From: Desulfonauticus submarinus
GTDB lineage: Bacteria > Desulfobacterota > Desulfovibrionia > Desulfovibrionales > Desulfonatronovibrionaceae
NCBI RefSeq assembly: GCF_900104045.1
Contig: NZ_FNIN01000009.1
Location: forward strand, 1-64,000
Length of the DNA stretch: 64,000 nucleotides
Reading direction: 5' to 3'
Shown here in pieces: positions 1-64,000 of the stretch. The position numbers and the translations under genes were made by a program. Every line of letters starts with the position of its first letter. Position 1 is the stretch's first letter. The notes under the pieces are model-generated. The model saw nothing but the letters and a program-made list of their open reading frames with translations. It had not been told where the DNA came from and made no database searches.

Positions 1-429
1 GGAAATGCTCAGGCAGAAAGCAAGCCACAATACGGATTTAACAAGAAAGGAGATTTGGTAAAGATACATTATTCTTTATTTGGAGGAGCGTGGTCAGAAT
101 TTGTGGCGCCAAGGCATGTAGTAGAATGGAATTTATCTAAAGGGAATCAGTTAGAAAAGACTTTAGCAGAGGCTTTAAAAGAGAATCCAGATTTAAGCAA
201 GTGGGATATAAACGGAGATGGAATAATACCAATCTCTAAGAACCGAGAGTTTGAGAACTTTTTAAAAGGAAGTTTAAGTAAAGGTTATGAGTTGGATTTA
301 GACAAATTCGCACAGATGTATAATCAAATGGTAGGAAACGGTGGAGGAAATAGAATTGGAGAGAGTGCGCAAGGTTCTAATAATAGTAATGAACCTCCTA
401 CTGGAAACCCTGATTTAGGAGAGTTATGA
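1..429 (+). CDS. Unrecognised protein, probably 5'-truncated by the window edge
   Basis: The reading frame is open from base 1, so the gene may begin outside the window. An in-frame TTG at 55, preceded by an AAAGGAG-like ribosome site, is the only start visible inside and would give 124 residues. I do not recognise the family. Visible features are a short acidic WDINGDG stretch that resembles a calcium-binding loop of the EF-hand or dockerin kind, and a low-complexity Gly/Asn/Ser/Pro-rich tail. An exported protein gene follows after 65 bases on the same strand. Codon use (more GCG, GGA and ACGG-type context) looks unlike the housekeeping genes to the right, which hints at acquisition. Function is unknown. 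Confidence 0.55.
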   Translation, partial: GNAQAESKPQYGFNKKGDLVKIHYSLFGGAWSEFVAPRHVVEWNLSKGNQLEKTLAEALKENPDLSKWDINGDGIIPISKNREFENFLKGSLSKGYELDLDKFAQMYNQMVGNGGGNRIGESAQGSNNSNEPPTGNPDLGEL

Positions 430-494
430 ATCTTTTATTTACTTTTTATCAGTTGATAAAAAATATTAAATATATTTCTTTTTAGTTTATCCGT

Positions 495-1520
495 ATGGAT
501 AGAAAACAACTATTTTTAATTTACATATTTACACTATTTTTCTGTTTTTCTTTTATTTATGGTTCAACAGCAACAGTTATTTATAAAGAAACAACAGGAA
601 AAGATTTTAGAGCAGAAGTTTGGAAAAGTAATGTAGACTCTGATACTCTTTTCAATACTAATTACGTAGAAGGAATTTCAGTAAATGGAAAATGGACTTT
701 AACTTTTACCTCTACTCCAAATAAATATGGATTATTATTTAGAGCACCTTTAAATCAAGATTATTTTTTAAAATATTCTAAAATAAGTTATGCAGCATAT
801 ACTACTGCACCAATAAATATACCTTTTACTTTCGGCAAATACAGAAACAAAGATATAATCCTAAGTTCTACAAAGAGAAAATACGCACAGATAGACGGCA
901 CTTGTAGAGCGGTTGGCATAACTGATTTGGGTGGTTATTCTTACAGCATCTCTTCTTCTTTGAATCAAATTAAAAAGCTTGATGGAACAGACGTAAAAAA
1001 CATAGAGGTGGTGGATCATCTTTTAAAGAAAAATTATTATATGAAAGCGTTTTCTTATCTTAAAATCTCAAATGATAAGCATTCCTATTTCTTAAAACCA
1101 ACAAACTCAGACGGAACTTATGTTTATAACAAAGATAATTTTAATTCTCCAAATGGAGAGGCGACCTCGCAAACTCTCGGAGAAGAAATTTTTAACCAAT
1201 TTAAAACCGCAGATGGAAGAATTCCCTACATTCTTCTAAAACAAAATCCTGTTACAGTGCAGTTTGACAGGGCAGAAATTGATGGAATTTTAAACAATGC
1301 GAGAAATTTTTGCGAAAACGGAAATTATACCTATTGTGGAGACTGGAATATAGAACTAAATGTAATTCCAATCGATGGAAAGTGCGATTTGGATGGAAAC
1401 GGAAAACTCGAGTCCGGAAGCGAGATAGTGCGGTTTAGTAAAAGCGTAAAGAGAGTGCAGATCGTCTCTCCAAAACCTGAAACACAGATCACCAGACGAA
1501 TTAGAACTCTTCGAACTTGA
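495..1520 (+). CDS. Exported protein of unknown function, probably frameshifted at its 3' end
   Basis: 341 residues with a clear N-terminal signal peptide: a positive start, then a long hydrophobic stretch to about residue 24. The mature part is rich in Tyr, Asn, Ser and Thr, as in secreted or surface proteins, and has four cysteines in the second half (two around CENGNYTYC). Near residues 295-310 lies a DLDGNGKLES loop resembling an EF-hand or dockerin calcium site. The final residues become Arg-rich, while the +1 frame continues as a plausible acidic coding sequence to a stop at 1558-1560, so a one-base shift between about 1450 and 1517 is likely. I do not recognise the family. It pairs with the upstream gene, and both differ in codon use from their surroundings. 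Confidence 0.6.
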   Translation: MDRKQLFLIYIFTLFFCFSFIYGSTATVIYKETTGKDFRAEVWKSNVDSDTLFNTNYVEGISVNGKWTLTFTSTPNKYGLLFRAPLNQDYFLKYSKISYAAYTTAPINIPFTFGKYRNKDIILSSTKRKYAQIDGTCRAVGITDLGGYSYSISSSLNQIKKLDGTDVKNIEVVDHLLKKNYYMKAFSYLKISNDKHSYFLKPTNSDGTYVYNKDNFNSPNGEATSQTLGEEIFNQFKTADGRIPYILLKQNPVTVQFDRAEIDGILNNARNFCENGNYTYCGDWNIELNVIPIDGKCDLDGNGKLESGSEIVRFSKSVKRVQIVSPKPETQITRRIRTLRT

Positions 1521-1601
1521 CGATGTCGAAAATTCAAAGATTTATAACTTCTGTATTTGAGATGAGAATAAGAAAGTTAAATTTGTTCTGATTTATAAAA
1601 C

Positions 1602-2438
1602 TTAATGATTTTCTATAGAAAATATTTTTAATAATTTCTTAAGTTCATCTTCATTAGAATATTCGAGAATTATTTTGCCCTTTTTTCTAGAGCCTTTGCA
1701 TTTTGCCTTGATTTCGAGTTTTTGCGAAATGCTCTTTTCTAAAAAAGATAAGAGGTCATCAAGAGTTTTTTTACAACTGTTTTTAATACGTTTTGCCTTG
1801 GATTCAATTTCTCTTACAGAAAGATTCTTGTTTAAAATTTCTTGGACAAGTTGTTCTAGTTGAATAGGATCTTTGATGCTTGCCAAAGTTCGTCCATGTC
1901 CTGCACTAAGTTTGCCCGCTTCTATTAGTTTTTGAATATGTTCGGGAAGAGAGAGCAATCTTAAGAGATTGGCAACTTGACTTCTACTAAGATTTACCTT
2001 TTGGGCAAGTTCTTCTTGGGATAGTTGGAACTCTTCCTTTAATTTGGACAATGCCCTTGCTTGTTCTATTGGGTTTAAATCTTCTCGATGAATGTTTTCA
2101 ATAAGTGCTAAAAGTAAAGCTTCTTTATCTTCAAGGTTTTTTACAATAGCTGGTATTTTTTCTAAGCCAACAAGCTGAGAAGCTCTAAAACGCCTTTCTC
2201 CTGCGACAATCTCATACCTATCCCCAACAGGCCTTACTAATATTGGTTGCAGAACACCTTCACTCTTGATAGATTTAGCAAGTTCCTGTAATGATTCTGA
2301 GTTAAAATTTTGCCTTGGTTGCTTTGGGTTTGGAGAGATAAGAGTGAGGTCTAAGAAAATGATTTCCAAATCTTTACTGGACTCTCGCCAATCTCCTAAA
2401 AGGGCATCAATACCTTTTCCTAATCCTTTTTTGTTCAT
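1602..2438 (-). CDS. parB: Chromosome partitioning protein ParB
   Basis: 278 residues, normal for chromosomal ParB/Spo0J. The N-terminus begins with the typical KKGLGKGIDALLG segment. The ParB/sulfiredoxin-like CTPase domain follows with IRPNPxQPRxxF-like and GERRFRAS boxes (about residues 70-85), then the helix-turn-helix DNA-binding region (about 120-190) and a C-terminal dimerisation domain. ParB loads at parS sites, spreads as a CTP-dependent clamp and works with ParA in origin segregation. A candidate parS lies 1.4 kb to the right, beside parA. It is transcribed leftwards. The gene to its right (2483-2932) is divergent and separates it from parA, which is unusual. Confidence 0.96.
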   Translation of the reverse strand: MNKKGLGKGIDALLGDWRESSKDLEIIFLDLTLISPNPKQPRQNFNSESLQELAKSIKSEGVLQPILVRPVGDRYEIVAGERRFRASQLVGLEKIPAIVKNLEDKEALLLALIENIHREDLNPIEQARALSKLKEEFQLSQEELAQKVNLSRSQVANLLRLLSLPEHIQKLIEAGKLSAGHGRTLASIKDPIQLEQLVQEILNKNLSVREIESKAKRIKNSCKKTLDDLLSFLEKSISQKLEIKAKCKGSRKKGKIILEYSNEDELKKLLKIFSIENH

Positions 2439-2482
2439 TTTGTTTTATCCTGCAAAATAATTTGTTAATAAGGAGAGATAAT

Positions 2483-2932
2483 ATGATTAAGAAAGATATT
2501 CAAGGTTTTTACGATGAAACTGGAAACTTAATAGGTGTATTTGTTTCCGCACGATTATGGCAAGAAATAGCAGCAGATATAGATTCTGTTTTAGAAAAAA
2601 GTTTGGCAAAATTAAATGGACCGATATGTTCTGAAGAAGCTATACAAACTCAAGAAGCATTACCTTCAGAACCATTAGATGATTGGGAAACTTTTTTAAA
2701 ATTTTGGGATTTTCACTATCCAGTGGAAAAAAAAGTTGTTTGCGAGATATGTGGACAGTGCACAGAAGATTGGACCGTAGACTCACCCAGAAAATTTTTG
2801 TTAAAGGCCGCAAATCTTGGAGGGTTGGTTTCTTTTTTATGTTTAAATTGTCAGGCGAGAATTATAAAACGTCATTTTAAAGACCACATCACTTATGAGA
2901 CAACACCATTTGTAGATCGGAAAAAGAAATAG
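2483..2932 (+). CDS. Four-cysteine (zinc-finger-like) hypothetical protein between parB and parA
   Basis: 149 residues from the ATG at 2483, which has an AGGAGAG ribosome site at the proper distance; an in-frame TTG at 2462 lacks one. The N-terminal half has an IKKDIQGFYDETGNLIGVFVSARLW segment that looks like a small beta-rich domain. The C-terminal half carries CEICGQC and, about 37 residues later, CLNC, a pattern suited to one zinc or iron ion. The family is unknown to me, though I associate similar small proteins with Desulfovibrio-type genomes. It is divergent from parB and convergent with parA, with a bidirectional terminator-like hairpin behind it. The position suggests nothing firm about function. 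Confidence 0.75.
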   Translation: MIKKDIQGFYDETGNLIGVFVSARLWQEIAADIDSVLEKSLAKLNGPICSEEAIQTQEALPSEPLDDWETFLKFWDFHYPVEKKVVCEICGQCTEDWTVDSPRKFLLKAANLGGLVSFLCLNCQARIIKRHFKDHITYETTPFVDRKKK

Positions 2933-3013
2933 TTTTTAAATTAATTATCGAAATAAAATCAAAAAAATAGAGAAGCGGTTTTTATTTGATTTTTTAAGCA
3001 TGACATTAAAAGA

Positions 3014-3045
3014 GCCCTCATCTTTTTTAGAAAATAGATGAGGGC
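3014..3045. terminator. Bidirectional intrinsic terminator between the four-cysteine gene and parA
   Basis: Perfect 9-bp inverted repeat GCCCTCATC / GATGAGGGC with a 14-nt loop, followed on the + side by a T-rich stretch. It lies between the convergent ends of the genes at 2932 and 3071 and could serve both. Confidence 0.8.
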
Positions 3046-3070
3046 AAGTATTTTTGTAAAATTTTATTTA

Positions 3071-3835
3071 TTAGGAAAATTTTTCTTCTATTTCTTTAGC
3101 AAGATCAAGATAAGCCACACTCCCCACAGAACGGATATCATAAGCAAGGGCTGGCTTACCGTGACTAGGTGCCTCAGATAAACGCACATTCCTAGGTATT
3201 ATTGTATTAAAAACTTTATCTTTAAAATATTGCTCAAGCTCGGCACTAACTTGATGAGAAAGATTGACTCTCTTGTCAAACATAGTTCGCAGCACGCCTA
3301 AAATTTTTAAATTTGGGTTTATTCCTTTTCGAACTAGCTCATAAGTGCGCAAAAGATGAGCAATACCTTCCAAGGCAAAATATTCACACTGAAGAGGAAT
3401 GATAAGATGAGAGGAAGCAGCCAGAGCATTTAACGTAAGTAATCCTAGAGAAGGCGGGCAGTCGAAAAATATATACTCAAATTGATTTTCTATAGGAGAT
3501 ATAGCGTTTTTAAAAAAATATTCTCGTTGTTTTTGGGATAAAAGTTCTATTTCTAGGCCAACCAGATCTTGATGAGAAGGAAGAATATATAAAAAAGGAA
3601 GATTAGTTTGAACAAGAGCCTCTTCTATTTTTGCCTCACCTGTACATACAGAGTAAAGATGTTTTTTGTTTTGTTGAGGGTCAACTCCAAGCCCGCTTGT
3701 TGCATTGGCCTGAGGATCACAGTCAACTAATAAAATTTTCTTTTCCATTACAGCCAGGGACGCTGCTAAGTTAATGGCTGTAGTTGTTTTTCCTACCCCA
3801 CCTTTTTGATTTGCTAGTGCTATTTTTTTACTCAT
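3071..3835 (-). CDS. parA: Chromosome partitioning ATPase ParA (Soj)
   Basis: 254 residues, typical of chromosomal ParA/Soj without an N-terminal DNA-binding extension. The deviant Walker A motif KGGVGKTT is at residues 11-18. The Walker A' region (LLVDCDPQAN) and Walker B (IFFDCPPSLG) follow in the expected order. It binds nucleoid DNA in its ATP form and is stimulated by ParB bound at parS to move the origin. The parS-like palindrome lies 11 bases upstream of its start codon. It does not form a two-gene overlap with parB, because a divergent gene intervenes. Confidence 0.96.
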   Translation of the reverse strand: MSKKIALANQKGGVGKTTTAINLAASLAVMEKKILLVDCDPQANATSGLGVDPQQNKKHLYSVCTGEAKIEEALVQTNLPFLYILPSHQDLVGLEIELLSQKQREYFFKNAISPIENQFEYIFFDCPPSLGLLTLNALAASSHLIIPLQCEYFALEGIAHLLRTYELVRKGINPNLKILGVLRTMFDKRVNLSHQVSAELEQYFKDKVFNTIIPRNVRLSEAPSHGKPALAYDIRSVGSVAYLDLAKEIEEKFS

Positions 3836-3845
3836 TGTTTTTTAG

Positions 3846-3861
3846 TGTTTCACGTGAAACA
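3846..3861. promoter_or_regulatory. parS centromere site
   Basis: TGTTTCACGTGAAACA, a perfect 16-bp palindrome identical to the widely conserved bacterial parS consensus bound by ParB. It lies just upstream of parA. By established knowledge parS sites cluster near the chromosomal origin, so this marks origin-proximal DNA. Confidence 0.93.
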
Positions 3862-3976
3862 TTTTCAATTTTAAAAACAAAAATTCCTTAACTTGTTTAA
3901 ATAGAATAAGCAACATTTAATTGAAATATTAACTGTGAGGAAAAGTTTTCAGTTTAATTAATTTTTCTTAATTTTT

Positions 3977-4009
3977 AAAAGGGACAAAAAAACAATTTTT
4001 GTCCCTTTT
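3977..4009. terminator. Hairpin terminator downstream of the epimerase gene
   Basis: A 14-bp inverted repeat, AAAAGGGACAAAAA / TTTTTGTCCCTTTT, with a short loop, 20 bases beyond the stop of the leftward epimerase gene. The A/T ends of the stem supply the U-run in either direction. Confidence 0.7.
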
Positions 4010-4028
4010 CTGGTTGTTTTTTTGTTAC

Positions 4029-5033
4029 CTATATGTTGTAGTAATTTTTATACCAATGTATAAATTTTTGAATTCCCTCTTGGATAGGTGTTTTAGGTGC
4101 AAAGCCTACATCTTGGACAAGATCATCTATATCTGCAAAGGTTTTTGGCACATCTCCTGGTTGAAGAGGGAGGAATTCCTTAATTGCTTTTTGTCCCAAC
4201 GCGTTCTCAATAGCCTCGATAAAAGTCATTAGAGGAACAGGGTTGTTGTTGCCAATATTGTATATTTTGTAAGGAGCAACACTTGTGCCAGGGTCGGGGT
4301 TATTCCCATTCCAATTAGGATTTGGCTTGGGAAGGTGTGATGTTAGTCTAAAGACACCTTCAACTATATCGTCTATATAAGTAAAGTCTCGTTCCATTTT
4401 GCCATGATTAAACACTTTTATTGGTTTTTGTTCGAGGATAGCTTTTGTAAATAAAAATAAAGCCATATCTGGTCTTCCCCAGGGGCCGTATACAGTAAAA
4501 AATCTAAGTCCTGTACAAGGTAGATTGTAAAGATAGGCATAAGTGTGGGCCATTAGTTCATTTGCTTTTTTGGATGCAGCATATAGGCTAATAGGGTGAT
4601 CCACATTGTGATGAATGGAAAAGGGCATTTTAGTATTTAATCCATATACAGAACTAGAAGATGCAAAGACTAAGTGTTTTATTTTAAAGTGTCGACAACA
4701 TTCTAAAAGATTAGCAAAACCTACAAGATTGCTTTGCACATATGACTTGGGATTTATTATACTATAGCGAACTCCTGCTTGAGCAGCCATGTTTATCACA
4801 TGGGTAGGTTGTTCTTTTTGGAATAATTGTTCTAAAGATGAATCATCTGCTAAGTCTAGGTGATAAAACTGAAATTGGGGAGATTTTAGTTGAGCCAAAC
4901 GATCTTTTTTGAGTTCTACAGAGTAATAATCATTTAAATTATCTAAACCCACCACCTTAATATCTTCTTGTAAAAAGCGTTTAGCCAAATGAAAACCAAT
5001 AAAACCTGCTACCCCAGTAATAAGAACTTTCAT
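4029..5033 (-). CDS. UDP-glucuronate 4-epimerase-like NAD-dependent sugar epimerase
   Basis: 334 residues of the extended short-chain dehydrogenase fold. The NAD-binding GVAGFIG motif is at residues 7-13, the catalytic Ser is in FASSSSVYG (about 124-131), and Tyr151/Lys155 lie in YAASK. The [19 protein letters not shown] start and the [13 protein letters not shown] segment are characteristic of UDP-glucuronate 4-epimerases (CapI/LpsL group), which make UDP-galacturonate for cell-surface polysaccharides. Other UDP-hexose epimerases cannot be fully excluded. It is transcribed alone, with a terminator behind it. The 246-base gap to the next gene shows no clear further feature. Confidence 0.88.
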
Positions 5034-5279
5034 GAAAACTCCTTTTATTTTATTTAAAAGTTATTTACTTTTTAGCATTCCTCTTTGCCCAAAGCAACTG
5101 AAAAGGTGAGAGGAGTTCATATTGATAAACTAAAATAAATCTAAAAAGTCGCCTAAGGTTTCTTAGGAGAGAAGGAATGTGAATTTTTGACTGCGTTATC
5201 CATTTATTGTACTTATTTTTAGATAGAGAGAAATTATTTTTATGTACAGATTTTTTAAGTAAGATAAGTAAGAGGGGCT

Positions 5280-6689
5280 ATGGTCTTCAATCAAAAAAGA
5301 GTTTTATGTGTTTTAATTTTTGTTCAAGTTATTTTGCTTGGGATTTGGTTTTATTTAAGACTCTATTATTGGTCAGGAAAGGTTTTAAGAGTAGTTGAGG
5401 TAGAAGAAAGCCCTTTGAGCTTTTTTTCTCCATTTGGCAAAGGTGTTGATTTTGAAATTGCTAATTTGTTGGCCAAAAAACATAAATTAAAGTTAAAATG
5501 GCAAAGAGTCCCAGTATTTAAAGATGCCTTTTTCCTTTTAAAGCGGGGAAAGGTAGATGTTATTGTTGGTGTGCCTACAAAAATTAAAATTAATGATCCT
5601 AAATTGGCAAAAGGACCGAATTATATAAAGGACAATTTCCTTTTTATCCATAATAAATATAGGTATCCTTTGCGGAGGTTTGATGAGCTTTGTAAATATA
5701 AAGTTATAGTTCCTTTATCTTCTTTATCGCTTTTAAAAATAAAAGAATATGATGAAGTAATTTTCTGCCCTATAAACTATGAGGTTATTCAGAAAAGAGA
5801 ACAAGACTTATATGAACTTATAGCAGAAAATAAAGCTAGGTTTATGTTAACTGATAAAATTAGATTCAATAACCTGAATCCTTATTTTTTAGACTTACGC
5901 AAAACATACGAATTTAAGACCAAGTTTTCTCATGTGTGGATATGGACTAAGCAGTATAAAAAATTAAATAAAATGTTAGAAGAGTTTTGGCATAGTCCTC
6001 AAACAAAAGAGTTTATAGATGCAACGAGAGAGATATATTATGGATTTTTTAGAGATAATGTAGATTATTATCAATTAGAACATTTAAGAATGGTAATAAG
6101 AAAAAAATTGCCTTTATATGAACAGTATATTCTTGATGCTTGTCAAAAGTTTAGTTTAGATCCGTTATTTTTAATTGCTCAAATTTATCAAGAATCACAT
6201 TTTAACCCTAAAGCAAGGAGTCGAACAGGAGTAAGAGGTTTACTGCAACTTAGCTTAAATACCGCTTCTTGGATAGGTATAGATAATCGCTTAAATCCCA
6301 GACAAAGCATTTTAGGAGGAGCCAAATATATGGCTTTTTTAGTGGATAGAATTGCTAAGAGAGGAGTAAAGGGATGGAACAAATGGTGTATGGCTCTAGC
6401 CGCTTATAATCAGGGCTTGGGGCATTTATATGATGCTATGGACTTAGTAAAACTGCAAGGAAAGGATGCTAGTTTATGGAGCAATGTAAAAGAGGTCTAT
6501 CCTCTTTTAAGCTATAGAAAGTATTATAAAAAGAGTCGTTATGGTTATTGTAGAGGATACGAAGCTATAACATATGTGCAAAATGTAAGATATTATTATT
6601 ATATGTTGAGTTTATTAGCTTTTTTCGGGGGTGGGGAAGGAGATTATCTTCGCTCTTTTTTTCCTTTTAGGCCTAATTCCTGGCTTTAG
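5280..6689 (+). CDS. mltF: Membrane-bound lytic murein transglycosylase F (MltF-like)
   Basis: 469 residues. One N-terminal transmembrane helix or signal anchor (about residues 8-30) is followed by a periplasmic solute-binding-protein type domain (about 35-235) and a lytic transglycosylase (SLT) domain (about 280-450). The catalytic Glu305 is in QESHFNP, and the GLLQL and AAYNQGLGHL motifs are present. It cleaves peptidoglycan glycan strands to anhydro-muropeptides in the periplasm. The ATG at 5280 follows an AAGAGGGG ribosome site. The last 75 bases overlap, antisense, the end of the gene at 6615-6938. Confidence 0.92.
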   Translation: MVFNQKRVLCVLIFVQVILLGIWFYLRLYYWSGKVLRVVEVEESPLSFFSPFGKGVDFEIANLLAKKHKLKLKWQRVPVFKDAFFLLKRGKVDVIVGVPTKIKINDPKLAKGPNYIKDNFLFIHNKYRYPLRRFDELCKYKVIVPLSSLSLLKIKEYDEVIFCPINYEVIQKREQDLYELIAENKARFMLTDKIRFNNLNPYFLDLRKTYEFKTKFSHVWIWTKQYKKLNKMLEEFWHSPQTKEFIDATREIYYGFFRDNVDYYQLEHLRMVIRKKLPLYEQYILDACQKFSLDPLFLIAQIYQESHFNPKARSRTGVRGLLQLSLNTASWIGIDNRLNPRQSILGGAKYMAFLVDRIAKRGVKGWNKWCMALAAYNQGLGHLYDAMDLVKLQGKDASLWSNVKEVYPLLSYRKYYKKSRYGYCRGYEAITYVQNVRYYYYMLSLLAFFGGGEGDYLRSFFPFRPNSWL

Positions 6690-6938
6690 AAAGTCTTTTT
6701 TGGGTTGATTTGCTGGGTTTTGCTGATTAGGAAACGCTCCTTGTTGTAGTTGTAAATTAAAAACCCTATTTTTCCATTTTATTGCCTGGATGAGAGTAAA
6801 TACAAGAAAGTCTATTTCCCATTCTTGAGTTGGCATAAAGTGTTTAGTTTTTTGATAGTAGATATCCCATAGTCTGCTTAGGGAAGCCTCATCAAGATGA
6901 ATTAATTTTTGTGCAATGCTGCGAAGTAAGTTTTCCAT
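6615..6938 (-). CDS. Small conserved-looking hypothetical protein overlapping the mltF 3' end
   Basis: 107 residues. The N-terminal two thirds is helical and rich in Trp and aromatic residues (LSRLWDIYY, QEWEIDFLVFTLIQAIKWKN). The tail is basic and low-complexity (KPGIRPKRKKRAK). No family is recognised with certainty, though its composition and length resemble small helical proteins of Desulfovibrio-type genomes. Its last 75 bases run antisense through the mltF C-terminus, so the basic tail could be a late extension. The start ATG at 6938 lies in an otherwise empty 148-base gap before the next rightward gene. Confidence 0.7.
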   Translation of the reverse strand: MENLLRSIAQKLIHLDEASLSRLWDIYYQKTKHFMPTQEWEIDFLVFTLIQAIKWKNRVFNLQLQQGAFPNQQNPANQPKKDFLKPGIRPKRKKRAKIISFPTPEKS

Positions 6939-7086
6939 TTTTAACCTGTTTTTAAAATTTGCCCATTTAAATAAGCTATGTTAAAAATTTAAATGTTGTT
7001 ATGAATAAGTCAAGAAAAACATAGGAGTTGAAATAAATATTATCTAATGATTTTATAGACCAAAAGAGTTTTATAAGGAGAGAAAA

Positions 7087-8358
7087 ATGGATATAAAAAA
7101 GATGTATAAAACTATTGTTCAAGATCCTTTTCCCAAAGAAATGAAAATAGTTTTAGGAGATAGAGAACTTGTTTTTAAAAAAAGAACTTGGAATATAGGA
7201 GGCGAGGAAAAAGGATTGCGTTATGGAGAAAATCCAGATCAGCCTGCTTGCTTATATGAATTAGTGCAAGGTGAAATGGAATTGGGAGGAGTGGTATTTA
7301 GAGGTCCTGGTAAGGGTTTAGTTTCTGCCCTTACAGAAGATAATATGCTTCAGGCTGGTAAGCATCCTGGGAAAATCAATCTTACAGATGTGGATAATGG
7401 TATTAATATTTTACAGTATCTTACTAGAAAACCAGCTGCCATTATTTTAAAACACAATAATCCTTCTGGTGCGGCTTGGTCAGATGAAGGTGTTTTTAAT
7501 GCCTTAGAAAAGGCTTATTTTGCAGATAGAATCGCTGCTTTTGGAGGGGCTGTAGTAGTAAATCGTCCTCTTAATAAAGAGTGTGCTGAATTTTTAACTT
7601 CATATTATTTTGAAGTGGTGGCTGCCCCTAGTTATGAACAAGGTGTGTTAGATATTTTAAAGAAAAAGAAAAATTTACGTATTTTAGAGATTCCTGGATT
7701 GGCTAGGTTAGATGAATTAGTAGGTATTCCTTTTTTAGATTTAAAATCTTTAGTTGATGGTGGGATTATAGCTCAATTTTCTTTTAGAAATAAAATTTTA
7801 AGTGAAGAAGACTTTTTGCCTGCAAAGGCAGAAAAAGATGGCAAAATAGTTTATGCTCGCAGGCCAACTCCTCAAGAATTAGAAGATTTGTTTTTTGCGT
7901 GGGCAGTGGAGGCTGGAGTTACTTCTAATTCTGTCTTATTTGCTAAAAATGGCCAAACTGTGGCAATTGGTACTGGAGAACAAGATAGAGTCGGATGTGT
8001 GGAGTTAACTGTTCATAAGGCTTATACCAAATATGCAGATAATATTGTTTTTAAAGAAAAAAATATGTCTTTGTATGAATTGAAGTTAAAAGCTAGAGCT
8101 GATTCTAATTTAAAAGAATATTTAGATGATATTTTGAAGAGGACAGAAGAGGCAAAGGGAGGTTTAAAAGGTTCTGTTTTGGTTTCAGATGGATTTTTTC
8201 CTTTTAGAGATGGAGTTGATGTTGCAATTGAGCAAGGGGTAACAGCTATTGCTCAGCCAGGTGGCTCTATTAGAGATTTTGAAGTTATTGAAGCAGTAAA
8301 CGAGGCTGTTCCTCAGGTAGCAATGGTTTTTACTGCCCAACGTTCTTTTAAACATTAA
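7087..8358 (+). CDS. purH: AICAR transformylase, stand-alone (PurH C-terminal type)
   Basis: 423 residues matching only the AICAR formyltransferase part of PurH: RYGENPDQ (about 46-53), ILKHNNPSG with the catalytic Lys-His pair (about 119-127), DGFFPFRDGVD and QPGGSIRDFE near the end. It transfers a formyl group from 10-formyl-THF to AICAR in purine synthesis. The N-terminal IMP cyclohydrolase (MGS-like) domain of ordinary bifunctional PurH is absent, so ring closure must be done by another protein not seen here. An AAGGAG ribosome site precedes the ATG. It is the first gene of a rightward run with the RNase, coaX, eno and folD genes. Confidence 0.93.
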   Translation: MDIKKMYKTIVQDPFPKEMKIVLGDRELVFKKRTWNIGGEEKGLRYGENPDQPACLYELVQGEMELGGVVFRGPGKGLVSALTEDNMLQAGKHPGKINLTDVDNGINILQYLTRKPAAIILKHNNPSGAAWSDEGVFNALEKAYFADRIAAFGGAVVVNRPLNKECAEFLTSYYFEVVAAPSYEQGVLDILKKKKNLRILEIPGLARLDELVGIPFLDLKSLVDGGIIAQFSFRNKILSEEDFLPAKAEKDGKIVYARRPTPQELEDLFFAWAVEAGVTSNSVLFAKNGQTVAIGTGEQDRVGCVELTVHKAYTKYADNIVFKEKNMSLYELKLKARADSNLKEYLDDILKRTEEAKGGLKGSVLVSDGFFPFRDGVDVAIEQGVTAIAQPGGSIRDFEVIEAVNEAVPQVAMVFTAQRSFKH

Positions 8359-8382
8359 TAAAAAATATTTAAAGTTGTTTTT

Positions 8383-10428
8383 GTGAGTGAAGAAAAACAG
8401 TTTTTATCTCTTTTAGCACCAGGGCAGGTAGTAGAGTTTTTAGAAGATTCTAAACCTCAAATTGCTCTGGTGCTAGAAAAAAAAGATTCTCGTTTACGAG
8501 TTTTACTCCCCTCTAATAGAGAAAAAAAAATTTCTCAAAGTAGAATCCTGCCTTGGATAGGTCCTGTTATAGCTTTATCTACTAGTCGAGAAGAATTGGT
8601 TCAAAAACTAGAGTTATTTAAAATAGAGCGAGAAAAATTATTTTTGACAATCAATGTAGAAGAGATTTGGGAATTAGTTCACTCAGAAGTAGAAAAAATA
8701 GATATAGATTGGCTAGCAGATATCTATTTTGTATCTCCTGATATTCATCAAAAATCTGCTTTGGGAAGAGCGCTTTTAACGAATCGGATTTTGTTTAAAT
8801 ATCGTCCTCCTTTTTTTGAGATTCACTCTCCAGAACAAGTAGAACATTTAAGAGAAGAACAGAAAAAAAAGGCTCTTCAGGCGCGGATTGTAAATGAAGG
8901 TAGAGAACTTTTAAAGGAAGCTTTAAAAGGCCCTAATAGGGTTAAACTAGAAAATTATGAAGAGGATTTTGTTAAGGGTTTAAAAGATATACTATTAGCG
9001 GTTTTAGGCAAGCGTGCAGATGCTAAGCAAGAAAAATTATTTCGTCAATTAACCCAAGGCCTTCCAAAAGATGACTTTTTAGCTTATATTTTGGCTCTTA
9101 ATTTGGGGTTTATTCCTAATCATTTTAATTATCATCTCATCCAAGCTGGTTATGATTTTTATCCCTCTTGGAACGAATTTCAAAAAGAAATTGATCAATT
9201 AAAAGAAAAATCTAAAACATGGCCTGCAAAGGCAAGTTTAAAAGGGTTTGTTAGTATTGATTCTAAAACTACCAAAGATATTGATGATGCATTTAAGATA
9301 GAGATAAGGGACAATAGGATTTTTTTAAAAATAGCAATTTCTTGCCCTATATTAAATTGGGAATTTGGGAGTAAACTAGATTTAAAAGTGAGAGAGCGTT
9401 TTTCTAGTCTTTATTTGCCAGAAGGCACATCGCATATGCTTCCAGAAGAAATTGGGATAAATTTATATAGCCTAGAACAGGGTAAGGTAAGGCCAGCTTT
9501 AGTTTTTAATTTTGAATTTGATAATTTAAAAGAATTAGAAAATTTTTCTTTAGATTTTGCTTGGATAGAAACAGAAAAAAATATTTCTTATGAAGAGGCA
9601 GATATTTTTATTCAAGAAAAACAAGAATATTGGAAACAACTGTTTGAGCTTGCCAAAAATTTACGAGAAAAACGTATTTTAAATGGGGCAGTAATTATTG
9701 AACAATTAGAACCACAGATTATTTTAAAGCAAAATAACGAAGACATTCTGGTGGAGATGCTGTTTAAAGATAAGTTGTGTTTATCCCAGATGGTTATCTC
9801 AGAGCTTATGATTTTATGTAATTTGTGGGCTGGCAAATGGGCGAAAAAATACGATATTCCTCTTTACTTTCGCTCTCAAAAAATAAATTTATCAAAAGAT
9901 AATGCAGGAGTGTGGCATAGACCAGAAGAAATTTATACTCTTGTTAAAAACATGGCACCGTCTCTTTTAGAGGTGGAACCAGGTTGGCATGCCAGCTTAG
10001 GGGTAGAGGTTTATGCTGGAGTTTCCTCCCCTCTTAGGCGGTATCCTGATTTTGTAAATGTAGCACAAATCATGGCTTTTTTGCAGAAAAAAGATCTTCT
10101 TTTTACCAAACAAGATTTACAAAATCTTTTATCTTATCTTACTAGTAGGCAATCATTAGTAAGCCAAGTACAGCGTTTTCGTCCTAGATATTGGAAGTTG
10201 CTTTATTTTAAACAAAGGCATAAAAAAGAAGAGTTTGAAGGAGTGTTAGTGGACAAGGGAAATCCCTTAAGTGTATTTTCTTTACCTAAAGAGCAAGTGT
10301 TGGTGCGAGTACCTACATCTCTTTTAGAAGATAAAACTCCGGTAGGAGAGAAATGTTTGCTTACGTTTGGAAAAGTTGATCCTCTTAGAAATGAGATTAA
10401 AGTTATTAAAGTGAGAAAAAAGAACTGA
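8383..10428 (+). CDS. RNB-domain exoribonuclease (RNase II/R family)
   Basis: 681 residues starting at a GTG (8383). An N-terminal region with no clear cold-shock repeats (about 1-270) is followed by the RNB catalytic domain. The domain opens with SIDSKTTKDIDDAF, which holds the four metal-binding Asp residues, and ends with SPLRRYPDFVN. The C-terminal 70 residues resemble an S1-like OB fold. It degrades RNA 3' to 5'. The shape fits the divergent RNB proteins of Desulfovibrio-type genomes better than E. coli RNase R, so I give no symbol. It lies 24 bases after the AICAR transformylase gene and 10 before coaX. Confidence 0.88.
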   Translation: MSEEKQFLSLLAPGQVVEFLEDSKPQIALVLEKKDSRLRVLLPSNREKKISQSRILPWIGPVIALSTSREELVQKLELFKIEREKLFLTINVEEIWELVHSEVEKIDIDWLADIYFVSPDIHQKSALGRALLTNRILFKYRPPFFEIHSPEQVEHLREEQKKKALQARIVNEGRELLKEALKGPNRVKLENYEEDFVKGLKDILLAVLGKRADAKQEKLFRQLTQGLPKDDFLAYILALNLGFIPNHFNYHLIQAGYDFYPSWNEFQKEIDQLKEKSKTWPAKASLKGFVSIDSKTTKDIDDAFKIEIRDNRIFLKIAISCPILNWEFGSKLDLKVRERFSSLYLPEGTSHMLPEEIGINLYSLEQGKVRPALVFNFEFDNLKELENFSLDFAWIETEKNISYEEADIFIQEKQEYWKQLFELAKNLREKRILNGAVIIEQLEPQIILKQNNEDILVEMLFKDKLCLSQMVISELMILCNLWAGKWAKKYDIPLYFRSQKINLSKDNAGVWHRPEEIYTLVKNMAPSLLEVEPGWHASLGVEVYAGVSSPLRRYPDFVNVAQIMAFLQKKDLLFTKQDLQNLLSYLTSRQSLVSQVQRFRPRYWKLLYFKQRHKKEEFEGVLVDKGNPLSVFSLPKEQVLVRVPTSLLEDKTPVGEKCLLTFGKVDPLRNEIKVIKVRKKN

Positions 10429-10438
10429 GGACAAGTTC

Positions 10439-12537
<2,099 letters not shown>

Positions 12538-13386
12538 ATGATCTTGCTTGATGGAAAAAAGACATCTTTAGAGATTAGACAAGAATTAAAAGAAAAAATT
12601 AAAGCTTATATGGCAAAGGGGCATAGAGCCCCTGGCTTGGCTGTAATTTTGGTTGGAGATGATCCTGCTTCCCAAGTATATGTTCGCAATAAAGAAAAGG
12701 CATGTGCAGATGTGGGGATTGTTTCCAAATCTTTTCGTTTAAGTGCAGATATATCTCAGCAAGAATTAGAATCTTTGATTCAGAAATTGAATAAAGAATC
12801 AGAAATAGATGGAATATTATTACAATTACCACTGCCTAAAGGATTAGATAGTCAACGTTGTCTAGAGCTTATTTCTCCTGATAAAGATGTAGATGGTTTT
12901 CATCCTCAAAATGTTGGTAAACTTATGTTGGGTTTGCCTGGGTTTCGCTCTTGTACTCCTGCTGGGATAATGACCCTTTTGCAACGTTATAATTTAGACC
13001 CTGCTGGGAAAAAAGCAGTAGTTATTGGGAGAAGTAATATAGTTGGAAAGCCTTTAGCCTTACTTTTATTACAGGCCAATGCCACTGTGACAGTTTGTCA
13101 TTCAAGAACAAAAGATTTAACTAAAGAAGTGTTAGATGCAGATTTTGTTTTTGCTGCAGTGGGACGAGCAAAGTTTGTTAAGGCAGATATGGTTAAGCCA
13201 GGAGCTGTAATTGTGGATGTAGGTATTAATAGAACTGAGCAAGGACTTGTTGGTGATTGTGATTTTGAGGCTTTGAAAGAAAAGGCTTTGGCAATTACTC
13301 CTGTACCTGGAGGAGTTGGGCCAATGACTATTGCGCAGTTACTTGTAAATACTTTTGGTGCCTATAAGCAGCATTTAGATTTATAG
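12538..13386 (+). CDS. folD: Bifunctional methylene-THF dehydrogenase / methenyl-THF cyclohydrolase FolD
   Basis: 282 residues with the standard FolD layout: the catalytic Tyr-x3-Lys in YVRNKEKAC (about 50-58), QLPLPKGLD, the Rossmann segment [14 protein letters not shown] (about 160-173) and PGGVGPMT near the end. It interconverts 5,10-methylene-THF and 10-formyl-THF using NADP, supplying the formyl donor for the AICAR transformylase encoded upstream in the same run. It is the last gene of the unit; a strong terminator follows at 13415-13449. Confidence 0.97.
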
Positions 13387-13414
13387 TGTTTTAGATTTAA
13401 ATCAGTATGATTAG

Positions 13415-13449
13415 CAAGGGGAGATGCTTTATTAATGCATCTCCCCTTG
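13415..13449. terminator. Bidirectional terminator between folD and the serine dehydratase gene
   Basis: Perfect 13-bp inverted repeat CAAGGGGAGATGC / GCATCTCCCCTTG with a 9-nt loop and a following T-run, placed between two convergent genes. Confidence 0.88.
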
Positions 13450-13452
13450 TTT

Positions 13453-14814
13453 TTAACATTGAGCCAAGGTTCTAGCTAATCCTCCTAATGAGGTTTCTCT
13501 AAATTGAGCTGGTAAAGCTTTTCCTGTTTCTGCCATTACTTGAATAACTTGATCTAAATTTACTTTTTGGGAGTTAGGATCTCCACTAGTGGCAAGGATA
13601 TATGCATTGAATGCCTTTACTCCTCCCATGGCATTTCGTTCTATACAAGGAATTTGTACAAGACCTGCTACTGGATCACAAGTCATACCTAGATGATGTT
13701 CTAAGGCTATTTCCGCTGCATTTTCAACAACTTGAATAGAATATCCATTCACAGCAGCGATCATTCCTGCTGCCATTGCAGAGGCGCTTCCTATTTCTCC
13801 CATACAACCTACTTCTGCTCCAGAAATACTCGCGTTTTGTTTAATAAGGTAGCCTATGCCAGCAGCGACTAGAAGACCTTCTAATAAACTTTGAATATCG
13901 TAATGAAAATGATGTCGTAATATGTAAAGTACTCCAGGTAAAACCCCTGCGGATCCTGAAGTTGGGGCTGTAACTATTAAATGGCCAGCTGCGTTTTCTT
14001 CTGCAACTGCTAAGCAGTAAGCGTTTAAATACATTAAAAATTTGTCAGGTGTATCAGATAGTATTTGCGCTCTTTGATAAATTTTAGGAGCTTTTCTTTT
14101 TAAACCGATACTTCCAGGAAGCACGCCAGAAGTTTTAATACCTCTTTTTACAGCCATTTCCATTGTATTTAAAACTTTTCTTAAATAGAAAAAAATTTTT
14201 TCTTCAGTTTTTTGAGTAAGTGCTTTTTCATTTTCTAAAATAATTTGACTAAAAGATAGAGATGTTTTCTTGATGATATTTTTTAATTCTTTCATTGAGG
14301 AGAAAGGATATGGTATTTTGCGATGTTCTAATTTTTTATTGGGCCAAGATAAAAATCCTCCTCCTACAGAGTAAAATATTTTTTTTAGCAAGATATTATT
14401 TTTTGTATCTAATAATTTAAACTCCATCGTATTTGGATGCTTTAATTGAGTATCAATTGGGCCGAATTTTATATTTTGATAGTGAAAGTCAATTTTCTTA
14501 TTTTTAAATTGAAGGGTATAAGAAGAACTTTCCTTAAAAAGGTTGTTAAAAAATTCTGGAACACATTTGTGCGGCTCATATCCCAAAAGACCTGCTAAAA
14601 TTGCTTGAGGCGTGCCATGCCCTTTGCCTGTTGCACTAAGAGAGCCATAAAGAGTTACTTCAATTGTATGGGCTTGTTCTATTTTCTTTTGGGATAAGTT
14701 TTCTATTTCTTTTCTGAAAAATAAAGCAGCTCTCATTGGGCCAATAGTATGAGAACTAGAAGGTCCTGGGCCTATTTTAAAAAAATCTTCTAAAGTAGTT
14801 TGAATAAATTTCAT
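13453..14814 (-). CDS. sdaA: L-serine ammonia-lyase, single-chain iron-sulfur type
   Basis: 453 residues with the beta domain first (GPGPSSSHTIGPMRAALFF at about 14-32) and the alpha catalytic domain after residue 170 (TAPTSGSAGVLPG, EVGCMGEIGSASAMAAG, HHLGMTCDPVAGLVQIPC). The conserved Cys residues in GCMGE, MTCDP and IPC are the expected [4Fe-4S] ligands. The enzyme deaminates serine to pyruvate and ammonia in the cytoplasm. The next gene downstream in its transcription direction is convergent folD. The MEMO-family gene lies 3 bases upstream, so the two are probably co-transcribed. Confidence 0.95.
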   Translation of the reverse strand: MKFIQTTLEDFFKIGPGPSSSHTIGPMRAALFFRKEIENLSQKKIEQAHTIEVTLYGSLSATGKGHGTPQAILAGLLGYEPHKCVPEFFNNLFKESSSYTLQFKNKKIDFHYQNIKFGPIDTQLKHPNTMEFKLLDTKNNILLKKIFYSVGGGFLSWPNKKLEHRKIPYPFSSMKELKNIIKKTSLSFSQIILENEKALTQKTEEKIFFYLRKVLNTMEMAVKRGIKTSGVLPGSIGLKRKAPKIYQRAQILSDTPDKFLMYLNAYCLAVAEENAAGHLIVTAPTSGSAGVLPGVLYILRHHFHYDIQSLLEGLLVAAGIGYLIKQNASISGAEVGCMGEIGSASAMAAGMIAAVNGYSIQVVENAAEIALEHHLGMTCDPVAGLVQIPCIERNAMGGVKAFNAYILATSGDPNSQKVNLDQVIQVMAETGKALPAQFRETSLGGLARTLAQC

Positions 14815-14817
14815 ATA

Positions 14818-15612
14818 TTACTCCACAATTACGCCAGCATAGCCGACTACTTGATTAAAGTCTCCACTTACTTCCCCTGAGGTGGCATAATCTATCAATA
14901 TCCCTTTACAGGCATTCCATTTTTTTGCAATCAATAGACCTAATGTCATAGGCAAGATGCCACACATAGAAATGTTATGTTTTTGAACACTCTCTATTAG
15001 GCCTAATACATCAAGGTTTAAGATGTGTTTTAAGGCTTTATGGTCTTTAGTGTAGGCTATGTCATGAGGAACATAATGACTCATGTCAGAACTTACAATG
15101 ATAGTTGTTTTTTGAGGATCTAGAATGTTAGCTAATTGGTCAGCTGTTTGTTGTAAAATCTCAAAATTATATTCTGAGACGCAGATAGGAATTATAGTAG
15201 TTTGAGGATTTAGATAGAATAAAAAAGGTAAAATTACTTCTAAAGAATGCTCAAAGAGATGGGCTTCATAATCAAATTTTATCTGTGAAATTTCATTTAA
15301 TTGGATAGCGAGTTCAGAGTTTACTTCAAGATAACCACCAGGAATAAACCACTTACCTTCAGGCCATAAAGCAAGTTTTGCACCTTTTCCTGTATGATTT
15401 GGGCCAAGTAAAAGTATAGTAGGTTTAAGTTGGCTAGAAGCCAGAGTTTTACCACAAATTTTCCCAGAATATATATATCCAGCATGAGGAACCATACTTA
15501 AAATAGTAGGTGTTTTACGAGGCTCACCCTGAAGGAAGGAGGCTACTTCTTGGAATAATTTTTCTTTATTTTCAGGATAAAATTGACCAGCAACTACTGG
15601 GTTTCTGTCCAT
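14818..15612 (-). CDS. MEMO-family protein (AmmeMemoRadiSam system protein B)
   Basis: 264 residues. The start RNPVVAGQFYP, then VPHAGYIYSGK with its conserved His, LLLGPNHTG, FEHSLEVILPFL and SSDMSHY are the hallmark motifs of the MEMO1 family, a fold related to non-haem iron dioxygenases. Many bacteria carry it with an AMMECR1-domain protein and a radical SAM enzyme; neither partner is adjacent here. Its biochemical role in bacteria is not established. It lies between a large TPR-protein gene and the serine dehydratase gene, on the same strand with short spacing (12 and 3 bases). Confidence 0.92.
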   Translation of the reverse strand: MDRNPVVAGQFYPENKEKLFQEVASFLQGEPRKTPTILSMVPHAGYIYSGKICGKTLASSQLKPTILLLGPNHTGKGAKLALWPEGKWFIPGGYLEVNSELAIQLNEISQIKFDYEAHLFEHSLEVILPFLFYLNPQTTIIPICVSEYNFEILQQTADQLANILDPQKTTIIVSSDMSHYVPHDIAYTKDHKALKHILNLDVLGLIESVQKHNISMCGILPMTLGLLIAKKWNACKGILIDYATSGEVSGDFNQVVGYAGVIVE

Positions 15613-15624
15613 AGTTCCCCCTTT

Positions 15625-18495
15625 CTAAGGTTTTTTGGCTTCAAAGATTTTTGCTTGTTGCTTTAATTTGGCAATGTTTAAGTCTTCCTTTGCCATTTGG
15701 GCATATAAAGAATTTTGTGCTTTTTGAATAAGCTCTTTTAAAGCATTTTGCCAGGCATTTTTATCTCCATTTTCTTTATATAAAAGAGCTAGTTGATATT
15801 GAAAAGCAGGCCAACTAGGATGTGTTTCAGTTAAATATTTTTTTAATTCAAGCGCCCATCCTAATGCCTCTGTTTTTCGCCCTGTAAGACTTGTGGCTTG
15901 AATAAGTAGCTTGAGGCAGGTAATAATTTTGTCTTTTTCAGTATTTTTTGCTTTTTCCAAAAATAAAGAAAGTGCTTCTTGCGAAAATACATATACGTTT
16001 TCCCAATCTCTTTTTTTAGCATAATGATTGGCTAAAAAGTAAAGAGCATAAGCCCTTTTTTGGGCATCAGTATCTATATTGGAAGCAATTTTTCGCCATA
16101 ATGGAATACTTTTATTAATATTTTTTAATTTTTCATACGCAAGAGCTAAGGCGAAATCCACTTGTTCTTGTTGCTTTTTGTTTAAGGGCCATTTTTTTGC
16201 TTTTTGTCCTAGTTCAATAATTTTGGGCCAATTTTCTAGTTTTAGATATAAAGTCAGAGCAAGGGCCAGGGCATTTTTAGTTGATTGTAATTTGGGATTT
16301 TTTTGTAAAATAGGATAGATTATATTTATAGCTTTTTTGAACTTATCTAACTCTAGGTAGGCTGTCGCTAGAAGTAATTTTTGTTCATCTTGAAGATAGG
16401 GAAAAAGTTTTTGTAAAAAAGGATATGTTTTTACAAAATAAACTATTTTATTATAATTCTTTGCCTTTAAATATTTTTTTAATATCTGGGTAAATGCCTC
16501 AAGAGCTACTTCTGTTGCTTTGGTTTTTAACTCTTTTTGAGGATTATCAAAAAAGGACTTTAGAATAGATAAAGATTTTTCTGGATGATTATTAAATATT
16601 TCCCAAATGGCGAGCTTTATTTTCGCTAGAGATGCTAAAGGACTAGAAGGATATTTTTGAATAATAGTAGTATAAATTTTTTCAGGACGTAAATTATAGG
16701 GCCTATTAAAAACGGAAAACATATCTTTAATAGAGGGTTTATCATATATACCTTCTTCAGCAAGGCGCATAGCAGCAATTAAACCACCTTCTTTGTTTGG
16801 AAAGTTGGTAGCTGCAAGTTCATATAATTTTTTAGCAGCCTTCTTATGTTTTTGTAAAAGATAAATATCTCCTATTCTAGCCAGAGCTATATCTACATTT
16901 TCTCCCTCAGGTAATAAGTTGATATATAAAAGATAGCGTTGTTTTGCTTGTGGGAATTTATTGTTTTTATAATATAAAAACGCACTGTCTAAAAGAAAAT
17001 AGGGTTTTTTTAAATAATACCTAGGCCATCTTTGTTCTATATATTGGACTATCTCAAGTCCTTGAGTATAAAATTGAAGCTTTTTTAAACTTTTAGCAAG
17101 ATAAATGGCAGCATCTTCTGCTACTTTATTGTCTGGATATTTGGTTATAAATGTTTGAAATAAGTCTGCTGATTTTTGATATTGCCTGTGTTTAAAGTAA
17201 TACTCACCCCAATAAAAATAAGTAAGTGGAACAGAAGGATCATAGGGGTATTTATCTCTTAAAAGATTAAAATAGCCTTTTGCTTCAGGGATGTTGTTTA
17301 CTTGTAGATTTAAATATCCTAATTTAAGAAGAGCATTAGGAACATTTAAAGATTTAGGATTATAATTAATAGCTCTTTCATATGCTGCAACTATTTGCTC
17401 AAATCCTTCTGGGAGTTTGTCTTTGTATAAATCAAAAAGTACATTAGCATATGTATAATATACGTCTTCTTTAAGATTTTCAGGCAACTTAGGATGGTTT
17501 ATAATAGATTTTAAGGTTTCTAGAGCAGCATTTAGCTCTCCATTAGCAATGGCTGCTTTAGCCGTTATTAACAAATCTTCAAAGTCTGGAGTATCAGCAT
17601 TGGGCAAAGAGGCATTTGTAGCATTATCTGGTGATAATACATTATTATTTTCTGTGGTAGATGGTTTTTTTTGTATAACTTTGGAATCAGATTTTGGTTT
17701 TTGTTGGGAGGTAGGTTTTTTATTTTGCTTAATAGGCTGAGCTGTTGTTTGATCTGATGGGTTAGTTTGATTAGATACCTTAACAATAGGTCTTAGTATT
17801 ACAGCATTTTCTATAGAAACTCTTTTTATTTTGGCTTTGAGTTTAAATAAAGGAGACTTTTTATTTTGAAGGTTTGTCTTGTTTTGAATATTGCCAGTGG
17901 CAGTAAATTGTTTTTTGAGGGGAGGAGGTGTTTGACGTGTAGAATCCTTAGAGGATTGTTTTTTGTCTAAGTTTTGAGGATTAGCTTTTGGTAAAGCATT
18001 TGTTTTTTTTATTTTAAGAGCTTTTTTCTTAAGCTTAGATTGAGTTTTTTTCTGAGTATATACTTTTTTAATAGTCTTTTTGGGTTTATTGTTTGCAGGT
18101 GGTTTCCATCTTTTGCCTAAAGGATCAAAAAATAAATCAAGATAAAGTTTTTGTTCATTTTTTTTCCAAAAAGATATGAAGCCAATGGCATTGGTTTTTG
18201 TTTGTATAATAATGTTGGATTGTTGAATAATAATTTTTTCCACCAGATGGGAAAAAGATAAGTCCACAGGAGCAGGCTTTGGTTCTTGCTGGAGTATAGC
18301 AGGAGGTATTTTTATGGAAATACTGCGATAATTTGAGCGAATTACCTTTGGCGCACTTGTTAAGGTCTGAAATTCAAAGACCAGACGTTCACTTTGAGGT
18401 TTTTTTTGCCAAAAATAAACTAACCCCCTTGCGGATTGGGGTATTAATAAGGGCGTTAGGAGGAGAGTTATAAAAAAGAAAATTGTTTTTTTCAT
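15625..18495 (-). CDS. Large exported tetratricopeptide-repeat protein
   Basis: 956 residues. A signal peptide (about 1-23) is followed by a beta-rich segment (about 25-135) that resembles an AMIN-like domain, then a long disordered Lys/Gln/Asn/Pro-rich linker (about 135-300). An extended TPR superhelix runs to the C-terminus, with repeated patterns such as ALETLKSIINHPK, AKGYFNLLRDKYPYDPS and SADLFQTFITKYPDN. It is expected to be periplasmic and to act as a protein-interaction scaffold; partners are unknown. In this direction it follows the sigma54 activator gene by 56 bases and precedes the MEMO-family gene by 12. The basic linker may bind cell-wall polymers. Confidence 0.85.
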   Translation of the reverse strand: MKKTIFFFITLLLTPLLIPQSARGLVYFWQKKPQSERLVFEFQTLTSAPKVIRSNYRSISIKIPPAILQQEPKPAPVDLSFSHLVEKIIIQQSNIIIQTKTNAIGFISFWKKNEQKLYLDLFFDPLGKRWKPPANNKPKKTIKKVYTQKKTQSKLKKKALKIKKTNALPKANPQNLDKKQSSKDSTRQTPPPLKKQFTATGNIQNKTNLQNKKSPLFKLKAKIKRVSIENAVILRPIVKVSNQTNPSDQTTAQPIKQNKKPTSQQKPKSDSKVIQKKPSTTENNNVLSPDNATNASLPNADTPDFEDLLITAKAAIANGELNAALETLKSIINHPKLPENLKEDVYYTYANVLFDLYKDKLPEGFEQIVAAYERAINYNPKSLNVPNALLKLGYLNLQVNNIPEAKGYFNLLRDKYPYDPSVPLTYFYWGEYYFKHRQYQKSADLFQTFITKYPDNKVAEDAAIYLAKSLKKLQFYTQGLEIVQYIEQRWPRYYLKKPYFLLDSAFLYYKNNKFPQAKQRYLLYINLLPEGENVDIALARIGDIYLLQKHKKAAKKLYELAATNFPNKEGGLIAAMRLAEEGIYDKPSIKDMFSVFNRPYNLRPEKIYTTIIQKYPSSPLASLAKIKLAIWEIFNNHPEKSLSILKSFFDNPQKELKTKATEVALEAFTQILKKYLKAKNYNKIVYFVKTYPFLQKLFPYLQDEQKLLLATAYLELDKFKKAINIIYPILQKNPKLQSTKNALALALTLYLKLENWPKIIELGQKAKKWPLNKKQQEQVDFALALAYEKLKNINKSIPLWRKIASNIDTDAQKRAYALYFLANHYAKKRDWENVYVFSQEALSLFLEKAKNTEKDKIITCLKLLIQATSLTGRKTEALGWALELKKYLTETHPSWPAFQYQLALLYKENGDKNAWQNALKELIQKAQNSLYAQMAKEDLNIAKLKQQAKIFEAKKP

Positions 18496-18551
18496 CTAGC
18501 TAGATTTTTTTATTTTTTTTAAATATATGCAAAAAATGGGCAAAATTATTT

Positions 18552-19538
18552 TTAAAGTTTTTTCTTTTTTATTTTTTCGATAAGAGTAGTCCGTTTTATT
18601 CCTAAAAGTTCTGCTGCTTTATTTTTTACTCCATTACTTTTTTTAAGGGCATCTAGAATGAGTTTGTTTTCTATTTCTTCTAAAAAATCTTTTAAGTTTA
18701 GATTTAAGTTATGCATATCTGCAAGAGAAGGAAATAGAAATTGTTTTTTTTGCGATGGAGAAGTTTTAGAGGTTTTAATAATTTTCTCAGGTAAGTCTTG
18801 AATTTTTACTTCTGTTCCTTCACATAAGATAGATATGCGTTCCATAAAATTTTCAAGTTCTCTAACATTTCCAGGCCAGGAGTAATTTAAAAGAAGATTT
18901 TCTACTTCTGAAGTTAATGTAAGAGGTTCTCGATTTTTTTCCGTACAAAATTTTTTTAAAAAATAATTTGCCAAAAGGAGAATATCTGATCCTCTTTTTC
19001 TAAGCGGAGGTAGATGAATAGGAATAACATTTAAGCGATAAAACAAATCTTCTCTAAAGTTTCCTTTATCTACTTCTTCTTCTAGATTTTTATTCGTTGC
19101 TGCTACTATTCGTACATCAACTTTTTGAGTTTTATTGCTACCAACTCTTTCAAATTCTTTTTCTTGAATAACTCTGAGTATTTTAACTTGTAAACTTAAA
19201 TCTAATTCTCCTATTTCGTCTAAAAAGATAGTTCCTCCATTGGCTACTTCAAAACGGCCAGCTCTAGAACGTATGGCATGTGTGAAGGCTCCTTTTTCAT
19301 GACCAAATAATTCAGATTCTAATAATTCTTTTGGGATAGCTCCACAATTTACAGGAACAAATGGTTTGTTTTTACGTTGGCTATTTTTGTGTAATGCTCG
19401 AACCAATAACTCTTTACCTGTTCCTGATTCTCCAGTAACAAGGACAGTTGTATCTGTAGGGGCAACCTTTTCTAAGATTTTAAATACTTCTTGTAGAGCA
19501 GGACTGTTGCCTAAGATACCATAAGGATTAAAGTTCAT
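18552..19538 (-). CDS. Sigma54-dependent transcriptional activator without receiver domain
   Basis: 328 residues: an AAA+ sigma54-interaction domain almost from residue 1, then a Fis-type helix-turn-helix at the end ([19 protein letters not shown]). Walker A GESGTGKE is at 36-43 and Walker B TIFLDEIG at about 103-110. The loop that contacts sigma54 reads GAFTHA (83-88) instead of GAFTGA. With no N-terminal sensory domain it resembles PspF in layout and would need a partner or its expression level for control. Downstream on the same strand is the TPR protein gene. The start ATG follows AAGGAG. Targets are unknown. Confidence 0.92.
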
Positions 19539-19584
19539 ATAAACTCCTTGAATAAAGGGTTTAGATATAAAAGTGTCAAACTAA

Positions 19585-19597
19585 TGACTTGAAGTCA
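19585..19597. promoter_or_regulatory. Perfect palindrome in the divergent promoter region
   Basis: TGACTTGAAGTCA, 6-bp arms around one central base, lies in the 139-base gap between the leftward sigma54 activator gene and rightward sfsA. It has the look of an operator for a small dimeric regulator. No regulator is assigned. Confidence 0.35.
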
Positions 19598-19677
19598 ATA
19601 GGAAACTGAGAATGTTTGAAAAGTAACAAAAAGACAAGATATTTGATTAAAAATAAGGTTTAATAAGCAAGATTAAG

Positions 19678-20397
19678 ATGAATAAGTTTCAAGAAGTGGA
19701 AATTATTTTTCCAAAGCCACTCACAAGAGCTTTTTTTATTCAAAGAAAAAAGAGATTTATTATAGAAGCTATTCATAAGCTTTCTGGCAAAAAACTATGG
19801 GTCCATACTAATAATACAGGCTCTATGTTAGGCTTATTAAAGCAGAATAGAGAAATTTTAATTAGTAAATCTAAAAACAAAAAAAGAAAGTTACCATATA
19901 CTTTAGAGGCAATAAATATAGGTGGTTTATGGGTAGGAGTAAATACAAGTTATCCGAATAAGATTCTTAAATTACTATGGGAGAAAAAGTGTCTTGATGA
20001 ATGGAAGGATATTTCTTTTCAACCAGAAGTATTTTCTGGAAAAAGTAGACTTGATGCCTGTTTAGGGTCGGGAAAAGATAAGATATGGATAGAGGCTAAA
20101 AATGTTACTCTTGTGGAAGATGAGGTGGCTTACTTCCCAGATGCTCCTACGTTAAGAGGAGCCAATCATTTAAGGGAACTTATTTCTTTATGCCAAAAAG
20201 GATTTAAAACTTATTGTATTTTTTTAATTCAACGGAGTGATGCCAAATGCTTTTCTCCTGCAGATTTTATTGATTCAGAATACGCTAAATTATTTTGGCA
20301 AGCAGTAAAGATTGGAGTCAAAGTGATTCCTTTAAAAGCTAAAATTAGTCCTAGAGGACTTACTTTAATTAATGTTTTAAAAATTATGACTAGCTAG
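19678..20397 (+). CDS. sfsA: SfsA family DNA/RNA nuclease-like protein
   Basis: 239 residues covering the full SfsA family: RKKRFIIEA and VHTNNTGSMLGLL in the N-terminal OB-like half. In the PD-(D/E)xK nuclease-like half are SRLDACLGSGKDKIWIEAKNVTLV and FPDAPTLRGANHLRELISL. First named from sugar-fermentation stimulation in E. coli; the fold and published work on homologues suggest a nuclease. The last 8 bases overlap the end of the convergent lipoprotein gene. No terminator is visible at this junction. Confidence 0.92.
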   Translation: MNKFQEVEIIFPKPLTRAFFIQRKKRFIIEAIHKLSGKKLWVHTNNTGSMLGLLKQNREILISKSKNKKRKLPYTLEAINIGGLWVGVNTSYPNKILKLLWEKKCLDEWKDISFQPEVFSGKSRLDACLGSGKDKIWIEAKNVTLVEDEVAYFPDAPTLRGANHLRELISLCQKGFKTYCIFLIQRSDAKCFSPADFIDSEYAKLFWQAVKIGVKVIPLKAKISPRGLTLINVLKIMTS

Positions 20398-21118
20398 CTT
20401 TTTTAAGCAAAGAAGATTGTAAATTAGATGAGGAAGGTTTTTGTTTTTTATTTTTTTTAGGATAAATAAATTTTTTATAATCTTTACCTCTAGCCCAGGC
20501 GTAAATAGGACGAGCTAAATCTAGGGCTAAAGAAGAAATAAGATAGCCCAGACCGTCTTCAGGCATAAGAATTTGCTTTTTTATAATATACCAATCGATA
20601 AGAGGTGGATTGTCTATTCTACCAGCATGACTTAAAGACCATAAAAGTTCTCCTTTGGGAGAATATATTTCCAAATGTAAACTTAAAACACTTTCCCCTA
20701 AAGAGCCGCCATCTAAAACATAGGTTATTTCTCCAATTACTGCAAAAGCATTTTGTTTGCTTGCTATGTTTAAGGCTTCTTCTTTTGAATGTAAATGTTG
20801 GTTTATAAAAAATGATTTAGGAAATATTTTTTCTCCTTGCCAAATGCGAAAAAATATTTGTCCCATTCTTGTTTCAAGTTGAAAATCTCTAGGTTGTTGT
20901 CCGCAGTAAAAAGGGAAGAAAATAGCAGTTGTTGAGGAATTTTTTTTTGTCTTGCGTGGATAAAAATAAAGAGGAGCACAAGATTTTTGCACTATTGGCG
21001 GACCATATATATATGGATAGGACATCCAGATAGGGTTATTATCTACTATATGTTTACTTTTATAAGTACATCCGTTTATAAGTACAATGCTTAATAGGGT
21101 AAGAAAAATCTTTTTCAT
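20390..21118 (-). CDS. Lipoprotein of unknown function
   Basis: 242 residues. A type II signal peptide with lipobox LINGC (Cys17) marks it as a lipoprotein. The body contains a mixed alpha/beta region (NAFAVIGEITYVLDGGSLGESVLSLHLEIYSPKGELLWSLSH) reminiscent of lipoproteins of the CsgG or GNA1162 type, which sense or build outer-membrane assemblies, but the match is by feel only. The C-terminus is Lys/Ser-rich. It is transcribed leftwards, 45 bases downstream of the unknown gene at 21163, and overlaps the sfsA end by 8 bases. Confidence 0.72.
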   Translation of the reverse strand: MKKIFLTLLSIVLINGCTYKSKHIVDNNPIWMSYPYIYGPPIVQKSCAPLYFYPRKTKKNSSTTAIFFPFYCGQQPRDFQLETRMGQIFFRIWQGEKIFPKSFFINQHLHSKEEALNIASKQNAFAVIGEITYVLDGGSLGESVLSLHLEIYSPKGELLWSLSHAGRIDNPPLIDWYIIKKQILMPEDGLGYLISSLALDLARPIYAWARGKDYKKFIYPKKNKKQKPSSSNLQSSLLKKAS

Positions 21119-21162
21119 GTAAAAAATAAAAGCAAAAATAGGGCCAATAAAACAAAATATAA

Positions 21163-22170
21163 TTAAATTTTACATTTTTGAAGCGCCTTTTGTAGTTCCA
21201 GTGGATAGGTTTCTAAGAGGTATGCAGCGCTTTTTAGAGGTATGTTTGAGGGTAGGTTTAAACGTCCTCTAGGAGGGATATATTTAGGAATAGAAAAAAA
21301 GATAGGTTTTAGGTTATTTGGATAAATAATAATACTGTCTTTAGGATAAAGGGGTTGCCTTGGGCAGAGATAGCGTTGCTTAGACGTACCTTTTACTTGT
21401 CCCAGATAATTTGGCTCAAGTCTTTGCTTTAGATTTAGAAAAAGTGGTTTTGGGTTTTGAGGTAAGAAAAAATAAGAAGAAGGTTTGAAACTTGCTCCTA
21501 ATTGAAGTAGTTTAGGGGTTAATTTTTCTGCTTCTTTTTTAGATTTATCTCTCCAAGTTAAATAGATTAATAGCCAGTAATAGAATTTTGTTATTGGTTG
21601 ACCAATTCCATTTATAACCCAATACTTAGCTTGTCTTATAGTTTTAACTAGGTGCATCAGACCAAAGTCAGTACAAGGAGCGTGTAAATTTATTTTACAA
21701 GAAGTTGTTTTTGGATCTAAGAATGCACAATATTTGCCATGTATTAAAATGGAAGTTTTTAGATTTTTGTTAAATAAATTTTTGATGTCATCTAAATTGC
21801 AAATTGGACTTAGAAATATAGTCTTGTAATTTTTAAAATAAATTAGTTCGCTTATGTTTTTTATAAAAGGGTTATATTCAATATTAAATTGTTGAAATAT
21901 TTTTTTGTATTCTATAGGGCAGACAAACTCTATTTTTTTTATGTTAGTAAGATGACAAATTTTTTGTAAATCCTTTTTTGTCCAGTTTTTAAATAGAAAA
22001 GGTTTAATATTAAGTTGTAAACACTGTTTAATAATGAAAGTAGCCTGCTTAATGGATAAAAAGTGTAGATTGAGCATAATAGAATTTATTTTTAATAAAT
22101 ATACGATTTTTAACTGTTCTTTGCTTTCTATAAGGGGTAGTATTGTAGGATTATTTATAGAGGCACACAT
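21163..22170 (-). CDS. Unrecognised protein coupled to oligopeptide-transporter ATPases
   Basis: 335 residues, Lys- and Ile-rich, with no signal peptide. Alternating hydrophobic and charged segments (LKINSIMLNLHFLSIKQATFIIKQCLQLNIKPFLF) and conserved-looking cysteines (SPICNLDD, KYCAF, TSCKINLHAPC) suggest an alpha/beta barrel. A distant relation to the U32 peptidase family is possible but I cannot support it. Its start overlaps the end of the upstream ABC ATPase gene by 20 bases, so translation is likely coupled and the function may be linked to peptide uptake. Confidence 0.65.
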   Translation of the reverse strand: MCASINNPTILPLIESKEQLKIVYLLKINSIMLNLHFLSIKQATFIIKQCLQLNIKPFLFKNWTKKDLQKICHLTNIKKIEFVCPIEYKKIFQQFNIEYNPFIKNISELIYFKNYKTIFLSPICNLDDIKNLFNKNLKTSILIHGKYCAFLDPKTTSCKINLHAPCTDFGLMHLVKTIRQAKYWVINGIGQPITKFYYWLLIYLTWRDKSKKEAEKLTPKLLQLGASFKPSSYFFLPQNPKPLFLNLKQRLEPNYLGQVKGTSKQRYLCPRQPLYPKDSIIIYPNNLKPIFFSIPKYIPPRGRLNLPSNIPLKSAAYLLETYPLELQKALQKCKI

Positions 22171-23074
22171 AGCTATGTGTAGAAGAGAGTTGAATTGATT
22201 TAGGTATATTTTGAAGACATTGTTCTTTTTTTACAGGGCATTTATCTACAAAAGGGCAGATATTTTGGTGGGAAGAGATTTTTGTGTGTTTTTTGAAGAG
22301 AATTCTAGAAATTTTACCTTTTAATTTAGGTGCGCAGGAAAGTAAAAGTTTTGTATAAGGGTGAGCAGGAGAGGAGAATATTTCATTGGCAAGTCCTTGT
22401 TCTAAGATATGTCCTTTGTAAATGACAGCTACTTTTGTGGCCAAGTACCTTATTACGGCTAAATCGTGCGAGATAAAAAGATAAGTTGTTTTATATTGTT
22501 TTTGAAGTTGTTTTAAGAGGAGTAGAATTTGTGCTTGTACTGATACATCAAGTGCAGATACAGGTTCGTCTAAAATAATGAGTTTAGGTTGCAAAATAAA
22601 AGCTCGGGCAAGAGCAATTCGTTGTCTTTGCCCACCACTAAATTGGTGAGGGTATTTTTCTAAAGATTCTTCCAACAGATTTACGTTTTTTAACCAGCTT
22701 TTAATTATTTGTAGACGTTTTTTATGGGGATAGTTGGTGTTTAGTTTAAGGGGTTCATCTAAAATATTTTTTATTTTTTGTTTAGGGTTTAAAGAAGATA
22801 AAGGATCCTGAAAAACCATTTGGATAATATGTGGCATAGATTTTCTTGGGAAAGAAATAGTTTTGTTTTCAAGTACAATAGAACCTGTATCTGGAGCTTC
22901 TAGACCAGCAATTATTCGCGCCAGAGTGCTTTTTCCACTACCAGATTCTCCTACTAAACCCCATATTTCACCTTGTTTAATATATAAATTTATATTTGTT
23001 AAAACTTTAAGGCGTGTGGTTTTTAAAAATTTTTTTTGTTCATAAGTTTTGCTTAAATTTTTTATTTCTAACAT
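22151..23074 (-). CDS. Oligopeptide/dipeptide ABC transporter ATPase (OppF/DppF type)
   Basis: 307 residues. The nucleotide-binding domain has Walker A GESGSGKST (about 42-50), signature FSGGQRQRIALARA and Walker B LIILDEPVSALD. The C-terminal oligopeptide-type extension has cysteines (CPFVDKCPVKKEQC) as in OppF/DppF subunits, which may hold an iron-sulfur cluster. It would energise peptide or nickel-peptide import as the partner of the 23078-24031 subunit (3-base gap). The permeases and binding protein normally encoded with it are absent from both sides. Confidence 0.9.
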   Translation of the reverse strand: MLEIKNLSKTYEQKKFLKTTRLKVLTNINLYIKQGEIWGLVGESGSGKSTLARIIAGLEAPDTGSIVLENKTISFPRKSMPHIIQMVFQDPLSSLNPKQKIKNILDEPLKLNTNYPHKKRLQIIKSWLKNVNLLEESLEKYPHQFSGGQRQRIALARAFILQPKLIILDEPVSALDVSVQAQILLLLKQLQKQYKTTYLFISHDLAVIRYLATKVAVIYKGHILEQGLANEIFSSPAHPYTKLLLSCAPKLKGKISRILFKKHTKISSHQNICPFVDKCPVKKEQCLQNIPKSIQLSSTHSYVCLYK

Positions 23075-23077
23075 TTT

Positions 23078-24031
23078 TTACCTATAAAGCCAGCATTTTA
23101 CTTTTTGAAGATTATTGAATTTAATATCAGGAGGATTTTTTTTACCACATATAGCAAGTTTGTGTTTGCATCTGGGATGAAAAGCACATCCTTTTGGTAT
23201 TTTGGAAAGAGGAGGGATAGTTCCTGGAATAGGGCTTAGTTCTTTGTCTTTTTCCAAAAGAGGCAAAGCTTCTAAAAGCCCTTGGGTATAGGGATGAAGA
23301 GGATTATCTAAGATAACTTCTAAGTTTCCTTGTTCTATAATTTGACCTAAATACATAACACATAAACTTTGGCAGACATTTGAGACTAGACTTAAATCAT
23401 GGGAAATAAATAAAATAGCACTTTTTTGTTTGTTTTTTATTTTAGAAAGCAAATCTAGAATTTGGGCCTGGATAGTGACATCTAGGGCAGTAGTAGGTTC
23501 GTCTGCTATAATAAGTTTTGGATTACAACAGATTGCTAAAGCTATTACTACTCTTTGTCTCATACCCCCACTTAGTTCATGAGGATAAGAATTATAGATA
23601 CGTTTTGGCTCATTAAAGCCTATTTTTTCAAAGAGATTTAAAACTTTATTTTTAGCTTGGAGTTTCGATAATTTAAAATGATAGCAGAGGGTTTCTCCTA
23701 TTTGTTCTCCTACCTTAAAAACAGGGTTTAAGGCAGTCATGGGATCTTGGAAAATAAACCCAATTTGTTTTCCCCGTATTTGGAGTAGTTGTTTTTCCTT
23801 GTAATTAATTAAATTTTGTCCCAAAAAGGAAATTTTTCCTTGGCAAATCTTTGCTTCTGGAGGCAATAATTTTACAATAGATAAAGCTAAGATTGTCTTC
23901 CCACATCCAGATTCCCCGATAAGAGCAAGGGACTCTTCTTTTTGCATTTTTAGAGTAATATCTCGTAATACAGGAAGATTTTTTCCCCCTTGGTTAAGAA
24001 AAGATACGTTTAGCCCGCTTATTTCCAACAT
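23078..24031 (-). CDS. Oligopeptide/dipeptide ABC transporter ATPase (OppD/DppD type)
   Basis: 317 residues. Walker A GESGCGKT (about 38-45), Q-loop FIFQDPMTALNPVF, signature LSGGMRQRVVIA and Walker B LIIADEPTTALD. The C-terminal oligopeptide-type tail has four cysteines (CAFHPRCKHKLAIC then CWLYR). First gene of a leftward three-gene unit with the OppF-type ATPase and an unknown protein. Its cognate membrane subunits are not within the window, and the next gene upstream is the unrelated, divergent trmFO. Confidence 0.9.
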   Translation of the reverse strand: MLEISGLNVSFLNQGGKNLPVLRDITLKMQKEESLALIGESGCGKTILALSIVKLLPPEAKICQGKISFLGQNLINYKEKQLLQIRGKQIGFIFQDPMTALNPVFKVGEQIGETLCYHFKLSKLQAKNKVLNLFEKIGFNEPKRIYNSYPHELSGGMRQRVVIALAICCNPKLIIADEPTTALDVTIQAQILDLLSKIKNKQKSAILFISHDLSLVSNVCQSLCVMYLGQIIEQGNLEVILDNPLHPYTQGLLEALPLLEKDKELSPIPGTIPPLSKIPKGCAFHPRCKHKLAICGKKNPPDIKFNNLQKVKCWLYR

Positions 24032-24292
24032 AAAAATATCTTTAACAAGAGGTTATTTTTTAAGCAAGAGTAGAAAATAGGGAAATAGTTTTGAGATATT
24101 AATTGAAGGAGATGAAAATTGTAGTTAATTAAATGGTTGCATCTAGCGTAACTAGTTAGATGAAAGCTTTTTGTTGGGGGACAATGTAGATATTTAAGAG
24201 TTGTAGAGTTAGGTAAAACTGGTTAAGAAAGTATTTGAGATTGATTTAAAAAATAATTTTTAAACTTAGATTTAAAAAGTAAGGGAATAAAA

Positions 24293-25606
24293 ATGGCAGT
24301 ACTTGTAGTTGGAGGTGGCTTGGCTGGGAGTGAGGCTGCATGGCAATTAGCTCGTTTAGGTATAGAAGTGGTTTTAATAGATATGAAGCCCAATAAATTT
24401 TCCTTAGCCCATAAGGAACCTTTTTTTGCTGAATTGGTTTGCTCTAATTCTTTTCGTTCCGAAGATTTAACTTCTGGCGTGGGATTATTAAAATGGGAAA
24501 TGCGTCAATTAGAAAGCCTTGTTTTAGAGGCTGCTGATAAAACCAAGGTGCCTGCAGGCAAGGCTTTGGCTGTAGATAGAACACTTTTTTCTAAATATAT
24601 TACCAAACAACTTGAAACCTCTCCTTTAATTCAAATTAAGACGTATGAACTAAAATCTTTGGACGATCCTTTTTTACAAGAATTTGATAGTGTAATTCTT
24701 GCAGTAGGGCCTTTGCCTTCAGAAGAATTAGCAAAAGAACTAAAAGTACTTTCAGGTGGAGAATTATATTTTTATGATGCGATAGCTCCTATAGTAAGTG
24801 CAGATTCTATAGATTTCTCTAAGGTTTTTTGGGCTTCTCGTTATAATCCTGAAGAAAAAGATTATTTAAATATTCCCCTTACCAAAGAGCAATACTTTGC
24901 GTTTATTGAAGAATTAAAAAATGCTAAAAAAGTTCAGCCTAAAGAGTTTGAAAAAGAATTACATTTTGAAGGGTGCTTACCTATAGAAGAAATGGTTGAA
25001 AGAGGCGACTTAACTTTGGCTTTTGGTCCTTTAAAGCCTGTTGGGTTAATAGATCCAAATACAGGTAAACAACCTTTTGCAGTGGTGCAGTTACGTCCAG
25101 AAAATAGGGAAAAAACAGCTTTTAATTTAGTCGGCTTCCAAACCAAACTTACTTATCCCGAACAGAAGCGAGTTTTTAGGATGTTGCCAGGTTTGGAACA
25201 GGCAGAGTTTTTACGTTTAGGAAGTATTCATAGAAATACGTTTGTGAATGCCCCTAGAGTTTTGAACCATGATCTTTCTTTGAAACAAAAGCCTTTTATT
25301 TATTTAGCTGGGCAGATAACAGGAGTAGAAGGTTATGTAGAATCTGCTGCCTGTGGTTTGTTAGTGGGTCTAATTGTTGGATATAAAATGAAAAACCAAA
25401 TGTTTCCTTTTCCTCCTCCAGAAACAGCCTTTGGAGCTTTATTAAAGCACCTTCAAACTGAACAAAAACGTTTTCAACCCTCTAATATTCATTTTGGACT
25501 TTTCCCTGCCATAAAAAAGAAACTTAGAAAAAAAGAGCGTAAAAAAGCCTATGCTTTAAGAGCTCAACAGTATTTTAACGAATGGCTCAACAGGTACTTT
25601 ATTTAG
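24293..25606 (+). CDS. trmFO: Folate-dependent tRNA uridine-54 C5-methyltransferase TrmFO
   Basis: 437 residues. It opens with the FAD-binding VVGGGLAGSEAAWQLA (about 5-20), followed by the TrmFO-specific LVCSNSFRSEDLTSGVGLLKWEM, PAGKALAVDR, FEGCLPIEEM and AGQITGVEGYVESAACG. It forms ribothymidine at position 54 in tRNA using methylene-THF and reduced FAD. It is monocistronic. The 261-base region upstream holds only a weak 6-bp inverted repeat (24140-24162). It converges on yjbQ with 16 bases between them. Confidence 0.97.
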   Translation: MAVLVVGGGLAGSEAAWQLARLGIEVVLIDMKPNKFSLAHKEPFFAELVCSNSFRSEDLTSGVGLLKWEMRQLESLVLEAADKTKVPAGKALAVDRTLFSKYITKQLETSPLIQIKTYELKSLDDPFLQEFDSVILAVGPLPSEELAKELKVLSGGELYFYDAIAPIVSADSIDFSKVFWASRYNPEEKDYLNIPLTKEQYFAFIEELKNAKKVQPKEFEKELHFEGCLPIEEMVERGDLTLAFGPLKPVGLIDPNTGKQPFAVVQLRPENREKTAFNLVGFQTKLTYPEQKRVFRMLPGLEQAEFLRLGSIHRNTFVNAPRVLNHDLSLKQKPFIYLAGQITGVEGYVESAACGLLVGLIVGYKMKNQMFPFPPPETAFGALLKHLQTEQKRFQPSNIHFGLFPAIKKKLRKKERKKAYALRAQQYFNEWLNRYFI

Positions 25607-25622
25607 ATAATAAATAGACTTT

Positions 25623-26018
25623 TTAATTTTTTATAAACTGAAGCCATACTTTTCTGTTTCTTGGCCCATCGAATTCCGCAAAAAAAATTTTTTGCCAAGT
25701 CCCCAACATAATTTTTCCATTTGATACGATGACTTGTTCAGATGAGCCTATTAACGATGTTTTTATATGGGCGTCAGAGTTGCCTTCCAGGTGGCTATAG
25801 TCCCAGTTTAAAGGGATGACGCGTTTTAATGTTTTTATAATATCTTGAGCAACAGAAGGATCTGCTCCTTCATTGATGGTAATTCCCCCAGTTGTATGGG
25901 GGCTAAATATGGTTAGAATTCCATCTTGCCAATTTTGTTTTTTTATTTCTTGTGAGATTAGATGAGTGATATCTTTTAATTCTTCTCTTTGAGTAGTTCT
26001 TATTTCTAATATTTGCAT
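25623..26018 (-). CDS. YjbQ family protein (UPF0047)
   Basis: 131 residues, the whole of the small YjbQ/UPF0047 fold. Motifs are FSPHTTGGITINEGADP, WDYSHLEGNSDAHIKTSLIG and LGTWQKIFFAEFDGPRNRKVWLQ. Members show weak thiamine-phosphate synthase activity in E. coli assays; the true role is not settled. It is transcribed leftwards, convergent with trmFO. The 287-base gap to pstS on its other side holds a 7-bp inverted repeat (26135-26151) and the Pho box. Confidence 0.93.
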   Translation of the reverse strand: MQILEIRTTQREELKDITHLISQEIKKQNWQDGILTIFSPHTTGGITINEGADPSVAQDIIKTLKRVIPLNWDYSHLEGNSDAHIKTSLIGSSEQVIVSNGKIMLGTWQKIFFAEFDGPRNRKVWLQFIKN

Positions 26019-26134
26019 AGCTTTTCTCCTTACTTTGGGTTTAAATGATACAACAAATGTATTCGTTGGGTTGGGTTATTTTCTCTTTTTTTTGGCAATT
26101 TTTGAAGTTGTTTTTTTAACGATTTGCAAAGGCG

Positions 26135-26151
26135 AGGCTATATCATAGCCT
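26135..26151. repeat. Inverted repeat between yjbQ and pstS
   Basis: AGGCTAT-ATC-ATAGCCT, perfect 7-bp arms with a 3-base centre, followed on the + side by TATTTTATTT. It could be an operator or a short terminator that shields the pst promoter. Confidence 0.4.
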
Positions 26152-26217
26152 ATTTTATTTCAAGAGTTGTTTTCTAGAACAAACATTTTCTCTCCTTATT
26201 AATAAAAATGGATATTT

Positions 26218-26273
26218 TTGTCATTTAAAGATCAAGGTTTTGTCATAAAAATGTAACATAATCTTCTTATAGA
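26218..26273 (+). promoter_or_regulatory. Pho box array and -10 element of the pst operon
   Basis: TTGTCAT occurs at 26218-26224 and 26240-26246, and ATGTAAC at 26251-26257, all on an 11-base register. TTGTCATAAAAATGTAAC (26240-26257) closely matches the PhoB consensus of two 7-bp direct repeats with a 4-base spacer. A -10-like TATAGA (26268-26273) follows 10 bases later, as in PhoB-activated promoters lacking a -35 box. The response regulator gene is in the same operon. Confidence 0.85.
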
Positions 26274-26305
26274 CTTGGACAAGCAAAATACAAAGGAGGT
26301 TATCA

Positions 26306-27112
26306 ATGAAAAAATTATTTTTTGTTATGCTAAGTTGTTTTTTGTTCACTGTCTCTGCATGGGCAGGATCTATTCAAATTAAAGGTTCTACAACTGTTTT
26401 GCCAATTGCACAAAAAGTAGCAGAGCAATTTATGAAGGAATATCCTAACATAAGTATTTCTCTCTCTGGTGGAGGATCTGGCAATGGGATAAAAGCTTTA
26501 ATTGATGGCACTACAGATATTGCAGATGCGTCTAGATTTATTAAACAAAAAGAAATTGAAAGAGCAGTAAAAAATGGCCGCTATCCAGTTCCTTTTGCAG
26601 TAGCCTATGACTGTATTATCCCTGTTGTGCATCCTTCTAATCCTATATCTAATTTGAGCCTTGAGCAGCTTAAGGCTATTTATACAGGTAAAATTAGAAA
26701 TTGGAAAGAAGTTGGAGGTCCAGATAGAAGGATTGTTGTAATTTCTCGAGATACATCTTCTGGGACTTATGAAGTTTGGGAGAAAAAGGTTTTACATAAG
26801 GCTAGGGTTTATCCTGGTGCTCAATTACAGGCTTCTAATGGTGCTGTAGCTCAAGCAGTGGCTAAAAATAAATATGCTATTGGATATATAGGCTTAGGAT
26901 ATTTAAATAAGGAATTAAAGCAAGTTAAGGTGAACGGTATTTTGGGAACTCCTGCTACAGCTTTAGATGGAACTTATCCAGTAGCCAGAGCTCTTTTTAT
27001 GTTTACTAATGGGTGGCCTAAGGGAGATGTGGCTAAATTTATTCAATATGTTATAAATCCCTACAAAGGACAAAAGTTAGTTAAAGAAGTTGGCTATATT
27101 CCTTTATATTAA
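26306..27112 (+). CDS. pstS: Phosphate ABC transporter substrate-binding protein PstS
   Basis: 268 residues. A signal peptide ends near Ala-Trp-Ala-Gly (about residue 20). The phosphate-binding fold follows with IKGSTTVLPIAQ (the Ser/Thr loop that binds phosphate), SGGGSGNGIKALIDGTTDIADASR and SRDTSSGTYEVWEKKV. It captures inorganic phosphate in the periplasm for the PstCAB importer encoded downstream. AAAGGAGG precedes the start. The Pho-box promoter is directly upstream. A hairpin follows before pstC and probably lowers expression of the membrane subunits relative to this one. Confidence 0.96.
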   Translation: MKKLFFVMLSCFLFTVSAWAGSIQIKGSTTVLPIAQKVAEQFMKEYPNISISLSGGGSGNGIKALIDGTTDIADASRFIKQKEIERAVKNGRYPVPFAVAYDCIIPVVHPSNPISNLSLEQLKAIYTGKIRNWKEVGGPDRRIVVISRDTSSGTYEVWEKKVLHKARVYPGAQLQASNGAVAQAVAKNKYAIGYIGLGYLNKELKQVKVNGILGTPATALDGTYPVARALFMFTNGWPKGDVAKFIQYVINPYKGQKLVKEVGYIPLY

Positions 27113-27125
27113 TTTAAAACTACTT

Positions 27126-27150
27126 GGGCAGGGAAATAATTGCCTTGCCC
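27126..27150 (+). terminator. Attenuator-like hairpin between pstS and pstC
   Basis: GGGCAGGG / CCTTGCCC, an 8-bp stem with one G-U pair, then TATTTTTAAT. As a partial terminator it would let pstS be made in excess over pstC and later genes, as is common for binding-protein operons. Confidence 0.7.
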
Positions 27151-27178
27151 TATTTTTAATAGTTAATGTGGGTAGAAA

Positions 27179-28069
27179 ATGTTATCTAGAAAACAAAAAG
27201 ACAATTTAATTAAAGGTATTTTTTTTGGGATTGCTTTGGTTTCTGTTGTAATTTTAGGTTTAATAATGTTTTTTTTGTTTAAAGAAGGTCTGCCTATTTT
27301 TAAATATGTTTCTGTAAAAAAGTTTTTGTTTGGAAATTATTGGTATCCTACTTCTGAGCCTCCTGATTTTGGCATTTTTCCTTTAATCGTAGGTTCTGTA
27401 TTAGTAACCCTGCTTTCTTCTTTTATTGCAGTGCCATTAGGGATAATGACAGCTATTTATTTGGCAGAAATTGCCAGCCCTAAACTGCGTAATATTGTTA
27501 AACCTGTAGTAGAATTGTTAGCTGCAATGCCTTCTGTAGTAATTGGTTTTTTTGGTATGGTTGTGGTTGCTCCTTTTTTACAAGACTATTTTGATTTAGC
27601 TACAGGTTTAAATTTATTTAATGCCTCGTTAATGTTGGCATTTATGTCTATCCCTACTATTTGTAGCATTTCAGAAGATGCTATCTTTAGCGTTCCTAGA
27701 GAATTAAAAGAGGGTTCTTTAGCTCTTGGGGCTACGCATTGGCAGACAATTGTTAGAGTCATAATTCCTGCATCTTTATCAGGTATTATTACATCAGTAA
27801 TTTTGGGAATGTCTAGAGCCATAGGAGAGACCATGGTAGTGTTGATGGTAGCAGGTGGAGCAGCAATGATTCCAGAAAGTATTTTTGACCCTGTGCGTCC
27901 TATGCCTGCTAGTATTGCCGCAGAAATGGCAGAAGCTCCTTTTAGAAGCGAACATTATTACGCTCTTTTTGCAATTGGTATTGTTTTATTTATTTTTACT
28001 TTATTATTTAATATGGTTGCAGATCACATTTCTCATAAATACAGACAAGTAGGGGTGGCAACTCTATAA
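27179..28069 (+). CDS. pstC: Phosphate ABC transporter permease PstC
   Basis: 296 residues with about six transmembrane segments. The binding-protein-dependent permease signature lies in the cytoplasmic loop (SEDAIFSVPRELKEGSLALGATHWQTI, the EAA-like motif that docks PstB). The PstC-type N-terminus FFLFKEGLPIFKYVS is also present. It forms the inner-membrane channel for phosphate with PstA. The start follows pstS by 66 bases, beyond the hairpin. Confidence 0.95.
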   Translation: MLSRKQKDNLIKGIFFGIALVSVVILGLIMFFLFKEGLPIFKYVSVKKFLFGNYWYPTSEPPDFGIFPLIVGSVLVTLLSSFIAVPLGIMTAIYLAEIASPKLRNIVKPVVELLAAMPSVVIGFFGMVVVAPFLQDYFDLATGLNLFNASLMLAFMSIPTICSISEDAIFSVPRELKEGSLALGATHWQTIVRVIIPASLSGIITSVILGMSRAIGETMVVLMVAGGAAMIPESIFDPVRPMPASIAAEMAEAPFRSEHYYALFAIGIVLFIFTLLFNMVADHISHKYRQVGVATL

Positions 28070-28093
28070 AAAGGGAAACTATTAGGAGCATAA

Positions 28094-28942
28094 ATGCATA
28101 GTAAAAAGATTACTCAAGGGTTTTGTTTTGGTTTGCTTAGGTGTGCAGCTTTTGTTAATGCATTGGCTTTAGGTATTTTAATATACTTTTTAATAATAAA
28201 CGGTATTTCTGCTATTTCTTGGGAATTTTTAACCCAACCACCTAAAAATATGATGACACAAGGTGGAATAATGCCTTGTATTATAGGTACTTTTTTGTTG
28301 AGTTTTGGAGCTATGTTAGTTGCTCTTCCTTTAGGAATTGGTTCCGCTATTTATTTAAATGAATATGCAAGGCCTGGAAGGTTGTTGAGATTAATTAGGC
28401 TAGGGATAAATAATTTGGCAGGAGTTCCTTCTATTGTTTTTGGGTTATTTGGCTTGGCTTTTTTTGCTACCCAGTTAAAGTTTAAAGTTAGTCTATTAAC
28501 AGGTATGTTCACCTTAGGTTTTTTAACCTTGCCTGTTGTTATAAGCGCCACAGAAGAGGCTTTAAAAGCTGTTCCCTCTACGTATCGTGAGGCCTCTTTG
28601 GGGCTTGGAGCAACAAAATGGCAGACCATATATAAAGTGGTCTTGCCAGCTGCATTGCCAGGAATTCTTACAGGAGCTATTTTAAGTCTTAGTCGGGCAG
28701 CAGGCGAGACAGCTGCTATTATGTACTCTGCTGCTGTGTTTTATTCACCTAAGTTGATAAGTTCTATTTTGGAACCAGTTATGGCCTTGCCTTATCATAT
28801 TTATGTTTTAGCAACTGCAGGTACCGAAATAGAAAAAACACGACCCCTTCAATATGGTACTGCTTTGGTTTTAATTACCTTAATTTTTGGAATGAACTTC
28901 ATTGCTATTTACTATAGAGCAAAAATGCAGAAAAAATATTAA
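28094..28942 (+). CDS. pstA: Phosphate ABC transporter permease PstA
   Basis: 282 residues with about six transmembrane helices and the EAA-like loop ATEEALKAVPSTYREASLGLGATKWQTIYKVVLPAALPGI. FLTQPPKNMMTQGGIMPCIIGT near the start is typical of PstA. It pairs with PstC in the inner membrane. It lies 24 bases after pstC and 14 before phoB on the same transcript. Confidence 0.95.
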   Translation: MHSKKITQGFCFGLLRCAAFVNALALGILIYFLIINGISAISWEFLTQPPKNMMTQGGIMPCIIGTFLLSFGAMLVALPLGIGSAIYLNEYARPGRLLRLIRLGINNLAGVPSIVFGLFGLAFFATQLKFKVSLLTGMFTLGFLTLPVVISATEEALKAVPSTYREASLGLGATKWQTIYKVVLPAALPGILTGAILSLSRAAGETAAIMYSAAVFYSPKLISSILEPVMALPYHIYVLATAGTEIEKTRPLQYGTALVLITLIFGMNFIAIYYRAKMQKKY

Positions 28943-28956
28943 CGTGGATAATATTT

Positions 28957-29634
28957 ATGAAAAAGATTTTAATTGTAGAGGATGAGCCAGATATTTTAAA
29001 TCTTTTGGATTTAAATTTGCAACAGGCAGGCTTTGAAGTTTATTTAGCCTCGAATGGTATTGAAGCTTTAGAAAAGATAAAAAAAATCCATCCTGATTTA
29101 CTTATTTTAGATTTAATGTTGCCAGGTATAGATGGCTTAGAGGTGTGCAAAGAAATAAAAAAAGATCCAGAGACAGCCTCAATTCCTGTACTTATGCTTA
29201 CTGCTAAAGGAGAAGAAGTGGATAGAATAGTAGGCTTTGAACTTGGAGCAGATGATTATGTGGTAAAACCCTTTAGTATTAGAGAACTTGTGCTGAGAAT
29301 AAAAGCTATTTTGAGGCGTCAACAAGAACCTTTAACAAACAAAGTGTGGACTTATGATGGTTTAAAGTTAGATAAGGAAAAAATGCAGTTTTGGGTGGAT
29401 CAAAAGGAAGTAAAACTTACTTCAACAGAGTTTAAACTTTTAACAGAGTTAATTGTTGCTGATGGCAAGGTTTTATCAAGAGAGCAACTTTTAAGCAGGG
29501 TATGGGGATATGACTTTGAAGGATATGCTAGAACAGTAGATACTCATATTAGACGACTTAGAAAAAAAATGGGTTCGTATGCAGATGTAATAGAAACGGT
29601 TAGAGGCATGGGATATAAACTTAAATTGGGATAG
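28957..29634 (+). CDS. phoB: Phosphate-regulon response regulator PhoB-like
   Basis: 225 residues. The receiver domain has the acidic pocket EDEPD, phospho-acceptor Asp52 in LILDLMLPGIDG, then the conserved Thr (MLTAKG) and Lys (YVVKPF). The C-terminal winged helix of the OmpR/PhoB family ends with ARTVDTHIRRLRKKMG and VETVRGMGYKL. It should bind the Pho box upstream of pstS and so control its own operon. It lies within the pst operon between pstA and phoR, which fits a self-reinforcing phosphate circuit. Confidence 0.94.
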   Translation: MKKILIVEDEPDILNLLDLNLQQAGFEVYLASNGIEALEKIKKIHPDLLILDLMLPGIDGLEVCKEIKKDPETASIPVLMLTAKGEEVDRIVGFELGADDYVVKPFSIRELVLRIKAILRRQQEPLTNKVWTYDGLKLDKEKMQFWVDQKEVKLTSTEFKLLTELIVADGKVLSREQLLSRVWGYDFEGYARTVDTHIRRLRKKMGSYADVIETVRGMGYKLKLG

Positions 29635-29638
29635 AGTA

Positions 29639-31411
29639 ATGAGTTTAAAATTAAAAACAATATTTTTGTTTTGGTCTGTTATATTAATAACACTTTTCTT
29701 ACCAAGCACTTATTTTTTAGATTTGCTACAAAAAGAGATCCAAAGAGATGTGATATATAATGTAAAAAAAGAAATTAATAGTGTACAGTTTATTTTAGAA
29801 AAATGTAACTTCAAAAAAGACAAAGAATTTTTTGATACTTTTATTAAAAAAATAGGGAAAGTTATTCAAGATAGAATAACATATATTACAGAAGATGGGA
29901 TAGTAATTGCTGATTCTGAAGTAGATAAAAAGAGAATTAAACAACTCGATAATCATGCTTCTAGACCCGAGATTGTTCAGGCAAGAACTAAAAAAGAGGG
30001 AATGAGTATTCGTTTTAGTGGAACTATCCATAAAAAATTGATCTATTATGCTAGAAAAATAAATTCATCTCATGGATTACCTAAAGGATATCTTCGAATT
30101 GCCCGTCCTTATTCTACAGTAGCTGTGGTTTTAGGACGTATTAAAAAGAATATATGGGGCATTACAATTGCATCCTTATTGTTGTCTGGGTTGTTAGTTT
30201 ATATTTTTGGAGCTAGTTTTTTTAAGAGGCTTAATCGTTTTGTGACCGTAGCTAAGGCCATTGGACAAGGGGATTTTAGTAGAAGGATTTATAATTCGCC
30301 TGCAAAAGAGTTTGAACCTTTGGTGGAAGCAGTAAATGAAATGGCCAATAATATAGAGCAATATGTGGCAACTATTTCTAAACAAAAAATAGAGGTCGAG
30401 GCTATTTTAAATGGTATAGATGCTGGAGTTGTAGCTTTAGATAAGCAAGGAAAAGTAGTTCAATATAATAAGGCTTTTGAAAAAATTTTTCCTAATATGA
30501 AAAATTATGTAGGAAAAAGTCTTTTAGAAATTACAATAGATACAAATTTGCATCAATCTTGTCAAAAAGCTCTACAGCAACAGATAAATATTAAAAATTT
30601 AGAAATACGCATTGATAAAGAGTTTTACAATGTTAATATTATAGTAATTAAAAAAGCGACAGATTTAGGAGCAATTGTAGTATTTCATAATATTTCTGAA
30701 CTTAAAAGAGTTGAGAGTATGCGTAAAGATTTTATAGCAAATGCATCACATGAACTTAGAACACCTTTAACCTCTATACGAGGATATACAGAAACTTTGC
30801 TTGATAGTGATAAAATATTTAAAGAGAAAGGAAAGGAGATGTTAAGAGTTATTTTAAGAAATGCAGAACAAATGAATTATCTTTTAGATGATATTCTAAA
30901 ATTATCTAGGATAGAATCAGGTAAAGAAGAATTTATTTTTGAAAATATAAATATTTATAAAATAGTAGAAAAGTCATGGGAAAGTGTAAAACACTTAATC
31001 AAGCAAAAAGATATTAAATTTGTAAATATGATTGATAAAGAAATAGAACTTATCTCAGATAGAGAGTCATTATTACATGTATTTCAAAATTTAATTCACA
31101 ATAGTATTAAGTTTGTCCCAGATAAAAATGCACAAATTAAGGCTATCTTTAAACAGTACAAACATGAAATATGGTTAGGAATATGGGATAATGGGCCAGG
31201 TATTCCTCATGAGGAACAAGATAGAATTTTCGAGCGATTTTATCAGGTAAAAAAATATGTGGCAAAGGGAATAAAAGGTACAGGGTTAGGTCTTTCTATT
31301 TGTAGGCATCTTGTTCATAATTTAGGGGGAAGAATTTGGGTAGAAAGTCCAATTAAGGAGCTAGGATATGGATGTATTGTGTGGTTTTCATTGCCAAAGA
31401 GAAATAACTAG
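29639..31411 (+). CDS. phoR: Phosphate-regulon sensor histidine kinase PhoR-like
   Basis: 590 residues. A transmembrane helix (about 8-28), a periplasmic segment of about 140 residues, and a second helix (about 172-192) are followed by a HAMP linker (about 193-245) and a PAS domain (about 250-355). The HisKA domain has His371 in FIANASHELRTPLTSIRGYTE, and the ATPase domain has DNGPGIP and GTGLGLSICRHLV. Longer than E. coli PhoR because of the extra periplasmic part, so it may sense an extracytoplasmic signal as well as Pst/PhoU status. It starts 5 bases after phoB. Confidence 0.92.
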   Translation: MSLKLKTIFLFWSVILITLFLPSTYFLDLLQKEIQRDVIYNVKKEINSVQFILEKCNFKKDKEFFDTFIKKIGKVIQDRITYITEDGIVIADSEVDKKRIKQLDNHASRPEIVQARTKKEGMSIRFSGTIHKKLIYYARKINSSHGLPKGYLRIARPYSTVAVVLGRIKKNIWGITIASLLLSGLLVYIFGASFFKRLNRFVTVAKAIGQGDFSRRIYNSPAKEFEPLVEAVNEMANNIEQYVATISKQKIEVEAILNGIDAGVVALDKQGKVVQYNKAFEKIFPNMKNYVGKSLLEITIDTNLHQSCQKALQQQINIKNLEIRIDKEFYNVNIIVIKKATDLGAIVVFHNISELKRVESMRKDFIANASHELRTPLTSIRGYTETLLDSDKIFKEKGKEMLRVILRNAEQMNYLLDDILKLSRIESGKEEFIFENINIYKIVEKSWESVKHLIKQKDIKFVNMIDKEIELISDRESLLHVFQNLIHNSIKFVPDKNAQIKAIFKQYKHEIWLGIWDNGPGIPHEEQDRIFERFYQVKKYVAKGIKGTGLGLSICRHLVHNLGGRIWVESPIKELGYGCIVWFSLPKRNN

Positions 31412-31426
31412 GTAGGTGATTGTTTT

Positions 31427-32188
31427 ATGGACAGGGAAGTAAAGATTAGAGCTAAAAATATTAATTTTTATTATGGAAATTTTCAGGCTTTACATAATAT
31501 CTCTTTAAATATGTTTAAAAATCAAGTTACAGCCCTGATAGGTCCTTCTGGATGTGGTAAGAGCACGTTTTTGCGCTGTATTAATAGAATGAATGATCTT
31601 ATCCCTGAGGCAAGATTAGAAGGCGAACTTACTCTAGACGGAGTAGATATTTATGGGCCAAAAATAGATGTTGTGGAGATTAGGCGTAAAGTGGGAATGG
31701 TATTTCAGAAGCCAAATCCTTTTCCAAAGTCTATCTTTGAAAATGTTGCTTATGGATTAAAGGTAAATGGTATTAAGGATAAAGAATTTATTGCTTATAG
31801 AGTAGAAGAAAGCTTGAAAATGGCAGCTTTGTGGAGTGAAGTAAAAGACAGGTTACAGACCTCAGCTTTAGGCCTTTCAGGGGGACAACAGCAACGTCTT
31901 TGTATTGCTAGGGCACTTGCAGTGGAACCAGAGGTATTGTTGATGGATGAGCCTGCTTCTGCTTTGGACCCTATTGCTACGCAAAAAATAGAAGAGCTTA
32001 TTTTTGAGTTAAAAGAAAAATTTACTATTATAATAGTTACCCATAATATGCAGCAAGCGGCAAGAGTATCTGATATAACAGCATTTTTTTATATGGGGAA
32101 ATTAATAGAGGCAGATACAACTGATGTAATATTTACTAGACCAAAAGAGAAGCAAACAGAAGAATATATCACAGGTAGATTTGGTTAG
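31427..32188 (+). CDS. pstB: Phosphate ABC transporter ATPase PstB
   Basis: 253 residues. Walker [10 protein letters not shown] (39-47) is followed by the PstB-typical [20 protein letters not shown]-loop [17 protein letters not shown], signature [15 protein letters not shown] and Walker [14 protein letters not shown]. It powers phosphate import through PstCA. It is placed after phoR rather than directly after pstA, 16 bases downstream of phoR and 10 before phoU. Confidence 0.97.
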
Positions 32189-32197
32189 GAGATAAAT

Positions 32198-32866
32198 ATG
32201 ACTACACATTTGCAACAAGAATTAGAAGTTTTAAAGGAAAATGTTCTAACAATGGTTTCAGAAGTAAAACAATCTTTACAAAAAGTATGTAAGGCCTTTG
32301 CTTTACTAGATGCTGATTTAGCACAAGAAGTTATTGAAAGCGATCAAGATATTAATGAGTCAGAAGTTAAAATAGATGAACAAGCCTTGAGATTGCTTGC
32401 CTTAGAGGGACCAGTGGCTAGAGATCTACGTTTTATTTTAGGATGTATGAGGATAGCTGTAGATTTAGAAAGAATAGGAGATGAATGTGCAAATATTGCT
32501 GAAGCTACTATTATGCTTAGTTGTAAACCTGTTTTAGGATTTTATGAAAGAATCCAGGTTATGGGAGAAAAATCAGCAAGAATGCTAGACTTAGCTGTAA
32601 GTTCTTTTTTTCAACCTAATGCAGATTTAGCTATAGATGTTTGTAAAATGGATTATGAGATTGATGAATTAAACTCTCAAATTACTAAATATATTATTCA
32701 GTATATGACAGAAGAAACACCTGCTATTGAACGTTCAGTTCAGGCTATTAATATTACTCGTAGATTTGAAAGGATAGCAGATTTGGCTACAAATATAGCA
32801 GAAAGTGCTGTATTTGTAGATAAGGGAATTAATATAAAGCATTATTGTCAGTTTGATAATAGATAA
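32198..32866 (+). CDS. phoU: Phosphate signalling protein PhoU
   Basis: 222 residues made of two PhoU three-helix repeats, each with the metal-binding pattern DLERIGDECANIAE and FERIADLATNIAE. PhoU links PstSCAB transport to PhoR and keeps the regulon off when phosphate is ample. Last gene of the operon; a strong bidirectional terminator follows at 32968-33001. Confidence 0.96.
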   Translation: MTTHLQQELEVLKENVLTMVSEVKQSLQKVCKAFALLDADLAQEVIESDQDINESEVKIDEQALRLLALEGPVARDLRFILGCMRIAVDLERIGDECANIAEATIMLSCKPVLGFYERIQVMGEKSARMLDLAVSSFFQPNADLAIDVCKMDYEIDELNSQITKYIIQYMTEETPAIERSVQAINITRRFERIADLATNIAESAVFVDKGINIKHYCQFDNR

Positions 32867-32967
32867 AGACACTAAACTTTTGTGGTTGTTAGAAAACGTA
32901 CTTTCTAAAATAGTTGCAATATTAATAAGTGGGCGAAGTTAGAAGGGTGGTAAAGATAGAAAGAATA

Positions 32968-33001
32968 AAAGGGAAAGAGGTATTCAAAACTCTTTCCCTT
33001 T
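32968..33001. terminator. Bidirectional terminator between phoU and the mscS-like gene
   Basis: Perfect 12-bp inverted repeat AAAGGGAAAGAG / CTCTTTCCCTTT with a 10-nt loop, between two convergent genes. Confidence 0.88.
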
Positions 33002-33010
33002 AAAATATTT

Positions 33011-33838
33011 TTATGAAGTAGGACTGTTTTTTAAAAACAGGTGTACATCTTGTTGAGGATAAGGGATTGAGATTCCTTGAGCATCAAAGGTTGTTTTAAT
33101 TTTTTCTATCAATTCAAAATATACGTTCCAATAATCTTCTGTTTTAACCCAGGGCCTAACAGCAAAGTTTACACTACTATCAGCGAGCTCTGAAACAGCT
33201 ATTATTGGTTCAGGAAATTTAAGTATTTTAGGATGAGCAGAGATAATTTGGGTAAGTATTTCCTTGGCTTTTTTTATGTTATCTTCATATCCAATACCAA
33301 TGGTCATGTCTATGCGTCTTGTATCGTTAGCTGTAAGGTTAGTTATGTTATCAGTAGTTATTTTACTATTAGGAATGATGATTTTTTGATTGTCAGGGCT
33401 ATGTAAAATAGTATTAAATATAGAAACTTTTTGTACCGTCCCTATTATGCCATTGGTTTTTATTACATCTCCTACTCGAAAAGGTTTAAAAATTACTAAC
33501 ATTATTCCAGAGGCAAAATTAGAAAGGGAATCTTTTAAGGCAAGACCTACAGCCAAACCTGCTGCGCCGAGAATAGCTATGAAAGAAGTTGTTTCTATGC
33601 CTAATTGACTGGCTGTGATAATTAAAACAATTCCTAAAAGAGAATAATATAATATCCCTTCGACAAAATTTATGACGGTAATATCCATTCCTTTTTTGTT
33701 TAAAACAATTAACAATGCTTTAGTGAGTTTGCGAGCAAGCCATTTGCCTATAAAAAAAATTGCGATGGCCACAATAGCTTTTAATGCATATAGAGTTAGC
33801 CAATTTTGAATCAGGTTTAAAGTGGAAGCTAAGTTCAT
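33011..33838 (-). CDS. Small-conductance mechanosensitive channel (MscS family)
   Basis: 275 residues, the length of E. coli MscS. Three transmembrane helices (about 15-110), the third being Gly/Ala-rich (FIAILGAAGLAVGLALKDSLSNFASG), are followed by the beta domain (FRVGDVIKTNGIIGTVQKVSIFNTIL, PNSKITTDNITN) and the alpha/beta cytoplasmic cage. It opens under membrane tension to release solutes during hypo-osmotic shock. It is monocistronic, with GGAGGAG before the start. Confidence 0.94.
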   Translation of the reverse strand: MNLASTLNLIQNWLTLYALKAIVAIAIFFIGKWLARKLTKALLIVLNKKGMDITVINFVEGILYYSLLGIVLIITASQLGIETTSFIAILGAAGLAVGLALKDSLSNFASGIMLVIFKPFRVGDVIKTNGIIGTVQKVSIFNTILHSPDNQKIIIPNSKITTDNITNLTANDTRRIDMTIGIGYEDNIKKAKEILTQIISAHPKILKFPEPIIAVSELADSSVNFAVRPWVKTEDYWNVYFELIEKIKTTFDAQGISIPYPQQDVHLFLKNSPTS

Positions 33839-34012
33839 TGTTCTCCTCCTTTATTATTTTTTAGTAGATGTTAACTAAATATAGGCCCAAAGTCTTTCTT
33901 AAATTAAAAAAAAATAAAATTGATATAGTTTTTAATTTAAACTTAATTGAAGAGAGTTTTATTTTTTTATTATTAAAACAGATAAGAAGAGGGAAGGAGA
34001 GGAGATTTAGAA

Positions 34013-34900
34013 TTAAAGTAGTAAATGTTTAGAGTCTTCTTCTAAGATATTTTTTAGATAATCTCCATATTCATTTTTTGAATATTTTTTGGCCCATTGC
34101 AAAAGAATTTCTCTATTGATATAGCCTTTACGGTAAGCAATTTCTTCTATGCTTCCTATTTTAAAGCCCTGTCTTTCTTGGATAGCTTGAATAAAGCTGG
34201 AGGCCTGATGTAAAGAGGCATGAGTGCCTGCATCGAGCCAGGCATATCCTCGGCCTAATAGTTTTACTTTTAGTTTTCCTTTTTTAAGGTAAGCATTGTT
34301 TACATCGGTTATTTCTAGTTCACCTCTTGCTGACGGTTTTACTTTTTTGGCTATGGAGACTACTTCATTATCATAAAAATAGATCCCTGGCACAGCATAT
34401 TTACTTTTCGGTTTAACAGGCTTTTCTTCAATACTTAATACATTTCCTTTGGAATCAAAGTTTACTACTCCATAGCGTTGAGGATTTTTTACTGGATATC
34501 CAAAAATGATTCCACCATTTTTAAGTTGAGCACATTCTTCTAAGACTGTAGATAATCCTTCTCCATAAATTATATTGTCTCCTAATACAAGGCAAACGCT
34601 ATCTTGGCCAATGAACTCTTCTCCTAAAATAAAGGCTTGAGCTAATCCTTCTGGCCTTGGTTGTTCTATATAAGAAAATTTTACTCCTAACATAGATCCG
34701 TCTTCAAGGAGTTCTTTAAAACGAGGTAAGTCTCTAGGGGTAGAGATAATAAGAATATCCTTAATTCCTGCCAACAGGAGTACAGATAGAGGATAGTAAA
34801 TCATTGGTTTGTCATATACAGGCAAGAGTTGTTTGCTTATGCTTAAAGTAAGAGGATATAATCGTGTTCCTGAACCGCCTGCTAGAATAATGCCTTTCAC
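34013..34900 (-). CDS. rfbA: Glucose-1-phosphate thymidylyltransferase
   Basis: 295 residues, the usual RmlA length. The nucleotide-binding [11 protein letters not shown] (8-18) is followed by [44 protein letters not shown] and the C-terminal allosteric part [16 protein letters not shown]. It makes dTDP-glucose for dTDP-rhamnose and related surface sugars. The other rml genes are not adjacent. It follows the CDF transporter gene by 13 bases. Confidence 0.95.
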
Positions 34901-34913
34901 TTAGACCTCCCTT

Positions 34914-35792
34914 TTAAATTTTTGCATCCCATGAGCGTTTATCTTCTATTGGTTCAATATGAATGGTTATTTCACTTAAAGGAAATTTTTTTTTAATATT
35001 GTTTTCTAAAGTACAACATATATCATGTGCTTCTTGGACAGTTTTTTTCCCTGGCAGCAAAAGATGAAATTCAATGAATCTTTTGGCTCCAGATTTTCTA
35101 GTACGCAGATTATGTACTTTAAATTTGGGATTATAATGTATAACCTCATTTAGAATATCTTGTTGTTCTTCTAAAGGCAAGGCCCTATCCATTAAACCAA
35201 AAAAAGATGTTTTTAAAAGATCATATCCAGACTTTAGGATATTTATGGCAACTATCAAGGCGATAATAGGATCCAATAATTTTAGCTTAGGATAATAAAA
35301 AGCAATAACTACTCCAATACATACTCCTAGGCTTGTGGCGACATCAGTTAATAGGTGTTTAGCATCTGCTTCTAGAACAATAGAGTCAAAGCGTTTTGCA
35401 CCTTTTAATAAAATAAGAGCTACAACAAAATTAAGTAATGTGCTAATAACAATTAAAACAATCCCTATATTGGGCTGAAGCAGAGGGGAAGGATGAACAA
35501 TCCTATGAACCACAGAGCCGAATATACTAATAGACGCAATTAAAATAAGGGCACCTTCTAAACCGCTGGCAAAGTATTCTACTTTAGAGTATCCATAAGA
35601 GTGAGTGTTATCTGCAGGTTTTTCTGTAATTTTAAGAGCAATATATGCTACAATACTAGCTGCTAAATTGATAAAAGACTCTAATGCATCTGAAAAGATA
35701 GCTACCGAGTTTGTGAGATAGGCAGCAATTAACTTGAGAATAATAGTAAAAATAGAGGCTATAATAGAATATAGGATTATTTTTTTAGGCAT
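34914..35792 (-). CDS. Cation diffusion facilitator family metal exporter
   Basis: 292 residues with six predicted transmembrane helices. The CDF metal sites are SDALESFINL in TM2 and EADAKHLLTDVATSLGV in TM5. The cytoplasmic C-terminal domain carries HNLRTRKSGAKRFIEFHLLLPGKKTVQEAHDICCTLE. It exports a divalent cation (Zn, Fe or Mn) by proton exchange; the TM2 Ser-Asp/TM5 His-Asp set resembles FieF-like members, but the metal cannot be fixed from sequence. It lies 121 bases downstream of hydF, so an iron or metal link to hydrogenase maturation is possible but not shown. Confidence 0.92.
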   Translation of the reverse strand: MPKKIILYSIIASIFTIILKLIAAYLTNSVAIFSDALESFINLAASIVAYIALKITEKPADNTHSYGYSKVEYFASGLEGALILIASISIFGSVVHRIVHPSPLLQPNIGIVLIVISTLLNFVVALILLKGAKRFDSIVLEADAKHLLTDVATSLGVCIGVVIAFYYPKLKLLDPIIALIVAINILKSGYDLLKTSFFGLMDRALPLEEQQDILNEVIHYNPKFKVHNLRTRKSGAKRFIEFHLLLPGKKTVQEAHDICCTLENNIKKKFPLSEITIHIEPIEDKRSWDAKI

Positions 35793-35913
35793 GCTTAGAT
35801 CCTTATTAATTCTATAGAGTTTTTGATTTGTGCTTGAAAAAGAAGAATTTTATTATATTCTAGATAGTTTTATAGGTCAAATTTAAGTAAATATTTGTAT
35901 CTCTTTTTAATAT

Positions 35914-37134
35914 TTAGTTTTTTAAACATAATTGAGCGTAGGGAAAAGGCTCAAGGCAACGATGAATGACTCCTTGGAGGTAAGATATTGTTAAGCCATA
36001 ATTAGTAATAGGAACTCCTTTTTTTCGAGCTTTATAAATACGAGTTAACATTTCTCGCCGATTTAAAACACAGGCAGCACAGTGTATAATGAGCTTGTAT
36101 TCTTCCAGATGTTCAGGGAAATTTTTTCCTGCGCAAATATCGCATTGAATATGTACTCCTGTATATTGTTGGAGCCAGCGAGGGATTTTTACTCTACCGA
36201 TATCATCTGCCAAGGGATGATGGGTACAGGCCTCAGCAATAAGGACTTTATCGTGTGGTTGAAGTTGCTCTATGGCTTTTAATCCGCGGGAAAAAATGGC
36301 TAAATCTCCTTTAAATCTAGCCATAATAATGGAAAAGGTAGTCACCCATACATTTTTGGGAGTGTCTGCTACAGTTTTTAATACACACTGAGAATCGCAA
36401 ATAACAAGTTTTGGATCGCGATTTAATCGTTGCAATGCATTTCTAAGTTCTCTTTCTTTAACTACTATACAATAGGCATCATTATCTAGAATATCTCGAA
36501 TCGTTTGAACTTGGGGCAGGATTAGTCGCCCTTTTGGAGCTTGTAAATCAATAGGAACTACTAGCACTGCCAATTCTCCTGCTGAAACAAGGTCTCCTAT
36601 TAGAGTAGGAGGGTTAAACCAATCTGGAGGTGTAGTTTGCAAAAGAAGTTCTTTTAGTTCTTTTATCCCTTCTTTTTTTGTAGCTGATATACCAATAAAA
36701 GGTATTCCCGCTGTTTCTAGTTTTTGCTGGAGAGTTGCATTTATAGGTTCAAGATCTGTTTTATTAAAAACCACAACAAAAGGTATTTTTTGTTTTTGCA
36801 GAATATTTTTAATTTTTTCTTCAAACTCTCCCCAGATGTTTGTTTCAGTAACTAGGATAGCCAAATCCGTGCGCTCAAGAGTTTGCATTGTTTTTTGTAT
36901 CCGCATTTCTCCTAAGGCCCCTATGTCATCTATACCTGCTGTATCAATAAAAACAACTGGACCAAGGGGCAAAAGTTCCATGCTTTTTTCTACAGGATCC
37001 GTAGTTGTGCCAGGAGTGTCTGAGACAATAGCAATGGACTGAGAAGTTATGGCATTTAAAAGAGAAGATTTACCTACATTTCTTCGACCAAAAATGCCTA
37101 TGTGAAGTCTTAAACCTTTTGGGGTTTTTTGCAC
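35914..37134 (-). CDS. hydF: [FeFe] hydrogenase H-cluster maturation GTPase HydF
   Basis: 406 residues. The N-terminal GTPase has P-loop GRRNVGKSS (16-24), DTPGTTTDPV, DTAGIDD and NKTD. A dimerisation domain follows. The C-terminal cluster domain has CTHH and, about 50 residues later, HCAACVLN, the CxHx(46-53)CxxC-type ligand set. HydF is the scaffold on which HydG and HydE products become the diiron subcluster delivered to apo-HydA. Its start overlaps the end of hydE by 25 bases, suggesting translational coupling. Confidence 0.96.
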   Translation of the reverse strand: MQKTPKGLRLHIGIFGRRNVGKSSLLNAITSQSIAIVSDTPGTTTDPVEKSMELLPLGPVVFIDTAGIDDIGALGEMRIQKTMQTLERTDLAILVTETNIWGEFEEKIKNILQKQKIPFVVVFNKTDLEPINATLQQKLETAGIPFIGISATKKEGIKELKELLLQTTPPDWFNPPTLIGDLVSAGELAVLVVPIDLQAPKGRLILPQVQTIRDILDNDAYCIVVKERELRNALQRLNRDPKLVICDSQCVLKTVADTPKNVWVTTFSIIMARFKGDLAIFSRGLKAIEQLQPHDKVLIAEACTHHPLADDIGRVKIPRWLQQYTGVHIQCDICAGKNFPEHLEEYKLIIHCAACVLNRREMLTRIYKARKKGVPITNYGLTISYLQGVIHRCLEPFPYAQLCLKN

Positions 37135-38099
37135 CTCAAAGAACCTCCTTTTCCTTTATTGAATTTTCGTTTAGCTTTTGAGATAAATACTTTGCTTAAA
37201 TCAAGAGTAATTCGAGTTTTGTTATTGTATATGGCATAATTTGAGCTGTAGGTTTGGGGAGTAAAATCGGGCATGATAACATTAGCTCCTGCTTGGAGTG
37301 CCAAAACTATACCTTGCTGAGGGTCAAGTGTTGCAATTGCTGTTGTGGCTGGTAAGTGAATTTTTTTTATTAAAATTCGTATAAGTGCGATTATTTTTAG
37401 GGTTAGATTTAAATCTCCTGGAGAATGGTTGCCCAAAGGCGTATCTTTTTGAGGTAAAAAAGGTCCAATTCCTGCCATATCTGCTTGAAATTTATGAATA
37501 AGCAAAATATCTTCTGCCAGGTCATGAATGGTCTGTCCAGGTAGCCCTACCATGCATCCTAGCCCAATTTCATAGCCAATCTTTTTAAGGAATTTTAAGC
37601 TAGATAGGCGCTCTTTTAATGTTTTACCAGGGTGCAATTTAGCATATAAGATAGGGTTCGCAGTTTCGTGTTTCATAAGATATCTATCTGCTCCTGCTTT
37701 GCGCCAGTATTCGTAGTCAGACAAATCTCTTTCTCCTAGAGACAAAGTAATAGCTACGTCAGCTTTGTGTTTGATAGAGCTGATAATAGAAGCAATAGTT
37801 TTTGTATCATAAGCAAAGTCGTCTCCAGATTGTAAAACAATGGTTTTTACCCCCTGTTTAGCCATATTTAGAGCAAGTTGAATGATTTCTCCTGGCTGCA
37901 TGCGATAACGTTTAATATTGTTGTTTGCACTGCGCAGTCCACAATAGAGGCAATGACGGCAGCAATAGTTGGAAAATTCAATAATTCCTCGAATATACAC
38001 ATCTTTCCCAATATATTTCTGACGTATTTTAGTAGCCTCTTGTATCAGTTGAGAGAGAGGAGTTTTTTGCAAGTGATATATTAATTCTTTTTTAGTCAT
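37110..38099 (-). CDS. hydE: [FeFe] hydrogenase maturation radical SAM protein HydE
   Basis: 329 residues from the ATG at 38099. The open frame extends to 38192, but the extra residues do not resemble HydE and run into hydA. The radical SAM motif CCRHCLYC is at about 47-54, followed by VLQSGDD and GLGCMVGLPGQTIHDLAEDI. HydE acts on the HydG-derived Fe(CO)2(CN)cysteine synthon in making the azadithiolate diiron unit. No strong ribosome site is seen before 38099. A hairpin lies in the short gap after hydA. It overlaps hydF. Confidence 0.93.
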   Translation of the reverse strand: MTKKELIYHLQKTPLSQLIQEATKIRQKYIGKDVYIRGIIEFSNYCCRHCLYCGLRSANNNIKRYRMQPGEIIQLALNMAKQGVKTIVLQSGDDFAYDTKTIASIISSIKHKADVAITLSLGERDLSDYEYWRKAGADRYLMKHETANPILYAKLHPGKTLKERLSSLKFLKKIGYEIGLGCMVGLPGQTIHDLAEDILLIHKFQADMAGIGPFLPQKDTPLGNHSPGDLNLTLKIIALIRILIKKIHLPATTAIATLDPQQGIVLALQAGANVIMPDFTPQTYSSNYAIYNNKTRITLDLSKVFISKAKRKFNKGKGGSLRCKKPQKV

Positions 38100-38120
38100 T
38101 GTATAACTTTGGTTTATATT

Positions 38121-38152
38121 CAAGAAGTCAGGTCCATTAACCTGACTTCTTG
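38121..38152. repeat. Intergenic hairpin between the fused hydrogenase gene and hydE
   Basis: Perfect 13-bp inverted repeat CAAGAAGTCAGGT / ACCTGACTTCTTG with a 6-nt loop in the 64-base gap. It lacks a T-run in the direction of transcription, so it looks more like an mRNA stability or processing element, or a leaky attenuator, than a full terminator. Confidence 0.7.
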
Positions 38153-38163
38153 AGGAGAGGGGA

Positions 38164-40479
38164 CTAAGATACTTCTTTTTTAGAACGATCAATGTATTGG
38201 GTATGTAATAGGTGATGCGCTAGCTTACTTACAGGTTCTTTTAGAAAATCAGAATAAACTTGTTTGACCTCAGGGTTTTCATGAGATTTTCTTAAGGCAC
38301 ACTTTTTATCGTCTGTATTTAAAGCCGTTGTTCTGGTTTTAACAGTTGTTGGATTAGTGGGAATAGGTTGTCCGCCACCGCCAATACATCCTCCAGGACA
38401 AGCCATAAATTCTATAAACACGTAATCTTTGAAACCATTACCCTGCTTGATAGATTCACATATCTTACGAGCATTGCTAAGCCCATGAGCTACAGCTACT
38501 TTAATTTCTTTGTTACCTAGTTTAATAGATGCTTTTTTTATTCCCTCCAAGGATCCCAGATCTTCAAATTCTAATTTTTCTAAAGGAGTGCCTGTAATTA
38601 GTTCATAAGCTGTGCGTAATGCTGCTTCCATAACACCGCCTGTGCGTCCAAATATTGTTGCTGCACCCGTATATTTACCGATTAAGGGATCTGCTTCTTC
38701 CTCGGGCATTTTTTTAAGATCAATTCCTAGAATTTTTAAAAGCTTGGCGCATTCCCTTGTAGTGAGAACATAATCCACATCTTGAAATTTATTGTTTACT
38801 TCACCTTTTTCTTGCCAATATTTAAAGGCATCACACATTTCTTCTCTTTCTCGTTCATATTTTTTGGCCGTGCAGGGCATAATAGAAACAACAACCATTT
38901 TTTTAGGATCGATCCCAAGTTTTTTGGCTGCGTATGTTTTAGCTATGGGCCCAAGCATTTGTTGAGGGGATTTAGCTGAAGATATATTAGGAATAAGTTC
39001 TGGATAAAAGGTTTCGCAAAATTTTACCCAACCGGGGCTACAAGAGGTAAATTGTGGCAAGGCAGAGCTTACCTCTTCTATGGCATGTTCATTTATGTTG
39101 AGGTCTGGAGGTAGTTCATCTTTGCTTAAGATTCCTGCTTTTATAAGTCGTAAGATCAGTTCTGTACCTTCTTCGATAATGGTTAGATCAGCAGTAAAAT
39201 TGGTATCCCATACTTTGTCAAAGCCTGCCTTTCTTAACGCTGCATATAATTTATGGGTTACTAAACTACCTGGCTCCAGGCCAAATTCCTCTCCTAGGCT
39301 GGCTCTAATGGAAGGAGCAAATTCAACTACAACAAACTTTTCTGGATCTTGGAGAACATTTATGACTTCTTGTACTTGATCTATTTCTCTAATTGCACCT
39401 AGTGGTCTAGAATAAGCACAAGTTTCACAACCAAAGGCTTTTTTAAATACCTTTACGGCATTTATTTCTTTGCCCATGGGACAGGCATGAATACATTGCC
39501 CACAGCGTACACATTTTGACTCATCTAGTATTATTCCTTTTTCCTTATCAAGGACAATTGCCTCTGCAGTCTGTATTGTTTTGCAGGTGTCTACACAGCT
39601 ACCACAACGTATACAGAGCTCAGGGTCATAAAGAATAGAAGGGGCTGAAATCCAACCTGTAATTTTTTGTTCTTTTATCTTTTCTTTGGAAATTAATCCT
39701 GCATTTTCTGCTTCACAAATAACAAGTTCTTGTAACTTCTTGATTAGATAACAATTGTCTTTTTCTTTAAGCCAGCTTAACCTTTCGTTAAGTTTTTTTT
39801 CTATTAAACTGGATTTAGTTTTAATAACCATACCTTCTTTAACCATTAAGTTTTTAAGCATTTTTGCGTGTACTATGCGACCATCAACTTCTACAATATT
39901 TAATAAAGGACAATTTTGATTTTTTATTGCTGCTAGTTGAGGTAGGTGATAAGGAAGAAAGTAAGATTTATTCTGTTCTTTTAAAAGTTTTTCAATAGTA
40001 GTATTCTTTTTTGTCTGGATTTCTTGGCCATCAACAGAAAGTTTAACAGGAGTTGTTTCTTGGGGTAACTCTTCTCCTTTTAATGGATTTGGGCCTAATT
40101 GTTGTATTTGTGTCGTATACTCTTTCATTACCTCAGCGAATTTGTAACCTTCTGCGCCAGAAATCCATTCTAACCTTAAACGTTGAGGCTCAAAACCAAG
40201 TTCCGGTAAAATTTCTTTCATCTTTTTTATTCTGCGCTCTGTCTTGTAATTACCTTCTTTATAATGACAATCTCCAAAGTGACATCCACCTACAAAAACA
40301 GCATCTGCGCCTTTTAAAAGAGCTTCTAAGATAAATTCAGGAGCCACTGTCCCAGAACAAGGAACACGAATTAATTTTGTGTTTGGGGGATATTGGCATC
40401 TTAAGTTACCTGCTAGGTCTGCTCCTGCATAGGTACACCACTGACAAGCAAAACCAACTATATTTGGTTTAAAAGACAT
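38164..40479 (-). CDS. Cytoplasmic [FeFe] hydrogenase with fused N-terminal MvhD domain
   Basis: 771 residues. (1) MvhD/FlpD domain, about 1-135, with Cys12, 15, 28, 41, 66 and 71, including CHFGDCHY: the [2Fe-2S] subunit that links hydrogenase to HdrA. (2) NuoG-like ferredoxin domain, 145-222, with one Cys left. (3) Relic of the His-ligated cluster domain, about 224-262. (4) Two [4Fe-4S] motifs, Cys289/292/295/299 and 323/326/329/333. (5) H-cluster domain: L1 TSCSPGW (478-484), L2 MPCTAKKYE (534-542), L3 MACPGGCIGGGGQP (692-705). (6) C-terminal small-subunit domain (about 725-765). No signal peptide, so cytoplasmic. It follows hdrA and precedes hydE and hydF. Likely role: exchange electrons between HdrA and H2/protons in a bifurcating or confurcating complex. 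Confidence 0.93.
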   Translation of the reverse strand: MSFKPNIVGFACQWCTYAGADLAGNLRCQYPPNTKLIRVPCSGTVAPEFILEALLKGADAVFVGGCHFGDCHYKEGNYKTERRIKKMKEILPELGFEPQRLRLEWISGAEGYKFAEVMKEYTTQIQQLGPNPLKGEELPQETTPVKLSVDGQEIQTKKNTTIEKLLKEQNKSYFLPYHLPQLAAIKNQNCPLLNIVEVDGRIVHAKMLKNLMVKEGMVIKTKSSLIEKKLNERLSWLKEKDNCYLIKKLQELVICEAENAGLISKEKIKEQKITGWISAPSILYDPELCIRCGSCVDTCKTIQTAEAIVLDKEKGIILDESKCVRCGQCIHACPMGKEINAVKVFKKAFGCETCAYSRPLGAIREIDQVQEVINVLQDPEKFVVVEFAPSIRASLGEEFGLEPGSLVTHKLYAALRKAGFDKVWDTNFTADLTIIEEGTELILRLIKAGILSKDELPPDLNINEHAIEEVSSALPQFTSCSPGWVKFCETFYPELIPNISSAKSPQQMLGPIAKTYAAKKLGIDPKKMVVVSIMPCTAKKYEREREEMCDAFKYWQEKGEVNNKFQDVDYVLTTRECAKLLKILGIDLKKMPEEEADPLIGKYTGAATIFGRTGGVMEAALRTAYELITGTPLEKLEFEDLGSLEGIKKASIKLGNKEIKVAVAHGLSNARKICESIKQGNGFKDYVFIEFMACPGGCIGGGGQPIPTNPTTVKTRTTALNTDDKKCALRKSHENPEVKQVYSDFLKEPVSKLAHHLLHTQYIDRSKKEVS

Positions 40480-40609
40480 CTGCTCACCTCCTTAAAAATG
40501 TATATATTTACAATATTAACTAGGTTATGCGTATTTTTGGGGATGAGTTTGTCATTAATTTTTGTGGGTGTAGTAGGAACAACTACTTCAATGTTTACCT
40601 TTGACAATG

Positions 40610-40619
40610 CAATACCCCC
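40610..40619 (+). promoter_or_regulatory. CAATACCCCC motif upstream of the fused hydrogenase gene
   Basis: CAATACCCCC occurs here in the 210-base gap between hdrA and the fused hydrogenase gene. It recurs in the opposite orientation upstream of hdrA. A C-run of this kind is rare in this AT-rich DNA, so it may be a shared operator. Inference only. Confidence 0.35.
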
Positions 40620-40689
40620 CTTGGTTTATATAAGCTGGCAGGGTGTGTTTTAATATAGATAGACTCATGCCAGCTCAAATAAAATCTGT

Positions 40690-42711
40690 TTAAGCGTCAT
40701 CCATAGTAAGAGCGGCTATTTGGGCGAAAATAGCTTCTTTAGTGTATCCATGTAAGATTATAGCTTGAGATGGACATGCTGCTGCACATACTCCACATCC
40801 CTTACAACTAGTTTCTTCTATTATGGCTCTAAATTGCCCATGTTTATTTTTTTTCAGAGAAATAGCACTATAAGGACAAAGTGGCATACAAATGCCGCAA
40901 CCACTACATTGTTCAGAATAGACTTCAGAAATAATAGGCTCGATTTTGACTCTGCCTATAGCTAGCGGATCTGCTGCTGCAGAGGCTGCAGCTTTACCTT
41001 GGGAGACTGTATCAGGAATATCTTTTGGACCTTGGCAACAACCTGCTACAAAAATTCCTTCTACAGATGTTTCTACTGGGCCTAGCTTAGGGTGAAGTTC
41101 TTTAAAAAAGTTTGCCCCACAGAATTGAAGCCCTAGGGTTTGAGCTAATTTTTTACTGCTTTTGGGTAATTCAATTGCAGTAGCTAGAATAACTAAATCA
41201 GATTCATATTCAAGGGGCGTTCCTGCTTCAAGGTCATAAGCCATAACTCTTAACTTATCCCCTGGAAGTGCTTCTAAACCGCCTACTTTCCCTCGGAAAA
41301 TATTAATTCCCATTTGTCGAGCGCCAGTATAGTACTCATCATATCCTTTCCCTGGCGTGCGAATATCAATGAAGTGCATGTTGATATTTAGTTCAGGATA
41401 TTTTTCTTTTAATAGTCTTGCTTGCTTTATCATATACATGCAACATACTTTTGAACAATAGGTATGAAATTTTTCATCTCTCGAACCTACACAAGAAATA
41501 AAGGTTATGGTGTTTGGTTTTTTATTGTCAGAGGGACGTAAAAGTTTTCCCCCAGTAGGTCCTGTAGCAGAAATAAGTCTTTCTAGTTGTAAAGCAGTAA
41601 TGACGTTTGGGGAATGAGGAGCTAGTTCTTTAAACCAATTTTTTTCCATAACCTTATAACCTGTGGCAACTACAATAGAGCCAACTTCTATTTCTATGGT
41701 TTCTCCATGAGGGTTATAAGGAATATCCCTATTAATTGCTCCTGCCGGACATACCTTTTGGCAAGGTGCTAAAATAGGGTTACCAGTTTTTTTGCTAATT
41801 TTTGTTTTTTCTCCATATTTACGACCATCACAATTTTTACAATTTTTTATATCTAAAACTGCTTTTTTGGGTACTGCCTGAGGGAATTGAATATAAATTG
41901 CCTTGCGAGAATCTAAACCACAATTAAATTCATCAGGAATTTTGACAGGACAAACTTCAACACACGCCCCACATCCTGTACATTTATCCCAATCAACATA
42001 GGTTTGTTTTTTACGTATTTTAACTTTAAAATTTCCTATATATCCTTCAACTACTTCTACTTCGCTATAAGTCAGTAATTCGATGTTAGGATGGTTTGCC
42101 ACATCTACCATTTTAGGAGTAAGTATGCAGGCAGAACAGTCATTTGTAGGAAAGGTTTTATCTAACATTGCCATTACTCCACCAATTGAAGGCTTTGTTT
42201 CAACTAGATATGTTTTATAACCTTTGTTTGCTAACTCTAAAGCTGCAGAAATACCTCCTATGCCTCCACCTATTACCAGAGCAGAGTTAATTGCTTTTAC
42301 GTATTTTTCTTCCAAAGGAGTCAAATGGGCTACTTTTGCTACGGCTGAGGCAACTAATTTTTTAGCTTTTTCAGTTGCTCCCTCTTTATCGTGGGAATGA
42401 ACCCAACTATTTTGATCACGGATGTTGGCCATTTCAAAAAGATATTTATTTAATCCTGCAGACTCTAATGTATTTCGAAATATAGGTTCATGAGTTCTTG
42501 GAGTACAAGCTGCTACTACTACCCTATCTATTAGGCCTTCTTTAATGTCCTGCTTGATTAGCTCTTGGCCTGCGTCAGAACACATGAATAAATCTTTTCT
42601 AGCTATCGCTACGTTGGGCAATTTTTCAGCAAACGCACGCACAGCCTCCACATCTATTACCCCTCCGATATTTGTACCACAGTGACATACATATACTCCT
42701 ATTTTGGACAT
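40690..42711 (-). CDS. hdrA: HdrA-like heterodisulfide reductase flavoprotein subunit
   Basis: 673 residues. The N-terminal domain has C9HC and Cys44/Cys69 of the HdrA type. The FAD-binding thioredoxin-reductase-like domain has GGGIGG at 148-153. A [4Fe-4S] insertion (Cys244/247/250/254) is followed by a second cysteine-rich insertion (Cys291, 294, 317, 321) and ISCVGSRDE. A C-terminal two-cluster ferredoxin has Cys602/605/608/612 and 636/639/642/646. HdrA holds the bifurcating flavin in methanogen Hdr-Mvh complexes. Here it sits directly before an MvhD-hydrogenase fusion, its expected electron partner, with no HdrB/HdrC nearby. GGAGGGG precedes the start. Confidence 0.93.
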   Translation of the reverse strand: MSKIGVYVCHCGTNIGGVIDVEAVRAFAEKLPNVAIARKDLFMCSDAGQELIKQDIKEGLIDRVVVAACTPRTHEPIFRNTLESAGLNKYLFEMANIRDQNSWVHSHDKEGATEKAKKLVASAVAKVAHLTPLEEKYVKAINSALVIGGGIGGISAALELANKGYKTYLVETKPSIGGVMAMLDKTFPTNDCSACILTPKMVDVANHPNIELLTYSEVEVVEGYIGNFKVKIRKKQTYVDWDKCTGCGACVEVCPVKIPDEFNCGLDSRKAIYIQFPQAVPKKAVLDIKNCKNCDGRKYGEKTKISKKTGNPILAPCQKVCPAGAINRDIPYNPHGETIEIEVGSIVVATGYKVMEKNWFKELAPHSPNVITALQLERLISATGPTGGKLLRPSDNKKPNTITFISCVGSRDEKFHTYCSKVCCMYMIKQARLLKEKYPELNINMHFIDIRTPGKGYDEYYTGARQMGINIFRGKVGGLEALPGDKLRVMAYDLEAGTPLEYESDLVILATAIELPKSSKKLAQTLGLQFCGANFFKELHPKLGPVETSVEGIFVAGCCQGPKDIPDTVSQGKAAASAAADPLAIGRVKIEPIISEVYSEQCSGCGICMPLCPYSAISLKKNKHGQFRAIIEETSCKGCGVCAAACPSQAIILHGYTKEAIFAQIAALTMDDA

Positions 42712-42766
42712 GTCCCCCTCCTTTAAAATAAATTTGATACATTAAGACAAACAACACTAACAATTC

Positions 42767-42776
42767 TAATAGGGGG
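42767..42776 (-). promoter_or_regulatory. CAATACCCCC motif upstream of hdrA
   Basis: The + strand reads GGGGGTATTG within AATAGGGGGTATTGT, that is CAATACCCCC on the - strand, about 55-65 bases before the hdrA start. It is the same 10-mer as at 40610-40619 on the + strand. The position is given to within a base or two. Confidence 0.35.
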
Positions 42777-42945
42777 TATTGTAAAAAGTCTTTACTTAGT
42801 CAAATTTAAATAAAAAATCCTTTTTTCATATAACTATTAACCAAACTAATTATTCAAAATTAAGATTATATTTAAAATTTCCTAACCAATTATCTTAATT
42901 AAAGAAATTATATTTAGAGTTCATATTTAATACTTGTTTTATAAC

Positions 42946-44334
42946 TCATAATTTATATCCAAGAGCAGTCATTGCTTTTGGAGATAGTATGTAGTCTAAT
43001 TTTTCTTTTGAAATTAATTTTTTTTCCTGAACTATCTTTAAAACGCTCTTTTTGGTATTTAGAGCTTCTCTAGCTATCAAAGTTGCTTGTTCATATCCTA
43101 TATAGGGCAAGAGAGCAGTGATAATTGCAGGGCTATTGTATGCATAATATGTACAAATATTTTTATTTGCAGATATTTTTTGGATGCATTTTTTGTTAAA
43201 GATTTTATTTGCTTGATTGAGAAGGCTTAATGATTCAAGAAGTGCATGGGCAAGTAAAGGAAGAAATGGATTTAATTCAAGTTGTCCATTTTGGCATACT
43301 TGGGAGATTATAAAATCATTGGCCATTACTTTAATGGCTACTTGACCAATTGCTTCACAAATAACTGGATTTACTTTGCCAGGCATGATAGAGGAGCCAG
43401 CTTGAACTGCGGGCAAAATTATTTCTTTAAATCCAGCTATTGGGCCGGAGGACATTAAACGTAGATCTGTCGATATTTTAAATAAATTTACAGCATGAGC
43501 TTTTAGGATTCCTGCTACTTCCACAAAAGCATCTTGATTTTGAGTGCAATCTATCAAGTTTTCAGCTCTAGCAAGGTTTAAGTTTGTTTCTTCTCGTAGT
43601 TTTTCAATGACTAAGAAAATATACTTTCTTGGTGCTGTAAGTCCTGTTCCAATGGCTGTTCCTCCAATATTTACTACACGTAATCTTTCTTGACATTTGA
43701 AAACTCTCCATCTGTCTCTGGCAATTGCCTCTGCATAAGCTGAAAACTCTGCTCCCAAAGTAATAGGTACCGCATCTTGAAGTTCTGTGCGCCCTATCTT
43801 GATTATGTCAGAGAACTCTTTTTCTTTGGTTTGTAGAGATTCCTGTAGGTTAGCAATGTTTGTTTCAAGGTGGGATAATAGCGTGATAGCAGCAATTTTA
43901 ACAGCTGTAGGGTAAACATCATTAGTGGATTGATGTAGATTTACATGGTTAATGGGATGAACAAGATTATAATTTCCTTTTTCTCCTCCTAGTATTTCTA
44001 TTGCTCTATTGGCAAGAACTTCATTGATGTTCATATTAGTAGAAGTCCCTGCGCCACCTTGTAGAGCATCTACCACTATTTCGTTATGGAGCTTACCAGA
44101 GATGATCTCTTCACAAGCTGTAATTATAGCTTCTCCTATATCTGGGGGTAGATAATTTAGTTCTATGTTGGTTTTTGCACAGGCTTTTTTTACTAGAGCT
44201 AGCGCCTTGATCAGTTCAGGATGAATTTTTAGGCCTGATAAGGCAAAATTTTCTTTTGCTCTCAAAGAATGAATGCCAAAGTAAGCATTTTGGGGAATCT
44301 GTTTTTTGCCTAATAAGTCTTGTTCTATGCGCAT
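42946..44334 (-). CDS. aspA: Aspartate ammonia-lyase
   Basis: 462 residues of the fumarase/aspartase superfamily. QGGAGTSTNMNINEV, HVNLHQSTNDVYPTA and the catalytic loop signature AGSSIMPGKVNPV are all present. It converts aspartate to fumarate and ammonia. It ends the hydG unit and starts 3 bases after the 88-residue unknown gene. An aspA gene within [FeFe] hydrogenase maturation clusters also occurs, as I recall, in Desulfovibrio vulgaris, and suggests that its ammonia or product matters there, for example as a nitrogen source for the azadithiolate bridge; that link is inference in this window. Confidence 0.93.
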   Translation of the reverse strand: MRIEQDLLGKKQIPQNAYFGIHSLRAKENFALSGLKIHPELIKALALVKKACAKTNIELNYLPPDIGEAIITACEEIISGKLHNEIVVDALQGGAGTSTNMNINEVLANRAIEILGGEKGNYNLVHPINHVNLHQSTNDVYPTAVKIAAITLLSHLETNIANLQESLQTKEKEFSDIIKIGRTELQDAVPITLGAEFSAYAEAIARDRWRVFKCQERLRVVNIGGTAIGTGLTAPRKYIFLVIEKLREETNLNLARAENLIDCTQNQDAFVEVAGILKAHAVNLFKISTDLRLMSSGPIAGFKEIILPAVQAGSSIMPGKVNPVICEAIGQVAIKVMANDFIISQVCQNGQLELNPFLPLLAHALLESLSLLNQANKIFNKKCIQKISANKNICTYYAYNSPAIITALLPYIGYEQATLIAREALNTKKSVLKIVQEKKLISKEKLDYILSPKAMTALGYKL

Positions 44335-44337
44335 GGT

Positions 44338-44604
44338 TTAAATTTCCTTGGTAAGTTGCTTGGCAAAGGGAGTTATTTCTTGAAGTAAGGCTCGCATTGC
44401 TTCTTCAGATATATGTCCTTCTAAAAACATTGTAAGCTTGTTAGTTAAATTTATTTTTTGAGGACGAGTAAAAATTTCGATCCCATATCCACCTAAAAAA
44501 TGCTGGCGATTTCCTAAAGGTCGGGTAAAATATACCTTGGATAAGCCAAATTTAGTGCATATTATTTGAGCCTTTGTTTCTAATAATTTTTTAATATCAG
44601 CCAT
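44338..44604 (-). CDS. Small unknown protein between hydG and aspA
   Basis: 88 residues with no transmembrane segment. It reads KLLETKAQIICTKFGLSKVYFTRPLGNRQHFLGGYG, then EEAMRALLQEITPFAKQLTKEI at the end, consistent with a small alpha/beta fold. I do not recognise a named family. It lies 13 bases after hydG and 3 before aspA on the same strand, so it is almost surely translated with them and a role in H-cluster maturation or ammonia supply is plausible. The start ATG at 44604 has only a weak ribosome site. Confidence 0.75.
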   Translation of the reverse strand: MADIKKLLETKAQIICTKFGLSKVYFTRPLGNRQHFLGGYGIEIFTRPQKINLTNKLTMFLEGHISEEAMRALLQEITPFAKQLTKEI

Positions 44605-44617
44605 ATTTCTATTCCTT

Positions 44618-46111
44618 TTATAAATGCTGATCTCTTTTACCTGCTTCTTCTTCTTTTAGGAGCCGCCTGACCTGTTTAGCTGCTTGAGGTACATTCTCGT
44701 CTAGCCATTTTAGATAGTTGGGAATGATTACCTTTTCTCCAATTTCCTTTACTTTAGGAGAAGCATAATCCATAAGATATTCTTTAAAGGTAAGAATTCC
44801 ATTGCCAATACAAAAATTTTTTACAGTGGCATGTTTGGCTAAAGGCATAAAGTTGTCTCCTGTACGACCTTCTCTATAACATGCAGTGCAGAACGAAGGT
44901 AAGTAGCCGTCTTTACATAGGTCGTAGATAAAATCATCTAAACTGCGAGTATCTTGGAGTACAAATTGTTGCTTGTTAGGGATATGTTCTTTTTGTATTT
45001 CAGTATATCCCCCAACAGCAATTCTACTGCCTGCGTCCATTTGCGATACACCACCTTTTTTGATTATTTCTTGTCGTAATGCTGGTGCTTCTCTAGCTGT
45101 TAAGATTGAACCTGTATAAGGGCACATGAGACGAATAATGGCCACGATTTTTTTAAAGTCTTCATCGTTTACAAGATAAGAAGAATTCCCAGTTAGAGGG
45201 GTGTTTATTGCTGGCTCTAAACGAGGGTAAGAGATAGTATGAGAGCCTACTCCAAATTCTTTTTCTAAGGACATAGCATGATAAAGTAGACCTAGAAGTT
45301 CAAAGCGCCAATCATAAAGTCCAAATAATGCTCCTATGGCTACGTCATCAATACCTGCTTGTAATGCCCTGTGTAGAGCAAATAGTCTCCATTTATATTG
45401 TCCTTTTAAAGTGTTTTGGGGATGTAATTTTTTATAAGTAGGGTGGTGATATGTCTCTTGGAATACTTGGTATGTGCCAATACCAACAGACTTTACTGCT
45501 TTGTATTCATCAACAAATAAAGGAGCAGCATTGACATTTACTCGTCTAATTTCTCCTTTGCCATTTTTTATACTGTAAATTTTTTCTATTGTTTGGCAGA
45601 TATATTCGTAATTGCTTGCTGGGTGTTCTCCATAAACAACAATCAGTCGTTTTTGTCCCATATTAGTAAGAACTTTTATTTCTTCTTCTAATTCTTCTAG
45701 AGTAAGAGTTTTTGTTTGAATGGAATGATTGCTGTTTCTAAAGCCGCAATAAACACAATTGTTTACACAAGGACTAGAAATATAAAGAGGAGAGAAGAGT
45801 ACAATCCTATTGCCATAGACCTTACATTTAATCCAGTAAGCTGCTTCAAAAATAGCTTCCCATAGTTCTTGATCCTGAACGTTGGAAAGAGCTGCTACTT
45901 CTTCAGGGGAAAGCATTTCTCCTGTGAGGGCGTTTTCTTTGGCTTTGGTAATTATATCTAAAATTTCTTTTTTCTCTGTTTTTTTCTTTTTCCCCAGAAT
46001 GGTTAATATTGTTTTGTCGTTAATAAAATCTTCCCAGGGACAATTTTCTTCCCACTTTTTGATCTTAATTAACCGATTTTCTCTCCATTCTTTTTCTGTC
46101 AGGGATAACAT
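44618..46111 (-). CDS. hydG: [FeFe] hydrogenase H-cluster radical SAM maturase HydG
   Basis: 497 residues, typical for HydG. The radical SAM motif CVNNCVYC is at about 115-122, followed by VYGEHPASNYEYI, the tyrosine-lyase core (FQETYHHPTYKKLHP, IGALFGLYDWRFE) and the C-terminal CTACYREGRTGDNFM, which holds the auxiliary cluster bearing the dangler iron. It splits tyrosine to p-cresol and makes the CO and CN ligands as an Fe(CO)2(CN)-cysteine complex. It lies 34 bases after the TM1266-like gene, upstream of the 88-residue gene and aspA. Confidence 0.97.
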   Translation of the reverse strand: MLSLTEKEWRENRLIKIKKWEENCPWEDFINDKTILTILGKKKKTEKKEILDIITKAKENALTGEMLSPEEVAALSNVQDQELWEAIFEAAYWIKCKVYGNRIVLFSPLYISSPCVNNCVYCGFRNSNHSIQTKTLTLEELEEEIKVLTNMGQKRLIVVYGEHPASNYEYICQTIEKIYSIKNGKGEIRRVNVNAAPLFVDEYKAVKSVGIGTYQVFQETYHHPTYKKLHPQNTLKGQYKWRLFALHRALQAGIDDVAIGALFGLYDWRFELLGLLYHAMSLEKEFGVGSHTISYPRLEPAINTPLTGNSSYLVNDEDFKKIVAIIRLMCPYTGSILTAREAPALRQEIIKKGGVSQMDAGSRIAVGGYTEIQKEHIPNKQQFVLQDTRSLDDFIYDLCKDGYLPSFCTACYREGRTGDNFMPLAKHATVKNFCIGNGILTFKEYLMDYASPKVKEIGEKVIIPNYLKWLDENVPQAAKQVRRLLKEEEAGKRDQHL

Positions 46112-46145
46112 TATTGCTTGTACCTCCTATTAAAACAGTAAGGAT

Positions 46146-46394
46146 TTATTTTGTTATTAAAATAGACTTTACCTCTACCTGAGGAATGATTCCTAATTTA
46201 CCAGTGAAAGCCCCTATTTGATCGGTGTTGGCTTCTACGATTAAAGCTATAACATTTAATTTTTTTTCTTTATATGGAACTCCCATCCTACCTATAATAA
46301 TATCTCCATATTCTGATAAAATTGTGTTAACTCTTGGGCTAGATACTTTTCTGTTTTTTATAACAATAGCAATCACTCCCATTCTTTTATTCAT
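46146..46394 (-). CDS. TM1266-type putative regulator of the iron-only hydrogenase system
   Basis: 82 residues matching the small ACT-like family often encoded beside hydE/hydG: MGVIAIVIKNRKVSSPRVNTILSEYGDIIIGRMGVP and GKLGIIPQVEVKSIL. The fold resembles NikR C-terminal/ACT domains, so a ligand- or metal-sensing role has been proposed for the family; no direct function is known to me. Its start touches the end of the preceding gene (46395), so the two are coupled. Confidence 0.9.
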   Translation of the reverse strand: MNKRMGVIAIVIKNRKVSSPRVNTILSEYGDIIIGRMGVPYKEKKLNVIALIVEANTDQIGAFTGKLGIIPQVEVKSILITK

Positions 46395-46931
46395 TTAAAA
46401 CCTCCAAGATTTTTCTTTGCTTAAAGAGGTTAGATTATAAATTGGCTCGATTTTGTTGTTTGCTCGTAAAATGTTTTGTTTTTGTAATTCTTTTTTTATT
46501 ATTTTTATTGTTAAACGCATGGCTCTACATACTTCTTTAGAAATATAAATACAGTTATGTTGTTTAGTTTGAATAAAGATAAACTTAATTTCTTTAGGGA
46601 AACCGTTTATTAATTTTATTCTGTTAAGAGCTTGAGATAAGGGATAAATAGTTTTTACTTGATCCTCTAACCACGGAAGATGTTGTTTAAAGTTTTTATA
46701 GTCCCAATAAAGCACTTTGCCTGGCTTTAATCCAAGATTAATAGCTTGAACGATAATGGCTAATTCTGCCTTAAAGATCCAAATATCTGCCTTTACAGCT
46801 TCTTCTGCTAGATAGATTAAAGAAATATTATTTGCCAGGTTTTCTTGAGCTAGGGCCTCAATGAGATAACACCCAGCACCAAAATCACCTTTTAAAACAT
46901 CTCCAAAACTAATTATAGATATTTTATTCAT
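46395..46931 (-). CDS. M52 (HyaD/HycI-like) maturation-protease homologue lacking metal ligands
   Basis: 178 residues. The start IISFGDVLKGDFGAGCYLIEAL lines up, ungapped by eye, with the GNxLLxDEAxGxxxxxAL start of [NiFe] hydrogenase maturation endopeptidases. The three nickel-contacting residues of HyaD (Glu16, Asp62, His93) fall on Phe17, Gln62 and about Leu98 here, so peptidase activity of the usual kind is unlikely. First gene of the hydG unit. No [NiFe] hydrogenase is in the window. It may be a pseudo-enzyme that binds a hydrogenase subunit. The repeat AGTAATACT occurs twice just before the start codon. Family assignment is moderately sure. Confidence 0.65.
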   Translation of the reverse strand: MNKISIISFGDVLKGDFGAGCYLIEALAQENLANNISLIYLAEEAVKADIWIFKAELAIIVQAINLGLKPGKVLYWDYKNFKQHLPWLEDQVKTIYPLSQALNRIKLINGFPKEIKFIFIQTKQHNCIYISKEVCRAMRLTIKIIKKELQKQNILRANNKIEPIYNLTSLSKEKSWRF

Positions 46932-46933
46932 TT

Positions 46934-46963
46934 TAGTATTACTTTTTAAAAAATAGTATTACT
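46934..46963. promoter_or_regulatory. Direct repeat of a short palindrome before the hydG unit
   Basis: TAGTATTACT occurs at 46934-46943 and 46954-46963, exactly 20 bases apart (two helical turns). Each copy contains the palindrome AGTAATACT. They sit immediately before the first start codon (46931), where no ribosome site is visible, and could be an operator. Confidence 0.45.
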
Positions 46964-47060
46964 CGTAAATCTTTCTATAGGGAATCGTCATAAAATTATC
47001 AAGCACTTTTTCTAAAAAAATTTTATTTTTTTATATTCAAGAAAAAAATAATTAGCTGTG

Positions 47061-47120
47061 TTGACATATTTTTTTATATTTTTTATGCATCTGTTCAATT
47101 GTTTTTAAACCAATTGGTTT
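47061..47120 (+). promoter_or_regulatory. Predicted promoter and operator of the periplasmic hydrogenase genes
   Basis: TTGACA (47061-47066) and TATGCA (47084-47089) with a 17-base spacer form a sigma70-like promoter. A perfect 14-bp palindrome AAACCAATTGGTTT lies at 47107-47120, where it would cover the early transcribed region, a typical repressor position. Inferred from sequence only. Confidence 0.5.
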
Positions 47121-47151
47121 TTTATGTACTTTAATTTTTTGAGGAGGTGTT

Positions 47152-48495
47152 ATGGCTGCTTGTAGAGTTAAGGAAAAGCCTAAAGTTTTGCCGGTGGATT
47201 TATCCGCTATAATTCCAGAAAAGGAGGGAACGATGAGGAAGATGGAAGACGTTATTTATTTAAATAATGCTCCACACCATGAAGAGCCAGATAATATTTA
47301 TTTTGTCCAAGTAGATCCTACAAAGTGTCAGGGATGTGGAGAATGTGAGGAGCATTGTGCTACGGGAGCTATTCAATCTATAAATGAAGAAGGTATTCAC
47401 CAGGTGTTAAGTCCTTCAGCTTGTATGAATTGTGGACAGTGTTTAGCGAACTGTCCTTATGGGGCTATTTATGAGGGAGTTTCTTTTGTGGATGAAGTTT
47501 TTGAGAAGTTAAGGGATCCTGAGACTGTAGTTGTTTCTATGCCTGCCCCGGCTGTTCGTTATGCTCTTGGAGAATGTTTTGGATATTCTCCTGGTACATA
47601 TGTAGGAGGTAAAATGCATGCTGCTTTAAGAAAGCTTGGATTTGATTATATCTGGGATAATGAATTTGCTGCCGACTTAACTATTATGGAGGAAGGAACC
47701 GAGTTAATCGAGCGAATTAAACACCCAAGTAAGGATAAGCCTCTACCTCAGTTTACCTCATGTTGTCCTGGTTGGGTAAAGTTTTGTGAATCTTTTTATC
47801 CAGATCTTTTGCCATATCTTTCTACTTGTAAATCTCCTATTGGTATGTTGAGTGCATTAGCTAAAACCTATGGTGCGCACCAAACTCATACACCTGGTCA
47901 AAAGATTTATACAGTATCTATTATGCCTTGTATTGCTAAAAAGTATGAAGGTCTTAGACCAGAAATGGCAGATAGTGGGTTTAGAGATATAGATGCAACT
48001 ATTAATACTAGAGAATTGGCTTATATGATTAAAAAGGCTGGTATTGATTTTAGAAGTTTGCCTAGTCAAGACCCTGATCCTGTACTTGGGATGTCTACGG
48101 GCGCTGCTACTATTTTTGGGACTAGTGGAGGAGTTATGGAGGCTGCTCTTCGTTTGGCTTATGAAGTTTTATCTGGGCAAAAACTTACTAAACCGGATAT
48201 AAAAATTGTTCGTACCCATGAAGGAATAAAGGCTGCGGATATTAAGATCCCTAAGTTTGGAACCATTAAAGTAGCTGTTGCTAGTGGGCTTAAAAATGCT
48301 GCTAAACTTTGTGAAGAAGTTAGAGCAGGTAAATCTCCTTACCATTTTATAGAAATTATGGCTTGTCCTGGTGGTTGTGTAAATGGGGGAGGACAGCCCT
48401 TAGACCCAAGTATCCGTGAGGAAGCTTCATTATTTAAAAGGATGATTGCAAAGATAAATAAACGGTATAAAGGACGTAAACCCACTATTAGTTAA
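47152..48495 (+). CDS. hydA: Periplasmic [FeFe] hydrogenase large subunit
   Basis: 447 residues from 47152. A two-cluster ferredoxin domain (CQGCGECEEHC, then CMNCGQCLANCP) precedes the H-cluster domain with L1 TSCCPGWVKF, L2 MPCIAKKYEGLRPE and L3 MACPGGCVNGGGQP, closely matching Desulfovibrio HydA. It is exported with the Tat-signal-bearing small subunit encoded next. Two starts are possible: 47152 (AGGAGG, 4-base spacing) and an in-frame ATG at 47233 (AAGGAGG, 5-base spacing), which gives 420 residues and the family's usual N-terminus. About 35 residues follow the last H-cluster motif, a tail that is processed in Desulfovibrio desulfuricans HydA. It is divergent from the hydG unit. Confidence 0.96.
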   Translation: MAACRVKEKPKVLPVDLSAIIPEKEGTMRKMEDVIYLNNAPHHEEPDNIYFVQVDPTKCQGCGECEEHCATGAIQSINEEGIHQVLSPSACMNCGQCLANCPYGAIYEGVSFVDEVFEKLRDPETVVVSMPAPAVRYALGECFGYSPGTYVGGKMHAALRKLGFDYIWDNEFAADLTIMEEGTELIERIKHPSKDKPLPQFTSCCPGWVKFCESFYPDLLPYLSTCKSPIGMLSALAKTYGAHQTHTPGQKIYTVSIMPCIAKKYEGLRPEMADSGFRDIDATINTRELAYMIKKAGIDFRSLPSQDPDPVLGMSTGAATIFGTSGGVMEAALRLAYEVLSGQKLTKPDIKIVRTHEGIKAADIKIPKFGTIKVAVASGLKNAAKLCEEVRAGKSPYHFIEIMACPGGCVNGGGQPLDPSIREEASLFKRMIAKINKRYKGRKPTIS

Positions 48496-48512
48496 GAATA
48501 AGGAGGTATGTT

Positions 48513-48857
48513 ATGAAACGAATAGTAACAATAAGTAGACGTAGTTTTCTTAAAACAGCAGGTATTGCAGTAGGTTATATGGTTTTAGGTTTTAATTTAA
48601 CTAAGCAGGCTGTGGCTGCAACTATGGAGTTTATTGGCTTGAGGCAGAAGTCTGTTTATGAGGCTGATAGTAAGGTATATAAAATTAGAAAGTCTCAAGA
48701 GAATCCTATGATTAAAAAGATTTATGACAAGAAACATGGTTTTTTACATGAAGGTCCTTGCGGACATATGTCTCATCGCTTATTGCATACTAATTATTAT
48801 GATCGTAGTGCCAGAGTGAAGGCTTTGGAAGAAAAAGGAGTTAAATTGGCCATTTAG
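48513..48857 (+). CDS. hydB: Periplasmic [FeFe] hydrogenase small subunit with Tat signal
   Basis: 114 residues. The Tat signal carries SRRSFLK (about 8-14) followed by a hydrophobic segment to about Ala36. The mature part IRKSQENPMIKKIYDKKHGF and MSHRLLHTNYYDRS is the small-subunit domain that wraps around HydA. The folded dimer is carried across the membrane by the Tat system on this one signal. It lies 17 bases after hydA with AAGGAGG before the start. The same domain occurs fused to the C-terminus of the cytoplasmic enzyme at 38164. Confidence 0.96.
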   Translation: MKRIVTISRRSFLKTAGIAVGYMVLGFNLTKQAVAATMEFIGLRQKSVYEADSKVYKIRKSQENPMIKKIYDKKHGFLHEGPCGHMSHRLLHTNYYDRSARVKALEEKGVKLAI

Positions 48858-49043
48858 TTAGTTTATGAACAGTTTGCTTGGCCTGAGGGGAGGATTTCTA
48901 TCTGAACCACAGGGCTTTTACTCTTTTCCTATACCACTACGCTCTAGTAAGGCTTTCTATTTCTTTCGTTTTAGTTTCTAAAAAAATCAAAAGACCTAAA
49001 ATTTATTTTTGCACTTTTTAAAAAGTAGTGTTAAAAAAATAAG

Positions 49044-49817
49044 ATGTCAAAGAACTGGATAAACAAAAAACTGCCTGAATTTGTAAGAGATATTTTACGA
49101 GATTTTTGTTTAATAAGTTGTAAATTAGAGAAGGAATTTACAGCTTATGACCAACATGGAAGAGTGAATTTTGCTTTTTTTAATTATTTAGTTGGAGAGG
49201 AAATGAGTAAGGGGCCTCTTTGGCGTTTGAAGGATATGGCCCATATTTTATCTAAACACGAACGTAAGGCTCCTCTTTTAGCTCAATTGATAGATTGGAG
49301 CTTGGGTTATATTTTTCATGAAAGTATGAAATTAAAAGAAGATGCTTATCAACAAGAATACTATCGCCCTTGGTTTAAAGAAATTAGACAAAAGGATTTA
49401 ATGGAAGTAGAAATAAGAGGTATTGTAGATGAACTTTATCAAGTTTTAAAACAGACTTCTGAATCTATATTACGAGAGATAAAGCGTATAAGATTTTTGC
49501 AATTTCACTTAAGACATTTATTTTTACTTTACTTGCCTTATCATAAAGACAACGAACTTTTAGCTCGTTTTCTTTTTGCTCAAAGTAATTTAATAGAAAA
49601 AGTATTTAAACACTCCCATTCTGAACTTTTAGAAAATATATATGGAGATGATCTATCGATGCTTTACTTTATGGCTGCTCGTAGTTTACGTAAAGGAGGA
49701 TGGTTTAAAGAAGCTAAAAAAGCTGTAGAAATAGGATTAAAAATTTCTCCAGACCATAAAGATGGCTTGCAAGAAGCAAAAATTATTGCTAAGGAACTTC
49801 AAAAGGTTTTATCTTAG
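49044..49817 (+). CDS. Unrecognised helical protein
   Basis: 257 residues, soluble and strongly alpha-helical. The N-terminal part (LPEFVRDILRDFCLISCKLEKEFTAYDQHGRVNFAFFNYLVGEEMSKGPLWRLKDMAH) and central Lys/Glu-rich helices lead to a short TPR-like end (SMLYFMAARSLRKGGWFKEAKKAVEIGLKISPDHKDGLQEA). No enzyme motif is seen. It is separated from hydB by 186 bases that hold no visible gene or strong hairpin, and lies 36 bases before the LysM lipoprotein gene, with which it may be transcribed. No function is assigned. Confidence 0.75.
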   Translation: MSKNWINKKLPEFVRDILRDFCLISCKLEKEFTAYDQHGRVNFAFFNYLVGEEMSKGPLWRLKDMAHILSKHERKAPLLAQLIDWSLGYIFHESMKLKEDAYQQEYYRPWFKEIRQKDLMEVEIRGIVDELYQVLKQTSESILREIKRIRFLQFHLRHLFLLYLPYHKDNELLARFLFAQSNLIEKVFKHSHSELLENIYGDDLSMLYFMAARSLRKGGWFKEAKKAVEIGLKISPDHKDGLQEAKIIAKELQKVLS

Positions 49818-49853
49818 ATTAAGGAGTTTAAGTTTTAGCTTAAGGAGGACAGA

Positions 49854-50345
49854 ATGAAGAAATTAGCCGTGGCCCTAACACTGGTTGCTATGTTTTTTGC
49901 TTTTGGCTGTGCCAAAAAGCAAGTAAAGAGTGAACCAGTTGCTCCAAAACAGGAAACAGTAGCTCCTCAGGCTCAACAGTCTGAGCAAGTTCAGGAAACT
50001 CAAGAAACAGTAGCTCCTTCGCCAATGGAACTTTATGAGCAAAAATATTCCCAGTTGCCTACTGCACATACTGTGCGAAAAGGGGAGTGTTTGTGGTGGA
50101 TTGCTGAGTACAAGGAAATCTACAATGATCCTTTTATGTGGCCTTTAATTTACAAAGCAAATAGGGATAAGATTAAGAATCCAGATCTTATTTATCCTAA
50201 TCAAGTTTTTGTAGTTCCAAGAGACTTTTCTTTAGAAGAGCTTAAAGCTAGCCGAAAAATGGCAGGGGCTCCTAGACCTTATTTACCTCCTCAAGATGCA
50301 AATATTCCTGCAAACTTGAGGCAGGAGCTGGGGTGGAGTTTTTAA
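49854..50345 (+). CDS. LysM-domain lipoprotein
   Basis: 163 residues. A lipoprotein signal with lipobox FAFGC (Cys19) is followed by a Gln/Glu/Val/Pro-rich tether (about 20-60). A LysM domain has HTVRKGECLWWIAEYKEIYNDPFMWPLIYKANRDKIKNPDLIYPNQVFVVP (about 75-125). It should bind peptidoglycan from a membrane anchor. Many Desulfobacterota carry a similar small LysM lipoprotein. AAGGAGG precedes the start, and a strong terminator follows. Confidence 0.9.
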   Translation: MKKLAVALTLVAMFFAFGCAKKQVKSEPVAPKQETVAPQAQQSEQVQETQETVAPSPMELYEQKYSQLPTAHTVRKGECLWWIAEYKEIYNDPFMWPLIYKANRDKIKNPDLIYPNQVFVVPRDFSLEELKASRKMAGAPRPYLPPQDANIPANLRQELGWSF

Positions 50346-50372
50346 GGAAAATCAAAAAATAAAGAGGCTATA

Positions 50373-50403
50373 AACCCCAGCCAGAGATGGTTGGGGTTTT
50401 TTT
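50373..50403 (+). terminator. Intrinsic terminator after the LysM lipoprotein gene
   Basis: AACCCCAGCC / GGTTGGGGTT, a 10-bp stem with one G-U pair and a 6-nt loop, running into an uninterrupted T-tract. Confidence 0.9.
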
Positions 50404-50427
50404 TTAAATACATTTAGGGGAGGAGAG

Positions 50428-52251
50428 ATGAAAAGTAAGTTGATTCGGAGCAATCCTGTTTGGCGGGATTATAAACTGCAGAATTTAGAAAAACCAGAAT
50501 TATACAGGGAGATTTTTCCCTATAGAAAAGTAGGAAGAATTTATTTCGATGATTCGTTTGTTGTTCCAAGACCTCCAGAAGATTTTTTTATTACGGATAC
50601 TACTTTTCGGGATGGTCAACAGGCACGCCCACCTTATACACCTGAGCAGATTTTAAAAATTTATGATCTCTTGCATAAATTAGGAGGTTTTTCTGGTTTA
50701 ATAAGACAGTGTGAGTTTTTTATATATTCAGACAAAGATAAAAGAGCTGTTTGGTTGTGTAAAGAAAGAGGATATAGATTCCCAGAAATTACTTCCTGGA
50801 TAAGAGCTAACGAAAATGATTTAAAGTTAGTTAAGGAAATGAAGATAAGAGAAACAGGTGTTTTGACTTCTGTTTCTGACTACCATATTTATTTAAAGCT
50901 TAAAAAAGATAGGAAAAAAGCTTTAGAAGATTATTTAAAGATTGTACAAAAAGCGTTGGAATTAAATATAACTCCTCGTTGTCATTTTGAGGATATTACC
51001 AGAGCTGATATTTATGGATTTTGTATCCCGTTTGCTCAGAAATTAATGCAACTTTCTGAGGAGAGTGGTATTCCTATAAAAATTAGATTGTGTGATACTT
51101 TGGGAATGGGTGTTCCTTATCCGGGAGCAGCATTGCCTAGAAGTGTACCAAAATTAATTCGTGCATTTACAGATGAGGCTGGTGTACCTAGTAAATATTT
51201 AGAGTGGCACGGTCATAATGATTTTCATAAAGCATTCGTCAATGGTATCACTGCGTGGCTCTATGGTTGTTCTGCAGTGAATGGTACTTTGTTTGGTTTT
51301 GGAGAAAGAACAGGAAATACTCCAATAGAAGCTTTGGCAGTAGAATATATTTCTTTAACAGGCGATGATGATGCTGCATTATTGAGTACTATTACTGAGC
51401 TTGCAAGATATTTTCAAAAAGAATTAGGACTAGAGATTCCGCCAAACTATCCCTTTGCAGGTCGTGATTTTAATGCTACCAGTGCTGGTATTCATATAGA
51501 TGGTTTAATGAAAAATGAGGAAATTTATAATATCTTTGATACTAATTTACTTTTAGATAGACCTGTGCCAATTATTATTACAGACAAGGCAGGTAAAGCA
51601 GGCGTTGCTTATTGGATAAATCATAATTTGGATTTGCCTGCAGATAAACAGGTAGATAAAAGACATCCTGCAGTTAAAAAGATATATGCCAAGATTATGC
51701 AGGCTTATGAACAAGGCAGAACAACTAATTTTTCTCATCAAGAAATGGAAAGATTGGTAAAAAGATTTATGCCAGAGCTATTTCCTTCCCAGTTTGATCA
51801 TCTAAAAGTCCTTGCCCATAATATAGCGGCAAAAATTATGACAAGGTTGTCGACAAAAGCAGAGTTTTCTTCTTTAGATAAAGAGAAAATAGATCCTATT
51901 TTAAGTGAATTTTTAGATGCATATCCATTTATTCAGTATATTTATTTGACAGATGTAAAAGGTAAACTAATTACCTTTAAAGTCAGTGATCCAAAATATA
52001 TTAAAAGTTATGAGCAAATGCCTATAGGTACAGACTTTTCTTCAAGAGATTGGTTTATTTCTCCTATGCAAAGTGGTAAGCTCCATATAACGGATTTTTA
52101 CCGTTCTATGTTTACAGGCAAACTGTGTTTAACAGTATCGTTGCCAATTTTTGATGAACAGGATGAAATAAAGGCTATTTTAGGTGCTGATATTAGGTTT
52201 GAAGAATTGCTTAAAATGCAAGAAGAGATAGATGAAGAAAAGCTTAGTTGA
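50428..52251 (+). CDS. (Re)-citrate synthase / homocitrate-synthase-like enzyme with C-terminal Cache-like domain
   Basis: 607 residues. The DRE-TIM barrel (HMGL-like) has DTTFRDGQQA at 57-66, metal ligands His261 and His263 in WHGHND, and FGFGERTGNTPIEAL (289-303). This is the isopropylmalate/homocitrate synthase family, to which the Re-face citrate synthase of clostridia and probably of Desulfovibrio belongs. Residues about 470-600 form a Cache (PDC)-like sensor domain: FIQYIYLTDVKGKLI, SSRDWFISPMQSGKLHITDFY and LTVSLPIFDEQDEIKAILGADI. The C-terminus carries no transmembrane segment, so the sensor is cytoplasmic. It begins an operon with a K+ channel and a cNMP-binding protein, overlapping the former by 20 bases. 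A standard citrate synthase gene is not in the window. Confidence 0.82.
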   Translation: MKSKLIRSNPVWRDYKLQNLEKPELYREIFPYRKVGRIYFDDSFVVPRPPEDFFITDTTFRDGQQARPPYTPEQILKIYDLLHKLGGFSGLIRQCEFFIYSDKDKRAVWLCKERGYRFPEITSWIRANENDLKLVKEMKIRETGVLTSVSDYHIYLKLKKDRKKALEDYLKIVQKALELNITPRCHFEDITRADIYGFCIPFAQKLMQLSEESGIPIKIRLCDTLGMGVPYPGAALPRSVPKLIRAFTDEAGVPSKYLEWHGHNDFHKAFVNGITAWLYGCSAVNGTLFGFGERTGNTPIEALAVEYISLTGDDDAALLSTITELARYFQKELGLEIPPNYPFAGRDFNATSAGIHIDGLMKNEEIYNIFDTNLLLDRPVPIIITDKAGKAGVAYWINHNLDLPADKQVDKRHPAVKKIYAKIMQAYEQGRTTNFSHQEMERLVKRFMPELFPSQFDHLKVLAHNIAAKIMTRLSTKAEFSSLDKEKIDPILSEFLDAYPFIQYIYLTDVKGKLITFKVSDPKYIKSYEQMPIGTDFSSRDWFISPMQSGKLHITDFYRSMFTGKLCLTVSLPIFDEQDEIKAILGADIRFEELLKMQEEIDEEKLS

Positions 52252-53332
52252 ACTTTTTTCTAAAACCTGGTTTAAGTTAAGCTTATTTTTTGTATTTTTA
52301 CTTGGAGTTAGTTCATTTTTATTTTATTTACTTGAACCAGGTTTTACAGGAATAAAAGATTTTTTTTTAGCTCTGTGGTGGACTGTTGTTACTGTAACTA
52401 CCGTAGGATATGGAGACATTGTTCCTTCTACTGGAGCTGGAAAAATTTTAGGCGTTGTGGTAATGCTTACGGGCATTGGCCTGGTTTCTATCTTGACAGG
52501 TAATTTGGCTTCTTTTTTAATGGAAAAAAGAATAAAAAAAAGGAAGGGACAACTTGAAGTGAATTTAAAAGGACATTTAGTAATTTTGAATTGGAATGAA
52601 TTTGGATGGGAGATTTTGAAAAAGACAGGCTTGCCTGTAGTAATAGTTGCTCCTTTAGAAGAGGACTTGTTTGAGCAAATAAAGGCAGAAACTGAAAAGG
52701 AGGTATATTATTTAAATGGTTCTCCTAAGAGGGAGAATTTTTTAAAAAAAGCCAAACTCCAGATGGCTCAAACTGCTATTATTTTAAGTCCTGATAAGTC
52801 TAAAATTACAAATGATCCTGATCAAGAAGTGCTTTATACTTTACTCAGTGTGCGGGAACTTGCACCCAGTATCCCTGTGTTTGTAGAGATCTTAGAACCT
52901 CAGAACAAGTCTCATATAATTCGGGCAGGAGCAGATAGAGTCTTAATCAGGGGAGAGGCTACATCTCTTTTACTTAGTCAAGTAAGCGTTTCTCCTTTTA
53001 TCTTTACCTTTGCCTATAAATTACTTACATCTTCTGGTAATTTATTGAAAATTAAAAGGCTAAGTGGTGAAGAAAGAAAGATGTCTTGGAAGGAATTTAA
53101 AGAGAATAATAGAGAAATAGTGCCTTTAGCGTTATGTAAGGAGCGAGCAACTATTTCTCTTTCTCAAGTTTTAGATGATAATTCAAACTTAGATAAGTTT
53201 ATTCAAGAGATTTTTGACGCTTGTGGAGTTGATGATACAGTAAGCTCTTTAGAGCCAGAGGTTGTTTTAAATCCAGAATTAGAAACATCATTAGCATCTT
53301 TTGATGCAGTTATTTATATGAGTTATGTTTGA
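52232..53332 (+). CDS. Two-TM potassium channel with RCK-type domain
   Basis: 366 residues. TM1 (about 15-33), pore helix and selectivity filter TTVGYGD (56-62), TM2 (about 70-92) and a cytoplasmic RCK/TrkA-N-like domain from about residue 108 (HLVILNWNEFGWEIL). The Rossmann Gly motif is not intact, so nucleotide binding is doubtful. A C-terminal region follows (SVSPFIFTFAYKLL to the end). It conducts K+ across the inner membrane under ligand or voltage control. Its start overlaps the Re-citrate-synthase-like gene by 20 bases and its end overlaps the cNMP-binding gene by 8. Confidence 0.9.
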   Translation: MKKSLVELFSKTWFKLSLFFVFLLGVSSFLFYLLEPGFTGIKDFFLALWWTVVTVTTVGYGDIVPSTGAGKILGVVVMLTGIGLVSILTGNLASFLMEKRIKKRKGQLEVNLKGHLVILNWNEFGWEILKKTGLPVVIVAPLEEDLFEQIKAETEKEVYYLNGSPKRENFLKKAKLQMAQTAIILSPDKSKITNDPDQEVLYTLLSVRELAPSIPVFVEILEPQNKSHIIRAGADRVLIRGEATSLLLSQVSVSPFIFTFAYKLLTSSGNLLKIKRLSGEERKMSWKEFKENNREIVPLALCKERATISLSQVLDDNSNLDKFIQEIFDACGVDDTVSSLEPEVVLNPELETSLASFDAVIYMSYV

Positions 53333-53852
53333 TTTAAAAAAGATTTCTTTTTTTAAAGAGTTAAGTAGAGAACAAGAAGAAAAGATAGCTGCATTACTTC
53401 AAAAAATAGAAGTAGAAGCAGGAGTTCCTTTTATTAAAGAAGGGGAATTTGGAACAGAGATGTTTATTTTAATTTCTGGTCGAGTCAAAGTAGTCAAGCA
53501 AATGCTAAAACCAGAAGTAGCCGAAAAGATTCCCTTTTTGCAAGAAACAGAAAAGGTATTGGCTGTTTTGGAAGGAAAAGATTTCCCAGTATTAGGAGAA
53601 GTAGCTCTAGTGGACTCAGATAAACGCTCTGCTACTATCTACACACTTACTCCGTGTGTGTTTTTAAAACTTTCCCAAAAGAATTTTTTTCATCTTATTC
53701 AATCTGAACCAGAGTTAGGTTTAAAAATAGTTTTAAATATTGCTAAAAATTTAGCCTTTAGGTTGAGAAAAGCCAATGACGATGTGATAAAACTCACTAC
53801 TGCGTTAGCTTTGGTTTTACATAAAAAAAATAATTTAAAGGAGGAAGTATGA
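53325..53852 (+). CDS. Cyclic-nucleotide-binding domain protein
   Basis: 175 residues, essentially one cNMP-binding beta barrel: FFKELSREQEEKIAALL, FIKEGEFGTEMFILISGRVKVV, then the phosphate-binding cassette region VLGEVALVDSDKRSATIYTL, then a C-terminal helix. No DNA-binding domain follows, so it is a free-standing ligand sensor. The canonical FGE...RxA cassette reads LGEVALVDSDKRSA, which keeps Glu and Arg. Overlap with the K+ channel gene suggests it regulates that channel in trans. It overlaps the lipoprotein gene by 4 bases. Confidence 0.9.
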   Translation: MFDLKKISFFKELSREQEEKIAALLQKIEVEAGVPFIKEGEFGTEMFILISGRVKVVKQMLKPEVAEKIPFLQETEKVLAVLEGKDFPVLGEVALVDSDKRSATIYTLTPCVFLKLSQKNFFHLIQSEPELGLKIVLNIAKNLAFRLRKANDDVIKLTTALALVLHKKNNLKEEV

Positions 53853-54340
53853 GAAAATTTTTTTTATTTAGTATAATTATAGCTTTATTTTTATTTGTGG
53901 CTTGTTCTCCTAAAGCCCCAAAAGGACCTAATCCGCCTGAGCCTCCTAAACCACCACAAAGAGAAGAGTTACAAGCATATTATGATTTCGATGATATCCC
54001 TGTGCCTAAAGAAATGAAACTTGTTCCTAAAAAGTCTATTTTATTTGAATCTGCTGCACTAAAAGCTGGCGTAGTAACTTTTGAAGGGATGGTGGATCCT
54101 GTTTCTTTGTTTGATTATTATGTTAACTCCATGCCCCAAGAAAATTGGTCTTTACGATCTTATTTTAAGTATGGGCAATATATTTTAGTATTTGAAAAGC
54201 CAGATAAAGATTGTATTATTCACATTAAAGATAAACCATTTAATACAGAAATGCAGATATGGGTTACTCCTCGACTTAAAGTGGGAGAAAGCGCAGAGCC
54301 TTTAAGTCCTAATGAAGAATTAAAAACTAAAGTGGAATAG
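53849..54340 (+). CDS. Lipoprotein of unknown function
   Basis: 163 residues. A signal peptide with lipobox LFVAC (Cys19) is followed by a Pro-rich tether (PKAPKGPNPPEPPKPP). A compact alpha/beta domain (about 48-150) starts YYDFDDIPVPKEMKLVPKKS and contains FDYYVNSMPQENWSLRSYFKYGQYILVFEKPDKDCIIHI. Similar small lipoproteins are common in Desulfovibrio-type genomes, with no known role. It overlaps the previous gene by 4 bases (ATGA) and precedes coaBC by 4. Confidence 0.82.
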   Translation: MRKFFLFSIIIALFLFVACSPKAPKGPNPPEPPKPPQREELQAYYDFDDIPVPKEMKLVPKKSILFESAALKAGVVTFEGMVDPVSLFDYYVNSMPQENWSLRSYFKYGQYILVFEKPDKDCIIHIKDKPFNTEMQIWVTPRLKVGESAEPLSPNEELKTKVE

Positions 54341-54344
54341 GTTT

Positions 54345-55544
54345 ATGTTATTTCAACATTATTATGGCAAGAATGTCCATATTGGTATTACAGGAAGTAT
54401 TGCAGCTTACAAGAGTTTAGACTTACTGCGTTTACTTGTTCAGTCGAATATTAAAGTTACAGCCACTTTGACCAAGGCAGGGCAAGAATTTGTCCCTGCC
54501 TTAAATTTTAGATCTTTAGGGGCAACAACTGTTTTTGAAGAAAAGGATTTTTTTGCAAGTGATTTTCCTCATCTTTATCCTCAAAAGGGAATAGATTCTT
54601 TTTTAATTTGTCCGTGTTCTGCAAATACTCTGATTAAGATAGCTTTTGGTTTTGCTGATAATTTATTGACTACCCAAGTGTTGGCCTTTGAAGGACCTTT
54701 ATTAATTGCTCCTGCAATGAATTTTAAAATGTGGAATAATGTGAGAGTTCAGAATGCTGTAAAAATGTTAGAAGAACAGGGAGTGTTTGTAATTGAACCA
54801 GGTGAAGGCAAGATGGCATGTGGGGATGTAGGAAAGGGGCGTTTGGCAGATATAGATTGTATATATTTTTATGTATTAAAATCTATAACACCTCAGGATA
54901 TGACAGGGAAAAAGGTTTTAATTACAGCCGGACCAACAAGAGAATATTATGATTTAGTCAGATTTTGGTCAAACCCTAGCTCTGGGAAAACAGGGTTGGC
55001 TTTAGGTTTAGCCGCGTGGTTAAGAGGAGCAGATGTTTTTTTAATTTGTGGGCCTATATCAGAAAAAATAGTTTCTTTACCTGGTCTACATATTTATCCC
55101 ATTACTACTGCTAAAGAAATGCAAGAAGTAGCTTTAAAACTTTGGAAGAGCATGGATATAGGTGTTTGTGCTGCAGCAGTATGCGATTTTAGACCAGAGT
55201 ATATAGGCGATTTAAAGGTAAAAAAGGGAAATAAGGCTGGTTTGACAGTTAAATTCGCCAATAATCCTGATATATTATTAACATTGGGCCAGAGTAAAAG
55301 GGTTGATCAAAAATTAGTAGGCTTTGCTTTGGAGTATGAGAATTTACGAAAAGAGGCTAAACGTAAGCTAGAACAGAAAAATTTAGATTTAATTGTAGGA
55401 AATCAAGTAAATATAACAAGTCCTTTTGGAAGAGAAAAAAATACAGTGCTTGTGCTGGATAAAGAGGGGCGGGAGGAAGAATGGCCTGATCTCCCAAAGA
55501 CTGAAATAGCCTGGCGTTTATGGGATATTCTCCTTTCTCTGTAA
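54345..55544 (+). CDS. coaBC: Phosphopantothenoylcysteine decarboxylase / synthase CoaBC
   Basis: 399 residues. The N-terminal flavoprotein decarboxylase has GITGSIAAYKSLDLLR, the active His region (LYPQKGIDSFLICPCSANTLIKIAFGFADNLL) and PAMNFKMWNN, with the catalytic Cys in KMACGDVGKGRL. The C-terminal synthase has LITAGPTREYYDLVRFWSNPSSGKTG, AAVCDFRP and VGFALE. It performs two successive steps of coenzyme A synthesis; the kinase coaX is at 10439 in the window. It overlaps the next gene by 25 bases. Confidence 0.96.
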   Translation: MLFQHYYGKNVHIGITGSIAAYKSLDLLRLLVQSNIKVTATLTKAGQEFVPALNFRSLGATTVFEEKDFFASDFPHLYPQKGIDSFLICPCSANTLIKIAFGFADNLLTTQVLAFEGPLLIAPAMNFKMWNNVRVQNAVKMLEEQGVFVIEPGEGKMACGDVGKGRLADIDCIYFYVLKSITPQDMTGKKVLITAGPTREYYDLVRFWSNPSSGKTGLALGLAAWLRGADVFLICGPISEKIVSLPGLHIYPITTAKEMQEVALKLWKSMDIGVCAAAVCDFRPEYIGDLKVKKGNKAGLTVKFANNPDILLTLGQSKRVDQKLVGFALEYENLRKEAKRKLEQKNLDLIVGNQVNITSPFGREKNTVLVLDKEGREEEWPDLPKTEIAWRLWDILLSL

Positions 55545-56116
55545 ATAATTCTTTAGAGGTAAACCTCTATAAACAACTGGGTATAAATTTTATCTTTGCT
55601 GATCCAAAGATAAAAAAAACAGATTCAAAGGTTATAAAACAGCCTCCAAATAGTACTCCTCTTTTTTTTAAACTACCATCTTCTGTTAGGACAAAGCTTG
55701 TTCAGCAATATCGTCCTGCCTATAGTTTGTGGATTTATTTTGAATACTATCAAGATTTATTAGATACTCGAGTAAATCCTCGTAAAGAACTTATTTTAAA
55801 AATTTTAAAAGCTTTAAGTTGGGGAAAACAGAGGATTAGTTTTTGGCCTTTGTTTCGGTTCAAAGGGCGCGAATATATTAAAGATGAAGCATTATTTAAC
55901 GAAGGTTTAAAGGAGATTCAGCCAGTATATATTTTTTGCTTTGGACAAAAATGTTTTAACGAGCTTTTGCCAGAAAAAAAATTTTCTTATACTAGTTTCC
56001 AATATCAAGACAAAATGTTAATAACATTGCCTGATTTTAATGATTTGCTGCCAGACAATAAAAAATTAAAAAATTTGGTTTGGAATACTTTATTAAGGTT
56101 TAGTCCTAAGCATTAG
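55520..56116 (+). CDS. Hypothetical protein coupled to coaBC
   Basis: 198 residues, soluble, aromatic-rich. NFIFADPKIKKTDSKVI, RTKLVQQYRPAYSLWIYFEYYQDLLDTRVNPRKELILKILKALSWGKQRISFWPL, and IQPVYIFCFGQKCFNELLPEKKF vaguely recall degenerate uracil-DNA-glycosylase-fold proteins, but no catalytic motif is intact. The start overlaps coaBC by 25 bases, so it is translationally coupled. The function is unknown. Confidence 0.72.
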   Translation: MGYSPFSVNNSLEVNLYKQLGINFIFADPKIKKTDSKVIKQPPNSTPLFFKLPSSVRTKLVQQYRPAYSLWIYFEYYQDLLDTRVNPRKELILKILKALSWGKQRISFWPLFRFKGREYIKDEALFNEGLKEIQPVYIFCFGQKCFNELLPEKKFSYTSFQYQDKMLITLPDFNDLLPDNKKLKNLVWNTLLRFSPKH

Positions 56117-56151
56117 GGCAGATTGGAGTAATTTTTAATTAAGTAAGTGCA

Positions 56152-57432
56152 ATGAGTAACAAATTTTTAAAAGTATGGCTGTTAAGTTTAATTGTTGTTT
56201 TTTGTTTTTCTTGGCAAGTTAGAGCTGAGGTAATTTTAAATATTCCTTTGCAAGGAACTGTTTCTCCTGCAATGGAGAAAATATTGGATCAAGGTTTTAA
56301 GCAAGCCTTAAAAGAAAAGGCCAAGTGCGTTATTTTAACTTTGGACACTCCAGGTGGTTTAGTTTCTTCGATGCGTAAAATAGTAAAAAAGATTTTAAAT
56401 TTTCCTTTGCCTGTGGTGGTTTATGTTAGTCCTAGAGGTGCTCATGCTGCTTCTGCAGGAGTTTTTTTAGTTGCTAGTGCAGATATAGCAGTAATGGCCC
56501 CGCAAACTACTTTAGGGGCGGCTACACCTATTCAAATGCAGGGAAAAGATATTAATACAACTTTGCGGAAAAAAATTGAGCAAGATTTACTAAGTTTACT
56601 TAGTACCTTGTGTGCAAGAAGAAATAGAAATATAAAAATATATGAATCTTTTATTTTGCAAAGTAAAAGCATAACAGCAAAAGAAGCTGTGCTAAATAAA
56701 GTCATAGATTTTATCGCTGTTTCCCAACAAGACTTGATTGCGCAACTCAATTCTTTGCAACTAGAGGCAAAAGGTAAAAAAATTATTTTGGACAAAAATA
56801 TACAGTTAAAATATTTTAATCCTTCTTGGTTTGCTAAATTTTTGAGTTATCTTTTACATCCTCAAATAGCTTATCTCTTATTTTTAGGAGGTTTGCTAGG
56901 TTTATTTTTTGAAATCTCTCAGCCAGGAGTGGTTTTGCCCGGTGTAATAGGTAGTATATGTTTAGTTTTAGGTCTTTATGCTCTTTCTATTTTACCTACT
57001 AATATTGCAGGTATTTTATTGATTTTTTTAGGCATAGTGTTTTTTATTTTGGAAATAAAAATTACTAGTTTTGGCTTATTAGGTATAGCTGGTATGGTTT
57101 GTTTAATTTTTGGTTCTTATTTTTTTTATGATACTTCTTCTGATCTTTTAACTTGGAATTGGTCAAAATTTGGCTATGGGTTAATTGGTATGGGATTAAT
57201 TTTGGGTAGTATTGTATGGTTAGTTGCTAAGGCACAAGTAAAAGAAATTCAAGAACCAATTCCAATAGGTGAAGAAGGAGAGGTAGTGGTTTGGGAAAAT
57301 AAACAAGGGCAAATAAAAGTAAGAGGGGAGTTATGGAAAGCAGAGTCTACAGTAGAACTTAAGCCTAAGGAACGAGTTAAAGTAATTGGCCATAAGGGTT
57401 TAACCTTAAACATTATTAAAAAGGAGGAATAA
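56152..57432 (+). CDS. NfeD-family membrane serine protease
   Basis: 426 residues. A signal peptide (about 1-25) is followed by a ClpP/SppA-like protease domain with [10 protein letters not shown] (about 65-74), Ser101 in [18 protein letters not shown] and the Lys region near 138. Four or five transmembrane helices follow (about 235-350), then a C-terminal OB-fold NfeD domain ([26 protein letters not shown]). Long NfeD1 proteins cleave stomatin-like partners; the SPFH gene follows after one base, as in the standard nfeD-stomatin operon. Confidence 0.92.
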
Positions 57433-57433
57433 G

Positions 57434-58168
57434 ATGTTTTCTCTTAGCTTACCTCTCCTGATTTTAATTTTTCTTATAATTTCTTCTTTGAGGGTTTTAA
57501 ATGAATATGAAAGGGGAGTTATTTTTCGTTTGGGAAGAGTTTTAAAGCCAAAAGGCCCAGGATTGATTTTAGTTTTTCCAATTATAGATAAATTAGTAAG
57601 GGTAGATTTGCGTATTGTTACTTTAGATGTTCCTCATCAAGATGTAATTACAAAAGATAATGTATCAATAAAAGTAAATGCTGTTGTTTATTATAGAGTA
57701 GTTGATCCTCAAAAAGTTATTTTAGAAGTTGAAGATTATAATTTTGCTACTTCTCAGCTAGCCCAAACTACGCTTAGAAGTGTGTGTGGATCTGTAGAAT
57801 TAGATGAAATTCTAGCGCATCGAGATAAAATAAATTCCATTATTCAAAACATACTAGATGAACATACAGATGCTTGGGGTATTAAAGTTACGAGCGTAGA
57901 ATTAAAGTATATTGATTTGCCTCAAGAAATGCAAAGAGCTATGGCAAAACAAGCAGAGGCTGAAAGAGAAAGGCGAGCAAAGATTATTAACGCAGAAGGT
58001 GAGTTTCAAGCAGCACAAAAACTTGCTGAGGCAGCTAAAATTATTGGTTCTGAGCCTCAAGCTTTGCAGCTGCGTTATTTACAAACAATGCGTGAAATGG
58101 CTGCAGAGGGAAGAACTACAACTGTTTTTCCCATTCCTATAGATTTTGTTAATTTATTAAAAAAGTAA
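57434..58168 (+). CDS. Stomatin/SPFH-family slipin
   Basis: 244 residues. One N-terminal membrane segment is followed by the SPFH domain ([39 protein letters not shown]), [22 protein letters not shown] and the helical tail [32 protein letters not shown]. It forms oligomeric membrane scaffolds and is the expected partner or substrate of the NfeD protease encoded just before it. Confidence 0.94.
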
Positions 58169-58195
58169 TAGATATAACAAAAGAGGAGAGGTATA

Positions 58196-58630
58196 ATGAA
58201 AAAATTTTTACTAATTTTAGTACTAGTTTTGGGAATGGGGGTAGGTAATTCTATTTGTCCTGTTTGGGGTGCAGGAACAGGAAATGGAATTAAAGTTTGT
58301 ACTTTGGCCAAGACAAGTTTTTCTTGGGATGGCTCAAAACTTCCTAATTATCCTACGGGGCAACCACAAATTACTATTTTAAAGATAAGTATACAGCCAG
58401 GTGTTAAACTTTGTTGGCATAAGCATCCTGTTATTAATGCAGGAGTTTTGTTAAAGGGCAGTTTAACTGTTATTACAGAAGATCATCATGTTTTACATCT
58501 AAAAGCAGGAGACCCTATTGTAGAAGTTGTAAATAAATGGCATTATGGTCTAAATGAGGGCACAACTCCAGCAGAGATTATAGTTTTTTATGCAGGTGTT
58601 AAAAATATGCCCATCACGATTAAGAAGTGA
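58196..58630 (+). CDS. Exported cupin-domain protein
   Basis: 144 residues. A signal peptide ends near VWGA (about residue 25). One cupin barrel with metal-ligand candidates lies in CWHKHPVINAGVLLKGSLTV and a later His in HYGLNEG. It is probably periplasmic and metal-binding; the reaction or ligand is unknown. It lies 27 bases after the slipin gene, with GAGGAGAGG before the start. Confidence 0.85.
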   Translation: MKKFLLILVLVLGMGVGNSICPVWGAGTGNGIKVCTLAKTSFSWDGSKLPNYPTGQPQITILKISIQPGVKLCWHKHPVINAGVLLKGSLTVITEDHHVLHLKAGDPIVEVVNKWHYGLNEGTTPAEIIVFYAGVKNMPITIKK

Positions 58631-58673
58631 GATTATTTTTTAGTGAAAATAAATTAAATTTAGGAATAGAACA

Positions 58674-59759
58674 ATGAAAAAAATAATAATTTTATTTTTA
58701 GCTGTGCTTGTTTTCTATCCTATTATGTGTTTAGCAGAAAATAATATAAAAGATCTTATTGCTAATATGATAATTATTGGATTTGATGGGGATAGAATAA
58801 ATGGGAAGGAACATTTTCAAAGGATTTTTAATGGATATACTCCAGGTGGAGTGATTTTGTTTGATAGAGATTATCATCATAGAGACAGGGTTAAAAATAT
58901 ACGTTCTCCAAAGCAACTGAAGAATCTTACTAAAGAACTTCGTTTATATGCAGGTAAACCTATCTTAATAGCAGTAGATCAAGAAGGTGGCAAAGTAGCA
59001 AGGTTAAAGCCAAGAGACGGTTTTAATGAAACATCTTCTGCTAAATGGATAGGAGAACATTCTCCAGAAATAGCAAAAAAACAATATGATGATTTAGCTC
59101 TTGAATTAAAGCAAGAAGGTATAAATTGTGATTTTGCCCCTGTAGTTGACTTGGCTTTGAATCCTAATAATTTTGTGATTGTTGGCTTAGAGCGTTCTTA
59201 TGGGGCTTCTCCGAATAAAGTTGTGGAGATGGCTAGGATATTTTGTAATGCCTTGCATCAACAAGGTATTGTTTGTGTTTTAAAACACTTTCCAGGACAT
59301 GGTTCGTCTTCTGGAGATTCCCATAAGGGTTTTGTAGATGTTTCTTTAACTTGGCAAAAACAAGAATTGGTTCCTTATAAAATTTTAATTAAGGAAGGAT
59401 TAGCAGATATGATAATGACCGCTCATGTATTTAATAAACAACTCGATCCTATATATCCTGCTACCTTATCAAAAAAGATTAATACAGATTTATTGAGGAA
59501 TAAAATTGGTTTTAAAGGAGTAATAGTTAGTGATGACTTGCAGATGAAAGCAATAACTTCACAATATAGCTTGGCGCAAGCTGTATCCTTGGCTATTAAT
59601 GCAGGTGTTGATATGCTTATTTTTGGCAATCAACTCGCTAAAATTTCCTTATCAGAAGTAGTAGATTGTATTTATAGACAAGTTCAACAAGGTAAGATTT
59701 CCCTTGATCGGATATATGAGGCTAATCTTAGAATAAAAAAGATTCAGTCTAAGTTATGA
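58674..59759 (+). CDS. Exported glycoside hydrolase family 3 protein (NagZ-like beta-N-acetylhexosaminidase)
   Basis: 361 residues. A signal peptide (to about residue 21) is followed by the family 3 TIM barrel: AVDQEGGKVARLK, NCDFAPVVDLALNP, then KHFPGHGSSSGDSHKGFVDVS with the NagZ-type Asp-x-His loop, and the nucleophile Asp in VIVSDDLQMKAI. It removes terminal N-acetylglucosamine, here in the periplasm rather than the cytoplasm as with E. coli NagZ. It is preceded by the cupin gene and followed by fliJ. Confidence 0.92.
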   Translation: MKKIIILFLAVLVFYPIMCLAENNIKDLIANMIIIGFDGDRINGKEHFQRIFNGYTPGGVILFDRDYHHRDRVKNIRSPKQLKNLTKELRLYAGKPILIAVDQEGGKVARLKPRDGFNETSSAKWIGEHSPEIAKKQYDDLALELKQEGINCDFAPVVDLALNPNNFVIVGLERSYGASPNKVVEMARIFCNALHQQGIVCVLKHFPGHGSSSGDSHKGFVDVSLTWQKQELVPYKILIKEGLADMIMTAHVFNKQLDPIYPATLSKKINTDLLRNKIGFKGVIVSDDLQMKAITSQYSLAQAVSLAINAGVDMLIFGNQLAKISLSEVVDCIYRQVQQGKISLDRIYEANLRIKKIQSKL

Positions 59760-59789
59760 TGGCACGTAATTTGTAAATTTGAATTTCAA

Positions 59790-60239
59790 ATGCCAGTATT
59801 TAAATTTAAATTAGAAAAACTTTTAGAGATTAGAAAACAAAAATTAGAAGAAGCCCAAAGCATTTTGGCAAAGTTAAAGCGAGATTATCAAGCAGAGGTA
59901 AAATTAGAAGCAAAATTAAGAAGTCAAATTTTTGAGACTAAAAGAAATATTTTTTCTAAAAAGACAATCTTACCCTCTGTTTTATTTATTCATCAAAATT
60001 ATTTAAAAGGCTTGGAAAGGAAATTGCGAGTTTGCTTGGAACGGCAACAAATTTTAAGTCAAGAACTTACTTTGTGGAGACAAGAAGTTTTAAAAAGAAA
60101 TAAAGAAAAGAAAATTTTAGAAAAGTTAAAGCAAAAACAATGGGAACTTTTTTGGTATGAACAAAGACGAAAAGAACAAAAAGAACTCGATGATTTGGCA
60201 ACGTTGCATTATCAGCATAAAATGGAAGGCTCTTTTTAG
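59790..60239 (+). CDS. fliJ: Flagellar export chaperone-like protein FliJ
   Basis: 149 residues, nearly all coiled coil, starting PVFKFKLEKLLEIRKQKLEEAQ, the classic FliJ N-terminus. FliJ is the soluble stalk of the flagellar type III export ATPase FliI. It overlaps the MotE-like gene. Its presence implies that the organism is flagellated; fliI and the other export genes are not in this window. Confidence 0.85.
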   Translation: MPVFKFKLEKLLEIRKQKLEEAQSILAKLKRDYQAEVKLEAKLRSQIFETKRNIFSKKTILPSVLFIHQNYLKGLERKLRVCLERQQILSQELTLWRQEVLKRNKEKKILEKLKQKQWELFWYEQRRKEQKELDDLATLHYQHKMEGSF

Positions 60240-60801
60240 TTTAGTTCTGGCTTTGGGCTTTTTAAAGGTGTTGGGAATAATAGGATATATTATTTATCCT
60301 GAGCTTGAAAGTAAAATTTTTGTTTCTGAGCTTCAAACGCCTCCAATTGCCTTAGCTAAGCAAGATACTACTTCTAAAAGGGAGTCTTTAAAGAAAAATG
60401 AAAAAAAAGTTTCTTCAAAAGAGTTGTCAGAAGAGGTAGCTAACTTAAAAGCAAAAGAAAGAGCATTAGCTGAAAAAGAAGCAAGTTTACGAGAGTTAGA
60501 GGCCCATCTAAACGCTAAGTTAAAGGAACTAAGACGCTTGCAGGCAAGTATTAAAAAAATGTTAGAAGAAGCTAATGTGTTGAAAAATAAGAAAATCAAG
60601 CATTTAGTTGATGTATATTCTAATATGAAACCAAAACAGGCTGCTCAGGTACTGGAAACTATAGATGAAGATTTAGCTGTCAAGATATTGGCTGGGATGA
60701 GAGGTAGAAAAGCTGGTGAAATTTTGTCTTATGTAAAACCTGATAAGGCTGCAAAACTGTCAGAAGCCTTGACTAGGTTGCAGACTCCTTTTGGTGAATA
60801 G
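60193..60801 (+). CDS. MotE-like flagellar protein with MgtE-N domain
   Basis: 202 residues from the ATG at 60193; an in-frame ATG at 60157 would add 12 polar residues. Neither has a clear ribosome site. One transmembrane helix near the N-terminus, a linker, a coiled coil (about 75-140) and the C-terminal MgtE-N/FliG-M-like domain (LVDVYSNMKPKQAAQVLETIDEDLAVKILAGMRGRKAGEILSYV). Proteins of this layout are encoded beside fliJ and take part in flagellar motor or MotAB assembly in the periplasm. It overlaps fliJ by 47 bases. Confidence 0.83.
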   Translation: MWQRCIISIKWKALFSLVLALGFLKVLGIIGYIIYPELESKIFVSELQTPPIALAKQDTTSKRESLKKNEKKVSSKELSEEVANLKAKERALAEKEASLRELEAHLNAKLKELRRLQASIKKMLEEANVLKNKKIKHLVDVYSNMKPKQAAQVLETIDEDLAVKILAGMRGRKAGEILSYVKPDKAAKLSEALTRLQTPFGE

Positions 60802-60814
60802 TTTTAGAGGATAG

Positions 60815-60832
60815 TTTAGAAATGTTTCTAAA
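60815..60832. repeat. Hairpin directly before the truA start codon
   Basis: TTTAGAAA-TG-TTTCTAAA, perfect 8-bp arms, ends two bases before the truA ATG (60835). It occupies the place of the ribosome site, which is not otherwise recognisable. It might limit translation initiation. Confidence 0.45.
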
Positions 60833-60834
60833 AG

Positions 60835-61572
60835 ATGACTGTTAAACTTGTTTTAGCTTATACAGGAACAAATTATGCCGGTTGGCAGATTCAAGATAAT
60901 GCCAAGACTGTGCAAGGAGAGTTAGAAAATGCCCTTCAAATATTATGTGGACAGAAGGTGAGAGTGCATGGTGCTTCCAGAACAGATGCAGGTGTACATG
61001 CTTTAGGGCAGGTAGCTCATTTTAGTCCACCTCAGAAAAGGCAACATATTCCTTGGCAAAAAGCACTGAATGCTCTTTTACCAAAAGATATTTCTGTTCT
61101 TAAGGCAGAAGAAGTAAATGATAACTTTCATTCTCGATTTTCTGCAAAGGCAAAGATTTATTCTTATATTTTTTGGATAGAGCCAAATTTTGTTTATCCT
61201 CAAAGACTTCCTTTTGTTTGGGAATGTGGTGACTTGGATTTGGAAGCAATAAAAGGGGTAAAAGATTTGTTGGTTGGAATGCATGATTTTGGTGCATTTA
61301 TGAATGCAGGGACGCCCGTAAAAACTACAGTTAGAACAATACATTGGTTAGAGTTGAACCAAGGTTTTTATCCACAGGAAATTAATCTTAGGATAAAAGG
61401 AGATGGTTTTTTAAAGCAAATGGTTAGAAATATTGCTGGTCTTTTTTGGTTAATAGGAAAACACAAAGTTTCTAAAGATTTTGTATTTGAATTGTTAGAA
61501 AATCCTATACGCCAAATGTGGCCTCCTACTGCACCTGCAAAAGGGCTTACTTTAGAGAAGATTTTTTATTAA
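60835..61572 (+). CDS. truA: tRNA pseudouridine(38-40) synthase TruA
   Basis: 245 residues. AYTGTNYAGWQIQ at 8-20 and the catalytic Asp51 in GASRTDAGVHALGQVAHF; then FHSRFSAKAKIYSYIFW and LKQMVRNIAGL. It isomerises uridines in the anticodon arm of many tRNAs. It starts 34 bases after the MotE-like gene. An unusual hairpin covers the ribosome-binding region. Confidence 0.97.
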   Translation: MTVKLVLAYTGTNYAGWQIQDNAKTVQGELENALQILCGQKVRVHGASRTDAGVHALGQVAHFSPPQKRQHIPWQKALNALLPKDISVLKAEEVNDNFHSRFSAKAKIYSYIFWIEPNFVYPQRLPFVWECGDLDLEAIKGVKDLLVGMHDFGAFMNAGTPVKTTVRTIHWLELNQGFYPQEINLRIKGDGFLKQMVRNIAGLFWLIGKHKVSKDFVFELLENPIRQMWPPTAPAKGLTLEKIFY

Positions 61573-61595
61573 TAAAAGATACAAGAATTTATGCA

Positions 61596-63389
61596 ATGGG
61601 TTTTAAAAGTTTTTTTTCTTTTCCTAACGTTTCTAATAAGTCTTTTAAGGAATTAGTTTCTTTAAGTCTACAAAATTGGCATTTTCATAAAGATATAGAA
61701 GCAACTAAAATATCGTTAGCCAAGTCAGTAAAAATTAAATTACAAAAATTGCAACAAGCTCTAACTAAGTTTAAATTAGAAAAAAAACAATTTCCTGTTT
61801 TATTACATCAAACCAATTCTAAATATTTTAAGACAACATTATTAAATACATCTATACCTAGAGAAAAGTTAATCTCTAGAGGATTTAAAAAGGATAGTAT
61901 TTCTTTTATCCCAACAGGAACTTATACTTTTACTATAAATGTTGGTAAGTTTAAAGAAACTTTAGATGTGAAAATTAATCATAATGAGTCTTACTTTAGT
62001 ATTTTAAACAAAATTGCAAAAACAATAAATAGCTCAGATTTACCTCTTTATGCTGATGTAGTTTATCAAAAAAATGGTTATGAGAAGATCCCTACTTTTG
62101 AGAAAGGTTATATTTTGACTTTAACTCCAACTAATTTAGAAGATGATGTGGATTTTACAGAGACTCAAGGTTTTTTGTTAAAGAAAATAGGTTTGTCTAA
62201 AATAGAGCCTTTTGAATTTTCTTTAAAAGAAAATGAGTTTTCAAACCTGTATATTTTCCAAAAATTTTCTCCAACCTCTTTTACAACGTCTTTTTTCTTT
62301 CCCCAAGAGCCTATAAATTGGGATATAGGGGGTTATTCTTTTAGTTTTTCTTCTGAAGTAAATAGTGGAGATATTAAAATTCAGGTCGTAGATGAATCTG
62401 CTAGGAGGCAGTTAGAATTATTGGCAGCAGATAGCCAAGCTTTGGTAAAAGACACGAGCAACTGGCAAGATATTATTAATAATCTAGGACTAGACACTTC
62501 AGAGATAGATAATGACACTACTTGGAATGAAGTAAGAGGTTGGTTAAAAGATAGTATTCAAGTATATTCTGATACTACTTACTTAGAATTATTTCTGAAA
62601 ATTCGAGATAAGCTAATTGAACTTTCCCAAGGAGAGATATTGCCTGAAATTTTAGAGCAAAAAAACACTATTTATTTAAAAAATAAAGAATATAAAAGGG
62701 AAGAGATTGCTCTTAGTTTTGCTTTAAGTAATCTTAAATTAGGAGAAAAATTGGTATTAACTGAAGGAGATAATAATTTATTGGATAAATTGGGTCTTAG
62801 AGGTACAGCTAAGCCAGGGAAAGATAGTTTTATAAAATTAAATGGAAATGAATATACTTTTTCTTCTTCTAGAATTAGCCAACAAAAAGGCAATGTTTTA
62901 TTAGAGATAAAAGAAGAGAATCCCCACGTGCAATTGTATGAAGTAAAAAAAACTACAGATGAAATTATATATAGGATAGAGAGAGTTATCCAGGCATATA
63001 ATAATATAATTCCAGATATTTTAAAAAATTCGTGGATATGGAAAAGTGATTTTATAAAGGGTTTTAAAAAGCCATTTGAGGATAACCAAAAAGATTTAAA
63101 TTTAATAGGTATGGATCAGGATTTAGATTACTTTTTAAGGTTAAACTATGATAGACTAGATGCGACATTGTCGTTGGCTGATAACGGTTATACAGTAATT
63201 TTTAATGCTTTGTTAGGGGATAGAGGATTTTTTACTCAACTGAAGGGATATTTGGAAGATATTTTACAAAATCCTATTTCAGCATATTTTTCTTTAAAAG
63301 AGCAAAAAGTTCCGCTGGGAACAAAAGAAGTGGAAAATATTCTTTCTAATCAAATTACAGGAATTTTATTAAACAAGATAGTAAGATAA
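61596..63389 (+). CDS. FliD-like flagellar protein of uncertain role
   Basis: 597 residues from the ATG at 61596; the longer frame from 61518 runs inside truA and is not credible. An N-terminal coiled segment is followed by a beta-rich part, TYTFTINVGKFKETLDVKINHNESYFSILNKIAKTINSS, which resembles the FliD/hook-associated fold. The C-terminal region KTTDEIIYRIERVIQAYNNIIPDIL to LDYFLRLNYDRLDATLSLADNGYTVIFNALLGDRGFFTQLKGYLEDIL resembles the FliD C-terminal helices. The N-terminal FliD export motif is not obvious. It may be a diverged cap protein or adhesin-like paralogue. It lies 23 bases after truA, downstream of fliJ and the MotE-like gene. Confidence 0.7.
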   Translation: MGFKSFFSFPNVSNKSFKELVSLSLQNWHFHKDIEATKISLAKSVKIKLQKLQQALTKFKLEKKQFPVLLHQTNSKYFKTTLLNTSIPREKLISRGFKKDSISFIPTGTYTFTINVGKFKETLDVKINHNESYFSILNKIAKTINSSDLPLYADVVYQKNGYEKIPTFEKGYILTLTPTNLEDDVDFTETQGFLLKKIGLSKIEPFEFSLKENEFSNLYIFQKFSPTSFTTSFFFPQEPINWDIGGYSFSFSSEVNSGDIKIQVVDESARRQLELLAADSQALVKDTSNWQDIINNLGLDTSEIDNDTTWNEVRGWLKDSIQVYSDTTYLELFLKIRDKLIELSQGEILPEILEQKNTIYLKNKEYKREEIALSFALSNLKLGEKLVLTEGDNNLLDKLGLRGTAKPGKDSFIKLNGNEYTFSSSRISQQKGNVLLEIKEENPHVQLYEVKKTTDEIIYRIERVIQAYNNIIPDILKNSWIWKSDFIKGFKKPFEDNQKDLNLIGMDQDLDYFLRLNYDRLDATLSLADNGYTVIFNALLGDRGFFTQLKGYLEDILQNPISAYFSLKEQKVPLGTKEVENILSNQITGILLNKIVR

Positions 63390-63458
63390 TTCAGTATTTT
63401 GTTTAATTTGCTATTAGAGTAAAAAGAAAGAGATTTAAATAGAATAATATTTTATTAC

Positions 63459-63534
63459 TGGCGTCCCCAAGGGGATTTGAACCCCTGTTACCGGCGTGAG
63501 AGGCCGGCGTCCTAGGCCACTAGACGATGGGGAC
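63459..63534 (-). tRNA. tRNA-Glu (anticodon CTC), CCA encoded
   Basis: A cloverleaf is visible on the minus strand. The 7-bp acceptor stem GTCCCCA/TGGGGAC has discriminator G and an encoded CCA. The anticodon stem CCGGC/GCCGG has loop CTCTCAC and anticodon CTC, and the T-loop is GTTCGAATC. It reads GAG codons. It is 17 bases from the tRNA-Lys gene on the same strand, probably one transcript. Confidence 0.95.
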
Positions 63535-63551
63535 TTAGAGGTAATTTGAGG

Positions 63552-63627
63552 TGGTGGGCCGTGCAGGATTCGAACCTGCGACTCTCTGCTTAAAAGGCAG
63601 ATACTCTACCAACTGAGTTAACGGCCC
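63552..63627 (-). tRNA. tRNA-Lys (anticodon TTT), CCA encoded
   Basis: A cloverleaf is visible on the minus strand. The acceptor stem GGGCCGT/ACGGCCC has discriminator A and an encoded CCA. The D-arm contains CTCAGTTGGTAGAG. The anticodon stem TCTGC/GCAGA has loop CTTTTAA and anticodon TTT, and the T-loop is GTTCGAATC. The 221 bases to the right, before the partial CGGC gene, are AT-rich with no gene seen and should hold the promoter. Confidence 0.96.
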
Positions 63628-63848
63628 AACCAAAGAGAAGATTTGTTTATTTTGTGTTGTTCCTTTTGTCAAGAAAAATAAAGTAAATCTTTAAAAAAAT
63701 TAATTTTTAGATAAGGCTATTTCTTATTTAATTTTTAAGTTTCGCTAACTTATTGATATTTCAATTTTTTTAAAAAGCATATTCTAAGTAGATTCAAAAG
63801 TTTAGTAACATTAATGAAATTTAGACAAGATAGTTTTTAAATTTTTTA

Positions 63849-64000
63849 TTAATGGGTACCATAAATGATAGTAACTTTGTTTCCTATTTCATTTTCTAGC
63901 ATTTCTTTAATTTGAGCTAAAAAAGGGCATGCAAAATGTTTTCCTGCAGGTGCTTTTCCTATAATGCAAGTAGAAAGGGCTATAACTTCTGCTCCTTTTT
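63849..64000 (-). CDS. CGGC-domain protein, 3' part only (partial)
   Basis: The last 49 codons plus stop of a leftward gene entering from the right edge. The visible C-terminus reads EVIALSTCIIGKAPAG, then ACPFLAQIKEMLENEIGNKVTIIYGTH. The Cys-x-hydrophobic pattern and the ending (I/V)xxGTH are typical of the small CGGC-domain family, thought to bind metal; the name-giving CGGC lies off the window. The function is unproven. Confidence 0.7.
   Translation of the reverse strand, partial: KGAEVIALSTCIIGKAPAGKHFACPFLAQIKEMLENEIGNKVTIIYGTH

What the first reader, a model, noticed from the sequence alone, without database searches (positions are those of the whole stretch)
46395..46931. Pseudo-endopeptidase: an M52-like hydrogenase protease fold with all three nickel ligands replaced, in an [FeFe] maturation operon
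The N-terminal pattern and the spacing of later segments follow HyaD/HycI, the proteases that mature [NiFe] hydrogenases. The metal-contacting Glu16, Asp62 and His93 correspond by eye to Phe17, Gln62 and about Leu98. It is the first gene of a unit with a TM1266-type regulator, hydG and aspA. [FeFe] hydrogenases do not use this protease, but Desulfovibrio HydA large subunits are known to be trimmed at the C-terminus by an unidentified protease. A non-metal M52 relative could be a chaperone that recognises a hydrogenase tail, or an unconventional processing factor. Either would be new.
Basis: partly seen in the sequence, partly recalled or inferred. Interest (0 to 1): 0.68.

Follow-up and report, generated by a model that had tools for sequence, protein, structure and literature searches.

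The report
Disarmed protease beside iron hydrogenase genes
This gene encodes a protein with the shape of the enzyme that finishes nickel-iron hydrogenases, but it has lost all three metal-holding residues and sits in the assembly operon of a different, iron-only hydrogenase, so it probably works as a helper or checkpoint protein and not as a protease.

Summary
Window 46395-46931 (-) encodes a 178-aa protein whose predicted fold is that of HybD (PDB 1cfz: Z 22.4, 1.9 Å over 157 residues). It is the first gene of a TM1266-hydG-ORF88-aspA unit, divergent from periplasmic hydAB.

It is no isolated relic. Fifteen members form one clade (support 0.997) in which every member readable at these sites lacks the ligands, while all 28 authentic M52 proteins compared keep them; close pairs show purifying selection. 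All 9 members found in the window's order (348 genomes) lie in [FeFe]-hydrogenase loci, 3 directly upstream of hydA. The link is to hydAB more than to hydG.

Two limits apply. Genomes without the gene have the same HydA tail, so it is not a general tail-trimming protease. Six members outside the order lie elsewhere, four beside FmdE genes and one before a double-cubane reductase; four of those genomes lack hydG.

Best reading: a pseudo-peptidase, descended from an M52 protease, that binds HydA or HydAB as a non-proteolytic maturation chaperone or checkpoint (about 0.5). New variant of a known kind; functionally untested.

The parts
46395..46931 (-). Pseudo-M52 protein, 178 aa: HybD fold without the nickel ligands (F17, Q62, T94); C-terminal extension of about 20 residues with conserved IYxL
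46146..46394 (-). TM1266-family putative regulator of the iron-only hydrogenase system, directly abutting the pseudo-M52 stop codon
   Evidence: PF21699 106.5 bits; TIGR03959 105.2 bits
44618..46111 (-). HydG, radical SAM H-cluster maturase
   Evidence: TIGR03955 464 bits
44338..44604 (-). 88-aa ORF of unknown family, conserved between hydG and aspA in three related genomes
42946..44334 (-). AspA, aspartate ammonia-lyase; known to be able to supply nitrogen for the H-cluster bridging ligand
   Evidence: NF008909 667 bits; PMC11736057
40690..42711 (-). HdrA-like subunit
   Evidence: HdrA2 model NF040770, 817 bits over residues 2-670
38164..40479 (-). MvhD-HydA fusion, 771 aa (second [FeFe] hydrogenase)
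   Evidence: TIGR02512 453 bits and VhuD 130 bits
37110..38192 (-). HydE maturase
   Evidence: homologous to the HydE hits
35914..37134 (-). HydF maturase
   Evidence: orthologues next to hydE
46932..47151 (.). 220-bp divergent intergenic region between the maturation unit and hydAB
47152..48495 (+). HydA, large subunit of the periplasmic [FeFe] hydrogenase, with the C-terminal tail corresponding to the part absent from mature D. desulfuricans HydA constructs
   Evidence: TIGR02512 482 bits; 1hfe_L 1.3e-149; tail
48513..48857 (+). HydB, small subunit with Tat signal
   Evidence: PF02256 67.5 bits; TIGR01409

Best explanation
The gene encodes a pseudo-peptidase: a protein descended from the M52 hydrogenase-maturation proteases that kept the fold and lost the nickel-binding (substrate-sensing) site. 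In the window's order it has been recruited to periplasmic [FeFe] hydrogenase. Shown here: fold, ligand loss across a monophyletic clade, purifying selection, and fixed linkage to hydAB and the H-cluster maturation genes. Inferred: it binds HydA or HydAB in the cytoplasm without cutting it, holding or checking the large subunit around the C-terminal/lock region while HydF delivers the [2Fe] cofactor, before Tat export through the HydB signal peptide. It is an accessory factor, not an essential one.
For: Fold: HybD Z 22.4, 1.9 Å, 157 residues; the divergent member G275 also matches HybD best, Z 18.5. Ligand loss in every readable member, against retention in 28 of 28 authentic M52s. Monophyly 0.997. 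Pairwise dN/dS 0.20-0.39. Operon linkage: pseudo-M52 followed by TM1266 in G000, G005, G046, G056, G103 and G198, with hydG next in all but G056; directly upstream of hydA-hydB in G275, G320 and G324. All 9 members in the order are in HydB-positive genomes (189 of 348; 9 of 9 by chance about 0.004). The genome has three authentic M52 proteases for other duties. Precedent: M52 proteases HydD and HyaD form stable complexes with a [NiFe] large subunit that depend on cofactor synthesis and do not need the C-terminal extension (PMC5299533). A gap to fill: heterodimeric HydAB matures very slowly in vitro and HydF does not relieve it (PMC12933642).
Against: Only 9 of 189 HydB-positive genomes in the order carry it, and G001, of the same genus, has the same hyd locus without it. 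Six members outside the order are not beside [FeFe] genes except for a HydF remnant; G703, G881 and G882 have neither HydA nor HydG, and G719 has only a weak HydA-domain hit and no HydG. No physical interaction was or could be tested; DdHydAB, on which slow maturation was measured, is not from a genome shown to carry this gene.
Confidence: 0.5

Rival explanations
1. General metallocluster adaptor: the clade is a broader family of non-catalytic M52-fold proteins serving several complex metalloenzymes or metal-handling systems (HydAB, double-cubane reductase, FmdE-type proteins). [FeFe] hydrogenase is one recruited client and not the defining one.
For: Four members lie beside FmdE (PF02663) genes (L055, L056, L057/G719, G614), L056 also with a siderophore-type ABC transporter, MinD/ParA-type ATPase, TrmO and a methyltransferase; G587's lies upstream of a double-cubane-cluster reductase and its ATPase; G703's abuts a HydF C-terminal remnant. 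The window's group is nested with these members in the tree.
Against: In the window's order all 9 are in hyd loci, in several arrangements. Only six members outside were found, two of them apparently broken (G719/L057, G614), and the function of the FmdE cluster is unknown.
Confidence: 0.25
2. Unconventional protease that trims the HydA C-terminal tail without a metal ion.
For: HydA in the window has the tail region that is absent from constructs of mature HydA; the gene abuts hydA in three genomes.
Against: The same tail occurs in HydA of G001, G024, G048, G058, G026 and G053, which lack the gene. Conserved polar residues of the clade are D16, Y22, E25, Q29, Y40, R139 and Y165, with no catalytic-looking Ser/Cys/His set.
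Confidence: 0.07
3. Partner of TM1266 or of HydG/HydF in regulation or cofactor assembly, and not a factor that binds HydA.
For: Gene order with TM1266 in six genomes (0 bp gap in the window), hydG next in five; a HydF remnant lies beside it in G703.
Against: In G320 and G324 it is beside hydAB only, with hydG elsewhere in the genome; G056 has it without hydG.
Confidence: 0.12
4. Decaying relic of an M52 protease with no present function.
For: Lost active site, patchy occurrence, apparent frameshifts in G719/L057 and G614.
Against: Intact ORF and confident fold at 16-27% identity between distant members; dN/dS 0.20-0.39; conserved operon position; clade-specific conserved residues.
Confidence: 0.05

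Closest known systems
HybD / HyaD / HycI, peptidase family M52 ([NiFe] hydrogenase maturation proteases; PDB 1cfz, 5ija, 2e85)
   Same: Same fold over the whole core; G10, D16, G18, G20, P70, G71 and P112 shared with M52; gene lies with genes for a hydrogenase and its maturation.
   Different: All three nickel ligands replaced and the GGT motif at 41-43 lost; scores below curated cut-offs; own conserved residues (G15, Y22, A26, Q29, F81, R139) and a C-terminal extension; partner genes encode [FeFe] and not [NiFe] hydrogenase.
HydE, HydF and HydG, the known [FeFe] maturases, and AspA
   Same: Encoded in the same unit.
   Different: No recognised sequence or fold relation; those build the H-cluster or feed it, whereas this protein has no recognised catalytic site.
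Tat proofreading chaperones of cofactor-containing exported enzymes (from general knowledge)
   Same: Proposed role: holding a cofactor enzyme before Tat export.
   Different: Different folds; the role is only inferred here.

Membership tests
Peptidase M52 / HycI (TIGR00072, PF01750) | HybD-type fold | tested here: met
   1cfz Z 22.4, 1.9 Å, 157 residues; second member Z 18.5, 2.5 Å, 153 residues
Peptidase M52 / HycI (TIGR00072, PF01750) | Profile score above the curated cut-off | tested here: not met
   43.7 against 47.45 bits; 22.2 against 23 bits
Peptidase M52 / HycI (TIGR00072, PF01750) | Nickel ligands Glu16, Asp62, His93 (HybD numbering) | tested here: not met
   F17, Q62, T94; lost in every readable clade member and kept in 28 of 28 authentic M52s
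Peptidase M52 / HycI (TIGR00072, PF01750) | Encoded beside a [NiFe] hydrogenase large subunit | tested here: not met
   neighbours are [FeFe] genes; authentic M52s are elsewhere in the genome
Peptidase M52 / HycI (TIGR00072, PF01750) | Cleaves a hydrogenase large-subunit C-terminus | not testable with these tools
   needs biochemistry
[FeFe]-hydrogenase maturation factor | Conserved linkage to hyd structural or maturase genes | tested here: met
   9 of 9 members in the order; not outside it
[FeFe]-hydrogenase maturation factor | Strict co-occurrence with hydG | tested here: not met
   complete genome G056 lacks hydG; G703, G719, G881 and G882 lack it
[FeFe]-hydrogenase maturation factor | Needed for or aiding HydA activation | not testable with these tools
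   needs a deletion strain or an in vitro maturation assay

The most novel reading that the evidence does not exclude
The clade is a new class of cofactor-checking pseudo-peptidases: M52 folds stripped of nickel and catalysis that dock on metalloenzymes other than [NiFe] hydrogenase (heterodimeric [FeFe] HydAB, double-cubane reductase, FmdE-type proteins) and assist or gate cofactor loading. For HydAB it would be the missing factor behind the slow in vitro maturation that HydF alone does not relieve.
Probability: 0.3. Interest if true: 0.8.

Novelty: new variant of a known kind. Interest (0 to 1): 0.58.

Why it matters
[FeFe] maturation is described with HydE, HydF and HydG plus ammonia-lyases and the glycine cleavage system; no M52-fold protein was found described for it in the held literature. 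A conserved, ligand-free M52 protein encoded beside periplasmic HydAB would connect the two unrelated hydrogenase maturation worlds, would show that the M52 fold can serve as a docking or checking module without proteolysis, and gives a concrete candidate for an in vivo helper of the slowly maturing heterodimeric HydAB.

Tried and rejected
Single-sequence phmmer against PDB found no M52 chain; only profiles did. The scan of genome contigs with the four-member alignment gave only 4 loci because one peptide pattern was used, so absence elsewhere is weakly tested; phyla other than the window's were not searched systematically. Wider searches in the orders of G703 and G587 found no further members. 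G007, G043 and G082 were considered as members and rejected: G007 and G082 keep all three ligands, G043 keeps two, and all score far lower. A test of whether HydA tails differ between genomes with and without the gene showed no difference beyond lineage. A search for a remnant of the gene upstream of TM1266 in G001 found none by eye. Rfam found no RNA element near the operon in the window. A complex prediction of the protein with HydA was not possible with the single-chain tool.

Full report
What is there. The ORF at 46395-46931 (-) is intact, 178 aa, with an ATG start. It is the first gene of a run on the minus strand: pseudo-M52, TM1266, hydG, an 88-aa ORF and aspA (gaps 0, 34, 13 and 3 bp), then hdrA (gap 234), an MvhD-HydA fusion (gap 210), hydE and hydF (both overlapping). 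Divergently, 220 bp away, lie hydA and hydB of a periplasmic [FeFe] hydrogenase, hydB with a Tat signal. No [NiFe] hydrogenase gene is among the neighbours read (31.4-53.3 kb). The genome has three authentic M52 proteases elsewhere.

Is it an M52 fold? Yes. Single-sequence scores are just under the curated limits (TIGR00072 43.7 of 47.45 bits; Pfam HycI 22.2 of 23), but 11 of 11 aligned family members match TIGR00072, the family profile finds HybD 1cfz at 2.2e-10, and the AlphaFold2 model (pLDDT 86.9, pTM 0.83) aligns to 1cfz at Z 22.4, 1.9 Å, 157 residues, well above the peptidyl-tRNA hydrolase rows at about 13. A second model, of the divergent G275 member that has no Pfam hit, also has HybD as its best match, Z 18.5.

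Are the ligands gone? Yes, in the whole clade. At the HybD Glu16 position the 13 members that cover it have only F, M, H, R, K, L or S; at Asp62 the 15 members have no D; at His93 none of the 15 has H in the aligned position. The GGT stretch of M52 is lost too, while Gly10, Asp16, Gly20, Pro112 and other fold residues remain, and new conserved positions appear (Gly15, Tyr22, Ala26, Gln29, Phe81, Arg139), together with a C-terminal extension carrying a conserved Tyr and Leu. No catalytic-looking set of residues is conserved.

Is it maintained? The pseudo-members form one clade (support 0.997, FastTree). Nei-Gojobori dN/dS is 0.26 for G046/G103, 0.39 for G046/G056 and 0.20 for L055/G703; for the window and G005 synonymous sites are saturated. 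Purifying selection is inferred from these values.

Where is it found? In the window's order 348 genomes were searched. Nine have the gene: G000, G005, G046, G056, G103, G198, G275, G320 and G324. G007 and G082 also passed the threshold, but they keep all three ligands and are ordinary M52. In six of the nine it precedes TM1266, with hydG next in all but G056; in G275, G320 and G324 it directly precedes hydA-hydB. All nine are HydB-positive, as are 189 of 348 (9 of 9 by chance about 0.004). Eight of nine have hydG; complete genome G056 has none found, although hydA, hydF, aspA and TM1266 are present and hydE lies elsewhere. So the link is to HydAB more than to HydG. The gene is optional: G001, of the same genus, has hydAB and TM1266-hydG-ORF88-aspA without it.

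Outside the order six members were found. Four (L055, L056, L057 which is G719, and G614) lie next to or near an FmdE (PF02663) gene, in L056 together with a siderophore-type ABC transporter, a MinD/ParA-type ATPase, TrmO and a methyltransferase. G703's lies beside a HydF C-terminal remnant and about 4 kb from an FmdE gene. G587's is upstream of a double-cubane-cluster reductase and its ATPase. G703, G881 (L055) and G882 (L056) have neither HydA nor HydG; G719 has a weak HydA-domain hit and no HydG; G587 and G614 have HydG and HydA-domain proteins elsewhere. The window's group branches among these, so its recruitment to [FeFe] hydrogenase may be secondary, or the FmdE context may be; this is not resolved.

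How it most likely works. Established: authentic M52 proteins HydD and HyaD bind the large subunit of a [NiFe] hydrogenase stably, only when the cofactor can be made, and without needing the C-terminal extension (PMC5299533). Established: in heterodimeric HydAB the small-subunit terminus lies at the lock element that closes over the cofactor, the enzyme matures very slowly in vitro, subunit fusion speeds this up to 41-fold, and loaded HydF does not help (PMC12933642). Inference: an M52 fold without nickel or catalysis, encoded with hydAB, is placed to hold that region of HydA while the [2Fe] cofactor is inserted, or to signal that it is loaded before Tat export. AspA in the same unit fits its known role of supplying nitrogen for the bridging ligand (PMC11736057).

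The trimming idea. The tail is present in the window's HydA, but it is also present in six HydAB genomes without the pseudo-M52 gene. The gene is therefore not the general trimming protease.

Verdict. By inference it works like the binding half of an M52 protein; it is not an M52 peptidase by the tests made here. Function is untested.

Noticed in passing
window 44338-44604 (-): 88-aa ORF between hydG and aspA with no Pfam or NCBIfam family, conserved in the same place in G001, G005 and G008 (45-59% identity).
   Followed up: partly
window 38164-42711 (-): An MvhD-HydA fusion (771 aa) and an HdrA-like protein are inserted between aspA and hydE in the maturation unit, suggesting a second, Hdr-coupled [FeFe] hydrogenase.
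   Followed up: partly
L012 1900-7760 (G056): Complete genome with hydA, hydB, hydF, aspA, TM1266 and the pseudo-M52 gene but no hydG found; hydE lies elsewhere. How the CO and CN ligands are made there is unclear.
   Followed up: partly
L106 5866-7554 (G703): A transposase-like gene and a 112-aa HydF C-terminal remnant lie directly before an intact pseudo-M52 gene in a genome without HydA or HydG, which looks like a decayed hyd operon.
   Followed up: partly
L046 about 4400-4470 (G001): In the same-genus locus that lacks the pseudo-M52 gene, a GC-rich hairpin followed by T (terminator-like) lies just upstream of TM1266.
   Followed up: no
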